NCBI GenBank assembly: GCA_947454705.1 | Contig: CANGKZ010000015.1 | Span: 1 to 64,000, forward strand | DNA from: Verrucomicrobiota bacterium | GTDB lineage: Bacteria > Verrucomicrobiota > Verrucomicrobiia > Limisphaerales > UBA9464 | Direction: 5' to 3' | DNA: 64,000 nt | Shown here: in pieces, positions 1-64,000 of the stretch | How the letters are laid out: every line of letters starts with the position of its first letter | Position numbering within the stretch: the first letter of the stretch is position 1 | The notes under the pieces: model-generated | Database searches by the model: none | What the model saw: the letters and a program-made list of their open reading frames with translations, nothing else | Told to the model about the DNA's origin: nothing | Made by a program: the position numbers and the translations under genes

Positions 1-1448
1 ACGCCGTAGATGGCTCCGGGATCCACGGTGCCGGTGCTCTTATCCGAAGGCAGCGTCACACCCACCGTGTTGTCATCGCAGGCCGTGAACACAGCAGGCC
101 GGTAGGGCGAGGTGTTGCACACCAGGTTGCCGCCGATCCACAGGCTGACATCGAGCGGGGGGTCCGAGTTGACGTACTTGGCGAACTTCAACACGGCTCC
201 GCCTTCAATGGTCGTGGTGCCGTAGAGGAAGAAGTTCCCGGCGATGTAGTAGGTCTGGTCGCCCTGGAAGGTGAAGTCGGGGATGGACTGGGTAACTTTG
301 ACCGGCGTGATCATCGACACGTAGTCCAGCACGAGTTCGGGCTGATGGGCTTCCGTGGGCTTGGGTTTGCCTGCGGGCCAGCCCTTCTGGGCCGTCATGC
401 GCTGGCTTGTTTCCGACGGGCTCCTGGGAATGGCTTGGTTCGCGGCTTGAAGTCTTGGGGAGGCCCCGAGCTTGGCCTTGGATCGCAGACTCGCCCCCTT
501 CTTGCGCATCGGAAGGCCTTGGAGCATGGGAGCCGTGATCTGCATCTCCACGGCTTCCACGAGAAACTCCCGCTTGTCGGCCACCAGCCAGCTCTTGCCG
601 ACGCCGATGGGGGCCTCGGTTTGGGTGTCGGAGCGGAAGGCGCGTCCTTCGCCGATGCGCATGGCTCCGAAGTCCACGGCCACGTCTTCCTGTTCGGTCC
701 GGGTCAGGGTCTCCAGGGGACGATCCAGTCCTTCCGGGAGGCGTTGTCCGCGTTTGGCGAGTTTTTTGGCGCTGGGGGGATTGACGAATTCGGTGAGGAC
801 TTCCAACCGGCTCGTGGCCGAGCTCATGCCATAGCTCTCGGGCGCGGGCGGGGCTTCGTGGAGGAGGATGTCTTGCTCGAGTCCCGCGAGAGTGACGGTG
901 TAGCGAACATCGGCCGACACGTCCTTGAAGGCATCGAAGTACACCACCTGGTTGCTGCTCACGAGGTAGGCTTGCGAGTCCTTCACTTCGGAGATCACCA
1001 CGGCCTTGCCGGTGGTGGGGTCGGAGTAACGCAACCCGCTGACGTGGCTTCGGAGTTTGGTGCCATCGGGCAACACCACGGCCACGGAGCCCTTGGTGTT
1101 GATGTTGGCGTCGAGTCGGACTTTGTGTTGCAGCGTTTCGGCGGTGACTTTGGAGGCTTTGACTTCGAAGGCGGCGACGGAGGGTTGGAGTTCGCCTTGG
1201 TCGTCCTGGTAGTGGAGACCGGTTTCGAGGTGCCAGTAGCTGTTGGTGCTTTGGGTGAGTTGACCCAGTTCGTTGGTGCTGAGGGTCACCACGGACGCGA
1301 GGCGGTGGTTCAGGCCTTTGGGTGGGAGTTGGACTTGAATCTTCGCGGCCTCGGCGAGGGTGGCGGCATCGGTTGCCGGAGTTTGTGCACGGAGCGGTGC
1401 GAGCGGGGTAATGAGCAATAACCCGGCGATAAAAGGTCTCACGTTCAT
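1..1448 (-). CDS. secreted protein of unknown function, 3' end beyond window
   Basis: Reading right to left from an ATG at 1448, an uninterrupted frame of 482 codons runs off the left edge, so the C-terminus is missing. GGAG lies 8 nt upstream of the ATG. The first 21 residues (MNVRPFIAGLLLITPLAPLRA, split as a basic start, a hydrophobic core and ARA/A-like site) are a clear Sec signal peptide. The middle (about residues 30-330) is a soluble region that I do not recognise. The last visible 90 residues contain short Gly/Asn-rich turns (for example YYIAGNFFLYGTTTIEGGAV), which look like the start of a right-handed beta-helix, as is common in large verrucomicrobial exported proteins. The substrate and role cannot be inferred. 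The frame on the opposite strand at 345-1421 is a shadow of it. Confidence 0.8.
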   Translation of the reverse strand, partial: MNVRPFIAGLLLITPLAPLRAQTPATDAATLAEAAKIQVQLPPKGLNHRLASVVTLSTNELGQLTQSTNSYWHLETGLHYQDDQGELQPSVAAFEVKASKVTAETLQHKVRLDANINTKGSVAVVLPDGTKLRSHVSGLRYSDPTTGKAVVISEVKDSQAYLVSSNQVVYFDAFKDVSADVRYTVTLAGLEQDILLHEAPPAPESYGMSSATSRLEVLTEFVNPPSAKKLAKRGQRLPEGLDRPLETLTRTEQEDVAVDFGAMRIGEGRAFRSDTQTEAPIGVGKSWLVADKREFLVEAVEMQITAPMLQGLPMRKKGASLRSKAKLGASPRLQAANQAIPRSPSETSQRMTAQKGWPAGKPKPTEAHQPELVLDYVSMITPVKVTQSIPDFTFQGDQTYYIAGNFFLYGTTTIEGGAVLKFAKYVNSDPPLDVSLWIGGNLVCNTSPYRPAVFTACDDNTVGVTLPSDKSTGTVDPGAIYG

Positions 1449-1750
1449 GGGAAGTTCTCCAAATCCAGGCAGGTGAAACCCCGTGACTTCGTGTTCATCG
1501 GGTTTGTCACTCCACCAGCGAATTAGTTCCCCAGCTTTTACATGACTTTTAGATCACCCGGCAACAGGCGTTGCGGGCACAGGGGTGTGCGTAACACTGT
1601 GCGGAAGAGTGGTTTATTAGATCGCAGTAACCCGGGAGTTCCTGCGGGGGAGTGACTTGGAAGGGAAGAGGGCCGAGGGGTGAAAAAAATGAAGAAAAAT
1701 CAATATTGATGCACCGGAGGCGGAGCCAAGAGCTGCAACGAAAGGAAAAC

Positions 1751-2735
1751 GGCGTGGAGGGCGCGGTTCCACCCGCGCCCCAATCAGTCGCGCGCCGGGC
1801 TTAGATGTGAACCGCGGCATCGCAACGCATACCGCGCAGCAGGACAAATCAACCGCAGAGGCGCGGAGACGCAGAGTGGGTTCGGGGGTGCATTTTGCGC
1901 TGATGCGATGTCACCGGTCGGTGCGATGCCACGAACGGTTTCGAAAGCGGTGTCGACGCTCCGCTTTGCCACCGCACTCCACAATCGCGCGGCTCGGCGC
2001 CTCTGCGGTTGCTTCCACGCTTTGGCCGGCGACTTCACAAGGGGTCCGCAGACGAACATAGGGCGTGGGTGGAACCACGCCCTCCACCGTGGATGAGTGA
2101 CACCGAGCACATGGGGCGAAAACGGCGTGGAGGGCGCGGTTCCACCCGCGCCCCAATTAGTCGCGCGCCGGGCTTATCCAAGGGCCGACGCATGGCAACG
2201 CGTACCGCGCAGCAGGAGAAATCAACCGCAGAGGCGCGGAGACGCAGAGTAGATTCGGGGATGTCTTTCACGCCGATGCGATGGCACCGGTCGGTACAAC
2301 ACCACGGACGGTTTCGAAAGCGGTGTCGACGCTCCGCTCTGCCACCGCACTCCACAATCGCGCGGCTCGGCGTCTCTGCGGTTGCTTCCACGTTTCGGCC
2401 GGCGACTTCACGCGGGGTCCGCAGACGAAGATGGGGCGTGGGTGGAACCACGCCCTCCACCCTGGATGGAACCACCGAGCGCATGGGGCGAAATCTGCGT
2501 GGAGGGCGCGGTTCCACCCGCGCCCCAATCAGTCGCGCGCCGGGCTTATACAAGGGCCGACGCATGGCAACGCGTACCGCGCAGCAGGAGAAATCAACCG
2601 CAGCGGCGCGGAGACGCAGAGTAGATTCGGGGATGTCTTTCACGCCGATGCGATGGCACCGGTCGGTACAACACCACGGACGGTTTCGAAAGCGGTGTCG
2701 ACGCTCCGCTCTGCCACCGCACTCCAAAATCACGC
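1751..2735. repeat. tandem array of a 372-bp intergenic repeat (2.6 copies)
   Basis: The 1449-2924 interval has no credible gene. It contains two full copies (about 1751-2123 and 2124-2495) and one truncated copy (2496 to about 2735) of a unit of 372-373 bp. Each unit starts with a GC-rich block that is complementary to a block near its end (GTGGAGGGCGCGG... against ...CCACGCCCTCCAC). Inside it is a second nested inverted pair: GCGGAGACGCAGAG at 1863, 2236 and 2608, answered by a CTCTGCGG-type arm about 120 bp later (for example 2366-2383). Copies B and C are nearly identical and copy A is more diverged. The frames crossing the array repeat with it and are not genes. Flanks 1449-1750 and 2736-2924 show nothing else I can name, apart from a dispersed 14-mer at 2876-2889. 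Confidence 0.88.
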
Positions 2736-2924
2736 GGGCCATGCCCAATTCGTAGAAGACCACTTCAGAGCTTGGGGTGATCCGCCTTCTCCCGGCGGCG
2801 GCTACGCGGGGAATTCCAGGAAATTGCCAGCCGCCAACTCCCAGCTCCTCCGCGCCTACGGGAACCTTCTGACGGCGGGACTCCAAACGACGGAGGGCAG
2901 CTGCGCGAGGACGGCGCTGACGCG

Positions 2925-4013
2925 CTAGACACGCCCGAGCCTTCGCCCGAGGAATCCAAGAATTCGTCCCGGCAGCGCACGCCAACGCAACCCGCGTTCG
3001 AAGGACTCCCATTCCGGATCCGCGAACGGATTTGAATTTCCGGGAGCTTCTCCCGATTTCCAGCGACGCCGAAATTCGACGCGCGTTTCCCGCGAGATGG
3101 GGCGTCCGGATTCAAAGGCCCGGAATCCATAGGGGCGTTGTGAATGCGCGAGCCATTCGTCCGAGGTGAGTTCGCCGTGATAGGCGGTCGCCAGCTGGCG
3201 GAGTTCCGCCGACTGACTCGAAAAATCCCGCGTGATCAGCGGAAAGAACACGCCCCCCGGCAGGCTGATTTGCGTGAAGTGGAAGAGCAGCAGCGGATCC
3301 TCGTTGCACCACCATCGGCCCGATTCCAAGCGCAGCCGGCGGTGGTGGAGGTTGAAATGCGCGACGTTGACGCCGTCATGACGGAACACGCGATGCCCTG
3401 GAAAAAGGCTCGGCACGAGTTCGAGAAATTTCTGGTCCACCTCCAGGCCGATCGAATGGTCGGTGATGCAATCGTGTCGCACGCACTGCGCCCACCAATC
3501 CAAAAACCGCAGTCCGTCACCGTCCGCACGCACCCCAAGGACGCCGGCATTGTAGCTCCCGGCGCAGAGGATATTCGACGTACCCGGGAACTTCCCGTCC
3601 TGCGGGAAGGGCGCAGTCGTGTGGGGCGTGAGGAGAACTTCGTGAGCGAGCACCGCGTTCCACAGGGGTTCCAGGGACGCGAACACGCCGATGTCTCCGT
3701 CCAGGTACAACGCCGCCGGTTCGCCACGCTCGCGAAGCACGTGTCGCACCAGCCAGGATTTCAGGGCGTTGCACAGTTCGAACGCGGAATACTGAAAGCA
3801 AAACGCCGCAAGATCGGGAATCCCGAGGTCCTCGAGGAACACGGGAATCACCTCGTCCATGCCGGCCTCGCGCTCGTGGCGCGGGCAGTCGAGAATCAGA
3901 ACGTAGGACCGCGCCCCGGGATTGAAACGACGAAGCGAACGCGCCATGGCGCGGGCGTAGCCGAAGTGGCTTCGCGTGACCACCGTGCAGGTGACGACAG
4001 GAGGAGGGATCAT
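2925..4013 (-). CDS. glycosyltransferase, GT8-like nucleotide-diphospho-sugar fold
   Basis: A protein of 362 aa. The N-terminus (VVTCTVVTRSHFGYARAMA) matches the opening strand of family-8-like transferases, and ALYLDGDIGVF near residue 115 contains the D-x-D motif that binds the metal and the nucleotide sugar. The following SYNAGVLGV and DGVNVAHFNLHHR stretches also resemble this fold. No signal peptide or membrane span is visible, so it is probably cytosolic. It is followed by a GT2 gene and a sugar aminotransferase on the same strand, placing it in surface-glycan synthesis. Donor and acceptor are unknown. It is the last gene of the minus-strand group before the repeat array. Confidence 0.8.
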   Translation of the reverse strand: MIPPPVVTCTVVTRSHFGYARAMARSLRRFNPGARSYVLILDCPRHEREAGMDEVIPVFLEDLGIPDLAAFCFQYSAFELCNALKSWLVRHVLRERGEPAALYLDGDIGVFASLEPLWNAVLAHEVLLTPHTTAPFPQDGKFPGTSNILCAGSYNAGVLGVRADGDGLRFLDWWAQCVRHDCITDHSIGLEVDQKFLELVPSLFPGHRVFRHDGVNVAHFNLHHRRLRLESGRWWCNEDPLLLFHFTQISLPGGVFFPLITRDFSSQSAELRQLATAYHGELTSDEWLAHSQRPYGFRAFESGRPISRETRVEFRRRWKSGEAPGNSNPFADPEWESFERGLRWRALPGRILGFLGRRLGRV

Positions 4014-4167
4014 CGGAGCACCGAGGCGGGTTCACCTCGCAACCAACCCCGGCATACAAGCCGAGGTGGCGTTGGGGAGTCACTTTTTTTCATGGAGGGC
4101 TCGTTCCAACCGGACGTGGTGCCCGGGACCAGGGACGCCGGCAAAGGGACTCGGAATCGGGTTTGGT

Positions 4168-5163
4168 TCACGTCACCGGTTTACCCCGGAGACGCCGACT
4201 CCAGGCGATAAAGCGCGGGAGATGCGATCGAAGGAAGTATCGTATCACCCAGGCCGCCGAAACTCCGCGGTCCCGCGGCCAGCCAGCCGCTGCCCGCCAG
4301 AAAGAGTTCCGGGCGGACTTGAAATCACCCATCTGCCCGTAGGCCTCCGACAGCCAAAAATCCCGGCAATTGATCTGCTGCTGGAACAGGGGCCGTCCGG
4401 GGCCGTCAAAATTGCGGGCAAAGGTTTCCATTGCCGCGCGCTCTTGAAGCGTGCGGTTCAGCAGGGACTGCGTCAGCCAGAAGCTGGTGGGATGCAGCCG
4501 GTAGGCCGACATCCGCTGATCGCGGAGAAACGCGATCGGCTTCGATTGGGCGAGGAGGAGGCACAGGCTCCAGTCACCCATGGCCAGCTCATAGAACCAA
4601 GGCGGCAACGGTGGAAGAAGGGTCCGACGGAAGAGCAGCGTCATCAGGTGCGGAAACCCGTGCTTCACCATCTCCACGACCCCACCGGAATCCACGCCCG
4701 GAGGGAACCCGGCACCGAATGGACTGATCTCCCCGGCCGGTGTGGCGACGTAGAGCGGATGAAAACACGCCCCGAACTCCGGGTGGGCATCGAGGAATTC
4801 CACCTGCTTCTGGAGCTTGTTTTCATCGATCCAAAAATCATCCCCTTCGAGGAGGATCATGTACTCCCCGCGGCATGCAGCGAACACCGAGGCAAGGTTT
4901 GCCTTCCCGAGCAGGCCCAGGTTTTTCTCGTGCAGCATCAGGCGCAGACGCCCCGGATGCGCGGCATCGAGTTGTTGGAGCACCTTGCGCGTGCCGTCGG
5001 TGGAGCAGTCCTCCCCGACCAGGATCTCCACCTCGAAGCGCGTCTTCTGCTTCAGCACGCTTTCCACCGCCTGGGCGATGTACCGCTCGTGGTTGTAGGT
5101 GATCATCGCGACACTCACCTTCGGAGTGCCGGCGGAGGACGGGACTGGGTTCGCGGTGGACAT
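4168..5163 (-). CDS. family 2 glycosyltransferase
   Basis: A GT-A transferase of 331 aa when started at the ATG at 5163. The fold opens with VSVAMITYNHERYIAQAVES, then ILVGEDCSTDGT (first Asp pair) and MILLEGDDFWID (D-D motif for metal and nucleotide sugar) near residue 100. There is no membrane span. A GTG at 5184 overlaps the upstream aminotransferase stop codon (GTGA) and is an alternative start that would couple translation; no strong ribosome site marks either one. It lies 17 nt after the DegT aminotransferase gene and upstream of the GT8-like gene on the same strand, so the three probably form one glycan operon. The sugar is unknown. Confidence 0.88.
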   Translation of the reverse strand: MSTANPVPSSAGTPKVSVAMITYNHERYIAQAVESVLKQKTRFEVEILVGEDCSTDGTRKVLQQLDAAHPGRLRLMLHEKNLGLLGKANLASVFAACRGEYMILLEGDDFWIDENKLQKQVEFLDAHPEFGACFHPLYVATPAGEISPFGAGFPPGVDSGGVVEMVKHGFPHLMTLLFRRTLLPPLPPWFYELAMGDWSLCLLLAQSKPIAFLRDQRMSAYRLHPTSFWLTQSLLNRTLQERAAMETFARNFDGPGRPLFQQQINCRDFWLSEAYGQMGDFKSARNSFWRAAAGWPRDRGVSAAWVIRYFLRSHLPRFIAWSRRLRGKPVT

Positions 5164-5180
5164 GGGGGACTGCGTGACGT

Positions 5181-6389
5181 TCACGCCGGCCGGGTCGAAG
5201 CCAGTTTCTGCCGCACCTCGGTCGCGTTTTCCAAGGCCAGCCGAATGCACCCGCAGACGCGGGCAATGTCCTCGCCGTTTACCCCGGTTCCGGTGGGAAG
5301 CACGATCACGCGCGGGGCGATCCGCTGGGTGTCGGGCAGGAGCAGTCCGGCATGGGGAAACAGAGACCGGTACGGCTCCATGCGATGCACCCCGGGCCAG
5401 AAATATTTTCGCGCGAGGACATTTTCCGCATGCAGCACGGATACAAGTTCATCGCGATTTAACGGGGTCACGGAGTCATCCACCTCAACCACCACGTACT
5501 GGTAGTTGTTGAGCACCGCGGGGTCGTACGAAATGAGCGAAAGCCCCGGAATCCCGGCCAGATTCTCGCGATACACGCCGTAGTTCGCCCGATTGACCGA
5601 GATCAAATGGTCGATGCCTTCGAGGCTGGTCAGCCCCATCAAGGCCGAGGCCTCGGTCATCTTGCCGTTGGTGCCGATGTGAATGACGTTGTCAAAACCG
5701 GCGAAACCAAAATTGGTCATCAACCGGATCCGATGCGCCAAAGCGTCATCGTTGGTGGTGATGGCGCCGCCTTCGAAGGAGTTGAGGAACTTGGTGGCGT
5801 GGAAGCTGAACACCTCGGCGAGTCCGAATCCGCCCACCATCCGCGCCCCGTCGGAGCACCCGAAGGCGTGCGCGGCGTCGAACATGAGCTTGAGGCCGCG
5901 TCGCTTCGCGATCTCCTGCAGGGGCTCCACGGCGCAGGGCCGACCCCACACGTGGGTTCCAAGAATGGCCGTGGTGCGCGGAGTGATATGACGTTCCACC
6001 CGGGCCGGATCCAGGTTGTGGGTGGCCGGATCCATGTCGGCAAACACCGGCGTGATCTCCTGCCATTGCAGCGCGTGCGCCGTGGCGACGAACGTGTAGG
6101 CGGGCACGATCACCTCGCCCTTCAGGTCTGCAGCGCGAATCGCGATCTCAAGTCCGATCGTGGCGTTGCAAACGCAAATCGCATGACGCACTCCGAGGTA
6201 CTTCTCAATGGCCCGTTCAAATTCCTGAACGAAGGGCCCGTTGTTGGACAGCCATCGACGGTCCAGCATGTCGTTGAAACGCTGGAGCAGGCGGGTGCGG
6301 TCCCCGATGTTGGGCCGTCCGACATGGAGCGTCGCGGCAAACAACGGCTCGCCTCCCAGCAGCGCCAGACGGCGGGCGTCAGCGGACAT
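5181..6389 (-). CDS. DegT/DnrJ/EryC1/StrS family sugar aminotransferase
   Basis: A PLP-dependent aminotransferase of 402 aa, expected to transfer an amino group from glutamate to a keto nucleotide sugar. Visible marks are the N-terminal LSNNGPFVQEFE motif, Asp171 in FDAAHAFG (pairs with the PLP ring nitrogen) and Lys200 in FSFHATK (Schiff base), followed by SFEGGAITTND. Length is normal for the family. GGAGG sits 5 nt before the ATG at 6389; the in-frame GTG two codons earlier is part of that site and is less likely. It heads a minus-strand glycosyltransferase group, and a divergent ATP-grasp gene starts 245 bp away. Its product would be an amino sugar for the surface glycan. Confidence 0.92.
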   Translation of the reverse strand: MSADARRLALLGGEPLFAATLHVGRPNIGDRTRLLQRFNDMLDRRWLSNNGPFVQEFERAIEKYLGVRHAICVCNATIGLEIAIRAADLKGEVIVPAYTFVATAHALQWQEITPVFADMDPATHNLDPARVERHITPRTTAILGTHVWGRPCAVEPLQEIAKRRGLKLMFDAAHAFGCSDGARMVGGFGLAEVFSFHATKFLNSFEGGAITTNDDALAHRIRLMTNFGFAGFDNVIHIGTNGKMTEASALMGLTSLEGIDHLISVNRANYGVYRENLAGIPGLSLISYDPAVLNNYQYVVVEVDDSVTPLNRDELVSVLHAENVLARKYFWPGVHRMEPYRSLFPHAGLLLPDTQRIAPRVIVLPTGTGVNGEDIARVCGCIRLALENATEVRQKLASTRPA

Positions 6390-6634
6390 TTTCACCTCCG
6401 AAACTCCCGATCTGATTCACGACGGTCCGGGCATGGTCACGGATCCCCGCAGCCCGGACGAGCCCGGTTCGGACCCCTGTTAAATCGCACATGCGCACAG
6501 GCGAGATTCGCCCCAGAGACGGGCATTTGGCAACCGACTTCCCGATGCGATTCCATCCCCCCGGAATCCAAACCGCATCCAATTTGAAACAGGAGTATTG
6601 TTCCGGGCGTTGCCGATGTGCCTATTCTCGCCGA

Positions 6635-7627
6635 GTGAAACTCTTGGTCACTGGTACCGGCGGCGGCGCGGGGCAGGCGGTTCTGAAATCGCTGCAGCAC
6701 TCGGGCTATGAGGTCATCGCGGCGGATGGGGAAGTCCTGGGAACAGGCCTCTACACCACCGGCCATGGTTGCATCATCCCCTACGCATCGAACCCGCGGT
6801 TCATCGACCGTCTGCTGGAGATCTGCGCCGCGGAGAAGGTCCGCATCATCTACCCCGGCCTCGACGCCGAACTCCCCGTCCTCACCCGGCACCGCGAGGC
6901 GTTTTCCAAGATTGGTACAACCGTGATGGTGAGCGATGAGTCCGTGATCCGGATCGCGGATGACAAGCATCTCACCGCCGAGTTCCTGCTTCGGAACGGG
7001 TTTCCGGCGCCGAAGACGGTTCCGCTGTCCGATGCGGTTGCGGGGACAATTTCGTTCCCGGTGGTGCTCAAGCCCAAGGTGGGCGGGGCGCGGTCGAAGG
7101 GCGTGCGGTTGGTCCGGACGGCGGCGGACTTTCCATCGGCCTGCGCCGATCTGGATCCTGCGGGCTATGTGGTTCAGGAATTCATCGACGGCCCGGAATA
7201 CACCTGCGGGGCCCTGACGCTGGGGGGCAAATGCCACGGAGTGGCCGTCCTGCGCCGGGTGCTTCGCGACGGCGACACCTACAAGGCCTTCGTGGAGACG
7301 CAGACCGGTCTCGAGCCATTTGTGCAGCGGGTGGCAGAGGCCTTGCAGCCCTTCGGCACCTGCAATTTCCAGCTCCGGGTGCGGGACGGCATTCCCTACA
7401 TTTTCGAAATCAACGCGCGCTCCTCCGGCACCACCCATTGCCGGACCCTCGCAGGATTCAACGAGCCCCGGATGATTGCCGACTTCCTGCTCAAAGGAAT
7501 CACGCCAACCTTCTCGCTCCGCCCCATCACCATTCTCCGCTACTGGAAGGAACTGGTGGTGGAGAACGAACTTGTGGAGCAGGTGAAGAAGGACGGCACG
7601 ATTCACTCCCGCGCCGATCAGCTCTAG
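6635..7627 (+). CDS. ATP-grasp enzyme, carbamoyl-phosphate-synthase-like
   Basis: I place the start at the GTG at 6635 (VKLLVTGTGGGAG), because the 48 in-frame codons upstream read like non-coding DNA; this gives 330 aa. The N-terminal 100 residues are a Rossmann-like pre-ATP-grasp domain. The ATP-grasp core follows with FPVVLKPKVGGARSKGV (nucleotide lysine and glycine loop), YVVQEFIDGPEYT and IFEINARSSGTT (metal-binding Glu/Asn). Family members join a carboxylate to an amine or thiol with ATP. It is 4 bp from an SDR epimerase and in line with a phosphoesterase, so it may ligate or modify a sugar or precursor for the glycan. The actual substrate is not visible. Confidence 0.85.
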   Translation: MKLLVTGTGGGAGQAVLKSLQHSGYEVIAADGEVLGTGLYTTGHGCIIPYASNPRFIDRLLEICAAEKVRIIYPGLDAELPVLTRHREAFSKIGTTVMVSDESVIRIADDKHLTAEFLLRNGFPAPKTVPLSDAVAGTISFPVVLKPKVGGARSKGVRLVRTAADFPSACADLDPAGYVVQEFIDGPEYTCGALTLGGKCHGVAVLRRVLRDGDTYKAFVETQTGLEPFVQRVAEALQPFGTCNFQLRVRDGIPYIFEINARSSGTTHCRTLAGFNEPRMIADFLLKGITPTFSLRPITILRYWKELVVENELVEQVKKDGTIHSRADQL

Positions 7628-7631
7628 CCCC

Positions 7632-8558
7632 ATGGCCTCCCCGCGCACGGCCCTTGTCACCGGAGCCACCGGATTCCTTGGCCGCCATCTGGTGCGCCGG
7701 TTGCAGGCGGAGGGATGGACCGTCCGGGGAGTGGCCCGGAATCCCGGATCGGATTTTCCGGTTCCGCTCCAAACCTGGGACTCCCTCTGGTCCGGTGGCA
7801 TCGCAATGGGAGAGACGCCGCCGGTGGTGTTTCACTGCGCCGCGTTCATCCCGCCGCGCATGGAGGACTCGTCGTTCGCCGGCGAATGCCTGGAATCCAA
7901 CGCCCTCCTGACGCTCCGCCTCGCCGAGGCCGCTGCGGCCGCCGGGGTGAAGCGATTGGTGTTTTGTTCCAGCGGGCAGGTGTACGGATTCCACGCCAAC
8001 CCCGTCGGCGAGGAGACCGTTCCCAAAACCACGCAGCGGGCGTGCTTCTATCTTTCGTCAAAACTCCTCGCGGAATGGTATCTGGAGCGCACCCAGCGAA
8101 CCACCGGGCTTCAGTCGATCACGCTTCGCATCGGCTCGCTCTACGGACCGGGCATGCCGGAGAAATCCGTGATCGCCCGGTTCCTGGATCTCGCCCGGAA
8201 GGGGCAGCGCCTTCAGCTCGTGAATGGCGGCACTGAGCAGTTTGATTTCGTTCACGTGTCCGATGTCGTGGAGCTGCTCGTTCGCGCCGCCGATTCCACC
8301 GAGACGGGCGTTTTCAACGCAGGCAGCGGCGAAGCCACCACTGTCCGCACGCTGGCGGAGCTGGTCACCCGGCTCTGCGGAAATCCACCCGATGAAGCCC
8401 TGGCCGGATCGCCCAACGTTCCCGCCACCGGCGGATTCGCCGCGCTGAGCATGAACAAATCGCGTGCCGCGTTTGGCATGACACCGACTTCTCTGGAGAC
8501 CGGGATCCGACACCTGATGATGCCCTCAGATCCGGGTTCAAAGGGAACCCCGTCATGA
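7632..8558 (+). CDS. NAD-dependent epimerase/dehydratase (extended SDR)
   Basis: A 308-aa Rossmann enzyme. TALVTGATGFLGRHL near residue 6 is the G-x-x-G-x-x-G NAD(P)-binding loop, and YLSSK near residue 139 is the catalytic Y-x-x-x-K pair, preceded by VFCSSGQVYG. The C-terminal half (FNAGSGEATTVRTLAELV) is the usual sugar-nucleotide binding region of UDP-sugar epimerases and dehydratases. It starts 4 bp after the ATP-grasp stop and its stop overlaps the next start (ATGA at 8555), so the three genes are very likely co-translated. The exact sugar cannot be told from sequence. Confidence 0.92.
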   Translation: MASPRTALVTGATGFLGRHLVRRLQAEGWTVRGVARNPGSDFPVPLQTWDSLWSGGIAMGETPPVVFHCAAFIPPRMEDSSFAGECLESNALLTLRLAEAAAAAGVKRLVFCSSGQVYGFHANPVGEETVPKTTQRACFYLSSKLLAEWYLERTQRTTGLQSITLRIGSLYGPGMPEKSVIARFLDLARKGQRLQLVNGGTEQFDFVHVSDVVELLVRAADSTETGVFNAGSGEATTVRTLAELVTRLCGNPPDEALAGSPNVPATGGFAALSMNKSRAAFGMTPTSLETGIRHLMMPSDPGSKGTPS

Positions 8559-9187
8559 AGGTGGGCCTCATTAGCGACATCCACGGAAACCTCCCGGCCC
8601 TTGAAGCCGTGGTTCCGCGACTGCGCTCCGTGGACCAGGTCCTCTGCCTGGGCGACATCGTCAATTACGGACCGTGGAATGATGAATGTCTCGAGCTGGC
8701 CCACACGCTCCCGCGCTTTCAATGGGTGGAGGGAAATCATGAGACGTTGTTTCTCCATCCCGACCATCTGACACAGGAAATCCCGCTGGTTCAGGCCTTC
8801 TATCATGCCTCGTTTCGCCGATTCACCCGGGGCGATCTGATTCGAAATCTCCCCACGACGCTCGACCTGCACGGGGCTCATTTCACCCACACGCTTGAAG
8901 GGCGAAAGATCTACATCAACACGGAGATCAGCGGCTCGGGCCAGTGGTTCATCGGGCACTCGCATCAGAGCTACTGCCGCACCCAGCCTGGGTTCCGGCT
9001 GGTGAACCCTGGCAGCGTGGGCCAGAACCGGGCTCAGATTCGGTACGCAGAGTTCGCGATTTGGGACACGGAATCCGACGCGCTTGAGTTCGTGCGAACC
9101 GAGTATGATTTCGACCGGGTCATCGCCGAAATGCGGTCTCTCAATTATCCGGAAGAGTGCCTCCGCTATTACTTGTCCAAGTCGTAG
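8555..9187 (+). CDS. calcineurin-like metallophosphoesterase, YfcE/MJ0936 type
   Basis: A 210-aa soluble phosphoesterase. The metal ligands appear in order: VGLISDIHGN (D-x-H), LCLGDIVNYGP (GD-x-x), VEGNHE (GNH[DE]) and WFIGHSHQSY (GHxH), followed by VNPGSVGQNR. Members hydrolyse phosphodiesters or phosphomonoesters with two divalent metals. It overlaps the SDR gene by 4 bp, an unusual partnership that suggests a dedicated dephosphorylation step in the same pathway rather than housekeeping; that reading is inference. The 428 bp after it contain no gene. Confidence 0.9.
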   Translation: MKVGLISDIHGNLPALEAVVPRLRSVDQVLCLGDIVNYGPWNDECLELAHTLPRFQWVEGNHETLFLHPDHLTQEIPLVQAFYHASFRRFTRGDLIRNLPTTLDLHGAHFTHTLEGRKIYINTEISGSGQWFIGHSHQSYCRTQPGFRLVNPGSVGQNRAQIRYAEFAIWDTESDALEFVRTEYDFDRVIAEMRSLNYPEECLRYYLSKS

Positions 9188-9615
9188 GATGGGCAAATCC
9201 GATTCTCGCAGGATCCGTTTTGCGCTGGCACTCGCATAAAAAGCGGGTGAATCTGCTCGTCAGGGCTGATCCGTCGGTATTGTCAGGGAGAAGTGAATCA
9301 GAGCTCCCAGATGATTCTGGTGTGTGTCCGAACGTCCTTCGCATGATTTGACCCGGTCATGGCTTGGAACCCCACCAGGGGCGATGGAAGTCCCGTTTAC
9401 CGCAACCCAACCCCTAAACTCTAGCCAGCAGACAAGACCCGCTTCGAACCAGGTTTCTCATTGAGGAAGTTTACTCAGCGGCGATGAATTCCATTGGGAA
9501 TTCGGGACCGATGGGATGCGCCTGCGGTCCATGGGCGGTCGGAATTCATACCGAATGAATTCCCACCCGTGGATACAGCCTCAACCTCAACCCCACAACT
9601 TCAGCAATCGGCCTC
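9188..9615. other. 428-bp non-coding interval
   Basis: No open frame here has coding character. It probably holds the end of the phosphoesterase transcript and the promoter of the 9616 operon, but no clear terminator hairpin or sigma-70 boxes stand out. A 14-mer, CGATGGAAGTCCCG at 9382-9395, recurs at 32932-32945 in another intergenic region. Confidence 0.6.
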
Positions 9616-11160
9616 ATGCCCAAGAAACAATCAAACGCCCTATGGATTCTTCCGATCCTGCTTTCCGGATTGTTTCACATCCTCTGCCTTCCGTGGTCCG
9701 GTCGGCTCGCGATCAGGAACGACGGTAATTTTTATCTCGGAGGCGCCGCCGCTCTTTCTCAGGGGCTTGGGTACCGGGTCGAGCCCTATCTGGATCTTCC
9801 AACGGTATCCCAATATCCCCCACTGCACTCGGTGTGGCTTTCCCTGTTCTGGAAGTTTGGAGGAGGTTACCCGGAGAATCTGCCCTGGCTCCTGGCTTCA
9901 ACGGAGCTCATCAGCCTCCTGATGCTCTCGGCATTCGCGTACTGCACCCGCCGGGAGGGGCTGCCACTCAAATGGGGCTTTCCACTGATCCTGCTCCTGG
10001 GCACCTCGAGCGTGACCTACAGCCTGACGGCAATGCTGTTCTCCGACCTCACGTTTGCGTTTCTGGCGATCGCCCTGTTTCTTTGGGCTGGCGGCCTAAG
10101 TGGGCGCTCTTCGTATTCGGCGGGATGGTGGTTTGCATCCGGAATGCTGCTGGCGCTGCTGGTCCTCTGCCGCTCGGCGGGACTGGCCTTCGTCGCCGGC
10201 GCGGGCGTGCTCTGGTTGTACCAATTCAGAAACTACGGTTGGAAGACCGGGGCCGCATGGCTGTTTCCGGTTCTAGCGGCGTTCGCGATCAAGAAGCTGT
10301 GTGCCGGCCCCGCCGGGAATTACTCCGACTATTTTCAATCCCGCATCATCGAGCTGGGCGGTGTAAAAAACTACCTCTCCTTTGTGGCCACCTCCGCCGT
10401 GGATCATCTCACCGGCCGCTTCTGGATCGAGGGATTCCTCAATGTTCCAACCCGCATCGAGTACGCGTCCTTCGTCACCGGCACCCGGCTCGTAAGTCTG
10501 GTTCGTGTTGGCATTGGACTGGTCGGCAGCGTGCTGAGTTTTCTCGCGCTTCTTGGAATCTGGAGTCAGTGGCACCGGGGAATGATGCGGGCCACGGCGG
10601 TGGTGCTCTTGTTTTACTTTGCGCTCATCCTGGCCTGGCCCTACGCGCTCGGCACCCGGTGCCTGCTGCCCCTCGCCCCCCTTTACGTCGTGCTGATCTG
10701 GCACGGTCTTCAGGTGCTTCCGGTTTCCACCAGCTGGGCCCGGATCGCTTCCTGCGTCACCACGATTGCACTCGCCCTGAACGTGGTCGGGAACACGGCG
10801 CTGACCTACAAGGAGTCCATCGCGTACCCAATCCAGTGGGCCGAGGACATCGAAGACATGAAACTCACCGCCGACTGGCTCCAGGAACACGTCAAGCCCG
10901 GCGAATGGGTCGCCGCCACCCGCGACGTGCCGTTGATGCACCTGCGCCGCTATTCCGGTCTTCGCTTCCTCGCCGCCGCCACCCCGACGCAGCACGTTGG
11001 ATGGTTCTACGACGTTCCTCCGGCGTCCCAAGGGAACCGCACTGCCACCTATGCGGTGGTGGCGTTCCCCAGCCGACTCGCCTTTGACGACTACGACCTA
11101 AAGATTGAGAAGCAGCTCAAACACTTCACCATCTGTCGCGTAATTCGCCGCCAACCCTGA
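9616..11160 (+). CDS. polytopic membrane glycosyltransferase, GT-C (GT39/ArnT-like)
   Basis: A 514-aa protein with about ten predicted hydrophobic spans, starting with WILPILLSGLFHILCLPW. Directly after the first span is RNDGNFYLGGAAALSQGLGY, and then YPPLHSVWLSLFW. An acidic residue in the first loop followed by YPPL is the hallmark of lipid-linked GT-C transferases such as dolichyl-phosphate-mannose transferases and ArnT. The C-terminal 90 residues form a soluble domain. A DPM1-like GT2 that could make its polyprenyl-phosphate sugar donor lies 24 bp downstream. It likely moves a sugar to a glycan or protein on the outer face of the inner membrane. Confidence 0.82.
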   Translation: MPKKQSNALWILPILLSGLFHILCLPWSGRLAIRNDGNFYLGGAAALSQGLGYRVEPYLDLPTVSQYPPLHSVWLSLFWKFGGGYPENLPWLLASTELISLLMLSAFAYCTRREGLPLKWGFPLILLLGTSSVTYSLTAMLFSDLTFAFLAIALFLWAGGLSGRSSYSAGWWFASGMLLALLVLCRSAGLAFVAGAGVLWLYQFRNYGWKTGAAWLFPVLAAFAIKKLCAGPAGNYSDYFQSRIIELGGVKNYLSFVATSAVDHLTGRFWIEGFLNVPTRIEYASFVTGTRLVSLVRVGIGLVGSVLSFLALLGIWSQWHRGMMRATAVVLLFYFALILAWPYALGTRCLLPLAPLYVVLIWHGLQVLPVSTSWARIASCVTTIALALNVVGNTALTYKESIAYPIQWAEDIEDMKLTADWLQEHVKPGEWVAATRDVPLMHLRRYSGLRFLAAATPTQHVGWFYDVPPASQGNRTATYAVVAFPSRLAFDDYDLKIEKQLKHFTICRVIRRQP

Positions 11161-11184
11161 TGGAAGGAAACTGACTGAACCCGT

Positions 11185-11913
11185 ATGAACTTTCCGGCCC
11201 AGTCCAACAACGACATCGATCCGTGCCTCTCCCTTGTCATGCCCGTTTACAACGAGGCCGCGACGATCGACACCATTATTGAATTGGTTCTGAAACAGCG
11301 GCCGGTGGCGGAATTGATCATCGTGGACGATGCATCGACCGACAACACCTGGCAGGCCCTGGAATCGTGGCCAAAAAAGGATTCCCGCGTTCGACTTCTC
11401 CGTCATCCGGAGAACCGGGGCAAAGGGGCCGCACTGCGCACTGGGATCTCGCATGCCGCCAAGCCCTATGTGCTGGTGCAGGACGCCGACATGGAATATG
11501 ACCCGAGCGAATATTACGTTCTGCTCAATCCAATCCTCGCCAACAAGGCCGACGTGGTGATGGGGTCCAGATTCATGGCCGGAGCGCGCCACGTCCTTTA
11601 CTACTGGCATGCCGTTGGAAACAAGGTGCTCACCACGCTCTCCAACATGACCACCAACCTGTGGCTGACCGACATGGAGACCTGCTACAAACTTTTCCGA
11701 CGTGAAATCATCCAGGGGATCGCACTCGAGGAAAACCGGTTTGGGTTCGAACCCGAAGTGGTGGCCAAGATCGCCCGTCTCGACGTGCGAATCTACGAAG
11801 TTCCGATTTCCTACAGCGGCCGCACCTACGCGGATGGAAAGAAGATCAACTGGAAGGACGGCGTGAGCGCCCTTCGCTGCATCGCAAAGTACGGAATCCT
11901 CAACCGCCTGTGA
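11185..11913 (+). CDS. DPM1-like family 2 glycosyltransferase (polyprenyl-phosphate sugar synthase)
   Basis: 242 aa. The order LSLVMPVYNEAATIDTII, IIVDDASTDNT, GKGAALRTGISHA, VLVQDADMEYDP is the typical DPM1/DPG-synthase series, with the metal-binding D-A-D at about residue 99. TDMETCYKLFRR and RFGFEPEVVAKIAR are also characteristic of this group. It has no C-terminal membrane anchor, so it is peripheral. It would load a sugar onto undecaprenyl phosphate for the GT-C enzyme encoded just upstream. Its stop overlaps the GTG start of the methyltransferase (GTGA), indicating translational coupling. Confidence 0.9.
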   Translation: MNFPAQSNNDIDPCLSLVMPVYNEAATIDTIIELVLKQRPVAELIIVDDASTDNTWQALESWPKKDSRVRLLRHPENRGKGAALRTGISHAAKPYVLVQDADMEYDPSEYYVLLNPILANKADVVMGSRFMAGARHVLYYWHAVGNKVLTTLSNMTTNLWLTDMETCYKLFRREIIQGIALEENRFGFEPEVVAKIARLDVRIYEVPISYSGRTYADGKKINWKDGVSALRCIAKYGILNRL

Positions 11914-12620
11914 GCACCCTCGTCAACAGCGGCAAGGCGAACTACGAGTTCGACGCCCTTCAGGAAGCCGCCAACTACCGTCGCGCCCTGACCCGGGAAT
12001 TCGCCCCCATCCTCCACGGTTCCGTCCTGGAAATGGGCGCGGGGATTGGCCAGATGACCGCCGACTTTCGACAGCTTCCCGGCATCACCCGCTATCTTGC
12101 GATTGAGCCGGACTCCAGCTTCCACGCGAGATTCGAGGCCGCGAATCCCGGCGTGTCCCTCCTGAAAGGGTACAGCCACGAGCTCCGCGAACGTTCGGGG
12201 TGGGATGCAGCCATCGCCATCAATGTGCTGGAACACATTGAGCACGACGACCAGGTCCTGGCCGAGTGGGCGGAGTTGCTTCGCGGAAACCGGGGGCGCC
12301 TGGGACTGTTCGTTCCCGCACGTATGGAACTGATGTCCCAGATCGATCGCAACTTCGGCCACTTCCGCCGCTACACCAAGCCGGGGTTGCGTCGGGTGCT
12401 TGAAGGTGCGGGATTCGAGATCGAACGACTGCATTACTTCAACCTCACCGGCTACTTCGGTTGGGCGCTGATGTTTCGCATCCTTGGACGGGAGCAGTTC
12501 TCCACGTCCTCGGTTCGACGCTTCGACCGATGGATCTTCCCTCCGACGCACGCCCTCGAACGCCACCTTCTCCGTCCTCCGTTCGGCCAGAGTCTGCTGG
12601 CCGTCGCCCGCGCACGCTAG
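11910..12620 (+). CDS. class I SAM-dependent methyltransferase
   Basis: 236 aa from a GTG start that overlaps the upstream stop codon. VLEMGAGIGQM near residue 31 is the glycine-rich SAM loop (motif I), YLAIEPDSS supplies the acidic residue of motif II, and AAIAINVLEHIEHDDQVL is the typical motif IV of UbiG/Methyltransf_11-like enzymes. The C-terminal part (FGHFRRYTKPGLRRVLEGAGF) resembles family members in cell-envelope clusters. Probable target: a sugar or lipid intermediate of the same glycan. The target atom cannot be deduced. Confidence 0.88.
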   Translation: MSTLVNSGKANYEFDALQEAANYRRALTREFAPILHGSVLEMGAGIGQMTADFRQLPGITRYLAIEPDSSFHARFEAANPGVSLLKGYSHELRERSGWDAAIAINVLEHIEHDDQVLAEWAELLRGNRGRLGLFVPARMELMSQIDRNFGHFRRYTKPGLRRVLEGAGFEIERLHYFNLTGYFGWALMFRILGREQFSTSSVRRFDRWIFPPTHALERHLLRPPFGQSLLAVARAR

Positions 12621-12699
12621 CCCGCAGAGACCCGGGGTGACCTTGCCAATCGGTATCACTTTTGATTGGGTTCACCAGCCGCAGCAATAACTCGACCCG

Positions 12700-14163
12700 A
12701 TGCTGTTCAATTCCGCCGCCTACGCAGTCTTCTTTGCCATTGTCGTGGCGGCATACTTCCTCCTGCCCCACCGGTCCCGCTGGCCCCTCCTGCTCGCTGC
12801 TAGCTGCGGGTTCTACATGTGGTTCAGGCCGGTTTACATCCTCATCCTCGGATTCACCATCGTGGTGGATTACTGGGCGGGGATCTGGATCGAACAGGCC
12901 CAGGGAACGCGGCGACGCTGGGCGCTCGGATTGAGTCTCGCGGCGAACGTGGGCGTCCTGGCGGTCTTCAAATACTGGAACTTCGGCCAGACGAATCTAG
13001 AAGCCGCCGCACGGTTTCTCGGCTGGAACTACTCCCCGGCGCTGCTGGAAATGGCCCTGCCGATCGGCCTTTCGTTCCACACATTTCAGGCCATGAGCTA
13101 CACCATCGAGGTGTACCGCGGCCACCAGCGCGCGGAACGCCACTTCGGCCTGTACTCGCTCTACGTGATGTTCTTCCCGCAGCTCGTCGCCGGACCGATT
13201 GAGCGTCCGCAGAACCTGCTCGATCAGTTTCGCACCCATCACCGGTTCGACTACGACCGCGTCACCAGCGGACTCCGGCTCATGGGCTGGGGCCTGTTTA
13301 AGAAGGTGTGTGTGGCAGACCGGATGTCGATCGGCGTCAACACCGTGTACGCCCAGCCGGAACACTTCGGCGGCCCCGGCGTCACCCTTGCGACGCTGTT
13401 CTTCGCCATTCAGATCTACTGTGATTTCAGCGGCTATTCCGACATGGCCCTCGGCGCGGCACGCGTTCTCGGGTTCAACCTGATGCGCAACTTCGACCAT
13501 CCCTACGCCTCCAAATCCGTCAGCGAGTTTTGGCGACGCTGGCACGTGAGCCTTTCCACCTGGTTCAAGGACTACCTCTACATTCCGCTCGGAGGCAGTC
13601 GGAACGGGCCGCTGAGGCACGGCATGAACCTGATGATTGTGTTCCTCCTGAGCGGTCTGTGGCACGGGGCCAACTGGACGTTTCTGGTCTGGGGAGCGAT
13701 CCACGGAGCCGCCCTCGCCGCCTCCGCCTTTACCGCAGGGATTCGACAACAGATCCGCACTGCGGTGGCTTCGCGCATCGGCGCGGGATGGATCGGACTC
13801 TGGCAGCGACTTTGTGTCGGCATCGTGGTCGCCCTCGGATGGCTGTTCTTCCGCGCCACGTCCCTCCACCACGCCCGCGAACTGATCGGCCAGCTGGGCA
13901 CCGGATGGAGTGCGCTCGCGCATCCGGGATCGGCCATGCATCTCATCTGGGACGCCGGCTACGGCAGACTCGATCTCATCCTCTGCTTCGGCCTCGTCGC
14001 CACCGTTTTTGCCGTCGAGTGGTTTGAACGCCGTCGCGCGATGAACGCCTGGATCTGTTCCCTGCCCGCCTGGCAGCGCTGGGGACTCTACCACGCCTTT
14101 GTCATCGCGCTGTTCGCCCTTGCTCCGGGATCGGGCGATCAATTCATCTACTTCCAATTCTGA
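12700..14163 (+). CDS. MBOAT family O-acyltransferase (AlgI/DltB-like)
   Basis: 487 aa, polytopic. It starts MLFNSAAYAVFFAIV, the standard AlgI-type N-terminus. Conserved stretches are ALPIGLSFHTFQAMSYTIEV, FFPQLVAGPIERP, SEFWRRWHVSLSTWFKDYLY, YIPLGGSRNG and SGLWHGANWTFLVWG; the His in GLWHG is the catalytic residue of the family. These enzymes pass an acyl group, usually acetyl, across the membrane onto a polysaccharide. The next gene, 2 bp away, encodes an SGNH-like partner, as in alginate (AlgI/AlgJ) and PatA/PatB systems. It therefore probably O-acylates the glycan made by this locus. Confidence 0.95.
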   Translation: MLFNSAAYAVFFAIVVAAYFLLPHRSRWPLLLAASCGFYMWFRPVYILILGFTIVVDYWAGIWIEQAQGTRRRWALGLSLAANVGVLAVFKYWNFGQTNLEAAARFLGWNYSPALLEMALPIGLSFHTFQAMSYTIEVYRGHQRAERHFGLYSLYVMFFPQLVAGPIERPQNLLDQFRTHHRFDYDRVTSGLRLMGWGLFKKVCVADRMSIGVNTVYAQPEHFGGPGVTLATLFFAIQIYCDFSGYSDMALGAARVLGFNLMRNFDHPYASKSVSEFWRRWHVSLSTWFKDYLYIPLGGSRNGPLRHGMNLMIVFLLSGLWHGANWTFLVWGAIHGAALAASAFTAGIRQQIRTAVASRIGAGWIGLWQRLCVGIVVALGWLFFRATSLHHARELIGQLGTGWSALAHPGSAMHLIWDAGYGRLDLILCFGLVATVFAVEWFERRRAMNAWICSLPAWQRWGLYHAFVIALFALAPGSGDQFIYFQF

Positions 14164-14165
14164 CC

Positions 14166-15137
14166 ATGCCCCGGGTCTTTCTGAAATTCCTGCTGCTGAT
14201 GCTCCCGATCGGGCTGTTCCTCGCCTGGTTTGAAGTGGCGCGTGGCGGTCGCGAATCCAATTTGTTCCTCATCAAACGACGGCTCCTCGAGGCCGCCGCC
14301 CCCAGGACCGAGGTTCTATTTCTGGGTTCTTCGCACGTTCACGAGGGAATCGTCCCCGGCCTGGCACACTCCAACGCGTTCAATCTCTCGGCCGTCAGTC
14401 AGAGCCTCTACTACGACGCCGCACTGACCCACAAATACCTCCCCATCCTTCCGAAACTCAAACTGGTGGTGATGGCGATCTCATACCACAGCCTGGAGTA
14501 CGAAGTGGATCGATCAGCCGAAGATTGGCGCACCTTTTATTATCGCCATTTCCACGGCATCCCGCATCGGGACTGGCGGATGGAGACCAAACTTCGCAAC
14601 TGGAGCAGTTGGTTTCTGTTTGGCGCGGACCAGGGCCTCGACGCGATTCGCGGCACCAAACCGGAAATCATCCGGAACAACTACGACAGTCTCGGGGCCG
14701 TGGTGGATACCCGGCCAGAGGGTGCCAGAACGCTTCACCTCGCACCCAACGCAGTCGTCACGTCGGCTCCGGTTTCCTTCGGACGGCACAAGAGCCTCAT
14801 GCATCCCGAGGAGATTGAGTTTCACCGGCAGGATCTGCGCCGGCTGCTTTCCCAACTCCGCGATCGGGGGATTCGCGTGGCGCTGATCCGGGTGCCCGTG
14901 TCCGCCGGCTACAAGGAGCGCGAACTGGCCAGCGACTGGGCGCGCAGTGCGGCGGTGATCGAGGAATTTCGCCGGGATTTTGGCGTTACGTGGAACGATT
15001 ACTCCGCCGACGCGCGATTCACCGAGGCGGATTTCTGGAATGCCGATCACCTCAACTTCCCGGGCGCGGAGAAATTCAGCCGAATCCTCGGGGAGGAAGT
15101 GGTTCGACCGATTCTTTCCGGAGCGGTCCCTCGTTAG
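14166..15137 (+). CDS. membrane-anchored SGNH-like protein, partner of the MBOAT acyltransferase
   Basis: 323 aa with one N-terminal membrane span (FLKFLLLMLPIGLFLAWFEV) that would anchor a periplasmic domain. TEVLFLGSSHVHEGI near residue 53 provides the nucleophile-type Ser of SGNH hydrolases (G-S-S-H variant of GDS), and FWNADHLNFPGAEKF near residue 293 provides the D-x-x-H pair. It follows the MBOAT gene by 2 bp. Analogous partners (AlgJ, PatB, DltD) receive the acyl group from the MBOAT protein and place it on the polymer. No close named family can be given from sequence reading alone. Confidence 0.8.
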   Translation: MPRVFLKFLLLMLPIGLFLAWFEVARGGRESNLFLIKRRLLEAAAPRTEVLFLGSSHVHEGIVPGLAHSNAFNLSAVSQSLYYDAALTHKYLPILPKLKLVVMAISYHSLEYEVDRSAEDWRTFYYRHFHGIPHRDWRMETKLRNWSSWFLFGADQGLDAIRGTKPEIIRNNYDSLGAVVDTRPEGARTLHLAPNAVVTSAPVSFGRHKSLMHPEEIEFHRQDLRRLLSQLRDRGIRVALIRVPVSAGYKERELASDWARSAAVIEEFRRDFGVTWNDYSADARFTEADFWNADHLNFPGAEKFSRILGEEVVRPILSGAVPR

Positions 15138-15154
15138 GCCGGGCTCGGCCCGCT

Positions 15155-16381
15155 TCAGGCCCGCCAAGACGGCCCGCGGACCTCATCCAAAATCGATTCA
15201 ACCGCCGTCCACGCTGCTTCCACGGAAACGTCGGCCACACGCACTGACCAGTCACGTCCGTTGCCCGCCGGTTGAACGATGCGCCGATGTTTGCAAACGG
15301 GGCCGATTCGCAGCGGGGTTCCGGGAATCTCCGGCGGCACGTCGGCCGGCCAACCGACAATCTCCACCACCGGCAAGCCCACCGCAGCGGCCAGATGCAT
15401 CGGACCCGAGTCGTTGCCGATGAACAAATCACACTGAGCCAGCGCAGCCGCGGTGGCTTGAAGACGGAGTGGTCCCACGAGATTTCGAACCCCGGAGCCC
15501 TCCCGATTCATAAACTCGGAGGCCGGCTCCGCGAGGTCGCTGGCACCGATCAACACCAGCTGCGCGCCTCGTTCTTTCAAACGTCGCCCCACTTCGATGT
15601 ATCGCTCCAAAGGCCAGGTCTTCGGGCCCTTCGAAGCCCCGATTCCAAGTGCGACACGAAGCCCCGTTGACGGCTTGGGCCCCAACAATCGGGTGGCTTC
15701 GTCGGCCGCCGCCACGTCCCAGGACATCGAAAGTTCCGGATCTCGGGCTGAAGCACCCAGGGACTTCAACCAGGATTGGAACTGCTCCGCCTCATGTCCG
15801 GTCCGGGCATCCAGATGCAGGTGCGACATGATTTTCCATCCCGGATCCCTGGATGGATCGGGATCTCCGGTCTTTGCGAGGGCGGTGCGTCCAAGACGGA
15901 CCGGGGCTCCGGAAAAAAGTGCGAAATATCGAACCTCGCACTGGGTAATATGGGACTGGGCGATGATCACCACGTCCGGTCGCACCGGCCAGAAATGCTG
16001 CCGACAAAACCTGGCGATATCGAACACGCGGCGGATCGGCGTGTACCGCGGATAGATCTTGAGCGCAAATCCAAGGACCCGATCCAGGTGCGGACTCGCG
16101 GTCAAAAGGTCCATCCAGTCATCGCGCACGACGGCGGTGATCCTTGCCCGCGGACAGGCCGCGCGCAGGTCGCGAAGAAAACCGGTCGTCACCACCAGAT
16201 CCCCCAATCCGTCGTAACGCACCACCACCACTTCACGTGCGGAACCCAAGTCCGGAATGCGGGGAGCCGAAGGGATCCGCCGATGATACGCCATCCAGAG
16301 CCAGCCCAGCGGCCGAACCACACTGGGTTCGGCGGCCCAATTCACCGCGATCCCCCAAAGATTCTTGAGCCGTTGTTTCAC
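15155..16381 (-). CDS. family 9 glycosyltransferase (heptosyltransferase-like)
   Basis: 408 aa from a GTG at 16381. VVVVRYDGLGDLVVTTGFLRDL near residue 51 is the GT9 N-terminal motif (R-x-D-x-x-G-D), and DLFIGNDSGPMHLAAAVGLPVVEIVG in the C-terminal half is the D-S-G-x-x-H sugar-nucleotide motif typical of WaaC/WaaF-type GT-B enzymes. The family adds heptose or related sugars to LPS core. It lies tail-to-tail with the SGNH gene and 30 bp after the ABC exporter gene on the same strand. An imperfect TTCAC pentanucleotide repeat covers the upstream start region. Confidence 0.9.
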   Translation of the reverse strand: MKQRLKNLWGIAVNWAAEPSVVRPLGWLWMAYHRRIPSAPRIPDLGSAREVVVVRYDGLGDLVVTTGFLRDLRAACPRARITAVVRDDWMDLLTASPHLDRVLGFALKIYPRYTPIRRVFDIARFCRQHFWPVRPDVVIIAQSHITQCEVRYFALFSGAPVRLGRTALAKTGDPDPSRDPGWKIMSHLHLDARTGHEAEQFQSWLKSLGASARDPELSMSWDVAAADEATRLLGPKPSTGLRVALGIGASKGPKTWPLERYIEVGRRLKERGAQLVLIGASDLAEPASEFMNREGSGVRNLVGPLRLQATAAALAQCDLFIGNDSGPMHLAAAVGLPVVEIVGWPADVPPEIPGTPLRIGPVCKHRRIVQPAGNGRDWSVRVADVSVEAAWTAVESILDEVRGPSWRA

Positions 16382-16404
16382 TTCACTTCACTTCATTTCA
16401 CTTC
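16377..16404. repeat. TTCAC pentanucleotide repeat at a gene start
   Basis: Five and a half consecutive units of TTCAC (one unit reads TTCAT) run from 16377 to 16404. They span the GTG start of the GT9 gene (on the minus strand the unit reads GTGAA) and most of the 30-bp gap to the ABC exporter gene. The repeat leaves no conventional ribosome-binding site. Only the last GTG opens the long frame. Confidence 0.85.
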
Positions 16405-16411
16405 CGGGGCA

Positions 16412-18256
16412 TCAATTCGATTCGGCCAGATGCCCGCCCTGCGCGGCGGCGAGCAATCCCTTGAAATGCCCGTTGAGCGCTTCGAGCTCGCTCCAGGTGC
16501 CTTGTTCCACGATTCGGCCGTTGCTCAGCACCACGATCAAATCGGCGTTTCGAATCGTGCTCAACCGGTGCGCAATCACCACCGAGGTGCGCCCGCGTCG
16601 CGCTTCGTCGAGCGCGGCCTGGACCTGACGTTCGCTGACGTTGTCCAGGGCCGACGTGGCCTCGTCGAGAATCAGAAGGAGCGGATCCCTGACCATCGCC
16701 CGGGCGATCGCGAGCCGCTGTTTCTGTCCGCCCGAAAGCATCGTTCCGCGTTCCCCCACCAGCGTGTCCAAACCCTTGGGCAGCGCGGCGATCACTTCCT
16801 CCAAATTCGCCATCCGGATTGCGGTCTGGAGGCGGGCCGGCGTCACATCCCGGCTACCAAAGGTGATGTTATCGCGGATGGTCTCGTTGAAGAGAAAGGC
16901 CTCCTGCTCGACCATGCCCAATCGCCCGTGCCAGGCCGACTGGGAGAACTCCCAATAATCCACGCCATCGACAAGGATGCGGCCCGCCGAAGGTTCGCGC
17001 AGGCGCAGCAACAGGCTCGCGAGCGTGCTTTTTCCCGACCCCGAGGATCCGACGAGCGCCACGGTCTTTCCCGCGGGGATCTCCAGGCTGATGTCGCGCA
17101 GCGCCACGGTTCCGTTGGGATAATTGAACCCAACCGACTCCAGCCGGAGGCTGCTCTGGATGCCCTTGAAACTCCGATTGCCAAATGGCCGGGTCGGAAA
17201 CGCCGGCAAATCCAGCCATTCGAAAATCTCCTTCATGCCGCCGGAGGCATATCCCAAGTTGCCAAGCACGGCGTACAGGTGGTTCATCAACGGGAGCATC
17301 CGGATCAGCAAAAAGCCAAAGGCGCCGAGCATCGGCCCCGTCAACCGATCGTGCTGGATGAGGAACACATATGCGCCCCAGACGATCACCATGGCCCCTG
17401 CGATGCCGAGCACCTCGGACACCGGTGCGGTCAACGAACCCAGAACGGTCGCCTTGGCCTCCACGTCGGCCAGCCGAACATTGTAACGATTGAACCGGTC
17501 TTCCGATTCCGACTCGGCATTGGTCGCCCGGACCACGCGCATGCCGCTGAACACCCCGCCAAGATACCCGAACAAATCCCGCTGCGCTGCGGAGCGCTCG
17601 TCTCCCAGATGTTTCAACCGCGATTGAAGCAACGCGCTCACTCCGGCCACCACAACCACCAGCAGACACATCCCGAGGGTCAGCTCCCACGACAACAGCA
17701 CGATTGCCCCCAGATAAAATGCCGCCAGCAAACCCTTCTGAACAAAGATCAAACTGAACTCGATCGTGGACTGCGTACGAATCGTCTCGATCGAAAACAA
17801 ATTACCGAGTTCGCCCGACTTGCGCTGCTCGAACACGTGGATGGAAGTGTTCTGCAGCTTCTGGAATACGGCGTGCCGAAGATTTGATGAAACAATCCGA
17901 ACCAGCCGGGCCATCAACACCTGGCTCAACATCAGGGAGGCATTTTTGAGCGCCACCAGAAGGACGATCGCGAGGCAGAAAACCGCGACATAGAGCTCGG
18001 GCGAATGTCCAGGCAGGGCCTCGGGCAGCCACTTCAGCGTTTTTTCCCCGGTGAGAACATCCCGAAAATGGCCCGACTCCGCACGGAGCATCGTCACCAG
18101 GGGCATCATGGCCGCGATGACAAACCCCTCGAAAAAGGCCGCCAGGATGGCGCTCAGCACCACGGAGATGACCAGCCATCTGCCCGGCCGGAGAAACGGC
18201 CGCAGACGCCACAGATGCGTGGCGATCTCACGCAGCATGACGAACCAGTTCTTCAT
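16412..18256 (-). CDS. ABC exporter half-transporter, MsbA-like (fused membrane and ATPase domains)
   Basis: 614 aa. Residues 1-340 hold a six-helix type-IV exporter domain. The ATPase domain has VALVGSSGSGKSTLASLL (Walker A), MLSGGQKQRLAIARAM (signature), LLLILDEATSALD (Walker B with catalytic Glu) and SVVIAHRLSTI (H-loop), all intact. Homodimers of this type flip lipids, lipid A or lipid-linked glycans to the outer leaflet. Its place at the edge of the glycan locus, directly upstream of the GT9 gene, fits export of a lipid-linked product of this region. Name not assigned because msbA and other half-transporters look alike. Confidence 0.93.
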   Translation of the reverse strand: MKNWFVMLREIATHLWRLRPFLRPGRWLVISVVLSAILAAFFEGFVIAAMMPLVTMLRAESGHFRDVLTGEKTLKWLPEALPGHSPELYVAVFCLAIVLLVALKNASLMLSQVLMARLVRIVSSNLRHAVFQKLQNTSIHVFEQRKSGELGNLFSIETIRTQSTIEFSLIFVQKGLLAAFYLGAIVLLSWELTLGMCLLVVVVAGVSALLQSRLKHLGDERSAAQRDLFGYLGGVFSGMRVVRATNAESESEDRFNRYNVRLADVEAKATVLGSLTAPVSEVLGIAGAMVIVWGAYVFLIQHDRLTGPMLGAFGFLLIRMLPLMNHLYAVLGNLGYASGGMKEIFEWLDLPAFPTRPFGNRSFKGIQSSLRLESVGFNYPNGTVALRDISLEIPAGKTVALVGSSGSGKSTLASLLLRLREPSAGRILVDGVDYWEFSQSAWHGRLGMVEQEAFLFNETIRDNITFGSRDVTPARLQTAIRMANLEEVIAALPKGLDTLVGERGTMLSGGQKQRLAIARAMVRDPLLLILDEATSALDNVSERQVQAALDEARRGRTSVVIAHRLSTIRNADLIVVLSNGRIVEQGTWSELEALNGHFKGLLAAAQGGHLAESN

Positions 18257-18314
18257 TCGCAGTGCAATCAGTTAACTCCGGAGGCCGGGGGATGCTTGAA
18301 TCAAACGCCCAAAA

Positions 18315-18989
18315 TCACCCACCCGTGACCGCCCACCACCCACCCACGGTGAAGGCAACCGCCGAACAGAGTGCCATTAGTGCACGATAATTCCGCTCAA
18401 GCCGCCCACCCCACGATACCGTCAGGAATCCGACTAGGGAGGAGAATCCAGCCATCGCTGCCACGGTTCCCACGGCAAAGAAGCTCAAATAGGCAATCGA
18501 TTCGATCCGACTCGGAAACGCGAGCGCGGGCAGGAGTCCGAGAAAATGGGCGCTTCCGGCAAATCCATGCAGGACTCCGATTCCAAAGGCTGCGTGCGGG
18601 TGTCCGTGGGTTCCTGCTGCGTGTGCCACGACGGGTTCGGCGTGAACATGGAGGTGCGCATGACGCGACCCGTCGTGTTCGTGTGCGTGGGCATGAATGC
18701 GAACCCGCATGGCCAGTCGTGCGCTCCAGAGGCCGACTCCCATGAGCATCACGCCGACCGCCCGTTCTCCGATCGCGGAAAAGCGCTCCAGCGGAAGAAT
18801 CTCGCGGATTCCCAACAGAACCAACCCCACTGCGGCCACCCCGGCGGAATGTCCCATTCCCCAGCGCATGCCCGCGCGCCACGACTTCTTCGGCTCATGA
18901 ACGGCCAGCGGTGCAATCGCCGCCAGATGATCCGGCCCCGAAAGCACGTGCACAATTCCCGCCGCCAATCCTGAGAGAACCGCCAACAT
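18315..18989 (-). CDS. NicO/UreH-type metal permease with His-rich cytoplasmic or periplasmic loop
   Basis: 224 aa from the ATG at 18989; the frame stays open far upstream only because it runs antisense to deoC. It has about six hydrophobic spans. HVLSGPDHLAAIAPLAV in the first span resembles the H-x4-D-H metal signature of nickel/cobalt (NicO, UreH) permeases, and GIGVLHGFAGSAHFLG in the second half repeats the H-G pattern. Between them a loop near residues 98-135 carries at least 14 histidines (HAHAHEHDGSRHAHLHVHAE and onwards). Such loops bind Ni, Co or Zn in known transporters. Likely role: divalent metal transport in the inner membrane. Divergent from deoC. Confidence 0.82.
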   Translation of the reverse strand: MLAVLSGLAAGIVHVLSGPDHLAAIAPLAVHEPKKSWRAGMRWGMGHSAGVAAVGLVLLGIREILPLERFSAIGERAVGVMLMGVGLWSARLAMRVRIHAHAHEHDGSRHAHLHVHAEPVVAHAAGTHGHPHAAFGIGVLHGFAGSAHFLGLLPALAFPSRIESIAYLSFFAVGTVAAMAGFSSLVGFLTVSWGGRLERNYRALMALCSAVAFTVGGWWAVTGG

Positions 18990-19103
18990 TTGCGTCCGCA
19001 GGGTGCGGGCAACCCCACCCACGGAGCAAGCATGCGGTTCCCCGGAGCAACTCGCCTTGGGACCAAGGCTTGCCTTGCCTCGGTGGGCCGCCACGATTGC
19101 TCC

Positions 19104-19784
19104 ATGCAATTGTCGCCACGCGATCTGGCCCGGCACATCGATCACACGCTCCTCAAAGCGGACGCCACCGCGGACCAAATTCGCACCCTTTGCGCGGAAG
19201 CGCGGGAGCACGAGTTCTGGTCGGTCTGCGTGAACGGATCCCACGTGGCCCTCGCCTCCAGCCTGCTTGAGGACACCGACATCAAGGTTGCCGCCGTGGT
19301 CGGATTCCCGCTCGGGGCCTCCGGACCCGACGTCAAACGCTTCGAAACCGAATGCGCCATCGACCTCGGAGCCCAGGAAATCGACCTCGTCATCGCCATC
19401 GGAGCCCTCAAGGACGGGAACCATCGCGCCGTGCTGCGGGAATTGCGCGACGTGGTCGAAGCCGCCGATGGCGTGCCGGTAAAGGTGATCCTCGAAACCT
19501 GCCTCCTCACGCTGGAGGAAAAGAAAACCGCCTGCTCGCTGGTGGTGGAATCCGGCGCGAAGTTCGTCAAGACCTCCACCGGATTCTCGACCGGTGGAGC
19601 CACACTCGACGACGTCCGGCTCATGCGCGAAATCGTCGGACCCGGCTTCGGCGTCAAAGCCAGCGGTGGCATTCGCGACACCGCCACCGCCCTGGCCATG
19701 ATTGAAGCCGGTGCCACCCGCCTGGGCACCAGCGCTGGCGTGGCCATCGTCCGCGGATTCGCAGCAGCCCCGGGGAGCTATTGA
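19104..19784 (+). CDS. deoC: deoxyribose-phosphate aldolase
   Basis: 226 aa when started at the ATG at 19104 (MQLSPRDLARHIDHTLL); upstream in-frame codons are not family-like. DeoC cleaves 2-deoxyribose-5-phosphate to glyceraldehyde-3-phosphate and acetaldehyde in deoxynucleoside breakdown. The Schiff-base lysine lies in KFVKTSTGFSTGGAT, and the second lysine of the proton relay in VKASGGIRD. HIDHTLLK at the N-terminus and the VCVN region complete the family pattern. It is convergent with the LplA-like gene and divergent from the metal permease, so it appears to be a stand-alone transcript. Confidence 0.96.
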   Translation: MQLSPRDLARHIDHTLLKADATADQIRTLCAEAREHEFWSVCVNGSHVALASSLLEDTDIKVAAVVGFPLGASGPDVKRFETECAIDLGAQEIDLVIAIGALKDGNHRAVLRELRDVVEAADGVPVKVILETCLLTLEEKKTACSLVVESGAKFVKTSTGFSTGGATLDDVRLMREIVGPGFGVKASGGIRDTATALAMIEAGATRLGTSAGVAIVRGFAAAPGSY

Positions 19785-19800
19785 ATCGAACCGCGGCGGC

Positions 19801-20490
19801 TTAGCGCGACGCGTTGTGCTCCGCGAGTGCGTACTTCGTGCGCGATAACTCAGCAGCCCGCTCCCGCAACGGCGCATCGTGGCCGAGGGGTTCAAACCGG
19901 GCCCCGAAGCATTCTCCGCCGATTTCCAGCATCGCCCGCTCCCAGTCGGCGCGGGCCACGCCCGACGGAACCGGCTGAACCGATCCCTGGATGAGCAATC
20001 CCAGCCGGTTCCGGCGCTGCGCTGCGCCGGCGATCTTGCGTCCGTCGCGAACCAGATCGTGCTGCTCCCATCCGCCCGCAAAACAACGCCCCGCCGCCTG
20101 AAGATCCCGTTCCGGCGCCAGATCCGTCCGCACCCGCACCCGCGACAACGCATCGCGAATCCATCCGTGCACGCGGCAGTAACTCTCGGTGGCCCGCAGT
20201 GCGTACCAGGAATGATCCGGCGGAATCACCACCGAGTAGGTCCAGTCGGCATCGTGCGGGACAAATCCACCGGCGGTGGGCCGACGCACGATCGGACGCA
20301 GCGGGGTGGACGCCTCGATTTCCGCGTGGCGTTGGAAGCATCCGAAGGTCGCCGCCGGTTCCGACCAGGCATAGAAGCGAAGGATCGGGCGGCCCAATCG
20401 TGCCGCCGATTCCAGGAGCGCCTCATCCAATGCCATGTTGTCCGCCGCCGTTCCCGCTTCGCAGGGGATCAGCCACCACGCCTCATCCAT
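19801..20490 (-). CDS. lipoate-protein ligase A-like (biotin/lipoate ligase fold)
   Basis: 229 aa from the ATG at 20490; a TTG at 20550 could add 20 residues but homologues start close to WWLIPCEAG. DNMALDEALLE, YAWSEPAATFGCFQ, RRPTAGGFVPHDADWTYS and RKIAGAAQRR..GLLIQGS are in the family order; RRPTAGG is the lipoyl-AMP loop (RRxTGGG variant) and the Lys in RKIAG is the one that contacts the acyl-adenylate. Such proteins attach lipoate or octanoate to E2 and GcvH subunits. Some relatives do other acyl transfers, so I leave the symbol empty. Confidence 0.85.
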   Translation of the reverse strand: MDEAWWLIPCEAGTAADNMALDEALLESAARLGRPILRFYAWSEPAATFGCFQRHAEIEASTPLRPIVRRPTAGGFVPHDADWTYSVVIPPDHSWYALRATESYCRVHGWIRDALSRVRVRTDLAPERDLQAAGRCFAGGWEQHDLVRDGRKIAGAAQRRNRLGLLIQGSVQPVPSGVARADWERAMLEIGGECFGARFEPLGHDAPLRERAAELSRTKYALAEHNASR

Positions 20491-20596
20491 GGGCAAACCA
20501 TCGGTGCCGATCTGAAATTCGCCAATGCCTTTCCCCCGGTTTTCCGCCAAGCGCTATTGCCATCGGCCCGCTTGCATGGCAGGTAAGCCGAGCCCT

Positions 20597-22036
20597 ATGC
20601 GATTCCGTTGCCTGCTCGGTCTTCCCTGCGTTCTGGCCGTGATGGTCTGGACCGGATGCGACTCCTCCTCCTCGAAGGTCGAAGCCCAATGGCGCTTCGT
20701 GGGATTGACCACCCTGTCGCAGCAAACCAATGCCCCGGCGGCCGCGGCCGTTCTTGCCCGGCCGGAGTTCCCGGTCATGCACAAGGCGCTCGTTTCCCGC
20801 GTCGCGACAAGCCTCTGGGAACTGGCCAACGCCAACACCAATCTACCCGCCGCCACCCGCACCGCGCTGGAACCGGTCGCGGCGGATCTGATCGATCGCC
20901 TGAGCCTCGGCCAGGTGCTCCGCGGCAGCTCCGGCAAACGCGAATGGGTGGTCGCCATCCAGGGCGATGCCGCCCGCGCCAAGGCGTGGGAAGCCGGCTG
21001 GAACGCCCTGTTCCAAGCCCGCAACGGAACAGCCCCCAAGTCCGCCGTTCAATTCCAGGCCGGTTGGATCGTGGCCGTTTCCGATGCGTCATTGACCCCG
21101 ACCAAGGCGGTGATGACCACCCTCGCGCAGATTCCGGTCGCCCCTCAGTCGGTCTTCCACCTCGACGGCAACGTGGACGGAGTGGCCCGCTACACCCTTG
21201 ATGCGGCGGCACGCGATGGGGCGATCCGAACCCAGGGCGAATGGAACCAGCAGACCGCCCTTCCTTCCACGCTCCCCGCCTGGGAGCGCCCGGCCTTCAT
21301 CCGCGATCCCCTCGTCCATTTCACCGCAGCCCGCGGCATCAACGCGTGGATCGAACAATGGGGTGGCCTGAAATCGGTCACCGGCACGGACGTGCCAAAC
21401 CAGCTGTTCGTCTGGGGAAAAGCGGCCGCCACCACCAACACCCCTCCGCTCCAATCCTACGTGGCCGCCCGGATTTCCAATCCCACCGGATGGGTGGAGC
21501 GCACCTTCAAGGCCCTGCAGGTGTTCTACCCCGCGCCGCCCGCGGCCCCGATTTGGTCCGGTCATCTCGGCCTCGACACCGCACAAAACCAGGTCGCCAT
21601 CGCCGGCTTTCCTCCCGTGCACCTCGCCCCGGGCACCGATGGCGATCGGAACTACGTGGTCCTCGGAATGATGCCCCAGGGAAATTCCCGGCTCACCTTC
21701 CCGAAGGAACTCGCCGCCCAAGTGGAACAACCCGACATCGTGTTCTACCAATGGGAGAATGTGGGCGAAGCCATGAGCAACTTCAGCGCGGCGTCCGGGG
21801 CGTTCGACATCCTTCGGCTGCGACTCCCCTCGGTTAAACGTCCCGGCATCGCCTGGGCCCTCTCCGCGTTGAGTGGCATGCAAGATTGCGTGACCGAAGC
21901 CCGCAAGACCGGTTCGTCTCAAGTCACCCTCAAGCGCAAATCCCCCGCCGGACTAAGCGCTGCGGAATTCCTCCTGCTGGCCCGCTGGATCGATGGGGAT
22001 GCCCCGCCCCGCCCCAAGAAGCCTTCGACCCGCTAA
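20597..22036 (+). CDS. lipoprotein of unknown function
   Basis: 479 aa from the ATG at 20597. LGLPCVLAVMVWTGC ends in a lipobox with Cys20, followed by DSSSS, so it should be lipidated; Ser at +3 and Asp at +2 are compatible with inner-membrane retention in enterobacterial rules, which may not apply here. The rest is a soluble Ala/Pro-rich protein with no motif I recognise; it has the length and pattern of planctomycete/verrucomicrobial DUF3352-like proteins but this is only an impression. Divergent from the LplA-like gene; pdxJ starts 73 bp downstream and may share its transcript. Confidence 0.75.
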   Translation: MRFRCLLGLPCVLAVMVWTGCDSSSSKVEAQWRFVGLTTLSQQTNAPAAAAVLARPEFPVMHKALVSRVATSLWELANANTNLPAATRTALEPVAADLIDRLSLGQVLRGSSGKREWVVAIQGDAARAKAWEAGWNALFQARNGTAPKSAVQFQAGWIVAVSDASLTPTKAVMTTLAQIPVAPQSVFHLDGNVDGVARYTLDAAARDGAIRTQGEWNQQTALPSTLPAWERPAFIRDPLVHFTAARGINAWIEQWGGLKSVTGTDVPNQLFVWGKAAATTNTPPLQSYVAARISNPTGWVERTFKALQVFYPAPPAAPIWSGHLGLDTAQNQVAIAGFPPVHLAPGTDGDRNYVVLGMMPQGNSRLTFPKELAAQVEQPDIVFYQWENVGEAMSNFSAASGAFDILRLRLPSVKRPGIAWALSALSGMQDCVTEARKTGSSQVTLKRKSPAGLSAAEFLLLARWIDGDAPPRPKKPSTR

Positions 22037-22109
22037 ATCCGGCGTATCCCGAATTCGGTTTTCGTTTTCATTTCCGTTCCAGTTCCCGTTTTTGAATTCC
22101 CGCCCTTCC

Positions 22110-22859
22110 ATGCTGAAACTTGGCGTCAACATCGACCACGTCGCGACCCTTCGCCAAGCCCGGTACCGCACCGCGCCTCCGGGCCGACCGGTGGAACCCG
22201 ATCCCGTCGCCGCCGCCCTGGCCTGCGAACGCGCCGGCTGCCACGGAATCACCGCGCACCTGCGCGAGGACCGACGCCACATCATCGACAACGACATCCT
22301 GAGGCTTCGCGATTCGATCAAAACCCGCCTCAATTTTGAAATGGCCAACACCCCGGCCATCGTCGAATTCGCGCTGAAGGTGCGCCCCGGAATCGTCTGC
22401 CTCGTTCCAGAAAACCGCGAGGAAGTCACCACCGAGGGCGGGCTCAACGTGGTCGCGCAGGAATCCGCACTACGGGAGTTGCGCAAGCGAATGAACGATG
22501 CCGGCATCGAGGTCAGCCTGTTCATCGATCCGGATCCCGCGCAGGTCGAGGCCTCGGCGCGCGTCGGCGCCCAATTCATTGAACTCCACACCGGCCGCTA
22601 CGCCGATTTGTATCATCAGAAAGCAGCGCGGAACGAAGAGATCCAGCGACTCGTTCAAGCCGCCACCCGCGCCCACGAATCCGGACTTCAGGTCAATGCC
22701 GGCCACGGACTCACGGTGGAAAACCTGCAACTCATCCACCTCGTTCCCCACCTCGTAGAACTGAACATTGGCCACAGCCTGATCAGCCGCGCCGTGTTCG
22801 TCGGAATCGAAACCGCCGTCCGCGAAATGCTTGCCGCCATGCAGGGCTACCCGGGCTGA
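22110..22859 (+). CDS. pdxJ: pyridoxine 5'-phosphate synthase
   Basis: 249 aa from the ATG at 22110 (MLKLGVNIDHVATLRQAR). PdxJ condenses 1-deoxyxylulose-5-phosphate with 3-amino-2-oxopropyl phosphate, the ring-closing step of the DXP-dependent vitamin B6 pathway. The hallmark GVNIDHVATLRQAR, GITAHLREDRRHI, VCLVPENREE (catalytic Glu), FIELHTGRYAD and VNAGHGLTVEN blocks are all intact, and LNIGHSLISRAVFVG closes the barrel. Length is normal. It is in the cytosol. B6 is used by the DegT aminotransferase and the KamA-like enzyme in this window, though no regulatory link is visible. Confidence 0.97.
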   Translation: MLKLGVNIDHVATLRQARYRTAPPGRPVEPDPVAAALACERAGCHGITAHLREDRRHIIDNDILRLRDSIKTRLNFEMANTPAIVEFALKVRPGIVCLVPENREEVTTEGGLNVVAQESALRELRKRMNDAGIEVSLFIDPDPAQVEASARVGAQFIELHTGRYADLYHQKAARNEEIQRLVQAATRAHESGLQVNAGHGLTVENLQLIHLVPHLVELNIGHSLISRAVFVGIETAVREMLAAMQGYPG

Positions 22860-23356
22860 GGCGTGGACGGAGAGCTCAACCGTGCAGCCGAAAACGGCAG
22901 GTGAAGGGTTAAAAAGTTGAAGGGTTGAAGGGGAATCCGAAGCGACCGTGAGGGTCTTCTCCTTCGTTTGGAGTCCCGTCTTGGAAGGTTTCGTGGAGGC
23001 GCGTCTCGAGGGATTCAGCGGGTTGATTTCCAGCCGTTCGATGGCCCCGCGTCCAACAGCAGAGCCGCGTAAACGCGGGACTCCAAACGGGTGAGAAACC
23101 CCGTCGCCTCAATCCGGCGCTGCGAGAGAAAACCACCGCGGGGCAGAGGCCGCGGAGACTCACCCAGCAGATGAATAGATTGGAGGCGTATCCAATGATT
23201 TATCTCCCTCCCCATCCGCGTTCATTGGCGTCCAACCACCCTGTTCATCCGCAGGTTGAACCGGCTCCAAGACTCTGCATCTCTTCAAATCGGTGAGAAT
23301 CCGTGCAATCCGTGTCTCACTTCCTCTGCTCTCGCGCTCGACCGCCCCTGGAACGC
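22860..23356. other. gene-free interval with degenerate dispersed repeats
   Basis: No gene is visible. CGTTTGGAGTCCCG at 22965-22978 and its inverse CGGGACTCCAAACG at 23076-23089 form an inverted pair, and the same 14-mer occurs at 2876-2889. Further on, CATCCGCGTTCATTGGCGTC near 23214 and the ATCCGTGCAATCCGTGTC stretch near 23299 look like the low-complexity repeats often scattered in planctomycete and verrucomicrobial genomes. Before the insertion sequence arrived, this was the region downstream of the sigma factor gene. Confidence 0.7.
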
Positions 23357-23394
23357 AAAAAGTCCGCCCCGGGATTTCCCCCGAAGCGGACTTT
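23357..23394 (-). terminator. Rho-independent terminator, originally of the sigma factor gene
   Basis: On the minus strand a 9-bp stem (23386-23394 pairs with 23359-23367; AAAGTCCGC with GCGGACTTT) encloses a G/C-rich loop and is followed by five Ts. The only minus-strand gene that could use it is the sigma gene ending at 25428, now 2 kb away because an insertion sequence lies between them. Confidence 0.82.
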
Positions 23395-23415
23395 GAACAC
23401 AAACACTCCGCCTAA

Positions 23416-25427
23416 CCCGACTTCCGCTACTGGAGGCGGGAAAAAGAATGTTTTCGGGGATTTCGGAAAAGCCGGCGGTGCAACCCGTTGAAAACAAAGG
23501 GGTGGTTTCGGTGCCGTCCTCGAAACGCCGTGTAGTGGCGACCCAACCCCTTCTCGGAAGCTCCCCGTGGTGGTAAGTTGCCCGTTGTGTTTCTGAAGTG
23601 CAGCACCCGGCGCAAGGATGGCAAAGAGCATCGCTCCTGGTCCGTCGTCGAGAGTCATCGCTACTCCGACGGCAAGGTCGCCCAGCGCCACGTCCTTTAT
23701 CTGGGCGAGATCAACGATTCCCAACGACGGGCGTGGGAGAAATCCATCTCCGTCTTCGACGAGGACCGCGGCGACCATCGCCAGATCGCCCTTTTCCCCT
23801 CCGACCGTTCCCCCGAAGCCGGCGGTGCCGAGGCCGTCCACGTGCGTCTGGATTCCCTGCGGCTTCTGCATCCCCGCCAGTGGGGCGCGTGTTGGCTGGG
23901 CGACGAGCTTTGGCGCACGCTTGGCCTCGACACGTTCTTTGCCTCCCGGCTCCCCCGCAGCCGCGAGGGCACCGATTGGGAAAAGGTCCTGCGCATCCTC
24001 GCCATCTACCGACTGCTGTCGCCCGGTTCGGAATGGCGTCTTCATCGCCAATGGTTCGGCACCACCGCGCTGGCCGATCTCCTCGGCGTCGACGGACGTG
24101 CCGTCCAGGACGACACCTTGTACCGCTGTCTGGATCTGCTGCTGCCGCACAAGGAGGAGCTTTTCAAGCATCTGCGCGGCCGCTGGAGCGATCTGTTCGG
24201 GGTCCGCTACGAGGTGCTCCTCTACGACCTGACGAGCACCTACTTCGAATGCGACCAACCCGACGACGAGACGGATCCCCGGCGCTTCGGCTACAGCCGC
24301 GACCGCCGCGGCGACTGCGTCCAGGTGGTCGTCGCGCTGGTGGTCACGCCCGAGGGATTGCCCTTGGCGTACGAGGTGTTCCCCGGCAACACCGCCGACA
24401 AAACGACGCTGCGCGGCATGATCGAGACCATCGGCACCCGCTACGGGGCGGCCGAGCGGATCTGGGTCATGGACCGGGGCATTCCCACCGAGGAAGTCCT
24501 CGAGGAGTTGCGGGCCGACGCGACGTCGCCCGTGCGGTATCTGGTCGGCACTCCCAAGGGCCGCCTGAGCCGCCACGAGGCGGCCTTGGCCCAACTGGAA
24601 TGGAAAGAGGTGCGGCCGCGACTGCGGGTCAAGCTGCTGCCCTTCGAGGGCGAGGTCTACGTCCTGGCCGAAAGTCGGGATCGCGCGGGCAAGGAGCGCG
24701 GGATGCGCCGGCGCAAACTCAAGGCCTATTGGAAGCGGCTCGGGGAATTGCGCGGGCAAAAGGGCACGCGCGACGATTTGCTGCGCAAACTCGGCGCGGC
24801 ACAGGAGCGGGCCGGACGCCAGGCCAGCCAGTTGGTGGCCGTGGGCGTCGCCGCCGACGGCACGTTGAGTTATGGCCTCCAGCGGGAGAAGCTGCGGCAG
24901 GCGCGACAACGCGAGGGACGCTACCTGCTGCGCACGAATCTGGAGGCCACGGATCCGGAACTCGTCTGGCGTTGCTACATGCAGCTCTGCCACGTGGAAG
25001 AGGCTTTCCGCACCCTCAAGGGAGATCTGGGACTGCGGCCAATCTTCCACCAGAAGGCGACGCGGATCGAGGCCCACCTCTTCGTGGCCTTCCTGGCGTA
25101 TTGCCTGTCGATCACGTTGCGCCAGCAGTTGCGGCCCCTCGCGCCGGGGCTGATGCCGCGGGTGGTTTTCGAGAAACTGGCCACGATCCAAATGCTCGAC
25201 GTGCTCGTGCCGACGACCGACGGCCGTGAGCTGCTCTTGGTCCGCCGAACCGAACCGAACCCAGACCTGGAACAGCTGCTGGAGCGCCTGGGCCGCCCCC
25301 TGCCACCACAGCCGCCGCCCAAAATCCGAACCGCTCCCAGCGCGTCGATGTAGTGGCGACCTTTGCACCCTTCGCTTCGTTTACCAACAACTTGCAAACC
25401 CAGACGCTGCCAGTAGCGGAAGTCGGG
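23416..25427 (+). mobile_element. complete IS4-superfamily insertion sequence, IS1634-like, 2,012 bp
   Basis: The ends are perfect 18-bp inverted repeats: CCCGACTTCCGCTACTGG at 23416-23433 and its complement at 25410-25427. They are flanked by a 4-bp direct repeat, CTAA, at 23412-23415 and 25428-25431, which I read as the target duplication. It encodes one intact DDE transposase. The right-hand CTAA contains the stop codon (CTA on this strand, TAG on the other) of the sigma factor gene, so the element landed exactly on that stop without changing the protein. Perfect ends, a preserved duplication and an intact gene argue for recent insertion. Four bases is short for classical IS1634 (5-6 bp) and closer to IS701, so the family is provisional. 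Confidence 0.92.
23587..25353 (+). CDS. transposase, IS4 superfamily (IS1634-like)
   Basis: 588 aa from the GTG at 23587 (a TTG at 23578 is the alternative). The N-terminus KEHRSWSVVESHR...VAQRHVLYLGEIND is typical of long IS1634-type transposases. The catalytic acids sit in LLYDLTSTYFE (about residue 214), IWVMDRGIP (about 296) and VEEAFRTLKGDLGLRPIFHQ (about 471); the last has the spacing of the Y-x2-R-x3-E-x6-K region of IS4 elements, with R and K present. No frameshift or internal stop, so it is probably active. It cuts and pastes the element by hydrolysing at the terminal repeats. Confidence 0.95.
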   Translation: MFLKCSTRRKDGKEHRSWSVVESHRYSDGKVAQRHVLYLGEINDSQRRAWEKSISVFDEDRGDHRQIALFPSDRSPEAGGAEAVHVRLDSLRLLHPRQWGACWLGDELWRTLGLDTFFASRLPRSREGTDWEKVLRILAIYRLLSPGSEWRLHRQWFGTTALADLLGVDGRAVQDDTLYRCLDLLLPHKEELFKHLRGRWSDLFGVRYEVLLYDLTSTYFECDQPDDETDPRRFGYSRDRRGDCVQVVVALVVTPEGLPLAYEVFPGNTADKTTLRGMIETIGTRYGAAERIWVMDRGIPTEEVLEELRADATSPVRYLVGTPKGRLSRHEAALAQLEWKEVRPRLRVKLLPFEGEVYVLAESRDRAGKERGMRRRKLKAYWKRLGELRGQKGTRDDLLRKLGAAQERAGRQASQLVAVGVAADGTLSYGLQREKLRQARQREGRYLLRTNLEATDPELVWRCYMQLCHVEEAFRTLKGDLGLRPIFHQKATRIEAHLFVAFLAYCLSITLRQQLRPLAPGLMPRVVFEKLATIQMLDVLVPTTDGRELLLVRRTEPNPDLEQLLERLGRPLPPQPPPKIRTAPSASM

Positions 25428-26600
25428 CTAAATTGTAGCGCCCACCGAAGCCTGCTTCGGCGCCGGCCCCTTTCGAGCCGTGCGCACTTTTCCAACCGCC
25501 GGGGCACTCGGAATCTGGACCGCTTCAAACGATTCGATCTGCTCGCGAAGCTTGGCCAGCGCCAGATTCTGCAGCTGACGAATCCGCTCACGAGTCACTC
25601 CAAATCGCTGACCAATCTCGTCCAGCGTCTTCTCCGGTCCGCCGGAAAGACCAAACCGCTCCTGCAATATCGAAAGCTCACGGGGCTGCAACCCGGGCAG
25701 GAACCGGTGAACCATTTCGTGCACGGTGCGCTGTTCCAAATCCTCATACGGATCCAACGTGTCCGAAGCCGGGACCACATCCGCCAACGGACTGGAATCC
25801 TCGTCACCCAAAGGAGCATCGAGGGAGGCCGTCTTCATCGACGCGCGCATCCACAAGCGCACCTTCTTCACGGGCGCATCGAGCTCTTCAGCCAATTCTT
25901 CCTCGGTCGCCTCACGGCCGAACAGTTCACGCAATTCGTGGGCCGCTCGGCGCATCCGGTTCACCTTGTCCACCAAGTGCACCGGCAGCCGAATGGTCTT
26001 CGACTGATTGGCCAGCGCGCGCTTGATCGACTGCTTGATCCACCACGCTCCGTAGGTGGAAAGCTTTCCGCCCTTGGCCGGATCAAACCGCTCCACGCCC
26101 TTCATCAGGCCAATGTTGCCTTCGTTGATCAGGTCCAGAAGCGGCAATCCATAGCCCTCGTAATCGCGGGCAATCTTGATCACCAAGCGAAGGTTCGCAC
26201 GGATCATGTGTTCGCGGGCTGCGGCATCCCCGCGCTTGATGCGGGCCGCCAGAGCATTTTCCTCAGGCACCGACAACAGCGGAACCTCCACCGCATCGCG
26301 CAAATACAGGGAGAGTGCCGACCGGGGCTCGACATGGGACGCAGGCGCTTCCGAGGCCACACCGGCACGGGGGACATGAACTTCGGACTTCGCGCTGGTC
26401 GCAACCTTGGATGCTTCGCCGTTCGACGACTGCGCCGTCTGCTTGGGCTTGGCCGCACCCCTCGCCAAGCGGCGCGGGGCTCCAGTGCTGGTCTTTCGCA
26501 CGCGGCGAACCACGGAAACGGTGGACTTCGACTTGGCTTGGAACAACCCACCGACGGAGGCTGCGGTTTCCATTTCGGGATCTAAGGGGGCGACATTCAT
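25428..26600 (-). CDS. sigma-70 family RNA polymerase sigma factor (RpoD/RpoS-like, no region 1.1)
   Basis: 390 aa. After a basic, low-complexity N-terminus of about 90 residues comes region 1.2 (ALSLYLRDAVEVPLL), region 2 (MIRANLRLVIKIARDY, DLINEGNIGLMKGVERFDP, FSTYA-like LSTYGAWWIKQSIKRAL), region 3 (ATEEELAEELD) and region 4 with the -35-binding helix (TLDEIGQRFGVTRERIRQLQNLALAKLR). A tail of about 35 residues follows. No acidic 1.1 or long non-conserved region, so it is a group 2-like alternative factor rather than the main RpoD. Its TAG stop lies inside the target duplication of the insertion sequence. A CarH-like photoreceptor regulator is divergent from it. Confidence 0.93.
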   Translation of the reverse strand: MNVAPLDPEMETAASVGGLFQAKSKSTVSVVRRVRKTSTGAPRRLARGAAKPKQTAQSSNGEASKVATSAKSEVHVPRAGVASEAPASHVEPRSALSLYLRDAVEVPLLSVPEENALAARIKRGDAAAREHMIRANLRLVIKIARDYEGYGLPLLDLINEGNIGLMKGVERFDPAKGGKLSTYGAWWIKQSIKRALANQSKTIRLPVHLVDKVNRMRRAAHELRELFGREATEEELAEELDAPVKKVRLWMRASMKTASLDAPLGDEDSSPLADVVPASDTLDPYEDLEQRTVHEMVHRFLPGLQPRELSILQERFGLSGGPEKTLDEIGQRFGVTRERIRQLQNLALAKLREQIESFEAVQIPSAPAVGKVRTARKGPAPKQASVGATI

Positions 26601-26743
26601 AAGAAATTATCCAAGACCGCGTTCACATGTGCAGAGTGTCCACATGTCGAAGTCTTGTCAATCTCTTGTTTAACTATCTGCAACTTCTCAATGATCCAGT
26701 TGATGTTTGTCTAACTTCAGTCTATTGAATCCACCTGTTAACG
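26601..26743. promoter_or_regulatory. divergent promoter region between sigma factor and CarH-like regulator
   Basis: Toward the sigma gene, a perfect TTGACA (-35) lies on the minus strand at 26656-26661, but no good -10 follows at 16-18 bp. The palindrome ACATGT occurs inside that spacer (26642-26647) and again at 26625-26630, over the expected -10/+1. Toward the regulator, TTGATG (26700-26705), a 17-bp spacer and TATTGA (26723-26728) form a plausible promoter. Three related sequences, TTGTTTAAC (near 26666), TTGTCTAAC (near 26707) and CTGTTAAC (near 26735), are candidate operator units. Binding by the regulator is inference. Confidence 0.6.
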
Positions 26744-27715
26744 ATGCCTGAACTTCGACATACCATTCAATCGGTCGCCGAACGAACCGGCCTGACCCCT
26801 CACGTGATCCGCGTCTGGGAGAGGCGGTATTCGACCGTTCAGCCGACCCGATCGGAGGGCAATCAGCGTCGGTACTCCGACGAAGATGTCCGCCGGCTCC
26901 GTCTCCTGAACCGAGCCACCCAGCGGGGTCACAGCATCGGGACGATTGCCCATCTGGGAACGCCGCAGCTGGAAATGCTGGCCGGCGACGAACCAGCCCT
27001 TGTTGCGTCACCCACCCCGTTGGCTGACCGGGAGGAAAACGACCTGGTGCTGCACGACCGCCCGTATGAATCCGACGCCGCCGAGCGTTGGTTGAAGGCC
27101 GCCTCTGCGGCGGTGGCCTCGATGGATGGGCAACAACTGGAACAGATTCTCGAACGCGGTGCGGTGGAGCTGGGCGTCACCGCGCTCCTCATTCGTGTGG
27201 TCGCCCCCTTGGTGGAGCAGATCGGTGAGGACTGGCAGGCGGGCAAACTGCAGATTGCCCACGAGCACATCGCATCCGCCGTGCTCCGCACCCAGCTCGG
27301 CACGCTGAGTCGCCCTATTTCCCTTCACCCTTCAGCACCGGTGATTCTCACCACGACTCCCGCCGGACAGCTTCATGAACTCGGCGTGGTGTTGGCCGGA
27401 GCGCTGGCAGCCACGCAGGGGTGGCGGGTGATTTATGCGGGGCCCTCGTTGCCCGCACCGGAAATCGTCGCTGCCGCCCAGCGCAATTCAGTCCAGGCGG
27501 TGGCCCTGAGCCTGGTCCACCCGGCAGATGATCCCATGCTGCCCGAGGAACTGATCCGCCTCCGCCGCATGCTGCCACCCACCATCCCGCTGCTCGTCGG
27601 AGGAAGGTCGGCCGGAGCGTACGGCGCGGTGCTTGATCGAATTGGCGCGATCCGCGTGCGCGGCCTCCAGGATTGGATGGCGCAGCTGTCTCAGCTCCGC
27701 CGCCCGCCGGTTTGA
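26744..27715 (+). CDS. MerR family regulator with cobalamin-binding domain (CarH/LitR-like photoreceptor)
   Basis: 323 aa. Residues 5-72 are a MerR winged helix (HTIQSVAERTGLTPHVIRVW, RYSDEDVRRLRLL). Residues 110-190 match the helical cap of B12 photoreceptors: W164-x9-E174-H175 in EDWQAGKLQIAHEH is the exact CarH signature that caps the adenosyl group. Residues 198-320 are the Rossmann B12 domain, with His211 in GQLHELG as the expected lower axial ligand (the usual acidic residue two before it is Gln here). In CarH, light breaks the Co-C bond and releases DNA. The divergent neighbour is a sigma factor, as in the LitR/LitS arrangement of Streptomyces. It overlaps the 3' end of the kinase gene by 25 bp. 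Confidence 0.87.
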   Translation: MPELRHTIQSVAERTGLTPHVIRVWERRYSTVQPTRSEGNQRRYSDEDVRRLRLLNRATQRGHSIGTIAHLGTPQLEMLAGDEPALVASPTPLADREENDLVLHDRPYESDAAERWLKAASAAVASMDGQQLEQILERGAVELGVTALLIRVVAPLVEQIGEDWQAGKLQIAHEHIASAVLRTQLGTLSRPISLHPSAPVILTTTPAGQLHELGVVLAGALAATQGWRVIYAGPSLPAPEIVAAAQRNSVQAVALSLVHPADDPMLPEELIRLRRMLPPTIPLLVGGRSAGAYGAVLDRIGAIRVRGLQDWMAQLSQLRRPPV

Positions 27716-30700
27716 GTCGGCACGGCAGATTCCATCGCTGAGCCGTCGCTCGCCGGCTGGGGTTGCGGATCCGCCTGCCAGATTCGAATCGCATCGAGCC
27801 CGCCAGAAACCAGCGTGTCCGCGTCGCGGAATGCCAGCGACGTGATCCCCTTGCTGTGGCGATGAAAGGTGGCCAGGCGGAGACGGGCACGGGCGTCCCA
27901 AATTTGGAGCGCCCCATCCAGACTTCCGCTGAGCAGACGATCCCCGGCCGGTGAGTAGACGACGCACAACACACCGCTGGTTTGCGTTTCCAGCGTCGCC
28001 ACCTCCGCGCCGGATCTGACGTTCCAAAGTTTAATTGTCCCGTCGGTGCAGGCCGAGGCGAGCTCGGAGGAATCCGGCGAAAAGGCCAGCCCCGGCACCT
28101 GGCTTCGATGCGCCCCGAGCAGGCGCGTGCCCCCGCGGGAAAGGTCGTTGAGCTGAACCTTTCCGTGACTGTCCGACGACGCGAGCCATCGATTGTCCGG
28201 CGAAAACACATGAATTTCCGCCGCCCCAACGAAGTTCTGGATCACGCGTCCCGATTCCACATCCCAGACCTGAATCCGGTTCGTGTCCGACCCCAGCCGA
28301 TGCATCGAGCTTCCCAAGCCAACGGCAAGAAGGCGCCCGTCCGCCGAAAAACGAACCGTTGCGATGGAATTGGACACCCCGGAGTTCCAATTCCGAAGCG
28401 CTCCGTTGGAAAGGTTTTGAATCGTGACCGTGCCATCGGTGGACACGTAGGCCAGCCGCTGGGTTCCCGGATGGAAGGTGCGCGAGCGAAGATTCGCGTG
28501 ATTGGTGTCGGTGATCTGCGCGATCGGTGCCGCAGTTCCGAGGCGGTGCAGTTCCCATTTTTGATCCGGAGTCGAAGACCACCAATGAAGCCCGTCGGCC
28601 AACTGCTCCGACCAAAGGATTCCCTTGTCCAACGCCGCCGCGGGAAGCGTGCGCTCAATCGCCGTTCGCACGCTCCAAAACCGCGAGTCTCCGTTGCTCA
28701 GGATGGAGACCAGTGAGGATCCATCCCGGGTGAAAATCAGTCCGATGGGCACGGAGTCTCGACTGCGCAGCGTTCCCGCCGGCGCTCCCGTGGCCGCATC
28801 CCAGATTCGCACCGTGCGGTCCCGCGAGGACGTCGCCACCCACCGGTTGTCCTCGGAAACCGCAAGCCCCTGAACCACATCGGAATGCCCGCGGAGCACC
28901 GCAAGTTCCTGTCCTGTCTTCAGGTCCCAGATCCGCGCCGTCTTGTCCACGCCGGCCGACACCATGCGGCGTCCGTCCGGGAAAAACTCGAATCCGGTGA
29001 TTAACTGAACCCAGCCCGGTTCGAACCCATGACCCGCCAGCGCCAGCGGCGGCTCAGCCCCGGCGACATCGCGTACCTCCAACGAGGCATCATCGCGGGC
29101 AATCGCCACACGGGAGGCGTCGGAGTTGAACGTCGGAAGGCTCAATCGGATCGACTTCGGCAATTCCAAAAGCTGCTTCATGCCCGCCCCGTTCAATCCG
29201 CATCGAACCAACGAAGTGTTCACGAACCGGCCATCCACCTTCGACACCGCGAGAACCAATCCTGCGGAGTTTCGTTCGAAGGCAAGATTCAGCACGCCGC
29301 CGTCCACCGTGAACCGGGATTCCTCGCGCCAGCCCACGCGATCCACCACCCGGACCACCGTCTGGGTCGTCACCAAATCCACCCGGGCCACTGCGACGCG
29401 ACGCTGATCCAGTGAGATGCATAAACGCCCCGGCTGATTGGTCGGCCCCGACTCCCCGAGCTCACGCGCAGCGCCCGTCACGCGATTCGTCATCCGCTGC
29501 GACATCAGGGTTCCATCCGCACGCAACGCCACCAACTCGTGTCCGTCCCCGACCAGCGCCAGATCCACCAGCGGAATCGTCCCACGCGGCAACCCCTCTT
29601 CATCGTCCCCGCGACTTTGCGCCGCAAGATAACGCCACTCCCATCCCCGCAGATCCGTCGTTCCCGCACCGGGTGCCGACGCGGAGGAAACAGAGGCGGA
29701 TTTCGAGGTCGGCATCGAGGGGCTCAACCCCTGCAACAAATCGCGCGCCCGCAGGCTGTCGGAACTCTCCACCGCCTGGGCCGCCTCCTGCAAATGGGCC
29801 GCGTAGAGCTGACGCCGCACCCGCAACTCGTTGGCCTCGGCTCGACGCTGCTGGATCTCCGCCGTCTGACGTGCCTGGTCGATGCGATACGCCGCAATGG
29901 GCGAACCGATGGCGATCACCAGCAGCAGCAAAAAAGTCGCCGCCGCCAAACCGGAGATGGCCGGATGCCGCCGTGCAAAGCGCCAGCCGCGTTCGATCTG
30001 TGTGATGCGCCGCGCATGAATGGGTTCGTCGCGCAGGAAACGATGGAGCTCCTCGGTCACCTCCTGCATCGATTGATAGCGCCTCCCCGGACGCTTCTCG
30101 AGGCACTTCAGGCAGATGGTTTCCAAGTCCACCGGCACTCCGGGTCGGAGCGCGCGCGGACGCACCGGGTCGAGCTGCGTCACCGCACGGATCGTGTCGT
30201 CCAGCGTTTCTCCACGGAAGGGAGGCCGATCCGTGAGGAGGTAATAAAGAATGGCACCGAGACCGAACACGTCGGTGCGCGGACCGATGGAGCCGAAGCG
30301 ATCCGACGCCTGCTCCGGCGCCATGAAATTGGGGGAACCTGCGCCCGATGCAGGATCCGACAAGCCCCCGGCGGTTGCACCGATCTGTCGCGCAAGACCG
30401 AAGTCCGTGATCTGGGGCTCCCCCCGTTGATCCATGATCACGTTCGCCGGTTTCAGGTCGCAATGGGTCACCCCCCGCGAATGCGCGTACTCAATCGCTG
30501 CTGCGATCTTGTGCGCGTAAAATGCCGCCTTCTGCGCAGACACCATTCGTGAACGAACAAACGCCGAGAGATTTTCACCCTCGACGAATTCCATCGAATA
30601 GAAGTGATGCCCCTCGGCCTCGCCCACTTCGTAAATGCCGACGATGTTCGAATGATCGAGAGTCGCTGCAGCGCGCGCCTCCGACATGAGGAGTTCGGTC

Positions 30701-30888
30701 CGCACCGCCTGGGTGCCGGAATGCTCGTGCAGCATCTTCACCGCGCACAAGCGATCGAGGCCGGGTTGGCGCGCCTTGAAGATCACCCCCGCACCACCGC
30801 GCCCGAGCTCTTCCAGAAGCTCGTACCGTCCAAAGCGCCTGGGCAGCGATCCCGAGAAGGGGTCCGGGGATGACGGAGTTGAATCCAT
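27691..30888 (-). CDS. membrane Ser/Thr protein kinase fused to a WD40 beta-propeller
   Basis: 1,065 aa. Kinase domain residues 21-285: LGRGGAGVIF (ATP loop), AVK with Lys51, HCDLKPANVI with Asp144, DFG at 162-164, APEQ. The residue before the catalytic Asp is Cys, not Arg (HCD instead of HRD), so this is a non-RD kinase, and activation-loop phosphorylation may not be needed. One membrane span lies at about 313-335. The outer part (about 380-1060) has WD40 repeats (for example ARIWDLKTGQELAVLRGHSD, IRIWDAATGAPAG, LQIWDARARLRL), a protein-binding or sensing propeller. This architecture is common in Planctomycetes and Verrucomicrobia. Substrates unknown. Confidence 0.94.
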   Translation of the reverse strand: MDSTPSSPDPFSGSLPRRFGRYELLEELGRGGAGVIFKARQPGLDRLCAVKMLHEHSGTQAVRTELLMSEARAAATLDHSNIVGIYEVGEAEGHHFYSMEFVEGENLSAFVRSRMVSAQKAAFYAHKIAAAIEYAHSRGVTHCDLKPANVIMDQRGEPQITDFGLARQIGATAGGLSDPASGAGSPNFMAPEQASDRFGSIGPRTDVFGLGAILYYLLTDRPPFRGETLDDTIRAVTQLDPVRPRALRPGVPVDLETICLKCLEKRPGRRYQSMQEVTEELHRFLRDEPIHARRITQIERGWRFARRHPAISGLAAATFLLLLVIAIGSPIAAYRIDQARQTAEIQQRRAEANELRVRRQLYAAHLQEAAQAVESSDSLRARDLLQGLSPSMPTSKSASVSSASAPGAGTTDLRGWEWRYLAAQSRGDDEEGLPRGTIPLVDLALVGDGHELVALRADGTLMSQRMTNRVTGAARELGESGPTNQPGRLCISLDQRRVAVARVDLVTTQTVVRVVDRVGWREESRFTVDGGVLNLAFERNSAGLVLAVSKVDGRFVNTSLVRCGLNGAGMKQLLELPKSIRLSLPTFNSDASRVAIARDDASLEVRDVAGAEPPLALAGHGFEPGWVQLITGFEFFPDGRRMVSAGVDKTARIWDLKTGQELAVLRGHSDVVQGLAVSEDNRWVATSSRDRTVRIWDAATGAPAGTLRSRDSVPIGLIFTRDGSSLVSILSNGDSRFWSVRTAIERTLPAAALDKGILWSEQLADGLHWWSSTPDQKWELHRLGTAAPIAQITDTNHANLRSRTFHPGTQRLAYVSTDGTVTIQNLSNGALRNWNSGVSNSIATVRFSADGRLLAVGLGSSMHRLGSDTNRIQVWDVESGRVIQNFVGAAEIHVFSPDNRWLASSDSHGKVQLNDLSRGGTRLLGAHRSQVPGLAFSPDSSELASACTDGTIKLWNVRSGAEVATLETQTSGVLCVVYSPAGDRLLSGSLDGALQIWDARARLRLATFHRHSKGITSLAFRDADTLVSGGLDAIRIWQADPQPQPASDGSAMESAVPTQTGGRRS

Positions 30889-31278
30889 GTTTACGCTTCA
30901 AAACTCTGCCGCACCTCATTCGGATCGCCAGTGAAAATCTGTCGTGAAATTCGACCGTATTTCCCGATTTCCCCCTCAACCATGCCTCAGAAATCCTCGT
31001 CCAGATGCCGCACCTCACCGCACCCGGCCCGGGCAAACCTCACCTCCGGGATTAATCGGCCAAAGTGTGGGAGCGCAAACGGGAAAAGACGCGCAAAATT
31101 CTCAAGCTGATGAAAACCACTCGCGCACGCTTGGCCTTGCTCGAAAAGCGGGTCGTGGAACTGCATCCATGAGACACCCGGAGTGCGTCCCCCTTGCACC
31201 GAACTCGGACAACGATCGGGACCTTTTATGGGCGCGGGCTTCGGTCCACGCCGAGCCGCACTGGCCGCGCCCAACGGG
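30889..31278. other. 390-bp interval between the kinase and dusB genes
   Basis: It should hold the kinase promoter and the end of dusB. The only coding-like sequence is a short plus-strand frame at 31065-31172, listed separately. No terminator hairpin was seen. Confidence 0.5.
31065..31172 (+). CDS. possible small basic peptide or gene remnant
   Basis: A 35-codon frame from a GTG reads VWERKREKTRKILKLMK then TTRARLALLEKRVVELHP. It has an evenly charged, helix-forming composition that is unusual for chance frames in this GC-rich DNA. An in-frame TAA three codons upstream, and a related open stretch before it, could mean a decayed longer gene. There is no clear ribosome site. Uncertain; it may be nothing. 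Confidence 0.2.
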   Translation: MWERKREKTRKILKLMKTTRARLALLEKRVVELHP

Positions 31279-32397
31279 TCACCAAACCTCGACCGGGCCC
31301 TTGGGGACCGGGATCGCCGTGCGAACCACTGGGCCGTCCCCCGGCGTCGGCTCGACCATGAACGACGGCACCATCTGCGCCGGACGATACCGCTGCTGGA
31401 GCTCGCCGGATTCATCGCAGAACTGCGCGCGCCACCGCAGGTATTGATCCAGGATCTCGTGGAACTGCGCCTTCGACGTGAGGTGCACCACCTTCTTGTT
31501 GAACTCCGACGACGGACCAAACCGCCGCGCGTACCACGGTGCCACCTTGCGATACATCACGCAGCCCAGCTCCTCGCCGAACACCTCCACCATCAGGTCG
31601 AGATGACGCAACATCACCCGGATGCGTTCCTCGAAGGAGGCCTCGGGAATCAGCTCCCCGGTCTCGATCAACCGGCGCGTGCGGACAAAAATCCACGGAT
31701 CATAAAACGCACCACGGCCAATGCTCACGCCCGCGCAACCCGTTCGATCGAACATCACCCGTGCGCCCTCGGGCGTGGTGACGTCGCCATTGCCAATCAC
31801 CGGAATCCGCTTCACCGCGCGCACCACCGCAGCGATGCCGTTCAAATTCACCGTTCCCTCAAATCCCTGCTCGCGCGTGCGCCCGTGCACGAACACTGCC
31901 GCGACCCCGGCATCCTCCAGCGCGCGCGCCAGGTCGGGAGCGGTCAGGTTGTCGTCATCCCAGCCCAGCCGCATCTTGGCCGTCACCGGAATCTTCAACG
32001 CATTCACCATCGTCCGGACCAGGTGCGCGGTCTTGTCCAGCTCGGTCATCATCGCCGACCCGCCCCCCACCTTCACCACCTTCTTCACGGGACAGCCCAT
32101 GTTGATGTCGATGGAGTTCACTCCCTGCGCTTCAAGATAAAGCGCCGCATCACGCATCTCCTCCGGGACCGCACCGAACAACTGAACCGCCAGTGGACGG
32201 TCGTGCTGATCCGATTCCACGAGTTTCAGCGCCTTGCGATTCCGCTCCAGCAGCGAGCGCGCATTCACCAGGTCGGTGGTGCACAAATCCACGCCGCCGA
32301 TCTCCCGCACCACTCGGCGGAAGGGCAGATTCGTGTAGCCGGCGAGCGGCGACAAAAACAGGTTCGAACCCAGGGCAAGAGGCCCAAATGAAATCAC
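31279..32397 (-). CDS. dusB: tRNA-dihydrouridine synthase, DusB type
   Basis: 372 aa from the GTG at 32397 (VISFGPLALGSNLFLSPLAGYTNLPFR); codons further upstream do not match the family. Dus enzymes reduce uridine in the tRNA D-loop with FMN and NADPH. Diagnostic stretches are LSPLAGYTNLPFRR, AVQLFGAVPE, IDINMGCPVKKVVK (with the catalytic Cys), TAKMRLGWDDDN, VHGRTREQGFEG, IPVIGNGDV and GVSIGRGAFYDPWIF. It is about 40 residues longer than E. coli DusB, with an extra proline-rich C-terminal tail. The next gene diverges from it. Confidence 0.92.
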   Translation of the reverse strand: MISFGPLALGSNLFLSPLAGYTNLPFRRVVREIGGVDLCTTDLVNARSLLERNRKALKLVESDQHDRPLAVQLFGAVPEEMRDAALYLEAQGVNSIDINMGCPVKKVVKVGGGSAMMTELDKTAHLVRTMVNALKIPVTAKMRLGWDDDNLTAPDLARALEDAGVAAVFVHGRTREQGFEGTVNLNGIAAVVRAVKRIPVIGNGDVTTPEGARVMFDRTGCAGVSIGRGAFYDPWIFVRTRRLIETGELIPEASFEERIRVMLRHLDLMVEVFGEELGCVMYRKVAPWYARRFGPSSEFNKKVVHLTSKAQFHEILDQYLRWRAQFCDESGELQQRYRPAQMVPSFMVEPTPGDGPVVRTAIPVPKGPVEVW

Positions 32398-32512
32398 GCG
32401 CCCGACTCTAACCACGGACTTCCAAAGACGAAAGCTCGACACCGGTAAAGGCATTCCAACGAATCTTTTCTTGAATTCGCAGAGTCTTTTGATTCTTCTG
32501 CAACCTGTTTTT

Positions 32513-32893
32513 GTGGTCGCTCGCACAGCCAAATGGATGTTGGTCGGCATGCTGATGGTTTCCATCGGCATGCACTGGGCGTTGCTGCAATCGATCGCTT
32601 GGGCGAGCATGCTCGCGCGCTACTCCCAGCAGGGCTACTCGGTCGCCACCGCGCTGGCGCAAACCTTTGACGGCAAGCATCCCTGCAAGATTTGCCGCGT
32701 GACTGAATCCGGCCGGAAAGCCCAGAGCTCCGCTGAGAAAATTGTTCCAATCCAGAAGCAGGACCTCTTTTCGCAACGAATCGAAGTCTCTTGGAGCCCT
32801 GGCTTCGTAGCGGTCGTCCCCAAATTCCCCGCCCCGGCTGTATGGACTTCCGTCCAAACCAAGCCGCCGTTCCCTCCCCCAAGATCGGTCTAA
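32513..32893 (+). CDS. small exported protein with HPCxxC motif
   Basis: 126 aa from the GTG at 32513; TTG codons upstream would add up to 14 residues. One hydrophobic N-terminal segment (KWMLVGMLMVSIGMHWALLQ) looks like an uncleaved anchor or signal. The mature part contains TFDGKHPCKICRVTE, an H-P-C-x-x-C pair that could bind a metal or form a disulfide. I recall similar small proteins (YSxxxxxxQTFDGxHPCxLC) in Verrucomicrobiota, but no function is established to my knowledge. It precedes the PEP-CTERM and anchor-M-like genes on the same strand. Confidence 0.7.
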   Translation: MVARTAKWMLVGMLMVSIGMHWALLQSIAWASMLARYSQQGYSVATALAQTFDGKHPCKICRVTESGRKAQSSAEKIVPIQKQDLFSQRIEVSWSPGFVAVVPKFPAPAVWTSVQTKPPFPPPRSV

Positions 32894-33179
32894 ATCCATC
32901 GCGTCCGACTCGGGTTCACCCGGCGTTGGTACGATGGAAGTCCCGGGCTTGGCCGCGGGGCTGGATGAATCAATTCTGATACACTCCGCACCCATTTGGT
33001 GTCCGGGGCGGACTCGGAATCATTCGTCCGAATTCTCAACAACAGCACCCGACCGATTCCCTCTTCCTTCGGAATCCGAGCGGGCTTCCCATCGGAGATC
33101 TGATCGCATCCCACCCCGGATGCCTTGGATCCCACCACTCCGTCAGACCCGTCCGTTTTAACCTTTTGTCTTTTGTCTT

Positions 33180-34013
33180 ATGAATTCTGTTTTCGGCTTC
33201 AGTTCGTTCCCGTTCAGCAAGTCTCTCGTCACCGCAACCCTGCTCCTCGGAGCCGCCGCTCCGGCTGCGCATGCGCATCTGGGCTACACCGGACGCGACT
33301 TCGGCTCCTTCACTGGATTAAGCTACGGCTCGTCCACGATCTCCAATCAAGCCATCACCGGAAATTACGGCTGGGCCGATGCGGCCGACGGCGTTTTGGG
33401 CGACTCGCACAAGGGCCGCATTTTCCGATTCCATTTGGATAACGACGCCTACGTCAGCTTCAGTTTCTCGGCGAATCCCACGGCCACGGCCACCTCGGTG
33501 GGAGGATTGATCCCGGGCTTCTCCGTCTACCAGGGCCTTGCTGCGACTGCTCCCTTTGCCACCAGCCAGACTGCACTGCCCTCGAGCGCCGATCACGATT
33601 TCAGTGATTCGTCGGTCGCGTGGCGCACCGCCTGGGCCAAGGACAACCTCGGCGTATCGTACGACTACACCGCCACCGACGGCAGCTGGAATGCGCTCGG
33701 AACCTGGAAGATCGGCGGTGATGGGGACCTTCCCGGCGACTTTTCCCAATTGAGCACCTTTGTCTTCAAGGGATTCGGGGTGGACTCCGACAAGGACGGA
33801 ACCGCAACTGCCGGCTTCCGTCTCTCCAAGGGCGACTACAGCGTCATGGTCGGCGGCAATGACATCGCCAACAAGTTCTCGACCAGCGCCGGTTCGGCCT
33901 TCGGCGTGAGTGGCACCATCACCGTCACTGCCGTGCCTGAACCCACCCTGCTCGCCCTCGCCACCGCCGGAGCGACCCTGATGGTGGTATTCTCCTCGCG
34001 GAACAAACGCTGA
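33180..34013 (+). CDS. PEP-CTERM-sorted secreted protein
   Basis: 277 aa. An N-terminal signal peptide ends near AAPAAHAHLGYTGRDFG. The mature domain (about 30-250) is beta-rich with DNDAYVSFSFSAN and DYSVMVGG strands, as in proteins built from bacterial pre-peptidase-like sandwich domains. The C-terminus has the full sorting signal: VPEPTLLALATAGATLMVVF, then SSRNKR. It should be cut and attached by an exosortase, which is not encoded here. It lies 81 bp before an anchor-M-like gene, with a perfect hairpin between. No catalytic motif seen. Confidence 0.85.
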   Translation: MNSVFGFSSFPFSKSLVTATLLLGAAAPAAHAHLGYTGRDFGSFTGLSYGSSTISNQAITGNYGWADAADGVLGDSHKGRIFRFHLDNDAYVSFSFSANPTATATSVGGLIPGFSVYQGLAATAPFATSQTALPSSADHDFSDSSVAWRTAWAKDNLGVSYDYTATDGSWNALGTWKIGGDGDLPGDFSQLSTFVFKGFGVDSDKDGTATAGFRLSKGDYSVMVGGNDIANKFSTSAGSAFGVSGTITVTAVPEPTLLALATAGATLMVVFSSRNKR

Positions 34014-34030
34014 TGCTTCAGATCTCGATG

Positions 34031-34060
34031 TGGGAGTGCCGCGTCGATGCGGCACTCCCA
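34031..34060 (+). terminator. perfect 12-bp hairpin between two genes
   Basis: TGGGAGTGCCGC at 34031-34042 and its exact complement at 34049-34060 enclose a six-base loop. No T-tract follows, so it may be an attenuator, an mRNA processing or stability element, or a mobile palindrome rather than a simple terminator. Confidence 0.5.
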
Positions 34061-34094
34061 ACTTCGGAACCGTCCGCCATCCTCCGTCCGTCTC

Positions 34095-34952
34095 ATGAGC
34101 CGAACCTTTCGTCGTTTGATCTGCCTCTTTTTTGGAACCCTGTTCCTGGGGCTTCCCGGCTCCCTGCTGGCCCAGCATCGCCACATCAACGCCGGGGCCG
34201 CATCCCCGAGCCCGGGCTCGCCGCTCCAATTTGCCAACGGTGCGTTGTTCAATGCCGACTCCGGATTCCTGATCCACCTCAACCCGCTCAATCATCTGGT
34301 TTACGGATCGATCTTTTTCGGTGGATCCGATGTCACCTTCACCAGCCTGCCCGCCACCCTGAACAATGGCGGACCGGATCCCAGCGCGGCGCTTCCGGGA
34401 ACGCATGTGGAGATGATTTTTGAATCCGTTCAAGGGCCGGCAGGCGGTGCATTCTCGTGCTGGGATTCCTTCGACGGATTTTTCGATGCGACCGAGATCA
34501 CCTTCACCGTTCCGAGCGGATCCACGGGTGGAACCAACCGGTTCATCCTGAGCGAGAACGACGGCTCGCCGGGCGTCGATCCCTACGGCCACATTCACGG
34601 GCGTAAATTCAGCGTCAATCGCCCCGGGATCTACACCGTGGGCGTCCGCCTCGTGGACACCGGAAACAACGGCCCCGGCGGCACCCCGCTGCACGCAGCA
34701 TCGGACCTGATCTTCTTCAACTTCGTGGCGGGCATCGTCCTCGCGGATGTCCGACTGAATTCCGACAGCACCGTGGTGCGGTTCGGTACCGACACCGGCG
34801 TGAATTACTGGGTGGAGTCGTCCGCCGAGCTTGGGGCCAAAGCTTCTTGGAGGTCCGTCGCAGGCCCCATTTCAGGCACCGGCCGCTTGGAGTCCGTCAC
34901 TCTTCCCGGCGCGCCAGCGGTTCGTGCCTTTTATCGCCTCCGCACGGAATAA
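34095..34952 (+). CDS. secreted anchor-M-like domain protein with FYRL C-terminal module
   Basis: 285 aa from the ATG at 34095. Signal peptide MSRTFRRLICLFFGTLFLGL to about LLAQ. The central domain contains ENDGSPGVDPYGHIHGRKFS and PGIYTVGVRLVD; the H-x-H followed by a P-G-x-Y-x-V strand resembles the choice-of-anchor M (TIGR03769-like) surface domain found beside Mn/Zn ABC transporters in Actinobacteria. The last 70 residues form a beta module ending FYRLRTE, with no PEP-CTERM. A paralogue lies convergently at 35082-35960. Function is unknown; metal binding is my inference. Confidence 0.78.
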   Translation: MSRTFRRLICLFFGTLFLGLPGSLLAQHRHINAGAASPSPGSPLQFANGALFNADSGFLIHLNPLNHLVYGSIFFGGSDVTFTSLPATLNNGGPDPSAALPGTHVEMIFESVQGPAGGAFSCWDSFDGFFDATEITFTVPSGSTGGTNRFILSENDGSPGVDPYGHIHGRKFSVNRPGIYTVGVRLVDTGNNGPGGTPLHAASDLIFFNFVAGIVLADVRLNSDSTVVRFGTDTGVNYWVESSAELGAKASWRSVAGPISGTGRLESVTLPGAPAVRAFYRLRTE

Positions 34953-34966
34953 GCGACCGATTGGAA

Positions 34967-35045
34967 ACCGCGGAGACGCAGAGTCGCGGAGAAGAGACTG
35001 TGATGCTGAACGGACGCTTTCTCTGCGCCTCTGCGTCTCGGCGGT
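34967..35045. repeat. inverted-repeat element related to the 1751-2735 array
   Basis: Arms of 17 bp (ACCGCGGAGACGCAGAG at 34967-34983 and its inverse at 35029-35045, one mismatch) bracket 45 bp. The 14-base core GCGGAGACGCAGAG is identical to that in all three units of the 372-bp array. It lies between two convergent genes, where the hairpin could stop transcription from both sides. Confidence 0.85.
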
Positions 35046-35081
35046 TCTTTTCCGGGCTGAACTCACGGAGCGAACGCACTT

Positions 35082-35960
35082 TCAGGGCGGGGTGTTGAGC
35101 AGGCGCAGACGGTAAAAGCGGAGCGCAGGAACCGGGTTGGTATCGGTCAGGGACTGCAACGCACTGTTGCCTCGAAGTCCCGCGGTCACCGGAGTCCAAG
35201 TCGGCCCGTCGGGCGCCGCCGACGCTTCCACCACATTGGTCACGCCTGGTGCGCTGCGGAAAAAAATCCGCATGCCGTTCGTCCCCTTCTGAAGCTGCTC
35301 AATCACCGGTCCCGCTTGGAAGAACATCGGCAGAATCTTCGACGGCGAATGCATGGGTCCTCCACCGATTCCGTTCGTGGAAAGGTCGATCAACCGAAAC
35401 CCAACGGTGTACAGGCCTTCCTTGGATGCAGTGAATTCACGCCCGTGAATGTGGCCGTACGGATCCGATCCCGGTGACCCATCATTCTCGCTAATTACAA
35501 ACGCATTGGTGCGATTGGACGCCCCCACCGGGAGTTCAAACGTGATCTGGTTTCCGGGATTGTCCTCATCGCCTTCCCAAAATTGGAACGCCCCACTGGC
35601 CGGGCCCTCGACGCTCACCACCTGCACCGCGAGGCGCGACCCCAACAGCGCGCGTCCCAACACCTGACCCGTCCCCAGATCAGTGGCCGACAACACCGTG
35701 AAGGTCAGCGCATCCCCGCGGAAATAGCCGGCGTTGAGCCCGTTGGTCCGGAACGCCATTGGATGTTTGTAGCCCGATGCCGTGTCAAAAAGCGACGCCA
35801 CGGTAAACACCAGCGCATCGTTGAGATTCGTCCCCACCGCGCCGGCGTAGATGTGGGTGTCCGAGCGCATCGGCAGAGCGACGACAAGCGTGCAAAGAAT
35901 TCCAAGCCACAACCGGAATTGCCGAGTGTGGATCGAGGTCCACAGATATTGACGAATCAC
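35082..35960 (-). CDS. secreted anchor-M-like domain protein, paralogue of 34095-34952
   Basis: 292 aa from a GTG at 35960, chosen because it starts just after the TonB-receptor stop and gives a signal peptide (FRLWLGILCTLVVALPM). The mature part shares ENDGSPGSDPYGHIHGREF and GLYTVGFRLIDLSTNG with the convergent neighbour. The C-terminal 70 residues (NVVEASAAPDGPTW to ALRFYRLRLL) are the same FYRL module. It is the last gene of the minus-strand series that begins with the DUF4331 gene. The pair probably works at the cell surface with the receptor; no catalytic motif is seen. Confidence 0.78.
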   Translation of the reverse strand: MIRQYLWTSIHTRQFRLWLGILCTLVVALPMRSDTHIYAGAVGTNLNDALVFTVASLFDTASGYKHPMAFRTNGLNAGYFRGDALTFTVLSATDLGTGQVLGRALLGSRLAVQVVSVEGPASGAFQFWEGDEDNPGNQITFELPVGASNRTNAFVISENDGSPGSDPYGHIHGREFTASKEGLYTVGFRLIDLSTNGIGGGPMHSPSKILPMFFQAGPVIEQLQKGTNGMRIFFRSAPGVTNVVEASAAPDGPTWTPVTAGLRGNSALQSLTDTNPVPALRFYRLRLLNTPP

Positions 35961-36018
35961 ACCTGAACCATGCAGCAAAACGGCGTTCGATGAAAGACGC
36001 GAGGTGCGGCAAATTGCC

Positions 36019-38103
36019 TCAGAAGCGGGCGGACACCGTCGCCCGGACCCCGAGCGGTTCGACCGGATGCAGGTGCAAATCCGCCACGCCGCTGGCGGCC
36101 TCCCCCGGAAGCCTCGATGCGTACCAATAGGCAATGTCCGCATCGTGCCGGTTCAGCAAATTGAACACCGCGACGGAGAGCGTCCACGTGCGATTGAATC
36201 GATACCCCGCCTCCGCATTCAGCAGGAGCGTTTCCCGGCTTCGGACGGAATCGTCTTCCACCAACGCGCGTGGACCGAAGTAACGAACACGCAGACTCGC
36301 AAAGAATCCATGGTCCGGATTCGGGTCGTGAACGCTGATCCCCGAAGCCACCACGGTTTCAATGCTCCCCGGCACGAACTGCCCGGAGGGATCCCAGGTG
36401 CGAAACCGCGCATGCGAACCGCTGAAATCCAGATCGAAGGTCAGCCACGCGTTGGGCGTGTAGTAGTTCGCCCATTCCACGCCGTAGCGGCGACTGGGAC
36501 GACTCACCTCGGTGTCGCCGGCATCGCCCGAGAACACGAGCTCCGAATCCAAATCGAGCCACCACAGCGACAGCGTCGATTGCAACCCGCGGACCGCCGT
36601 GGTGCGAATTCCCACTTCGGCCCCATAGGTTCGCACCAACGGATCCACCGGCGACAGCGGCACAGACGGATCAGTCGGACTCACCCGGGTCGTCGAACCA
36701 CGTCCATCGTTGCTGTGAAATCCGAGTCCGCCATTGAGATACAGCTCCGTGTTCGCCCACGGGCCAAACGCCAGTCCCGCCTTGGGACTGATCAGCGCGC
36801 GATCCACCGCTCCACTGTTCTGCGGCAGGTTGCTCGTGACGTCGAAATGATACACATCGGCCCGGGCTCCGAACGTGCTTCGAAGCCACGGGTTCCACTT
36901 GGTTTTGTGCTCCAGATAGGGCGAGACACTCACCTGCCCCACCGTGTCGTCGCGCGTCACGGAGAGGAACTGCCGCCCGACGGTGTGATTGATCCCGTTG
37001 TGAATCCAATCCCCGCGCGTTTGCAGGCCACCCGTGCTTTCGGATTCCAGGCCCATCAGTTCATAATTCCAGGAATGATGCGCCTTCAGTCCGCCAAACC
37101 CGCGTCGATCCTGCTCCTCGAACTGATCCCCATTCACCGGATCGTCGAGGAAGTAGGTGAAGTTCGAAAACAGATCGAGGTCGTACGCCACCCCATACAC
37201 CTGCACGGCGGTGTGGCCCGAATCGGAATCGCGTTCCCACTCTCCGTTGATGCTGAATCGGTGCGAATCGCCGCCGTCGGAGGAATCCACGGCACCCAGC
37301 CGCCCGCCCTTCAGCAGGAGAATAGCCCGCTCCGGAATCTGATCCGTCGAGTTCCACCGACCGCCGTAGGCCGACGCCGTGAGATGGAACTCCGATCCAT
37401 CATCCTTGTGCCGCGTGTAGCGCAGCACGCCGTTCAACTTTTGGAAGTCCTGGGGGTTCTTCCACGGACCGTCATCGTGGGCCATTTCCACAGCGTAGAG
37501 AAGATGGCCCCCGGCGACTGCGGGAGATCCCGCCGCGAGGAACCGCTCGTAGCCAAACGACCCGCCCGTGGCCTCGATCAACGAACGATCCAGGCGATCG
37601 ACATAAACCAGATCCGCCGAACCTGCGGACCCGAAATCCCCCACGTCGGCAAAATACGGCCCCTTGCGGTAGTGGATCGTTTCGACGAGTTCCGGGATGA
37701 GGAAATTGAGATCCGTGTAGCCCTGCCCGTGCGCGTGCGTGGGGAGATTGACCGGCACGCCATCCACGCTGGTCGCGAAGTCCGTGCCGTGATCGAGATT
37801 GAATCCGCGTGCGAAGTACTGGTTCGCCTTGCCCGATCCGCTGTGTTGCGTGGCCAAAAGTCCGGGAATGGTTTCCAGCACTTCACCCGGGCGCAGAAGC
37901 GGGCGGTATTCGAGATGATCCGAGCCCACATAGCCTTCGCTCGACGAGTCCGCGAATCCCACGAGCGAGTCGGAACGCCCGGTCACCACCGTCTTGTTCA
38001 TCACCTCGGGCTCGTGGGCAAGGATCAGGGACGGAAGCAACAGCACCGACAGACCTGGGGACAGTCGCGCGGTACGGCAGAAAAAGAATCGTGCGGTGTT
38101 CAT
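36019..38103 (-). CDS. TonB-dependent outer-membrane receptor
   Basis: 694 aa from the ATG at 38103, with a signal peptide (LSPGLSVLLLPSLILA). The plug domain spans about residues 40-180: EVLETIPGLLATQHSGSGKA, YFARGFNLDHGTDFATSVDG and VPVNLPTHAHGQGYTDLNFL, then VETIHYRKGPY. The remainder is a 22-strand barrel type, ending in an aromatic C-terminus (RATVSARF). The usual TonB box is not clear. Members import siderophores, cobalamin, sugars or metal chelates with energy from TonB. The plug has a His-containing loop (THAHGQG). Neighbours (HupE/UreJ-like, anchor-M-like) favour a metal or metal-complex ligand. No cobalamin box was found upstream. Confidence 0.92.
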   Translation of the reverse strand: MNTARFFFCRTARLSPGLSVLLLPSLILAHEPEVMNKTVVTGRSDSLVGFADSSSEGYVGSDHLEYRPLLRPGEVLETIPGLLATQHSGSGKANQYFARGFNLDHGTDFATSVDGVPVNLPTHAHGQGYTDLNFLIPELVETIHYRKGPYFADVGDFGSAGSADLVYVDRLDRSLIEATGGSFGYERFLAAGSPAVAGGHLLYAVEMAHDDGPWKNPQDFQKLNGVLRYTRHKDDGSEFHLTASAYGGRWNSTDQIPERAILLLKGGRLGAVDSSDGGDSHRFSINGEWERDSDSGHTAVQVYGVAYDLDLFSNFTYFLDDPVNGDQFEEQDRRGFGGLKAHHSWNYELMGLESESTGGLQTRGDWIHNGINHTVGRQFLSVTRDDTVGQVSVSPYLEHKTKWNPWLRSTFGARADVYHFDVTSNLPQNSGAVDRALISPKAGLAFGPWANTELYLNGGLGFHSNDGRGSTTRVSPTDPSVPLSPVDPLVRTYGAEVGIRTTAVRGLQSTLSLWWLDLDSELVFSGDAGDTEVSRPSRRYGVEWANYYTPNAWLTFDLDFSGSHARFRTWDPSGQFVPGSIETVVASGISVHDPNPDHGFFASLRVRYFGPRALVEDDSVRSRETLLLNAEAGYRFNRTWTLSVAVFNLLNRHDADIAYWYASRLPGEAASGVADLHLHPVEPLGVRATVSARF

Positions 38104-38337
38104 CGGCAACTGCCGGTCTTCAATCAGCGGACCGGCCACGCGGATTGCGGGCTGTCCGGGGCTGTGTCGATGCACAAAACCACCCGGATCGACAGCTACG
38201 GAAGTTCAAGCCTCCGCCATCGCTGCCCCGAGTGGCTGGGGTCAAAATGCGATGCCCGTCCCCCGGATGTCAACGGTCCCCAGTCCAACGCACGATGGTA
38301 CGGATCCCGCCGCTCGGCGGATGCGCTCAATCACACG

Positions 38338-38994
38338 CTACGGGCTGTTGGTCTGGCCGTCGGGACGAATGAAGCGCGTGATCTGCGGACCCAAAAGAGA
38401 TTGCACACGCGTCCAGCGAAGCGCCTCGGTGTGGGAATCGGCAAACAGGTAATTGGCCGATCCCAGGTGACGCACCACTGCCACGTCCTCGGAAAAGGCA
38501 TTGGTGCTGAAGCCGCCGCTCGAGGCATCGGCGAAATGAAAATGATCCGCCCCGGTATAGTCCCCGCGCGTCTCGGCGAGATGCATCGTCTCCGAAGGCG
38601 CCGGGATCGCCGTCAACCGCGAGAAGTCGAGCGTCGCCGCGCCAAACGGACGCGGCGTGAGGAAATCATTGATCGCGTAGCTCGTGATCCGCGTCCGGTT
38701 TGTATCCACCGGACACCGGTAAACATTGGTCAATCCGTACACCGCCAGCATGCCGATCCACGAGGCCGACTGATGCGCCGATTGCGGCAACGCATCGCGA
38801 TTGTCCCCCGTGTACATGGCCACGCCGAATCCGAGCTGACGCAACCGGGAGAGGCACACCGTTGAATTCGCCCGCGACTTGGCCCGGGACAATGCGGGCA
38901 GCAGCATGCCTGCGAGAATGGCGATGATGGCAATCACCACCAGCAGCTCGATCAGGGTGAATCCCCGCCGCGGCGGTGGAGGCAACGAAGGCAT
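38338..38994 (-). CDS. prepilin-like protein with type II secretion/H-X9-DG-type leader
   Basis: 218 aa. The N-terminus [31 protein letters not shown] is a class III prepilin leader cut before Phe by a prepilin peptidase, giving an N-methylated helix (quoted here only in parts: [12 protein letters not shown], then [14 protein letters not shown]). The C-terminus has [17 protein letters not shown], the H-x9-DG-like motif of the large pseudopilin families of Verrucomicrobia and Planctomycetes. These usually occur as dispersed single genes and their role is unknown. It sits between the HupE-like and receptor genes on the same strand. Confidence 0.9.
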
Positions 38995-39104
38995 GCGAAG
39001 TGTCTCATCCGATCCGGGCTCAAAACGAGACGCCCGAACCTAGGAGCTCCCGCGCCATCCCGTCAACCCGTACCCATCCGTGAACTCGGTCCTTCGACCC
39101 TCGA

Positions 39105-40328
39105 TCAAAAGGGCATGACGCGAATTTCAAACACCCGCTCCACTCCCCATCCCGCCGACATCAGCACAATGCCCCAAGTGGCAACGGCGAGACCCCAATT
39201 CCGGTACAGTTTCGATCCCCGGATCCAGAACAACACCGGAAGCACCAGCACCACGGCCGCGAGCTGACCCGCTTCGACCCCGAGGTTGAAGCCCAGCAGC
39301 GGGCCGGCGAGGTTCGAGCGATTGAGGCCGAGCTCGCGCAATCCCTCGGCAAATCCGAAGCCGTGAATGAGACCGAATCCAAAGGGAATCAGCCACGGAC
39401 GCGACTCCGCGATCGACGCGATTCGTTGCCAGGTCGAAGGGCCGGACACGCAATGCCCCGGTGCAACGCGACTCTTCAAGTTCCCGATCGCCGCAATTCC
39501 GATGCTCAACGCGATGCAACACTCCACCCACCGGGGCGACGGCCGCACCCATTCCATCGTGGCCAGGGTCAGCGTGATCGAATGCGCCACGGTGAACGCG
39601 GTCACCACCTGCAACACCCGCGTCATCACCGGCCGGAACGATGCCGCGGCGCGCCAGCCCGATTCCCCGCGGATCACCACCGCGGGCAGCAGCAGTGCGA
39701 GGAGAAACAGCAGATGATCGTATCCCGTGGCAATGTGGTGAACCCCTTCGCGGACGAATGCAGGAATCGATGCCGATTCCGCATGGCCAAGATCGAGTGC
39801 AAACCGGGGCCGATCGGGAGACAGAATTCCCGGCACGCCCTCCGGATGTTTGGCTGAACTCACCCGCACCAATCCGCGATGCTGCGGATCCTCGGCGAAC
39901 AGCAGGTGATATTCGATCGCCAGGGCTTCGACCGATTGAGACGCCGTGCCATGGAGCTCCATCCGGAGACACTCGATGCCCGACACCGTGGATACCTCGA
40001 AGCGATCCACGCGCATCCGGACCGGCACATGATCCGCAAGCACCGTGAGTCCCTGCAGTACCCACGATTCCACGTCCTGCCGGCGCGATCGGAGTTCGCC
40101 CCAGGTGATGCTTCCATTTCCATCGGCATCCAGCCCGCGTTCCAACGCAAGATCCACATCGCGCAGTGCAATTTCCCACGAGCCCGAAATCGCTGAATCC
40201 TGAACGCGTAGCGAAAGCCACGCCGTGCTGGCGGAATGGGCTGCGGCGATCATCGACGTCATGGAAATCGCTCCCATCACGACCCAGAGGCGGATCCGCG
40301 CGATCCACTGATTGCCGGTACGATTCAT
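39105..40328 (-). CDS. HupE/UreJ family membrane protein with N-terminal EF-hand domain
   Basis: 407 aa from the ATG at 40328, which overlaps the TPR stop (ATGA). Residues 1-30 are a signal peptide or first span. Residues 31-195 are an exported domain with a canonical EF-hand loop at 67-78 (DADGNGSITWGE), a calcium site. The C-terminal half is the HupE/UreJ membrane domain with about six spans, beginning HHIATGYDHLLFLLALLL, the H-x5-D-H motif proposed to bind a metal. FGLIHGFGFAEGL is also typical. HupE/UreJ proteins are thought to move nickel or other metals, but experimental support is thin. Translationally coupled to the TPR protein. Confidence 0.9.
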   Translation of the reverse strand: MNRTGNQWIARIRLWVVMGAISMTSMIAAAHSASTAWLSLRVQDSAISGSWEIALRDVDLALERGLDADGNGSITWGELRSRRQDVESWVLQGLTVLADHVPVRMRVDRFEVSTVSGIECLRMELHGTASQSVEALAIEYHLLFAEDPQHRGLVRVSSAKHPEGVPGILSPDRPRFALDLGHAESASIPAFVREGVHHIATGYDHLLFLLALLLPAVVIRGESGWRAAASFRPVMTRVLQVVTAFTVAHSITLTLATMEWVRPSPRWVECCIALSIGIAAIGNLKSRVAPGHCVSGPSTWQRIASIAESRPWLIPFGFGLIHGFGFAEGLRELGLNRSNLAGPLLGFNLGVEAGQLAAVVLVLPVLFWIRGSKLYRNWGLAVATWGIVLMSAGWGVERVFEIRVMPF

Positions 40329-41509
40329 CGCTGAGCCACGGGTTGGGGTGAATGTCGGACGTCTTCCAATCCTGTCGACGCCATCCATCGACGAACCGTT
40401 TCCAGATCGGCTCCCGACTTGGCCGCGGTCGCAGCTTCGGCGAGCAGAAGGAGGTCGGCGGGCTCGCGCTGCACCTCCCAGTTCTCACGCGCGAGCTTCA
40501 ATGCCGTGGCGACATCGCCCTGCACATGCAGACGAAACCGCGCTTCCTCGCGCCGATGCACGCGTTCGCCGCGCGCCGCCTGGAGTGCGAACCCGGCATC
40601 GAGCCGCTGAACCGCCTCGTGAACTTTGGAATCAGCCGAACCCAACTTCATCCGCGCCTCGGTCCATCGAAGCAGCAACGACTCCACGCCCAAAAAAGGT
40701 TCAATCAGAGCGGCCGCCTCAGCATGCCGGTTCTGGAGCAGCAGAAAATCCGCGAACGCTCCCAATGCGTACGGATCCCGGGCATCCACCTCCAGTGCGC
40801 GCCGGTACGCCGACTCTGCCTTCTCCCGATGCCCCAGCCGTTCCCGGGTTTCAGCCAGTTGGGTCCAAGCCCAGAGACGCCGATCACTCTGTGCATTCGT
40901 GGCGCCTTGAAGCACGCGTTCCAGCAATTCGCAGCTTCGAGTTCCTCCACCGGTGAGACTCGCCACGGTCGCAGTGGCGGTCGTGGCGGAGAGCAAATCG
41001 GCTCTCTGCCACAAATGGCCCGCCGCGCGACGCGCCAGCTCCAGCTCCCCGCGCACCGCATGCACGGTGGACTTCACCAGCCAGGCCTCCGACGCCCTCG
41101 GGTTCGCCGCCACCACGGCATCGAGTTCCACCAGCGACGCCGCAAATTCATGCCGCCGTTGCAGCAACAACGCACGAACCAGTCGAATCTCCGTCGGAGA
41201 GTTTGAATCCTTCGACCAGGGTTCCATCGCGTTCATCGCCCAGCCCAACCAGCGAGGATCCGGCTCGCGATGATCCGCCTCCAGGCATCGACGCACGCAC
41301 TGCGCAGCGAGCGCTGCGTCTCCGGGACTCTGCCGCAACCGCGTGCGCATCGACTCCACTTCCCGCTGCAGGGAAGACGCCCCGCGCGGACGCACCGAGG
41401 CCACGACCTCCGAATCCGCCGACGGGACCCGCCCCGTGGCGGCCCACAACTCCATCGCCATCATCGACGACAGGAACCAGGCGGCCGGGTGATGCAATCC
41501 ACGTCGCAT
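40325..41509 (-). CDS. TPR protein, probably exported
   Basis: 394 aa. The N-terminus has a short hydrophobic segment (AAWFLSSMMAMELWA) that may act as a signal. TPR-like helical repeats fill about residues 45-370; the clearest one is LGHREKAESAYRRALEVDARDPYALGAFADFLL near residue 235 (given as two adjoining helices). Such repeats hold protein partners together. Its stop overlaps the HupE/UreJ-like start, and it lies 126 bp after the DUF4331 gene. The three genes look like one operon, so it may be an adaptor for those two. The sequence just upstream of its start recurs at 32965-32983. Confidence 0.82.
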   Translation of the reverse strand: MRRGLHHPAAWFLSSMMAMELWAATGRVPSADSEVVASVRPRGASSLQREVESMRTRLRQSPGDAALAAQCVRRCLEADHREPDPRWLGWAMNAMEPWSKDSNSPTEIRLVRALLLQRRHEFAASLVELDAVVAANPRASEAWLVKSTVHAVRGELELARRAAGHLWQRADLLSATTATATVASLTGGGTRSCELLERVLQGATNAQSDRRLWAWTQLAETRERLGHREKAESAYRRALEVDARDPYALGAFADFLLLQNRHAEAAALIEPFLGVESLLLRWTEARMKLGSADSKVHEAVQRLDAGFALQAARGERVHRREEARFRLHVQGDVATALKLARENWEVQREPADLLLLAEAATAAKSGADLETVRRWMASTGLEDVRHSPQPVAQR

Positions 41510-41635
41510 GACTCAATTCTGATACAACCCTGTTTTCGAACGGTTGGGGCGGGGTTCGCGGGCACACGGAATTTCCGCGAACCCCGCCATCGTCTCCCAC
41601 TCAGGAAACGAACCAACTCTTGGGATCCACTCCGG

Positions 41636-43282
41636 TCACTTCACCGTCGCCGAGAATCCGTCCGCGGTGAGCTTTCCACCTTCGAGACCGACCTTTCCGT
41701 CGGCATCCAGTTGGAGAAACGTCTGCGAGGCCGACGCGGGCGGAACGGTGAGGGTGCGGGTGGCGGGATCATAGGCCGCCTTCACCGGCTTGAAGGAACC
41801 AGTCGCCGAGGCCGAGGTCTTCGGCGTGATGGTGATGGTCGGATCATTGGGCGATCCCTTCAGCGGCGGATTGAGGTACGGGAACTTGTCCGGGAACATC
41901 CCGGCATCCACATACGCTCCATCGGTCAACGGCGCATCCCCCACCGAGGCGTCTGCGGGTTTGAGGAGCTTGCCCATGGCGACGCGGAGTTCGATGTCCA
42001 CGACGTCATCTCCGGGACGGCGTCCATTCGGGAACCCGGCCAGATCCGCCTTCGACGCATCGAGCACGCCCTGGGTGATTCCGGCGATCACACCGAGGTT
42101 GTTCTGCGCCGCCCGCGGGGTCGCAGGAATCGCGGTGTTCAGGCGAAGCATTTCGCCCGCGCCGCCGTTCTTGTTCAAGCCATCGACGCCGGTGACAAAC
42201 GCCGCCACCAGATCGGTGCGGGGAAACAGGGTCGGCGCAGGCACCTTGAAGAGGATCTCCAAAAGCGCAGGCAGCGTGGGATGCGTGACGTAATTGGCGA
42301 AGTTCGTGAGATCGTCCTTCGGCTCGGACGCGTTGAAGCGGTCCTTGTCATCGACTCCGATCACCACCTCGTTGACCAGGGGCGACGACAACCGCGACAC
42401 CTGCGTGAAGGTACTCCCCTGCACGGTGCTCGCCGTGGTCCAGGCGCCAACAATGGTGCCGTTGCCGCCCGCCAACAGGAACTCCTTGGGCACTTCAAGG
42501 GCGAAGGCCGTGACGTTGGCATCGGCCAGCAAATCCTTCGTTCCATCCACCGCGCCAAGCGGGTTGAGGTTCACCAGATCGAAGACCTCGCCGAGATTCA
42601 CCACGAACGGATCCTTCCGTTGTCCCACAAAGACGCGTCCCTTTTTGTCCGTGCCGGGAAGGGCGATCTCGTACTGATACTGATTCGCGTAGGCCTCGTA
42701 GTCGGGGAAGGTCTTGGTTCCCGCGTAGTCCTGCGGCTTGGTGAATTGCAGCGAGCCGGTCACCGAGTTGGTGATCGGGGTGCGGGCGCCGGTGCGACGC
42801 GCGCCTCGAATGACGGTCAGCGAATAGGTCTGGTCCACATTCAACCCGGCATTGTTCCCGGCCGTGATTGGCGCGGCGGCGAGCAGCGGAATGGAATTGG
42901 TACGACGATTTCCCTCGGGTCCGATCGTCAGGGCAATGCCACGCGGCGAGTTCTGAATGCGGAACTGGAAGGTGAGGTCCTCCACCGCATCGCCGGTGTT
43001 GTCCACGTGGATCTCGTACACGGCGTTGGGATCGAGCTGGAAGTAGTTCGGTCCACCGTACGGGCTCTGCAGCGGAATGTAGTTGGCGATGAGTGTGACG
43101 TAGTTGCTGCGCCCCGGTTCGTAGCTGTTGAAGGCATAGAAGTCGGTGGCGTCGAGCTTCGGAGTCGCGGTGATGCCGGGAGCTTCACGGTGACTCGAGG
43201 CCATTGCGGAGGCGGCTCCAGCCAGGGCGGCCAGAAGCGCGGCGAAGCGGATGGGGGTGGGATTCGGATTCTTGGGGTTCAT
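41636..43282 (-). CDS. DUF4331 family exported protein
   Basis: 548 aa from the ATG at 43282. The signal peptide (FAALLAALAGAASAMA) is followed at once by SSHREAPGITATPKLDATDFYAF, the family's hallmark S-H-R-E-A-P start. The rest is beta-rich, with YVTLIANYIPLQSPYGGPNY and DADGKVGLEGGKLT at the C-terminus. DUF4331 proteins have no proven function to my knowledge; they often neighbour TPR, HupE-like and ECF sigma/cupin genes, as here. The divergent gene encodes an ECF sigma factor, and a TGATCC box lies upstream. Probably periplasmic or surface-exposed. Confidence 0.92.
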   Translation of the reverse strand: MNPKNPNPTPIRFAALLAALAGAASAMASSHREAPGITATPKLDATDFYAFNSYEPGRSNYVTLIANYIPLQSPYGGPNYFQLDPNAVYEIHVDNTGDAVEDLTFQFRIQNSPRGIALTIGPEGNRRTNSIPLLAAAPITAGNNAGLNVDQTYSLTVIRGARRTGARTPITNSVTGSLQFTKPQDYAGTKTFPDYEAYANQYQYEIALPGTDKKGRVFVGQRKDPFVVNLGEVFDLVNLNPLGAVDGTKDLLADANVTAFALEVPKEFLLAGGNGTIVGAWTTASTVQGSTFTQVSRLSSPLVNEVVIGVDDKDRFNASEPKDDLTNFANYVTHPTLPALLEILFKVPAPTLFPRTDLVAAFVTGVDGLNKNGGAGEMLRLNTAIPATPRAAQNNLGVIAGITQGVLDASKADLAGFPNGRRPGDDVVDIELRVAMGKLLKPADASVGDAPLTDGAYVDAGMFPDKFPYLNPPLKGSPNDPTITITPKTSASATGSFKPVKAAYDPATRTLTVPPASASQTFLQLDADGKVGLEGGKLTADGFSATVK

Positions 43283-43568
43283 GGTGCAGTTCAGTTCAAC
43301 CAGTGCCTCGTGTGAAGGCGTTGCGATCCTTCCAACGCACGCCGGTTTCATTCGGATGCATGCTGGCGCCCGCACGCGACGCCGACTCAATCTTCGCTCG
43401 AATGCCGCTCGCGCCGGATCAAAACTGAGGCATCGTTGGCCCGATGAAATTCGATGCATCCGGCGGAGCGCGGCGGGCGTTTCTTCCTGCATGCTTGCAA
43501 CCGCAACCGGTCCCGAAGACCAGTCCGATCGGCTCCCTGGAGTCGAATCGGAGCCGTTGCCAAATCGC
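43283..43568. promoter_or_regulatory. divergent promoter region of DUF4331 and the ECF sigma gene
   Basis: TGATCC occurs on the minus strand at 43416-43421, about 135 bp before the DUF4331 start, with CGAAGAT about 18 bp downstream. This resembles the -35 TGATCC element recognised by RpoE/ChrR-type ECF factors in Rhodobacter. No match is seen toward the sigma gene itself. A candidate only. Confidence 0.4.
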
Positions 43569-44144
43569 ATGACGACCCCGCGCTCCATCGAGGATGCGGC
43601 GGATGATGCGCTGTTTGAGCGGGTCCGAACCGGATCCACGGAGGCGTTTGCCGCGTTCTACGACCGGCATTCGCGGCTGCTGTACGCCGTGGCGCTTCGA
43701 ATTCTGGGCGATGCCCACGAGGCCGAGGATGTGTTGCAGGACGCCGCCGTGCTGCTTTGGGAAAAGGCACCGGTTTACAATCCGGCGTTCGGCCGTCCGT
43801 TGAGCTGGGCGGTCACGCTCACCCGCAATCGCGCGATCGACCGGGTTCGCGCCCGCAAGCGCAAGTCCGAGCTGCACGAGGCAGCAGGTGCGGACCGGAG
43901 CCGCGAACCCGTGCTCTCCGACGATGCCGCGATGGAACTGTCCGCGGTCGAATCGGCCGGGACCATCCAGTCCGCACTGCTGGAACTCCCGCCCGACCAG
44001 CGACGCGCCATCGAGCTCGCTTTCTTTTCCGGAATGACCCAAACCGAGATCGCCACGGCGCTCGGAGTTCCCCTCGGCACGATCAAGGCGCGGATTCGTC
44101 GAGGGCTGCTGGCATTGCGGGAACTCATGGACGAACCCCTATGA
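43569..44144 (+). CDS. ECF sigma factor, RpoE/ChrR-type partner
   Basis: 191 aa from the ATG at 43569 (the frame is open upstream but not coding-like). Region 2: AFAAFYDRHSRLLYAVALRIL and DAHEAEDVLQDAAVLLWEKA, then PLSWAVTLTRNRAIDRVRARKRK. Region 4: LPPDQRRAIELAFFSGMTQTEIATALGVPLGTIKARIRRGLLALRE. No region 3, hence an ECF factor. Its stop overlaps the start of the cupin protein by ATGA, the usual sigma/anti-sigma arrangement. The divergent DUF4331-TPR-HupE operon is the most likely target. Confidence 0.95.
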   Translation: MTTPRSIEDAADDALFERVRTGSTEAFAAFYDRHSRLLYAVALRILGDAHEAEDVLQDAAVLLWEKAPVYNPAFGRPLSWAVTLTRNRAIDRVRARKRKSELHEAAGADRSREPVLSDDAAMELSAVESAGTIQSALLELPPDQRRAIELAFFSGMTQTEIATALGVPLGTIKARIRRGLLALRELMDEPL

Positions 44145-44776
44145 ATTGCACCGAACTTCAACAACTCGCGGCCGCGTACGCCGCCGGTGCCCTGCCTCGC
44201 GCCGAGGCCGCTCGACTCGAAGCACTGGCCGCGCAGGATCCCGATGTTCGCATCGAGCTCGCCCGGTTCATCGATGCCGCCACCCACGCTGCTGCAGCTG
44301 CGGCGGTCGCGGCCCTGCCAACCGGTGCTCCGGTTCCCTCCGCCGCTGCGCGTGCGAGCATCCTTGATCGAATCGCCCGGACCCCGCAGTCGGTTCCCAA
44401 CCCGGCCCCCGCGTCCGAAGTCACCGCGCACCAATTCCTCCCGCACGCCGCGCGAAGCTGGATCCCCACCAAGGTCCCTGGATTCCGGATTCAGCCTCTG
44501 TCCGATGGCGCGGGACAGGGTTACCGCATGATGATTCTGGAACTCGATTCCGGCGCGGTCCTCCCGGCTCACGATCACGCCGGATGCGAGGAGCTTCTCA
44601 TTCTGTCGGGCGACCTGGTCACCGAGGGACGCACGATGGTGGCCGGCGACTTCATCCACTTCGACGCAGGCACGCACCACCACGCGTTGATGTCGCCCGG
44701 CGGATGCCGAGCGGTAATGGTCAGCCAGGTGCCCGCTTCGCCCGCCACACGTCAGGCCGCGGTGGCCGCAGGTTGA
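44141..44776 (+). CDS. ChrR-like cupin anti-sigma factor
   Basis: 211 aa. The N-terminal 80 residues are helical and would clamp the sigma factor. The C-terminal cupin (about 105-200) has metal-type ligands: LPAHDHAGCEELLILSG with His144, His146 and Glu150, and AGTHHHA with His179-181. Rhodobacter ChrR binds zinc in its N-terminal domain through H-x3-C-x2-C ligands; none of those cysteines is present here. Signal sensing would then rest on the cupin metal alone. In ChrR systems the trigger is singlet oxygen or organic peroxide. Confidence 0.85.
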   Translation: MNCTELQQLAAAYAAGALPRAEAARLEALAAQDPDVRIELARFIDAATHAAAAAAVAALPTGAPVPSAAARASILDRIARTPQSVPNPAPASEVTAHQFLPHAARSWIPTKVPGFRIQPLSDGAGQGYRMMILELDSGAVLPAHDHAGCEELLILSGDLVTEGRTMVAGDFIHFDAGTHHHALMSPGGCRAVMVSQVPASPATRQAAVAAG

Positions 44777-45555
44777 AGGGTGAACGGGGCGTTCCCGAGT
44801 TCGAACAGGGTGATCTCGGGTCGGCAGTTGAAACGCACGTTCAGCCGGAAGGTTCCAATCCCTGGGTTCACATACAACGTGCCACCCGGGGTCTCAAATT
44901 GACCTAGAATGTAGCGCCCCGTCAGCGTCGGCTGGACCAGTGCACCAATTCCGGGCAGACGAACCTGTCCTCCGTGGGAGTGCCCGGCCAGCATCAGATC
45001 CATCCGGGTGCCATTGAGAGAATCCGCCCAGAGGGGATAGTGCATCAACAGCAGGTTGAACGCTCCAGGCACGGTGGACACAGGACACGGGAGCCTGTCC
45101 ACCCCGGTTAGGTAAATCTCGCCGTCGGCCAGCGAAACCCGCTCATTCTGCAACCACGCGCCTCCGCCTGCGGAAAGGATCCGCCGTCCGATTCGAAAAT
45201 CCGCGCGTGCCCAATGATCGTGGTTCCCGGGCACCGCAAACAGCGGCGCACGGATTCCGCTGAGGATCTTCAGTGCCGGTTCAAAACGGGCCGCCTCCTC
45301 CACCAGATCTCCGGTGAAACAAACAAAATCCGGAACCAGACGGTTGATCTCGGAGACCACCCGCTCCAGATACTCCACGTCGCCCCGGAAATGCACATCG
45401 GTGAAGTGCACAAAACGGCGTCGCACCGGCCCCGAACCCACCTTCATGCGCCGCAACGACAACCACTCCGGCTCCAGCACGCAGGCCTCCGCCCCGGCCG
45501 CCAGGGGAACTCCCCCTGCGAGCAGGCTAAGAAAATGCCGACGTCGAATCTTCAT
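44752..45555 (-). CDS. Tat-exported metallophosphoesterase, YkuE/YaeI type
   Basis: 267 aa. The N-terminus MKIRRRHFLSLLAGGVPLAAG has a twin-arginine-like signal (RRRHFLSLL). Metal ligands follow in order: FVHFTDVHF (D-x-H), VCFTGDLVE (GD), AVPGNHDHW (GNHD), LLMHYPL and MLAGHSHGGQV (GHSHGG). YkuE-like enzymes are exported, metal-dependent phosphoesterases; some relatives act on UDP-diacylglucosamine or other lipid phosphates. It overlaps the cupin gene by 25 bp in convergent orientation, so the two transcripts may interfere. Substrate unknown. Confidence 0.9.
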   Translation of the reverse strand: MKIRRRHFLSLLAGGVPLAAGAEACVLEPEWLSLRRMKVGSGPVRRRFVHFTDVHFRGDVEYLERVVSEINRLVPDFVCFTGDLVEEAARFEPALKILSGIRAPLFAVPGNHDHWARADFRIGRRILSAGGGAWLQNERVSLADGEIYLTGVDRLPCPVSTVPGAFNLLLMHYPLWADSLNGTRMDLMLAGHSHGGQVRLPGIGALVQPTLTGRYILGQFETPGGTLYVNPGIGTFRLNVRFNCRPEITLFELGNAPFTLQPAATAA

Positions 45556-45663
45556 GCATCCAATCCCGAGCGCGGGAGGATTCCACCGATCGGATCCGCT
45601 TCGGAATTCCCGCTGCCGCTGCAGACACTGACACCAAGAAGAGTATGACGCTCAATCGGGGCA

Positions 45664-45698
45664 CAAAAAAACGGCCGCCCAACTTTGGGCCGGCCGTT
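45664..45698 (-). terminator. Rho-independent terminator of the ABC/DUF3299 operon
   Basis: On the minus strand AACGGCCG (45698-45691) pairs with CGGCCGTT (45677-45670), extended by an inner GGG/CCC pair, and is followed by a run of Ts (A-tract at 45665-45671). It lies 24 bp after the DUF3299 stop. Confidence 0.85.
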
Positions 45699-45721
45699 GA
45701 TTCGGAGGATCGCTGCAAAGC

Positions 45722-46360
45722 TCACAAGCCAGGGGCGTTCACCCGCTCGCCATCCATTTGATAGATGCCAACGAGGTAGCCGTTTTCGCGGATGGCCCCG
45801 ACCTTGAGTGTGCCCTGGAGCGTGACCGCTTGATCCATCACCGGCTTCACGCCCTTGCTGGTCATCTTGACCGACACCCACTCATTGATCTTGGGGACCG
45901 CGCCGTAGCAGCACATGGATTGATCGCGCATGATCAACAATTCGGTGACCAAGCCGCCCTCCACCTTGAGCGGAAGCATGAATCCCTTGAGCGCCACACG
46001 ACGGCCGTTGTAGGCCTTCACGTCGGCCGGGATCTGCTGGTCGGGATCCTTCGCCGCCACGGAATTCGTCGCACCGGGATCATCGGGCACGTCGTATTTG
46101 AACGCGCTCAACTTGTCGAACCCGACGGTGGCAAACCCGCCTTCGGTGGTTTCAGCCGCGGCCGGCTTGGCATTGGCATTGGCCTTCGCCTCGGCCGACG
46201 GGGCCACCGGCGACAGCGTCCGAATCGGCTCCCCGCGCGGTGCGGCGGTCACCGGACGGATGGGTTCACCGCGAACCGGCTTGGCGGCGTCGGCCGCAAA
46301 GAGGGAGGTCGCACTCAACCCGAGTGCCGCTCCGAGGAGCCAGGAATTCCAGAGTTTCAT
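45722..46360 (-). CDS. DUF3299 family exported protein
   Basis: 212 aa. Signal peptide MKLWNSWLLGAALGLSATSL to LFA. A linker of about 65 residues with two RGEPIRxxxP repeats leads to the conserved domain: VALKGFMLPLKVEGGLVTELLIM, then RDQSMCCYGAVPKINEWVSV. The C-C-x-G-x-x-P motif is the family mark and could bind a metal. In Vibrio, a DUF3299-type gene accompanies a zinc-related ABC system (Zrg), so a metal role is plausible; the link is from memory and inference. Its ATG overlaps the upstream lipoprotein stop. Last gene of the operon. Confidence 0.88.
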   Translation of the reverse strand: MKLWNSWLLGAALGLSATSLFAADAAKPVRGEPIRPVTAAPRGEPIRTLSPVAPSAEAKANANAKPAAAETTEGGFATVGFDKLSAFKYDVPDDPGATNSVAAKDPDQQIPADVKAYNGRRVALKGFMLPLKVEGGLVTELLIMRDQSMCCYGAVPKINEWVSVKMTSKGVKPVMDQAVTLQGTLKVGAIRENGYLVGIYQMDGERVNAPGL

Positions 46361-46872
46361 TCGTTGCCTTTCGGAAAATTGAACGCGACGTCGCGATAGG
46401 TCTTACCCCGGACGGTAAGCTCCTGAAGCCGGGCGTCAAAGCTGGGGTTCGACTTCAGCCACTCTGCCGCCCCTTCAAACTGCGAGGTATCCCCCGCCCG
46501 CTCGCCGGTCGCCTGATTCGCCACCGCCTTGAGTTCGAGCACCTGCTCCGTGCCTCCGATGGACGCCGTGATCCGCAGAGACGGCGCGGGCACCCGGAGG
46601 AATTGCTCCAGTTCCCCGTCCATCACGTAGGCCGTCATCTTCCCAGCCGCGGCATCCACCACCAGCTCGAGGTGATGCTCCTCGTGTCCCAACACCACCG
46701 CCGTGCCGCCATGCGGGGCCACGTGCTCATGATGCTGATGCGCGGCCGCGGGCGCCGCCTTGCCGGAATCCGATTTCTGTCCGCAACCGGAGAAGACCAG
46801 CACCAGCGACAGCGCCGCCACCGGGGAGAAACGCCGGAGGGTCATTCCTGAGATTGAATCGATGCGTTCCAT
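46357..46872 (-). CDS. His-rich lipoprotein of a metal-related ABC operon
   Basis: 171 aa from the ATG at 46872; the ATG at 46845 is an equally good start. ALSLVLVFSGC is a lipobox with the lipidated Cys at residue 30. The mature N-terminus is rich in His: AHQHHEHVAPHGGTAVVLGH then EEHHLELVVD, a likely Zn, Cu or Ni binding site. The rest is a small beta domain. It lies between an FtsX-like permease and a DUF3299 gene, with a stop/start overlap to the latter. It probably acts as the periplasmic metal-binding or sensing part of that system. Confidence 0.82.
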   Translation of the reverse strand: MERIDSISGMTLRRFSPVAALSLVLVFSGCGQKSDSGKAAPAAAHQHHEHVAPHGGTAVVLGHEEHHLELVVDAAAGKMTAYVMDGELEQFLRVPAPSLRITASIGGTEQVLELKAVANQATGERAGDTSQFEGAAEWLKSNPSFDARLQELTVRGKTYRDVAFNFPKGNE

Positions 46873-46904
46873 TTTCGGTACAAGGTCGGACGAAGACACC
46901 CGGC

Positions 46905-48110
46905 TCAAGATTCGGGGGAAAGTCCGTCGGCCACGTCGGTGCGGTAGGCCTTGAGGGCCGGAACCACTCCGGCGAGGGCCGACATGCCCATCATGGCCAG
47001 CGGAGCCCACAGGAAGACCGCATTGGGTGCGAGCGGGTCGAGCACCACGCCCGTCTGCGCGCGGATAACCCAGGCCACGACATACAAAATCGCCAGGTAG
47101 ATCGCAAAGCCCACCGCCATGCCCAGCGCCGCCACGGTCACGGCTTCGAGGACGATGGCGCTGAACACCGTATGACGTCGCGCCCCAAGGGCCCGGAGAA
47201 TGGCCAGGTCGCGTTTCCGGGCACTCATCGAATTGTAAATGCCGGCCAACACCGAACCCGTCGCCACCAGCGCCACGAGCCACGCCACGAGTTCCAACAC
47301 CCTGTCAAACCAGCCAAACCGCTCGAACAAATACGCCACCTGCTCCGCGATCGGCCAGGCCAGCGTGAGACGGTTGCCCTGCCGGTTGTAGAGCAGCTCC
47401 AGTGGTTTTCCGGCAATGGGCGTGCGGAGCTTGATGAGCACCGCGCTGACATCCGTCGCCGCATCTGGATTGTGCCCGCTCATATTTTGAAGCCCGGCGA
47501 GCGGGATCCAAATGACCCGATCCGCCGGCGTGTTCGATGGCTCCAAAATTCCGACCACCACGTAGGTGTCCTGGTGCTGCGCCTTCGGATCGAAGTTCAA
47601 TCCGTGATACGGGTGGAACGAGTCCCCCACCTTCAACCCAAGCTGCCGCGCGGCAAAACTTCCCACCAGGGCCTCGCGGTAGCCGTCCTCGAACACGCGT
47701 CCTCCGGCCCCCACTGCGAATTTTTTCCCCGCGCCATAGCCGGCTTCGGTGAACATCTGAGGAAGCGTCCCCACGAGCCGGTAGCCTTGGTAATTATCCC
47801 CCACCGCGATCGGAATCGCGAGGGCGACGGCCCGATTCGAGGAGACGTCGAGGTAATCATTCCACGGCACATTTCCCGCCGAGGCTTCGAGGTGGAAAAT
47901 GGCGTTCAGGACCAGCTGGAGCTTCGATCCACGGGCGCCGAGCACCGCGTCCCAACCGCCGGTCTGGCCGGTGAAGGTGTCGTGCGCCTGGCGCTTCACC
48001 ACCCACACCGACATGAGCAGTCCGCCCGCCAGCGCAATGGCCAGGGCGGTGACCACCGTGGAGAGCGCGTGCTGGCGCAGGCTGCGCCGAACGAGAAGCC
48101 AGAGCGTCAT
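46905..48110 (-). CDS. ABC transporter permease, FtsX/MacB family
   Basis: 401 aa. Four membrane spans in the FtsX pattern: one near residues 18-40 (VVTALAIALAGGLLMSVWVV), a periplasmic domain of about 220 residues, then three spans from about 265 on (VAWLVALVATGSVLAGIYNS, VAALGMAVGFAIYLAILYVV, WAPLAMMGMSALAGVVPAL). SARKRDLAILRALGARRHTV is the family signature between spans 2 and 3. These permeases do not import in the usual way; they move lipoproteins, use mechanical force or help export. The start overlaps the ATPase stop (ATGA). Confidence 0.92.
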   Translation of the reverse strand: MTLWLLVRRSLRQHALSTVVTALAIALAGGLLMSVWVVKRQAHDTFTGQTGGWDAVLGARGSKLQLVLNAIFHLEASAGNVPWNDYLDVSSNRAVALAIPIAVGDNYQGYRLVGTLPQMFTEAGYGAGKKFAVGAGGRVFEDGYREALVGSFAARQLGLKVGDSFHPYHGLNFDPKAQHQDTYVVVGILEPSNTPADRVIWIPLAGLQNMSGHNPDAATDVSAVLIKLRTPIAGKPLELLYNRQGNRLTLAWPIAEQVAYLFERFGWFDRVLELVAWLVALVATGSVLAGIYNSMSARKRDLAILRALGARRHTVFSAIVLEAVTVAALGMAVGFAIYLAILYVVAWVIRAQTGVVLDPLAPNAVFLWAPLAMMGMSALAGVVPALKAYRTDVADGLSPES

Positions 48111-48790
48111 CGCGGGCCCCCCGTTCGTGCGGCGTGATTGATGTCCGCCAGCGCCCGCTGGTCGGCGAATTGCGAGAGGATCTCCCGGTCGTGACTCACC
48201 AACAGCAGCGCCGCCCCGACCTCCTCGCAGGCACTGCGGATCAGTTTCAAGGCCTCGTGCGCATGAACGGAGTCGAGGTTGCCGGTCGGTTCATCTGCGA
48301 GGACCAATTTTGGGCGGTTGGCCAGCGCCCGGGCCACCGCCACCCGCTGCTGTTGTCCGGTCGAGAGCTGACGCGGCCGGTGGTTCAACCGGTCTCCCAG
48401 CCCCACCCGCTGGAGCAACTCCACCGCGCGCTCGCGGTTGACGCCGTCGCCGAACGACATTCCCAGCAGCACGTTTTCCAAAACTGAGAATCCCTGGAGC
48501 AGATTGAAGGTTTGGAAAATGTACCCGATGGAGCGCGCCCGAAGCCGGTCGCGCGCGGATTCGCCGAGGGTAGAAATCTCCACCCCATCCAGCACCAGGC
48601 GGCCGGAATCGGCCCCAAGAATCCCTGCAATCAGGTGCAAAAACGTGGTTTTACCCGTTCCGCTGGGACCGCTGAGGGCCACTTGGGCCCGCTCCTCCAG
48701 TTGGAACGATGGGATGCGGACAACCTCATGGAGCGTCCCTTCCGGAGTTCGGTAGGACTTTCGAAGGTCTTGAATCTCAAGCAGGGCCAT
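48107..48790 (-). CDS. ABC transporter ATP-binding protein, LolD/MacB type
   Basis: 227 aa from the ATG at 48790 ([13 protein letters not shown]). Walker [21 protein letters not shown]-loop [15 protein letters not shown], signature [16 protein letters not shown] (LSTGQ variant of LSGGQ), Walker [13 protein letters not shown] and H-loop LLVSHDRE are present. It powers the FtsX-like permease encoded by the next gene (4-bp overlap). Together with the His-rich lipoprotein and DUF3299 protein it forms a four-gene operon. The giant surface protein diverges from it, leaving 154 bp for two promoters. Confidence 0.94.
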
Positions 48791-48944
48791 GACGGACGGA
48801 TCAGCCTGCGCACGCAGGGCGTGGGGAGTCAATGGGCGGAGTGGACTCCCCGGGTGACGATCTCCACGCAGGGGAGGTTGGGAACTTTTGCCGGAAACCG
48901 TCTCGCTATCGGCCCGGGTTTTGCTTCTTTTTCACCCCACCACT

Positions 48945-51900
48945 ATGCCCGTGCCTACGCAGCATTGCTCTCGTTTCAGGACTTCTGAACTCCCCGTGGT
49001 CGCCCCCGCGCGCTGGACCCGATGGCTTCCGGGGATGGCCGCGCTCGGACTCTGCCTCAGCACCGGGGTCGGATTGCCCGTGAAGGCCGGGTCCATCCTG
49101 CGCGAAGTCTTCCGCGGCATCGGGGGAAGCACGCTGGCCGATCTGACCAACAGCCCGGCCTATCCCAACAGTCCCTCGCAAACCAACCTGGTCACCACCT
49201 TCTTCGAGTCGCCCTCCAATTTCGACGAAGCCTACGGGCAGCGAATGCACGGCTACATCGTGCCTCCCGTCACGGGCGACTACACGTTCTGGATCGCCAC
49301 GGACGACGCCGGTGGCCTGTTCCTGAGCACCGATGACGACCCCGCGAACGCGGTGCAGATTGCGGCCGTGCTGGGCTACACCGCCCCCAGGGCCTGGGAC
49401 GTGGAACCCGGACAGAAATCCAATCCGATCCGCCTCGAAGCCGGTCGTAACTACTACATCTCCGCCCTGCAAAAGGAAGGCGGCGGCGGCGATAACCTCG
49501 CCGTCCGTTGGAAGCGTCCCGACGGCGTGGACCAGGGCCCCATTCCCGCCACGTACCTCCTGCCGTACGGAACGGCGATTTCCGCCCCGTCCATTTCCGC
49601 CTCCCCCACCAACACCACCGCGGTCGAAGGCCAGATTGCCTCATTTTCGGTACAGGTCCGAAACAAGGACCAGGTCTCGTACCAATGGAACCGGAATGGA
49701 AACCCGATTCCAGGAGCCACCACGCGGGTGCTCAGCTTTGGGCCGGTCTCCCTGGACGACAAGGGTGCCAAGTTCAGCGCCACGGTCTGGAACGCGCTCG
49801 GAACCAATGTCTCGGGCGACGGCGTTCTCGATGTCACACCCGACGTCACCGCGCCGTTGCTGATCAGTGCGTCGAATCTCGGCACCGCGGCGATCCAGCT
49901 GCGGTTCAACGAAGCGGTCAGCGCCGCAAGCGCCACCGTGGCCTCGAACTACAAGATCAGTCCTGATACCGCAGTCCTTGCCGCATCGCTTGGATCCGAT
50001 CCGACCCAGGTCCTGCTCACCACCGCCTCGCTCACCCCCGGGGTCGAATACACCATCACTCTTTCAGGCATCGAGGACACCGCACGCACGCCGAACGCGG
50101 TTGCCGCGGGGACCGTGTTCCGGTTCAAGGTGCTTGAATTGTTCAGCCAACCCATCGGGACTTCGACCGCCGCCATCGAGCGTATTAGTCCGTCGGCCTT
50201 CAACCTGTCGGGCGGCACCGGAGACATCGGCGGCACCACCGACCGGTTTCAATACGCCTGGGAAAAGCGCTCCGGGAATTTCGACGTGCAGGTGCGCGTG
50301 GCCGATCTCGGGATCCTGGATCCCTTCAGCAAGGCCGGATTGATGGTCCGTTCCGACATCACCGCCAACGCTTCGTTCGCCGCCGTCTTCTCCGCCTCCG
50401 CGCAGGTGGGCAGTGCCTTTACCTCCCGCGCGAGCACCGGAGCCACGGCGACGAGTGCCGGCCGGTTCCCCGTCAATTACCCGCAGTCCTGGCTGCGACT
50501 GCGCCGCGCCGGAAACGTATTCACCGGCTACGCCAGCCTCGACGGCATCGGATGGTACCAACTTGGAACCGCGACCGTGACCGTTCCCACGACGGTCTAT
50601 CTCGGCCTCGCTTTGAGCAGCGGCAGCACCACAGATCCAAGCGTCGCGCAATTCCGCGACTACGGCGCCACCACGAGCTTTGCCGTCGCCGGCATCCCGA
50701 CCACTCGCGAGCCTCTGGGCCCCTCCAGCCGCCGGACCGGCCTCGTCTTCTCCGAGATCATGTACCACCCGCGCAATCCCGCGGGCGTGACCAACAACCT
50801 CGAATACATCGAAATCTCCAATGCCGGTTCCATTTTCGAGGACATCTCCGGATGGACGATCCACGGCGGCATCGATTTCCAATTCCCCCCCAAGACCGTG
50901 ATCCCCGCTTCGGGAATCCTCGTGGTGGCCAAGGATCCCGAAGCCATCCAGCGAACCTACGGCATCACCAATGTCACCGGCCCCTTCACGGGAGCCCTGA
51001 ACAACGCCGGCGATTCCCTCACCCTCAGCGACACCTTCGGGGCCACCAAGCTGAAGATGTCCTACGGATCCTCCGGCCCCTGGCCCGCCTCGGCCGATGG
51101 GGCCGGTCATTCGCTCATTCTGGCCCGCGCCAGCTATGGTGAAAACGACCCGCGCGCGTGGAGTCAGAGTGAGCTCATCGGCGGCACCCCGGGACGTCTC
51201 GACGCCATCCTCCCGTTCGCTCAGCGCGGCGTGGTGATCAACGAATTTCTCGCCCACCCGAAGGATCCCGCCGGCGCCTTCATCGAATTGTACAACCCCA
51301 CCGGGAGCGCGATCGACCTCGCTGGTTGCGTGCTGTCGCCCGACCCTCTCGCTTCGGGATATCGCATCCCCGCCGGCACCAGCATCGCCGCGCGCGGCTA
51401 CCTCCAATTCCCGGCCGCGCAACTCGGCTTCAGCCCCGAGGCCGCCGGAGGGACGCTCTACCTGATCAATCCCGAGACCACCCGGGTCATCGATTCCATC
51501 CGCTACGACGATCAGGAACTCGAGGTCGCCTTCGGACGTTCCCCGGACGGAGCCCCCACCGTGCGACGCCTCTCCGCAGCAACGCAGGGAGCTTCGAATG
51601 CGCCGTGGAAGGTCGAGGACGTGGTCATCAACGAAATCATGTACGCGCCGATCTCGGGCGACGCCGACGACGAATTCATCGAGCTCCACAATCGCTCCTC
51701 CAAGACGGTGGATCTGACCGGTTGGCGTTTCGTCGATGGCATCGACTTCAAGATTCCCTCCGGCACCACCCTTCCCGCCGGTGGATTTCTAGTAATCGCC
51801 CACAATCGGGACCGGCTGCTCACCAATTATCCGAATCTCACCACCGCCAATACCGTGGGCGGATTCAGCAAATCGATCCCCAACGGCGGCCGCATCGCCC

Positions 51901-54900
51901 TTGCCAGTGCAGATCTCCTCAGCACCACCAACACCCTCGGCGAGGTTCAAAGCAGCACCCTTCATCCGGTGGTTTCCGAAGTGACGTTTGTAAACGGCGG
52001 CCGCTGGGGCAAGTACTCCAATCGCGGCGGATCCAGTCTTGAACTTGTTGATCCCCGGGGCGATTTGCTTCGTCCCTCGAGCTGGGCCGATTCCGACGAG
52101 ACCACCAAAGCCGCCTGGACCTCGTTCACCTACACCGGCCCGGTGGACAACGCGAACACCGGCTTCTCGATGAACCGGTTGTACCTCCTGATGCAGGGCC
52201 TCGGCGAATGCCTCGTGGATGATGTCTCCGTGAGCCGCGCCGGATCGACCAACCTGTTGAGCAACGGCGGGTTCGAATCCGGCTCCACCGGTTGGACCAT
52301 CACCGGGGACCACAGCGCATCGGCACTCGAAAGCACCGGCGCCGCCAACGGCAATTTCAGCCTCCATCTGCGGGCCACCGGACACGGTGACACCGGCATC
52401 AACAGCGTCCGCGGCGCCATGACCGCCGCCATTCCGGCCAGCGGATCCGTGACCCTCGCCTGTTCCACGCGCTGGCTCGCGGGCTGGCCCGAGATTCTGG
52501 TTCGCGTCCGCGGCAACGGCATTGAAATGCCCGTCCGCCTCAATGTCCCCAAAAACCTCGGCACCCCGGGCCTGCCCAACAGCCGTCGCGTGGACAACGC
52601 AGGCCCCGCCATCTTCGACGTCACCCACACCCCCGCCCTGCCCAAGGCCAGCGAGCCCGTGGTCATCTCGGCGCGGGTGTCCGATCCCGACGGCCTCTCA
52701 CGCGTCGTGGCCCGCTATCGTCTCGACGCTTCTCTCTCCACCACCGACCTCGTGCTGCACGACGACGGAGTGGGTGGCGATCAGGTCGCCGGCGACGGAA
52801 TCTACTCCGCCACGCTGAGCGGCCGGACCGCCGGCACGACGGCGGCATTTCGAATCATCGCCACCGACGCTGCCGCCACCCCCGCGACCGAAATCTTCCC
52901 TGGCACCAACCTGATCTCCGTGGGGCTTCCGTACCCCGAGGCCTACATCCGATGGGATGACCCGCAACCGGTCGGAAGCTTCGCGCACTATCACCTGTGG
53001 AGCTCCTCCGCCACCGAAGCCAAACGCAACGGTGCGCTCAACAACACCTACCGGGACGCCACCCTCGTGTATGGAAACTTCCGTGCGATGTACAACGTCG
53101 GATTCCGCGACAAGGGGAGCCCCTTCCACGGCGGCGCCGGCAGCTTCGCGCTGACAGGGCCGGACGACGAACCCCTGCTCGGCACCACCGACCGCGTCTT
53201 CCGGACCACCGGCAACGGAGATCGCGAAGAGACCGCCCTCCGCAATCAGCTCTGCGCCTGGATCGGACGCCAGATGTCCATCCCCTACCTCCACTCGCAC
53301 TACATGCAGCTCTTCCGCAACGGGGGCCAGGTGTACAACCTCATGCAGGACGAGGAAAACCCGTCCGGCTCCTACGCCAAGAGCTGGTTCCCCAACAGCG
53401 GCGAAGGCGATCTGTACAAGATTGCCGTGTGGTTCGAGTTCCAGGACGACAACTCGAACTTCAACAGCATCAGCGCAACGCTGGACGATTTCAAAACCAC
53501 CGGCGGCGCCCGGAAGCTCGCGCGTTACCGATGGAACTGGCAGACCCGCACCATCGGCGGCACTGCCAACAACTACACCAACATCTTCAACCTCGTGGCC
53601 CTCGCCAACGACACCACCACCAACTTCGTTTCCAACCTTCTGCCGGTCGTGGACGCCGAGGAGTGGATGCGCGTGCTGGTGTATGATCGCGTCCTGGGCA
53701 ACTGGGACTCGTGGACCTTCAGCGTGGGGCAAAACATGTACGCGCTGAAGCAGGACAACGGGCCCTGGGTCCTGATGCCCTGGGACATCGACTTCACCCT
53801 CGGCCTCGGAAACGCCGCGAACGACAGCCTGTTCGTAAACAATGAGGACGGCGTGATGGTCCGCTGGTTCAACACTCCGGCGATCCGGCGCATGATGTGG
53901 CGGGCGTATCGCACTGCCGCAAACGGTCCGCTGCTGCCCGAGAATTTTACACCCGTAATCGACGCACGGCGCACCCAGCTTCTCCGCAACGCTGTCTCCA
54001 GCCTCTCCGCTCCCTCGAGCGTGATCAGTTATCTCAATCAACGGCGCACCTACATCCAATCCCAGCTGCAGGCCTCCGAACCCGCTGCGTTCGCCATCAC
54101 CAGCAACAACGGCTCGGATTACACCTCTTCCACCGCCACCACCACGATCCGCGGAACCGCGCCGTTCTCGATCGTCGGCATCGCGGTCAACGATGTTCCC
54201 TATCCCGTGACCTGGGTGGATCAGGGAACCTTCTCCATCTCCGTCCCCCTCACCGCCGCGGTGAATCCGCTGCGGCTCACCGGTCTGGATCAGTCCGGCA
54301 ACGCGATCCCGGGATTCTCCAAGCAGATCACCGTCTCGTACCCGGGCGCCATTCCCCAGGCCAAGGACTTCGTGGTGATCAACGAAATCCACTACAACCC
54401 GATCGAACCCAACGCCTCATTCGTGGAGCTCTACAACCGCTCCACCACCACGCCGTTCGACCTCTCGGGCATGCGATTCCAGGGTCTGAGCCTCACCATT
54501 CCCGACGGCACCCTCATCCCCGCCAACGGCTATCTCGTCTTCGCCAAGAACCGCGCCAGCTTTGCCGGCGTGTTCGGCGCCACCGTCCCCGTCGCCGGGG
54601 AATTCGGTGGATCCCTCGACAACAACGGTGAGCACCTGAAGCTCTACGTTCCCGCAGGACTCGGCGGAACCAACGACCTCATCATCACCGATGTCCGCTA
54701 CTCGAGCCGCGCCCCCTGGACCACCAACGCCAACGGCTTTGGCCCCTCGCTCCAACTCATCGACCCCTCGCAAGGCTCCTGGCGCGTGGCGAACTGGACC
54801 ACCACCGCTACCAATGCCGTCGTTCGTGCCACTCCGGGCAAGATCAACAACACCCGCGCCACGCTCCAGCCGTTCCCATCGCTCTGGATCAATGAAGTCC

Positions 54901-57900
54901 TGCCCGAAAACGTCGGCGGTCCCGTGGATGCCGCGGGCGAACACGATCCGTACATCGAGCTCTACAACTCCGGCACCACCACGGTGAGTCTCGACGGGCT
55001 GTACCTCTCCAATCGCTACGGGGATCTCAACCAGTGGCCCTTCCCCGCCGGCACCACCCTCGCCCCGGGTAAGTTCCTGGTCGTCTGGGCCGACGGCCAG
55101 ACCGCGCAATCCACCGCCGCCGAGCTGCACGCCAACTTCCGCCTCACTCCGGGTACCGGCTCGGTGGCGCTGGTCCGGCAGGCCGATGTCTCCGCGGTGC
55201 TCGACTACGTGGACTACAGCGAGCTCTCGGCCGGACGCAGCCTCGGATCGATTCCCGACGGTGAACCCCGCAACCGGCGTCCGCTGTTCCATCCCACCCT
55301 GAGTGCCGCAAATGATCCGGCATTCCCGAAGGTGCAGATCACCGTCAATGAGCTGATGGCCGCCAACACGCAGACGTTGCTGGATCCCTCCACGGGCAAG
55401 TTCGAGGATTGGTTCGAGCTCTACAACGCCGGCACCAACACCGTCGATCTCACCGGGTACATGCTCACCCGCGATGTCACCGATCCCGGCCAGTTCACCA
55501 TCCCGCCCGGATTCATCCTGCAACCCGGCGCGTTCCTGCTGGTCTGGGCGGACAAGACCTCCAAGTCCAACGCACCGCCCTACGCGCAACTGCACACCAA
55601 CTTCAAACTGAGCAAAACCGGAGGACAACTCGCCTTCTTCTCTCCGGACAGCACGCTCATCGAAAGCGTCAACTGGGACGTCCAAACCAACGACGTGAGC
55701 ATCGGCCGCATCCCCGATGGCGCGGAAGGCCCTCTCACTCCGCTCGAACCTCCGTCACCCGCCGCCGCGAATTCCATCATCGGTGGCAACCGTCCGCCGG
55801 TCATAGCCGCCATTCCGGCGCAAAGCCTCAACGAACTCACACCGCTTCGACTCCAAGTCGCCGCAACCGATCCCGACACCAACCAGATCCTCACCTACGC
55901 CCTCGGTGCGGGCGCACCGGCCGGGGCATCGATCGACTCCGCCAGCGGATTGCTCGCCTGGACTCCCACCGAGGAACAAGGCCCGGGCACCTTCGTGATT
56001 CCGATCACGGTCAGCGACAACGGCGCACCGCGTCGCGTGGTGGTTTCCCGCGTCACCGTCAATGTCGCCGAGGTCAATCAAGCCCCGCATCTTGAACCCA
56101 TCGCCGACGCCTCGATCAACGAAGGCGTCCTCTACACCTTCACCGCCGTGGCATCGGACCCCGATCGCCCCGCGAACACCCTTACCTTCAGCCTCGCTCC
56201 CGGCGCACCGGCCGGCGCAGCCATTGATCCCGTCACCGGACAATTCACCTGGACTCCCACCGAAGCCCAGGGCCCCGGCGGATACAACCTCACGGTCCGT
56301 GTGACCGACAACGGCGTGCCTCCGTTGGAAGATTCCATTCGCTTCACCCTCGCGGTTCGCGAAGTGAACAACGCGCCGCTCTTCACCACCGTCGGCCCCC
56401 AATCGGTGAACGAAGGCGAGACCCTGAAAGTAACTCTCAGCGCGGCCGATCCGGACAGTCCGCCGGCCGCAATCCAGTACTCACTCGAAGGCAACGTGCC
56501 CGCGGGCATGACTCTCGATTCCGCCACCGGCATGATCACCTGGACGCCCACGGAAGCCCAGGGCCCGGGCACCTACGTCCTTATCGCCCGCGCCACCGAG
56601 AACAATGCCGACCGACTCTCCGTCGCGCAGTCGTTCGGCGTGACCGTTCGCGAAGTGAACCAACCGCCGTCGCTCGCTCCGTTGAAGGATTTCTCCGTCG
56701 AGAACGGCGCAACCATCGCCTTCACTGCCAGCGCCACCGATCCCGACCTGCCCGCGCAGCGCCTCAGTTTCAGCCTTGGTACAGGGACTCCCGCGGGTGC
56801 GACGCTCGACGCGCAGACCGGCGAATTCCTCTGGCAGACTCCGCCCGATGCCGACGCCACCACCAACCGCATCACCGTGGTGGTTACCGACGACGGTCCC
56901 GGCACGCTCAACCAGTCGGCCACGTTCACCGTCATCACCCGTCCCCGGTTCAGCGCCGTGATCCACGAGATCATGCATCACCCGTCGGTCAGTGGTGCCG
57001 GCTACATCGAACTGTTCAATCCGTCATCGGTCACCACGCAATCCCTCGGCGGATTGCACCTCTCCGGCGCGACGCTCGATTACGTCTTCCCCGCCGGGAC
57101 CGTCTTGAAGCCCGGACAATTCCTCGTGGTTGCGGAGAACACCGTGGTCTTCAAATCCACCTACGGCTCCACCATTCCCGTTTTGGGCAACTGGAGCGGA
57201 TCCATTGATCCCAACGGCACACGCCTCGGAATCTACGATACCAGCGCCGCGGGTGCCCCGCGTCCGCTCACCGAACTCAACTTCCGGTCCGCGCTTCCAT
57301 GGCCCGCAGAGGCCAACACCGGCGCTTCCCTGCAGTTGATCGATGCCCGACGCGACCCCACCCGCGTCGGCAACTGGGCCACCGGCAGCACCGCCAGCGC
57401 CAACGGATGGCAGCGCGCCGTGGTAACCGGCAAGGCCACGAGCTCGGTGCTCTACATGTACCTCGAGAACATTGGCGAAGCCTTCATCGATGACGTGCGC
57501 CTGGTCGCCGGAACCGATCCCGATGCCAGCCCGAACCTCCTCGACAACGGCGATTTCGAATCCGCATTCCCGGGTCCGTGGACGGTGTCCGACAACCTGA
57601 AAACTTCCGCACTTACTTCCGTCTCGCCTCACTCGGGCAAGAACGCGCTGCATCTCGTTTCCACCGCGCCAGGAACCACCCGTGCCTCCTCGGTGTTCCA
57701 GGATTTGTCCGGAACCCGCCCGCTCACCACGGACGCCGTCTACACCCTCAGCTTCTGGTACCTGCCCAACACAAACGGAGGCAAACTCACCCTCCGCCTC
57801 TCCGGCGCGCCGGGATCCGCTGCACCTATTTTGGTCAGTCAGGACCTCAAGCCCACCGTCGTCCCGGTGGCCCGCTTTACCCCGGGCACCAACAACAGCA

Positions 57901-58877
57901 CCGCCGCGGCGTTGGCCGAATTCCCGCCGGTGTGGATCAACGAAGTGCTCGCCGAGAATTCAAGCAGCATTGCCGATTCCAAGGGCCGGCGCGGTCCGTG
58001 GATTGAACTCGTGAACACCGGTGCCTTGCCCGTCTCGCTCGATGGATGGTCGCTCAGCGCCGCCTACACCAACCTCGCCGCATGGACCTTCCCCGCCGGA
58101 ACCGTCGTCCCGGCAGGCCAGTACCTGATCGTGTTTGCCGATGGAAACGCCGCCGACTCGACGCCAACCGAGCCCCACACCTCGTTCCGACTCACTGCGG
58201 TTCAGGGATCGGTGGCGCTCTCGCGTCCGCAACTCGGAACGGTCGGCGTGGTCGACTACCTCGACTATTCGGGAACCGCACCCGATCGCTCCTACGGCCG
58301 CGATCCGCTCGACTTCCCCCTGGCTTCGGGCCTTTTGGTCGCCGCAACCCCGGGGAATTCGAATGGAACCGTCACCAGCAATCATCGACCGATCCTCAAT
58401 CGCGTGGCGGATCGCGTGGTGCTGGTGGGAACTCCGGTGGATCTCCAATTCGTGGCCACCGATCCCGACGCGGGACAATCCCTCACCTACACGCTCGCGA
58501 CGCAAATCGCCGGAGCCTCGCTCAATCCGTCCAACGGGCACTTCCAATGGACTCCCACCTCAGCGCAGGTGGGACTGGTGACGCTCCGGGTTCAAGTGAC
58601 CGACAACGGGGCACCTCCGCTGTCCGATGAAACCTCGGTGCAATTCCAGGTGAGTGTCTCCGACTCGTTCGAGATCAGCGCACGAAGCGTCGCGCCGGAC
58701 CGGATCGAACTCCGCTGGCCGGCCGAGGTGGGATCGCGCTACCGGGTGGAATCGCGCGATACCGTGACTGGCACCTGGAAGCTGCTCTCGGAAGTGACCG
58801 CCACGGGCACGAGCGCAACATTCCAGGAGCAGGTGTCCGGCACGGCCACGCGGTTTTACCGGATCGTGCTCCCGTAA
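48945..58877 (+). CDS. giant multidomain surface protein with lamin-tail, CotH kinase, PA14 and Ig-like domains
   Basis: 3,310 aa from the ATG at 48945, with an N-terminal signal (WLPGMAALGLCLSTGVGL). Approximate domains: PA14 55-210 (MHGYIVPPVTGDYTFWI), Ig-like 215-295, SbsA-like 298-385, a concanavalin-like 434-562, lamin-tail domains near 597, 762 and 892, a beta-sandwich near 1090, an Ig-like 1216-1320, a CotH kinase-like domain 1329-1670 (DRVLGNWDSW, PWVLMPWDIDFTLG), lamin-tail domains near 1808, 1979 and 2131, four putative-Ig repeats 2284-2665 (each with TWTPTEAQGPG or a variant), a lamin-tail near 2670, a sandwich near 2842, a lamin-tail near 2996, one more Ig repeat at 3145, and a terminal module ending FYRIVLP. 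It is presumably exported and may bind or modify extracellular polymers; CotH kinases phosphorylate proteins. No sorting tail of PEP-CTERM type. Confidence 0.93.
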   Translation: MPVPTQHCSRFRTSELPVVAPARWTRWLPGMAALGLCLSTGVGLPVKAGSILREVFRGIGGSTLADLTNSPAYPNSPSQTNLVTTFFESPSNFDEAYGQRMHGYIVPPVTGDYTFWIATDDAGGLFLSTDDDPANAVQIAAVLGYTAPRAWDVEPGQKSNPIRLEAGRNYYISALQKEGGGGDNLAVRWKRPDGVDQGPIPATYLLPYGTAISAPSISASPTNTTAVEGQIASFSVQVRNKDQVSYQWNRNGNPIPGATTRVLSFGPVSLDDKGAKFSATVWNALGTNVSGDGVLDVTPDVTAPLLISASNLGTAAIQLRFNEAVSAASATVASNYKISPDTAVLAASLGSDPTQVLLTTASLTPGVEYTITLSGIEDTARTPNAVAAGTVFRFKVLELFSQPIGTSTAAIERISPSAFNLSGGTGDIGGTTDRFQYAWEKRSGNFDVQVRVADLGILDPFSKAGLMVRSDITANASFAAVFSASAQVGSAFTSRASTGATATSAGRFPVNYPQSWLRLRRAGNVFTGYASLDGIGWYQLGTATVTVPTTVYLGLALSSGSTTDPSVAQFRDYGATTSFAVAGIPTTREPLGPSSRRTGLVFSEIMYHPRNPAGVTNNLEYIEISNAGSIFEDISGWTIHGGIDFQFPPKTVIPASGILVVAKDPEAIQRTYGITNVTGPFTGALNNAGDSLTLSDTFGATKLKMSYGSSGPWPASADGAGHSLILARASYGENDPRAWSQSELIGGTPGRLDAILPFAQRGVVINEFLAHPKDPAGAFIELYNPTGSAIDLAGCVLSPDPLASGYRIPAGTSIAARGYLQFPAAQLGFSPEAAGGTLYLINPETTRVIDSIRYDDQELEVAFGRSPDGAPTVRRLSAATQGASNAPWKVEDVVINEIMYAPISGDADDEFIELHNRSSKTVDLTGWRFVDGIDFKIPSGTTLPAGGFLVIAHNRDRLLTNYPNLTTANTVGGFSKSIPNGGRIALASADLLSTTNTLGEVQSSTLHPVVSEVTFVNGGRWGKYSNRGGSSLELVDPRGDLLRPSSWADSDETTKAAWTSFTYTGPVDNANTGFSMNRLYLLMQGLGECLVDDVSVSRAGSTNLLSNGGFESGSTGWTITGDHSASALESTGAANGNFSLHLRATGHGDTGINSVRGAMTAAIPASGSVTLACSTRWLAGWPEILVRVRGNGIEMPVRLNVPKNLGTPGLPNSRRVDNAGPAIFDVTHTPALPKASEPVVISARVSDPDGLSRVVARYRLDASLSTTDLVLHDDGVGGDQVAGDGIYSATLSGRTAGTTAAFRIIATDAAATPATEIFPGTNLISVGLPYPEAYIRWDDPQPVGSFAHYHLWSSSATEAKRNGALNNTYRDATLVYGNFRAMYNVGFRDKGSPFHGGAGSFALTGPDDEPLLGTTDRVFRTTGNGDREETALRNQLCAWIGRQMSIPYLHSHYMQLFRNGGQVYNLMQDEENPSGSYAKSWFPNSGEGDLYKIAVWFEFQDDNSNFNSISATLDDFKTTGGARKLARYRWNWQTRTIGGTANNYTNIFNLVALANDTTTNFVSNLLPVVDAEEWMRVLVYDRVLGNWDSWTFSVGQNMYALKQDNGPWVLMPWDIDFTLGLGNAANDSLFVNNEDGVMVRWFNTPAIRRMMWRAYRTAANGPLLPENFTPVIDARRTQLLRNAVSSLSAPSSVISYLNQRRTYIQSQLQASEPAAFAITSNNGSDYTSSTATTTIRGTAPFSIVGIAVNDVPYPVTWVDQGTFSISVPLTAAVNPLRLTGLDQSGNAIPGFSKQITVSYPGAIPQAKDFVVINEIHYNPIEPNASFVELYNRSTTTPFDLSGMRFQGLSLTIPDGTLIPANGYLVFAKNRASFAGVFGATVPVAGEFGGSLDNNGEHLKLYVPAGLGGTNDLIITDVRYSSRAPWTTNANGFGPSLQLIDPSQGSWRVANWTTTATNAVVRATPGKINNTRATLQPFPSLWINEVLPENVGGPVDAAGEHDPYIELYNSGTTTVSLDGLYLSNRYGDLNQWPFPAGTTLAPGKFLVVWADGQTAQSTAAELHANFRLTPGTGSVALVRQADVSAVLDYVDYSELSAGRSLGSIPDGEPRNRRPLFHPTLSAANDPAFPKVQITVNELMAANTQTLLDPSTGKFEDWFELYNAGTNTVDLTGYMLTRDVTDPGQFTIPPGFILQPGAFLLVWADKTSKSNAPPYAQLHTNFKLSKTGGQLAFFSPDSTLIESVNWDVQTNDVSIGRIPDGAEGPLTPLEPPSPAAANSIIGGNRPPVIAAIPAQSLNELTPLRLQVAATDPDTNQILTYALGAGAPAGASIDSASGLLAWTPTEEQGPGTFVIPITVSDNGAPRRVVVSRVTVNVAEVNQAPHLEPIADASINEGVLYTFTAVASDPDRPANTLTFSLAPGAPAGAAIDPVTGQFTWTPTEAQGPGGYNLTVRVTDNGVPPLEDSIRFTLAVREVNNAPLFTTVGPQSVNEGETLKVTLSAADPDSPPAAIQYSLEGNVPAGMTLDSATGMITWTPTEAQGPGTYVLIARATENNADRLSVAQSFGVTVREVNQPPSLAPLKDFSVENGATIAFTASATDPDLPAQRLSFSLGTGTPAGATLDAQTGEFLWQTPPDADATTNRITVVVTDDGPGTLNQSATFTVITRPRFSAVIHEIMHHPSVSGAGYIELFNPSSVTTQSLGGLHLSGATLDYVFPAGTVLKPGQFLVVAENTVVFKSTYGSTIPVLGNWSGSIDPNGTRLGIYDTSAAGAPRPLTELNFRSALPWPAEANTGASLQLIDARRDPTRVGNWATGSTASANGWQRAVVTGKATSSVLYMYLENIGEAFIDDVRLVAGTDPDASPNLLDNGDFESAFPGPWTVSDNLKTSALTSVSPHSGKNALHLVSTAPGTTRASSVFQDLSGTRPLTTDAVYTLSFWYLPNTNGGKLTLRLSGAPGSAAPILVSQDLKPTVVPVARFTPGTNNSTAAALAEFPPVWINEVLAENSSSIADSKGRRGPWIELVNTGALPVSLDGWSLSAAYTNLAAWTFPAGTVVPAGQYLIVFADGNAADSTPTEPHTSFRLTAVQGSVALSRPQLGTVGVVDYLDYSGTAPDRSYGRDPLDFPLASGLLVAATPGNSNGTVTSNHRPILNRVADRVVLVGTPVDLQFVATDPDAGQSLTYTLATQIAGASLNPSNGHFQWTPTSAQVGLVTLRVQVTDNGAPPLSDETSVQFQVSVSDSFEISARSVAPDRIELRWPAEVGSRYRVESRDTVTGTWKLLSEVTATGTSATFQEQVSGTATRFYRIVLP

Positions 58878-58892
58878 GCGGAACTCAGCGGA

Positions 58893-60008
58893 TCAAGCCG
58901 CCCGGTTGGCGCGCCACAACAACCAGGCGCCGACGCCCTGGAAGAGAAAATTCGGGATCCAGAAGATCCACTCGGGATGCAACCCCGGGTGGGTCTCCAT
59001 GGCCTGTCCCAACACGACGAACGAGTAGTAAATCGCCAACAAAAACAACGCCATCCCCACGCCGATGTTGGTCTCGCGCCGATGCGTCCGGATGCCCAGC
59101 GGGATTCCAATCAGGGTGAAGCCAATGCACGCGAAGGAAAACGCCACCTGCCGGTGCATCTGCACGTCGATGGGCGTCAAATCGATCCCTTGGGCGCGCC
59201 GAGCGCGGCGCTCCTGCGCCAGCTGACGAAAGGTCATTTCATTGTACTTCAGCGCCTTCGGCTCACCGGCCCCGAAACGCTCCGGCACATAGGTGAACTC
59301 CTCCATGCGGAACGGCTGCCATCCGTTCTGCCCCAAGGTCACGCCATTCAAATCACGGAACACCAGCGAAGGTTTCTCCAGAGGCTTTCCGGGGATGATC
59401 TCGGCCTCGCGGGCGTTGACGATCTGGTTCTCCACCCGTTGCATCACCCCGCCTTCCAAGCGATTGGTGGTGCCGGAAATTAGAATGTCTCGAAGCTGAT
59501 TTCCCCTGACTTCACGCGCGTACAACGTGAATCCATCGCCCAGCGACACGAAGCGTCCCTCGGGAATGAGCGAAGCCAGCGGTTGCTGAAACACGGAATC
59601 CCGTAGCGCCTTGAACGCCACACGTGACGAAGGGGCGATCTCCAAATTGATCCACGCGCACAAGCCGCTGAGCACCACCGACAGCGCGAGCACGGGCGAA
59701 ACCAGAGCGATGAGACTAACGCCGGCCGACTTCACAGCGGTCAATTCCTGATCCGCACTGAAGCGTCCAAACACCAGCAGCGACGCGGTGAGCAGCCCGA
59801 TTGGCAGCGAGAACGCGAGCACGAACGGAATCAGCAGCGCCAGGGCCCGCACCAACAGCCAGGGGGAGGAATGCCCTTGCGCGACGAATTCCAAGAGATC
59901 CCGCAGCACATTGCCAAGCAGGAGCACCATCGTGAACACCGCGACGGTGATCACGGTGGAGGCAAGGACTTGCGAAACGATATAGCGATGAAGCGTGCGC
60001 ATGGACAA
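58893..60008 (-). CDS. LptF/LptG family permease (YjgP/YjgQ)
   Basis: 371 aa. Three spans at the N-terminus (LASTVITVAVFTMVLLLGNV, LLVRALALLIPFVLAFSLPI, SLIALVSPVLALSVVLSGL), a periplasmic beta-jellyroll of about 180 residues and three spans at the C-terminus (VAFSFACIGFTLIGIPLGI and after). IGLLTASLLVFGRFSADQELTAVKSAG is the family signature. LptF and LptG extract LPS from the inner membrane with LptB and pass it to the Lpt bridge, so an LPS-like outer membrane is implied. I cannot tell F from G. Tail-to-tail with the giant gene, 15 bp apart. Confidence 0.93.
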   Translation of the reverse strand: MSMRTLHRYIVSQVLASTVITVAVFTMVLLLGNVLRDLLEFVAQGHSSPWLLVRALALLIPFVLAFSLPIGLLTASLLVFGRFSADQELTAVKSAGVSLIALVSPVLALSVVLSGLCAWINLEIAPSSRVAFKALRDSVFQQPLASLIPEGRFVSLGDGFTLYAREVRGNQLRDILISGTTNRLEGGVMQRVENQIVNAREAEIIPGKPLEKPSLVFRDLNGVTLGQNGWQPFRMEEFTYVPERFGAGEPKALKYNEMTFRQLAQERRARRAQGIDLTPIDVQMHRQVAFSFACIGFTLIGIPLGIRTHRRETNIGVGMALFLLAIYYSFVVLGQAMETHPGLHPEWIFWIPNFLFQGVGAWLLWRANRAA

Positions 60009-60074
60009 ACCGGGCGGAAGCCTGGTCGGAATCGAACTGCTGGGACGCTACTGAAGAACGAGCCCCTGAAAAAC

Positions 60075-60103
60075 AAAAAGGCCGCGTGAAAACACGCGGC
60101 CTT
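60075..60103 (-). terminator. Rho-independent terminator of the 60135-60860 gene
   Basis: An 11-bp perfect stem (AAGGCCGCGTG with its complement, 60078-60088 and 60093-60103), a TTTT loop on the minus strand and five Ts. It ends the minus-strand choice-of-anchor gene 31 bp upstream. Confidence 0.92.
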
Positions 60104-60134
60104 GAAAAACCCTTGTACCAGCTGGTTAGCCCAA

Positions 60135-60860
60135 TCAGGCAACCTTGTCGCTGGCCTTGCGGGACCGGCGATAGCCAAGGAAACCAACCAGAGCCACGGC
60201 ACCGATGGAGCCGTAGGTGGACGCTTCAGGCACTTCGCTCACAAACGGAGTGTAGGTGTACTCAAGCAGGACCGAAGCTCCAGCAACGGCAGTCGCCGAC
60301 ACCTGAAGATTCGAAGGTCCCTGGCCGAAGGAAATCCCAGTGGCTGTCAACGGAAGCGAAATCGTTCCAGCACCCGTGAAAAGCGCCAGATCGCCTCCGG
60401 ATGTAAACGTATTGTTGTTGGAAGCAGTGCTGGTGGTCGGCGAAAAAGTCACACCAGAGGTGCCAGCGGAATCAGTCACTCCGTCGTAGGCAAGAAGGTT
60501 CGCCGAGTTGTTAACTTCAGGAACGGTAACCACCAGGTCGGAAAGACTGGGACGCTTCAACCGGAGTGTGGCGTCAGTCGTGACCTGCAAGGTGGCAGGC
60601 TGGCTGTCAAGATTTTCAGCCTTCTGCGTGGCAATCAACGTTCCGTCCAAGGTGAGCTTGATGGAAACCAAGGTGCCCAATGAAGGGTTGAACAACGGCA
60701 GCACGATCGAGGTGCCGTTGGGAAAGGGGAGGGTCGAAGTTCCGCCGGCCAAGGGGAACGTCGCAGTGTAGGAATCGACCGCAGCAACAGCGACATTCGC
60801 CGAGAGCGCCAACATTCCGAGGGCGAGACCAATTTGAGTACGATTAACAGGGGACTTCAT
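60135..60860 (-). CDS. choice-of-anchor E-like secreted protein with PEP-CTERM-type tail
   Basis: 241 aa from the ATG at 60860 (an earlier in-frame codon at 60899 is less likely). Signal peptide GLALGMLALSANVAVA. The mature part has FNPSLGTLVSIKLTLDGTLI, the pattern of the choice-of-anchor E domain. The tail reads VPEASTYGSIGAVALVGFLG then YRRSRKASDKVA: a membrane span and basic end like PEP-CTERM, but with P-E-A in place of P-E-P. Similar to the next gene over its whole length, so the two are tandem duplicates. No function known. Confidence 0.88.
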   Translation of the reverse strand: MKSPVNRTQIGLALGMLALSANVAVAAVDSYTATFPLAGGTSTLPFPNGTSIVLPLFNPSLGTLVSIKLTLDGTLIATQKAENLDSQPATLQVTTDATLRLKRPSLSDLVVTVPEVNNSANLLAYDGVTDSAGTSGVTFSPTTSTASNNNTFTSGGDLALFTGAGTISLPLTATGISFGQGPSNLQVSATAVAGASVLLEYTYTPFVSEVPEASTYGSIGAVALVGFLGYRRSRKASDKVA

Positions 60861-61212
60861 GGTGGTATGGGTTTTTCTAACGGCGTCATGATTACTCATT
60901 TAGTACCCCCCCTCAATCGGGAAGTCGCCTTCCCTAGTCCGAACGTGTCTAGGAGAACTCCTGATTCACGTACCAACTTTGAGTCACTCACCCCACGAGG
61001 AACACCCCGCAAGAGCCACCGAAAGACAATTCTCAAGCGTCCCGGTCCGAGCAATTCCTCCGAAACTGAGGCGTGGCTAGCGGCCACCGACTACTCCCCA
61101 ACCTCGATCAACAGGTCGAACGAAGATCAGTACCCTCCCCCCGGAACACCGCCGTGTTCGGAATCGAGCTTTCCCGTTTCCCGCGAAGACGGCCCAAGCA
61201 ACCCGGGAAAAC
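60861..61212. other. 352-bp non-coding interval between the duplicate genes
   Basis: It should contain the promoter of the 60135-60860 gene. I see no clear -10/-35 pair and no gene. The right part leads into the terminator of the upstream duplicate. Confidence 0.55.
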
Positions 61213-61245
61213 AAAAAGGGCCGCACCCGTAAGGCGCGGCCCTTT
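61213..61245 (-). terminator. Rho-independent terminator of the 61267-61983 gene
   Basis: A 10-bp stem (AAAGGGCCGC at 61215-61224 with its complement at 61236-61245) is followed on the minus strand by five Ts. It lies 22 bp after the stop codon. Confidence 0.92.
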
Positions 61246-61266
61246 GAAAGTTAGTTACCAACAACC

Positions 61267-61983
61267 TCAGGCAGTCTGAACGGCCTTACGACGCGCCCGG
61301 CGATAGCCGAGGAATCCGGCGACCGTGACAGCACCGATGGATCCGTAGGTCGAAGCCTCGGGAACCGGAGCAGCGGTGGAGTAGGTGTAGGTGACCGAAG
61401 CGGTCGTGAAGCCGACCAAGCCTGCATTCACAGTCAGGTTCGAAGGACCTTCACCGAACGAGATACCACTTCCGACCACAGGCAGCGCGATCGTTCCAGC
61501 ACCCGTAAAGAGCGCCAAATCGGTGGACGAAGTGAAGGCCGAAGTGTCGGACTTCGTCGTTACCACCGGGGTAAAGGTAATACCGGATACGCCAGCAAAA
61601 TCAGCGTTTCCGTCAAACGCAGCGAGGTTGGCGGAATTGATCAGCTGGGGCTGGGTAATCACCAGCGTGGAGTTATCAGGACGCTTCAGGGTGATCGTTC
61701 CCTGAGTCGTAATCTGCAGTGTGGCAGGAGCCGAATCCAAGTTCTCACCACGCTGAGTGGCAGTCATGCTGCCAAACAAAGTGATCGAGACCGAGGTGAG
61801 CGTTCCGCCAGACACATTGAACTTCGGCAGCGTGAGCGTGCTGTTCAATGGAAAATTCTGAGTCCCAGAAGCGGGGAAAGAGGCCGAATAGGGCCCATCG
61901 GTAAGCGCGAGAGCGCTTGCCGACGTCAAAAGGAGGGCAGCGACTGCCAGCGTCGGTTTCATGAGCGGGGAGAACTTGTTCAT
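61267..61983 (-). CDS. choice-of-anchor E-like secreted protein with PEP-CTERM-type tail, paralogue
   Basis: 238 aa. Signal peptide LAVAALLLTSASALA. LPKFNVSGGTLTSVSITLFG is the anchor-E pattern; TDLALFTGAGTIALPVVGSG and ISFGEGPSNL match the neighbour almost word for word. The tail reads VPEASTYGSIGAVTVAGFLG then YRRARRKAVQTA, again with P-E-A. The two proteins are about half identical by eye. The conservation of the tail, higher than in the body, suggests that the exosortase in this organism accepts the PEA form. Upstream DNA (61984-62103) is AT-richer and likely holds its promoter. Confidence 0.9.
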   Translation of the reverse strand: MNKFSPLMKPTLAVAALLLTSASALALTDGPYSASFPASGTQNFPLNSTLTLPKFNVSGGTLTSVSITLFGSMTATQRGENLDSAPATLQITTQGTITLKRPDNSTLVITQPQLINSANLAAFDGNADFAGVSGITFTPVVTTKSDTSAFTSSTDLALFTGAGTIALPVVGSGISFGEGPSNLTVNAGLVGFTTASVTYTYSTAAPVPEASTYGSIGAVTVAGFLGYRRARRKAVQTA

Positions 61984-62103
61984 TTGCAGGGTTGTTTCGG
62001 TAACTAACTAACTTGGTGTTGTATCGGACAGGGGAGGCAAAAACTCAAATAAAAATTTCCCGCGTTACACCCACCCCATGCTAGGAGATTTACCTAGGCG
62101 CGT

Positions 62104-63312
62104 TTAAATTTCCCCGATTTGTTGACCATTTCGCCCACCTTCAGGGTACTCAAACACCTTTCCTTCATAATTTTCCACTGTAACCACGCCTTCGGTTGTT
62201 CCAAGGATGGTATCAGGATTGAGCGGCACCTTGCCCCCGCCGCCGGGGGCGTCCACGACAAATTGAGGCACCGCGTAGCCGGTCGTGAACCCGCGCAGGG
62301 ACTTGATCAACTCCAGCCCGCGACTCACTTCCGACCGCAAATGGCTGGACCCTTGGATCAGGTCACACTGATACAAATAGTAGGGGCGAACCCGGCACAT
62401 GAGCAGTTTCTGCACATGGGCTTTCAAGGCGTCTTCGCTGTCGTTGACGTTTTTCAGCAGCACCGACTGGTTTCCCAGCGGGATCCCGGCATCGGCCAAT
62501 CGGCCGAGGGCATCGCGCACCTCGGTGGTTAACTCGCGGGGGTGATTGCTGTGGATGCTCATGAACAGCGGATGGAACTGTTTGAGCATGGCGCACAACT
62601 CCGGAGTGATGCGCTGGGGAAGGAAGACCGGGATTCGCGTGCCGATGCGGAGGAACTCCACGTGCTTGATGGCGCGGATGCGGGAAAGCAGGTACTCGAG
62701 CTTCTCGTCGTTGAAGAGCAGCGGATCGCCGCCGCTCAGCAACACGTCGCGAATTTCCCGGTGTTCCTCGATGTAGGCGATCTGGCGGTCGAATTCGGGA
62801 TGAAAATCGTATCCGGCAGCATTGCTGACCAGCCGGGATCGCGTGCAATAGCGGCAATAGGCAGCGCAGCGATCGGTCACCAGGAACAACACCCGGTCCG
62901 GATACCGATGCACCAATCCTGGTACAGGTGAATGGCTGTCTTCCCCGCAGGGATCGCTCATCTCCCACGACGCCGTGCGGGTTTCCTCCACACGAGGCAC
63001 CACCTGCCAGCGGATCGGGCACATCGGATCGTTGGGATCGATCAGATTGAAGAAATGCGGCGTGATCGCCATGGCCAACTTGGAACGGGCGAGGGTGGCC
63101 CCGGCGCGTTCGCTGGGACTAAGATTCGGAAGGTACGCCTCGAGTTGCTCGAGCGTGGTGATCCGGTTCTTCAGCTGCCAGCGCCAGTCGTTCCAGTCGG
63201 TGTCAGACACACCTGACCACGGACCCCTTCCGGCGGGGTGAAATTCCTTGAGCGCGAGAAAGGCGTCAGACGGAGGGACGCCGTGCGCAACCGGCAGGAG
63301 CTCGGGATGCAT
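62104..63312 (-). CDS. KamA family radical SAM protein (lysine 2,3-aminomutase-like)
   Basis: 402 aa. The radical-SAM cluster motif is C149-x3-C153-x2-C156 in VTDRCAAYCRYCTRSR. LLSGGDPLLFND follows for SAM binding, and VDAPGGGGKVPLNPD near residue 350 contains the PLP lysine of aminomutases. DLIQGSSHLR with Asp is near the substrate ammonium site. Members convert lysine to beta-lysine, or glutamate or arginine analogues. It is close to the length of lysine 2,3-aminomutase, but family members differ in substrate, so no symbol is given. Oxygen-sensitive cofactor implies at least microaerobic use. Confidence 0.9.
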   Translation of the reverse strand: MHPELLPVAHGVPPSDAFLALKEFHPAGRGPWSGVSDTDWNDWRWQLKNRITTLEQLEAYLPNLSPSERAGATLARSKLAMAITPHFFNLIDPNDPMCPIRWQVVPRVEETRTASWEMSDPCGEDSHSPVPGLVHRYPDRVLFLVTDRCAAYCRYCTRSRLVSNAAGYDFHPEFDRQIAYIEEHREIRDVLLSGGDPLLFNDEKLEYLLSRIRAIKHVEFLRIGTRIPVFLPQRITPELCAMLKQFHPLFMSIHSNHPRELTTEVRDALGRLADAGIPLGNQSVLLKNVNDSEDALKAHVQKLLMCRVRPYYLYQCDLIQGSSHLRSEVSRGLELIKSLRGFTTGYAVPQFVVDAPGGGGKVPLNPDTILGTTEGVVTVENYEGKVFEYPEGGRNGQQIGEI

Positions 63313-63401
63313 GTTTGCGGGGCCACAGTAGAATGGAAGGAAAGTGCGTCAAGACGCCGGGGCCGGAAATGCGGACAAAATCACTCCGGTTCACCCAAAA
63401 C

Positions 63402-64000
63402 TCAGTCGCGCGTGATCAACATCATCCGGCGAACCAGCTCGGACCGGACCGCTTCGCGCGCCTCGGAATTCAACTCACATGGAATCACAAGCGGTTCTCC
63501 CAGAAACACCTCCACACTCGCAAACGGGATGGGAATCTGGAATCGGTCCCAGCTTTTCAGCCGGTATTTCCAGCTCAAGTGGTAGCTGACCGGCACCACC
63601 GGCAGTCCGGTCATCTGCGCCATGGCGATGACGCCTGGATGGATGGAATAACAGGGACCGCGCGGGCCGTCAGGGGTGATCGCGAGGTCGCATCCGGCCT
63701 CGGCGGCGGTCACCAGTTCGCGAATGGCCTGAGCGCCACGTCGACTCGAGGAGCCACGAATGGGAACGACATGGAACAGTTCGAGCCCGCGCGCCAGGAG
63801 GCCGCCATCGCGACTCGCGCTGACCAATCCCGCCATCTTTCGCCCCGGATACCGGGAGGCAACGCGCCGATGGTAGAGCAGCATCGCGAGGGCGAGGCGG
63901 TTGTGCCAGATGCAGAAAATCACCCGTTGTCCGCGGTCAAACGGCATTGGACCTGCCGGCTCCACCCAGCGCCATCGCAACGAGGAGCCCATCAGGTGCA
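63402..64000 (-). CDS. lysophospholipid acyltransferase family protein (DUF374-like), 5' end beyond window
   Basis: At least 199 codons are open to the right edge; the ATG at 63992 is probably internal, because family members have about 20-30 more residues with a hydrophobic start. IFCIWHNRLALAMLL is the H-N variant of the acyltransferase H-x4-D motif, DGGLLARGLELF follows, then VVPIRGSSSRRGAQAIREL and ITPDGPRGPCYSIHPGVI (the T-P-D-G-P-R-G motif). Such enzymes move fatty acyl groups onto lysophospholipids or lipid A-like precursors at the inner membrane. It is followed by the KamA-like gene on the same strand, 89 bp away. Confidence 0.88.
   Translation of the reverse strand, partial: HLMGSSLRWRWVEPAGPMPFDRGQRVIFCIWHNRLALAMLLYHRRVASRYPGRKMAGLVSASRDGGLLARGLELFHVVPIRGSSSRRGAQAIRELVTAAEAGCDLAITPDGPRGPCYSIHPGVIAMAQMTGLPVVPVSYHLSWKYRLKSWDRFQIPIPFASVEVFLGEPLVIPCELNSEAREAVRSELVRRMMLITRD

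Follow-up and report, generated by a model that had tools for sequence, protein, structure and literature searches.

A class I LitR/CarH-like regulator of the MerR type, a putative operator of 11-bp direct repeats and a divergent group-2 sigma factor form a real, conserved module in Verrucomicrobiota, a variant of the LitR/LitS kind. We consider it probable that the MerR protein is an AdoB12-binding, light-sensitive repressor of the CarH/LitR type (class I) that acts on the sigma gene and on itself. A first-pass annotation had proposed a CarH/LitR-like AdoB12 regulator adjoining an RpoD/RpoS-like sigma factor, and sequence, family searches, relatives and operator support this proposal. The window, the whole stretch of DNA analysed here, comprises 64 kb of contig CANGKZ010000015.1 from a Verrucomicrobiota bacterium (GCA_947454705.1). 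The two genes lie in it as follows.

26744 to 27715, plus strand: MerR/B12-binding regulator P0001, class I LitR/CarH-like by domain and structure searches, 323 aa
25428 to 26600, minus strand: sigma-70 factor P0002, group-2 (RpoD/RpoS-like), 390 aa, divergent from the regulator

P0001 is the only protein of its genome matched by MerR_1. Its DNA-binding domain (residues 7-71), four-helix B12-binding_2 domain (118-187) and Rossmann B12-binding domain (201-307) all score above the respective Pfam cut-offs. By these predicted domains it has the class I layout among the five LitR classes listed in PMC9758184. The nearest solved structures are 3whp ('probable transcriptional regulator') and 5c8d ('CarH'), both with E values of about 1e-28, followed by CtMerR (8jbs, 5.6e-15, aligned with residues 1-258), two cobalamin-binding proteins (1e-10) and methionine synthases (about 1e-6). 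The CarH equivalog NF052513 is the top NCBIfam model but scores 122 bits against a cut-off of 400, and for this reason we do not name P0001 CarH itself.

The residues named in the first-pass annotation, W164-x9-E174-H175 and H211, are indeed present and correspond to W131, E141-H142 and the lower axial ligand H177 of TtCarH. Light-responsive cobalamin domains have been described by a signature of GxxW, EH, GxxH and GxxxP (PMC11796333, 2024), which is complete in P0001 (G161-W164, E174-H175, G208-H211 and G233-P237). Among 81 family representatives, our own protein included, the signature is complete in 75, and W164, E174 and H211 are present in all 81. These representatives were drawn from 95 rows, of which three (a truncated copy of the own protein and partial or distant sequences) were dropped, and loci shorter than 230 aa never entered the residue counts. 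TtCarH His132, in contrast, is replaced by Gln165, a replacement on which the first-pass annotation was silent. According to PMC10442372, His132 forms a bis-His light state and is needed for disassembly, the H132A variant remaining mostly tetrameric in the light, whereas an earlier report cited there disagrees. Since His132 is replaced, the TtCarH-type bis-His switch is unavailable to P0001. Across the 81 representatives this position is occupied by Arg in 43, Gln in 15, His in 8 and other residues in 15. CtMerR (8JBS/8JBT) and SasPcob share the four-part signature with P0001, and PMC11796333 describes both as light-responsive with Arg and Gln, respectively, at position 132; AbDPcob also has no His there. 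Judged from the residues kept, light sensing by P0001 is plausible, though not via the textbook bis-His switch.

As the first-pass annotation had stated, the divergent neighbour belongs to the sigma-70 family and is of the larger, RpoD/RpoS-like type. P0002 contains sigma-70 regions 1.2, 2, 3 and 4 from residue 95 on, while its N-terminal 90 or so residues lie mostly outside the alignments. RpoS and RpoD are its top-scoring models, yet both stay under their cut-offs. The NCBIfam model that it does pass, TIGR02937 'sigma70-ECF', is a broad superfamily model described as sigma-70 family, which presumably does not mark ECF factors alone. With all four regions in place, P0002 is not of the ECF type. 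Sigma region 3 was found at four other places of the genome, among them a 706-aa open frame at C30 that we take as the primary sigma factor. P0002 is separate from it and resembles a primary sigma in regions 1.2 to 4, which defines a group-2 factor.

The intergenic region between the two genes holds the following elements.

26645 to 26672: putative operator 1, three tandem 11-bp direct repeats (TGTCGA, TGTCAA, TGTTTA; TnnACA on the sigma strand) starting at 26645, 26656 and 26667
26656 to 26661, minus strand: -35 box TTGACA of the sigma promoter, within the middle repeat of operator 1
26633 to 26638, minus strand: candidate -10 box CACTCT of the sigma promoter, weak, read from the sequence, 17 bp from the -35 box
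26708 to 26724: putative operator 2, TGTCTA (26708) followed 11 bp later (26719) by aGTCTA, a copy with one mismatch
26700 to 26728, plus strand: candidate merR promoter TTGATG-17-TATTGA, read from the sequence, overlapped by operator 2
26625 to 26647: two ACATGT words, at chance level and not conserved, the second overlapping the first repeat of operator 1

The triple of operator 1 has one match in 64 kb at no more than one mismatch, with 0.01 expected. In Thermus and Bacillus, CarH binds 11-bp direct repeats of the form nnnnTnnACAn that are arranged in tandem, and the -35 element may fall within a repeat (PMC9304148). Read on the opposite strand, TnnACA becomes TGTnnA, and the repeats of the window fit this published motif. 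We compared 48 pair regions, that is 49 listed pair loci minus one duplicate, which represent part of the pair-bearing genomes. A de novo word count upstream of the paired regulators returned TAGACAA/TTGACAA words as enriched. Repeat spacing peaked at 11 bp (71 TGTYNA pairs against 0.13 in the control), and one strand carried most of the repeats (229 against 30 sites). Two or more tandem repeats of the published motif were found in 37 of the 48 regions (control mean 0.3, maximum 3) and at least three in 15 (control 0.00), whereas 11 regions had no exact tandem pair. Within the coding sequence of the regulators tandem repeats occurred in 0/48 cases on the same strand and 1/48 on the other. Controls were first-order Markov resamples for the spacing and tandem-repeat counts and mononucleotide shuffles for the word count. 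Among regions preceding unpaired regulators of the order, 17 of 21 carried tandem repeats; these 21 are a subset of 32, and by the TGTYNA count a tandem pair is present in four of the remaining 11 (L044, L046, L047, L051). By the same count the unpaired L017 and L018 have none.

The sigma -35 box described as perfect in the first-pass annotation was recovered as TTGACA at 26661-26656 on the minus strand. It is exact in 41 of the 48 regions, and in 35 of these a -10 box placed 17 bp downstream retains A as its second base. The ACATGT palindromes that had been placed over this promoter did not hold up as operators: five occur in the window against 7.9 expected, only 4/48 related upstream regions contain one, the window's own counted, and the conserved element is instead the set of 11-bp direct repeats TGTnnA. 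Exact repeat pairs occur at the place of operator 2 in a number of relatives, and its position over the candidate merR promoter makes it a candidate for autoregulation. A consensus promoter scan of 26560-26800 reported one other weak site and neither of the two proposed promoters, and no Rfam element reached the gathering threshold in the window. A tandem nnnnTnnACAn operator overlapping a promoter, as in class I LitR/CarH systems, and a sigma promoter carrying a site for the regulator, as in a LitR/LitS-type cascade, are both predicted here.

In the mechanism that we propose, AdoB12-loaded oligomers of the regulator would occupy the 11-bp direct repeats in the dark, both those at the sigma -35 box and those at the regulator's own promoter, and would thereby repress the two genes. 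Green or blue light would break the Co-C bond and loosen the oligomer, so that the group-2 sigma factor and the regulator would be made. Acting on promoters at other places of the genome, the sigma factor would then direct a response to light or photo-oxidative stress. MerR proteins are often activators, and P0001 might likewise activate the sigma promoter. The Streptomyces system offers a precedent for this, as activated LitR is described to promote litS transcription (PMC12705666). Nevertheless, repeats that lie on the sigma -35 box and across the candidate merR promoter take the position of a CarH repressor site as described in PMC9304148, and we regard activation as unlikely.

The cofactor that P0001 would need for repression is probably within reach of the organism: its genome encodes a PduO-type adenosyltransferase, with which AdoB12 could probably be made from cobalamin, while our search of the same genome for a CobA/BtuR-type adenosyltransferase found none.

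Conservation of the gene pair was a check named beforehand in the first-pass annotation, and the pair proved to be conserved. We searched 145 genomes of the order, the own genome included, and scored the regulator as present at E<=1e-40. It occurs in 79 genomes (46/50 of the own family and 33/95 outside), and in 57 of these 79 a sigma gene is divergent and adjacent (38/46 in the family and 19/33 outside), leaving 22 with a regulator that has no adjacent sigma. Adjacency was judged from the match places of the regulator and sigma searches or from fetched loci; the count includes G038 and G048, in each of which one gene is fragmentary or truncated at a contig end, and G086, where about 1 kb separates the genes, and leaves out G102:C13, where a degraded copy adjoins a sigma fragment. 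Four genomes of the own genus are without the regulator, namely G003 and G005 (both 95% complete), G004 (89%) and G001 (54%). The top sigma scores in G003, G004 and G005 reach only 1e-97 to 1e-102, compared with 1e-141 or better in the pair-bearing genus mates, and G001 has no sigma match. With the regulator missing and sigma scores weak or nil, the two genes look to have been lost together in these genus mates. In a quick tree the regulator-adjacent sigma factors fall apart from the non-adjacent group-2 paralogs, with 4 label changes against 24.3 after shuffling. This tree holds 47 adjacent, 24 non-adjacent (the primary sigma entered twice) and 4 separated rows; it has no bootstrap, and long branches make its details unsure.

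The titles of 32 named loci read Verrucomicrobi- in 22 cases; the others are Akkermansia, Gemmatimonadetes (2), Planctomycetaceae, Proteobacteria, Abditibacteriaceae, Hydrogenedentota, GN15, Nanopelagicales and a plain bacterium. Some of the loci with titles other than Verrucomicrobi- are perhaps binning errors or transfers. Two Gemmatimonadetes MAGs (L047, L049) carry a related regulator with a divergent, more distant sigma factor (37-38% identical), in L047 with upstream 11-bp repeats, and partnership with a sigma factor may thus extend beyond Verrucomicrobiota.

Three further genes flank the pair in the window.

21993 to 22859: pdxJ
23578 to 25353, plus strand: DDE transposase gene (PF01609), 591 aa, between pdxJ and the sigma gene
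27691 to 30888, minus strand: Ser/Thr kinase-WD40 repeat fusion, 1065 aa, convergent with the regulator gene, whose end it overlaps by 25 bp

In five relatives (L032, L034, L037, L058, L062) the gene directly behind that for the sigma factor is a pdxJ homologue, and the transposase was therefore likely inserted between the two genes in the own lineage. L032, L034 and L058 have similar kinase-WD40 genes on the downstream side of the regulator.

How many sites the regulator would serve was addressed with a stringent two-repeat pattern in 22 genomes of the own family. It gave seven matches, six of them in pair intergenic regions and one at G014:C190, and a control pattern gave two. The only exact match in the own genome is the pair intergenic region. 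An extra site in this genome, C35:43327, appeared in a scan allowing at most one mismatch; a reversed control gave two forward matches and one reverse match, so the site is indistinguishable from chance and we rejected it. An adjacent pair exists in 18 of the 22 genomes, and the stringent pattern missed 12 of these 18 known operators. Because the scan catches operators of like quality about once in three and at most one further site was seen in 22 genomes, it argues for few or no further operators per genome; weaker ones would be missed. By this pattern count, a single direct target of the regulator is likely. In its fuller form, this reading sees a light module conserved in Verrucomicrobiota, with a B12 photoreceptor whose direct control is confined essentially to one gene of the genome, that of the group-2 sigma factor (plus its own), so that light would re-program RNA polymerase globally and not a single carotenoid operon. 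Given the 12 missed operators, we hold this reading at a lower level, as a tentative proposal with somewhat less than even chances.

Sigma genes that have become separated from the regulator vary in their upstream repeats. The unlinked sigma gene of G035 keeps a repeat run (L117:2699-2749) and that of G019 at least a repeat pair; in these genomes the regulator would act in trans. Two runs, with three and then two repeats in tandem, can be seen upstream of the G035 gene (L117:2699-2860), which by eye lies downstream of a same-strand gene reading like peroxiredoxin. The separate sigma genes of G018 and G024 (G018:C4 and G024:C6; L119, L120) have no tandem repeats and these genomes carry only the unpaired type of regulator, so this sigma factor may have been freed from regulator control.

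A link to light comes from the neighbours of the pair in relatives, which were viewed at 27 loci, some of them on the same contig. In four distinct relatives from three families (L080, L095, L098, L099), the sigma gene is succeeded by a phytoene-desaturase-like gene of the same orientation. With 521 and 520 bits, the genes of L080 and L099 exceed the cut-off of the CrtI family (238 bits), while the gene of L098 was identified by Pfam only and that of L095 by clustering alone. Unpaired regulators of the same tree lie near crtI in L042, L051, L076, L087 and L102 and near phytoene synthase in L051. The module may have arisen from an ancestral operon of the sigma gene and crtI that this operator governed. 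In the window itself, the pair has no carotenoid gene next to it. Other unpaired regulators lie near genes for an FAD oxidoreductase (L092), an SDR (L069) and a fasciclin protein (L090). Recurring by eye beside unpaired regulators are fasciclin-like (L042, L077, L084, L086, L090, L104), SDR-like (L069, L096) and polyketide-cyclase-like genes (L081, L087, L089, L104), of which Pfam confirmed the kind only for L090, L069 and L104. It is possible that such neighbours form a direct light regulon.

Outside the own family, photolyase is found in 29/33 genomes with the regulator and in 21/62 without it (Fisher p=3.5e-7, weak or fragment matches in G082 and G086 counted as present), and the association persists with one genome per family (16/20 against 14/39, p=0.002). 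Within the own family there is no clear link (41/46 with and 3/4 without the regulator), and photolyase and PF00494 enzymes are retained in G003, G004 and G005, genus mates in which the pair is missing. Tandem repeats are found upstream of the photolyase gene in 0/20 genomes, the own one included, and we therefore rejected the idea that the regulator controls this gene directly. Occurring in 142/145 genomes, the squalene/phytoene synthase family PF00494 is uninformative as a co-occurrence marker.

These neighbours bear on the possibility that P0001 senses the level of AdoB12, repressing the sigma gene when AdoB12 is plentiful and thus reporting cobalamin status or oxidative loss of B12, with light playing no physiological part. 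The same domains and operator logic would serve such a sensor, and the Gln in place of the residue that stabilises the bis-His light state of TtCarH would suit it. On the other hand, the full light signature, crtI beside the sigma gene or the regulator in relatives and the co-occurrence with photolyase outside the own family all point to light, and the light-responsive SasPcob and CtMerR do without His at position 132 as well (PMC11796333). We therefore think it improbable that P0001 is such a level sensor. A B12-independent regulator that keeps the fold and senses light by another route is very unlikely: M. xanthus CarA functions without B12 although its B12-binding motif is retained, but it is described as having no Trp of the Wx9EH motif (PMC9304148), whereas W164, E174 and H211 are invariant in the P0001 family. 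We accordingly retain the light-sensitive, AdoB12-binding repressor as our preferred reading.

The first-pass annotation aptly named Streptomyces LitR/LitS as the nearest parallel: in S. coelicolor, the AdoB12-binding MerR regulator LitR acts on the litS promoter, and sigma-LitS then directs light genes such as crtE (PMC12705666). Unlike P0002, with its regions 1.2-4, LitS is named an extracytoplasmic-function sigma factor in a reference title of that article. CarH of Thermus, Bacillus and myxobacteria resembles P0001 in its domains, the Wx9EH motif, the axial His, the tandem 11-bp TnnACA repeats and the -35 box inside a repeat, but the CarH targets described are carotenoid genes, in contrast to the putative targets of P0001, the sigma gene and itself; position 132 and the missed NCBIfam cut-off are further differences. 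The class II LitR proteins of Pseudomonas (PplR, PmlR) respond to light and are associated with genes for photolyase, SDR and FAD oxidoreductase (PMC9758184), the latter two of which also neighbour unpaired relatives of P0001. They differ in that only the four-helix domain is kept, and PmlR2 is described to work with a LOV protein (PMC9758184). A literature search found neither CarH photoreceptors in Verrucomicrobiota nor, among the titles and abstract openings listed, CarH/LitR with a group-2 sigma factor; its coverage leaves out most subscription journals, which makes it weak evidence of novelty.

Verrucomicrobiota are widespread and mostly uncultured. B12 photoreceptors described in the literature act mainly on carotenoid genes, whereas the module presented here would place such a receptor in control of a group-2 sigma factor, and does so across many genomes. 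Since exact candidate operators are supplied, light control of transcription in this phylum becomes directly testable. In addition, the family is a natural set of putative B12 light sensors in which position 132 is mostly not His, and such a set would be useful for asking how light is transduced without bis-His ligation.
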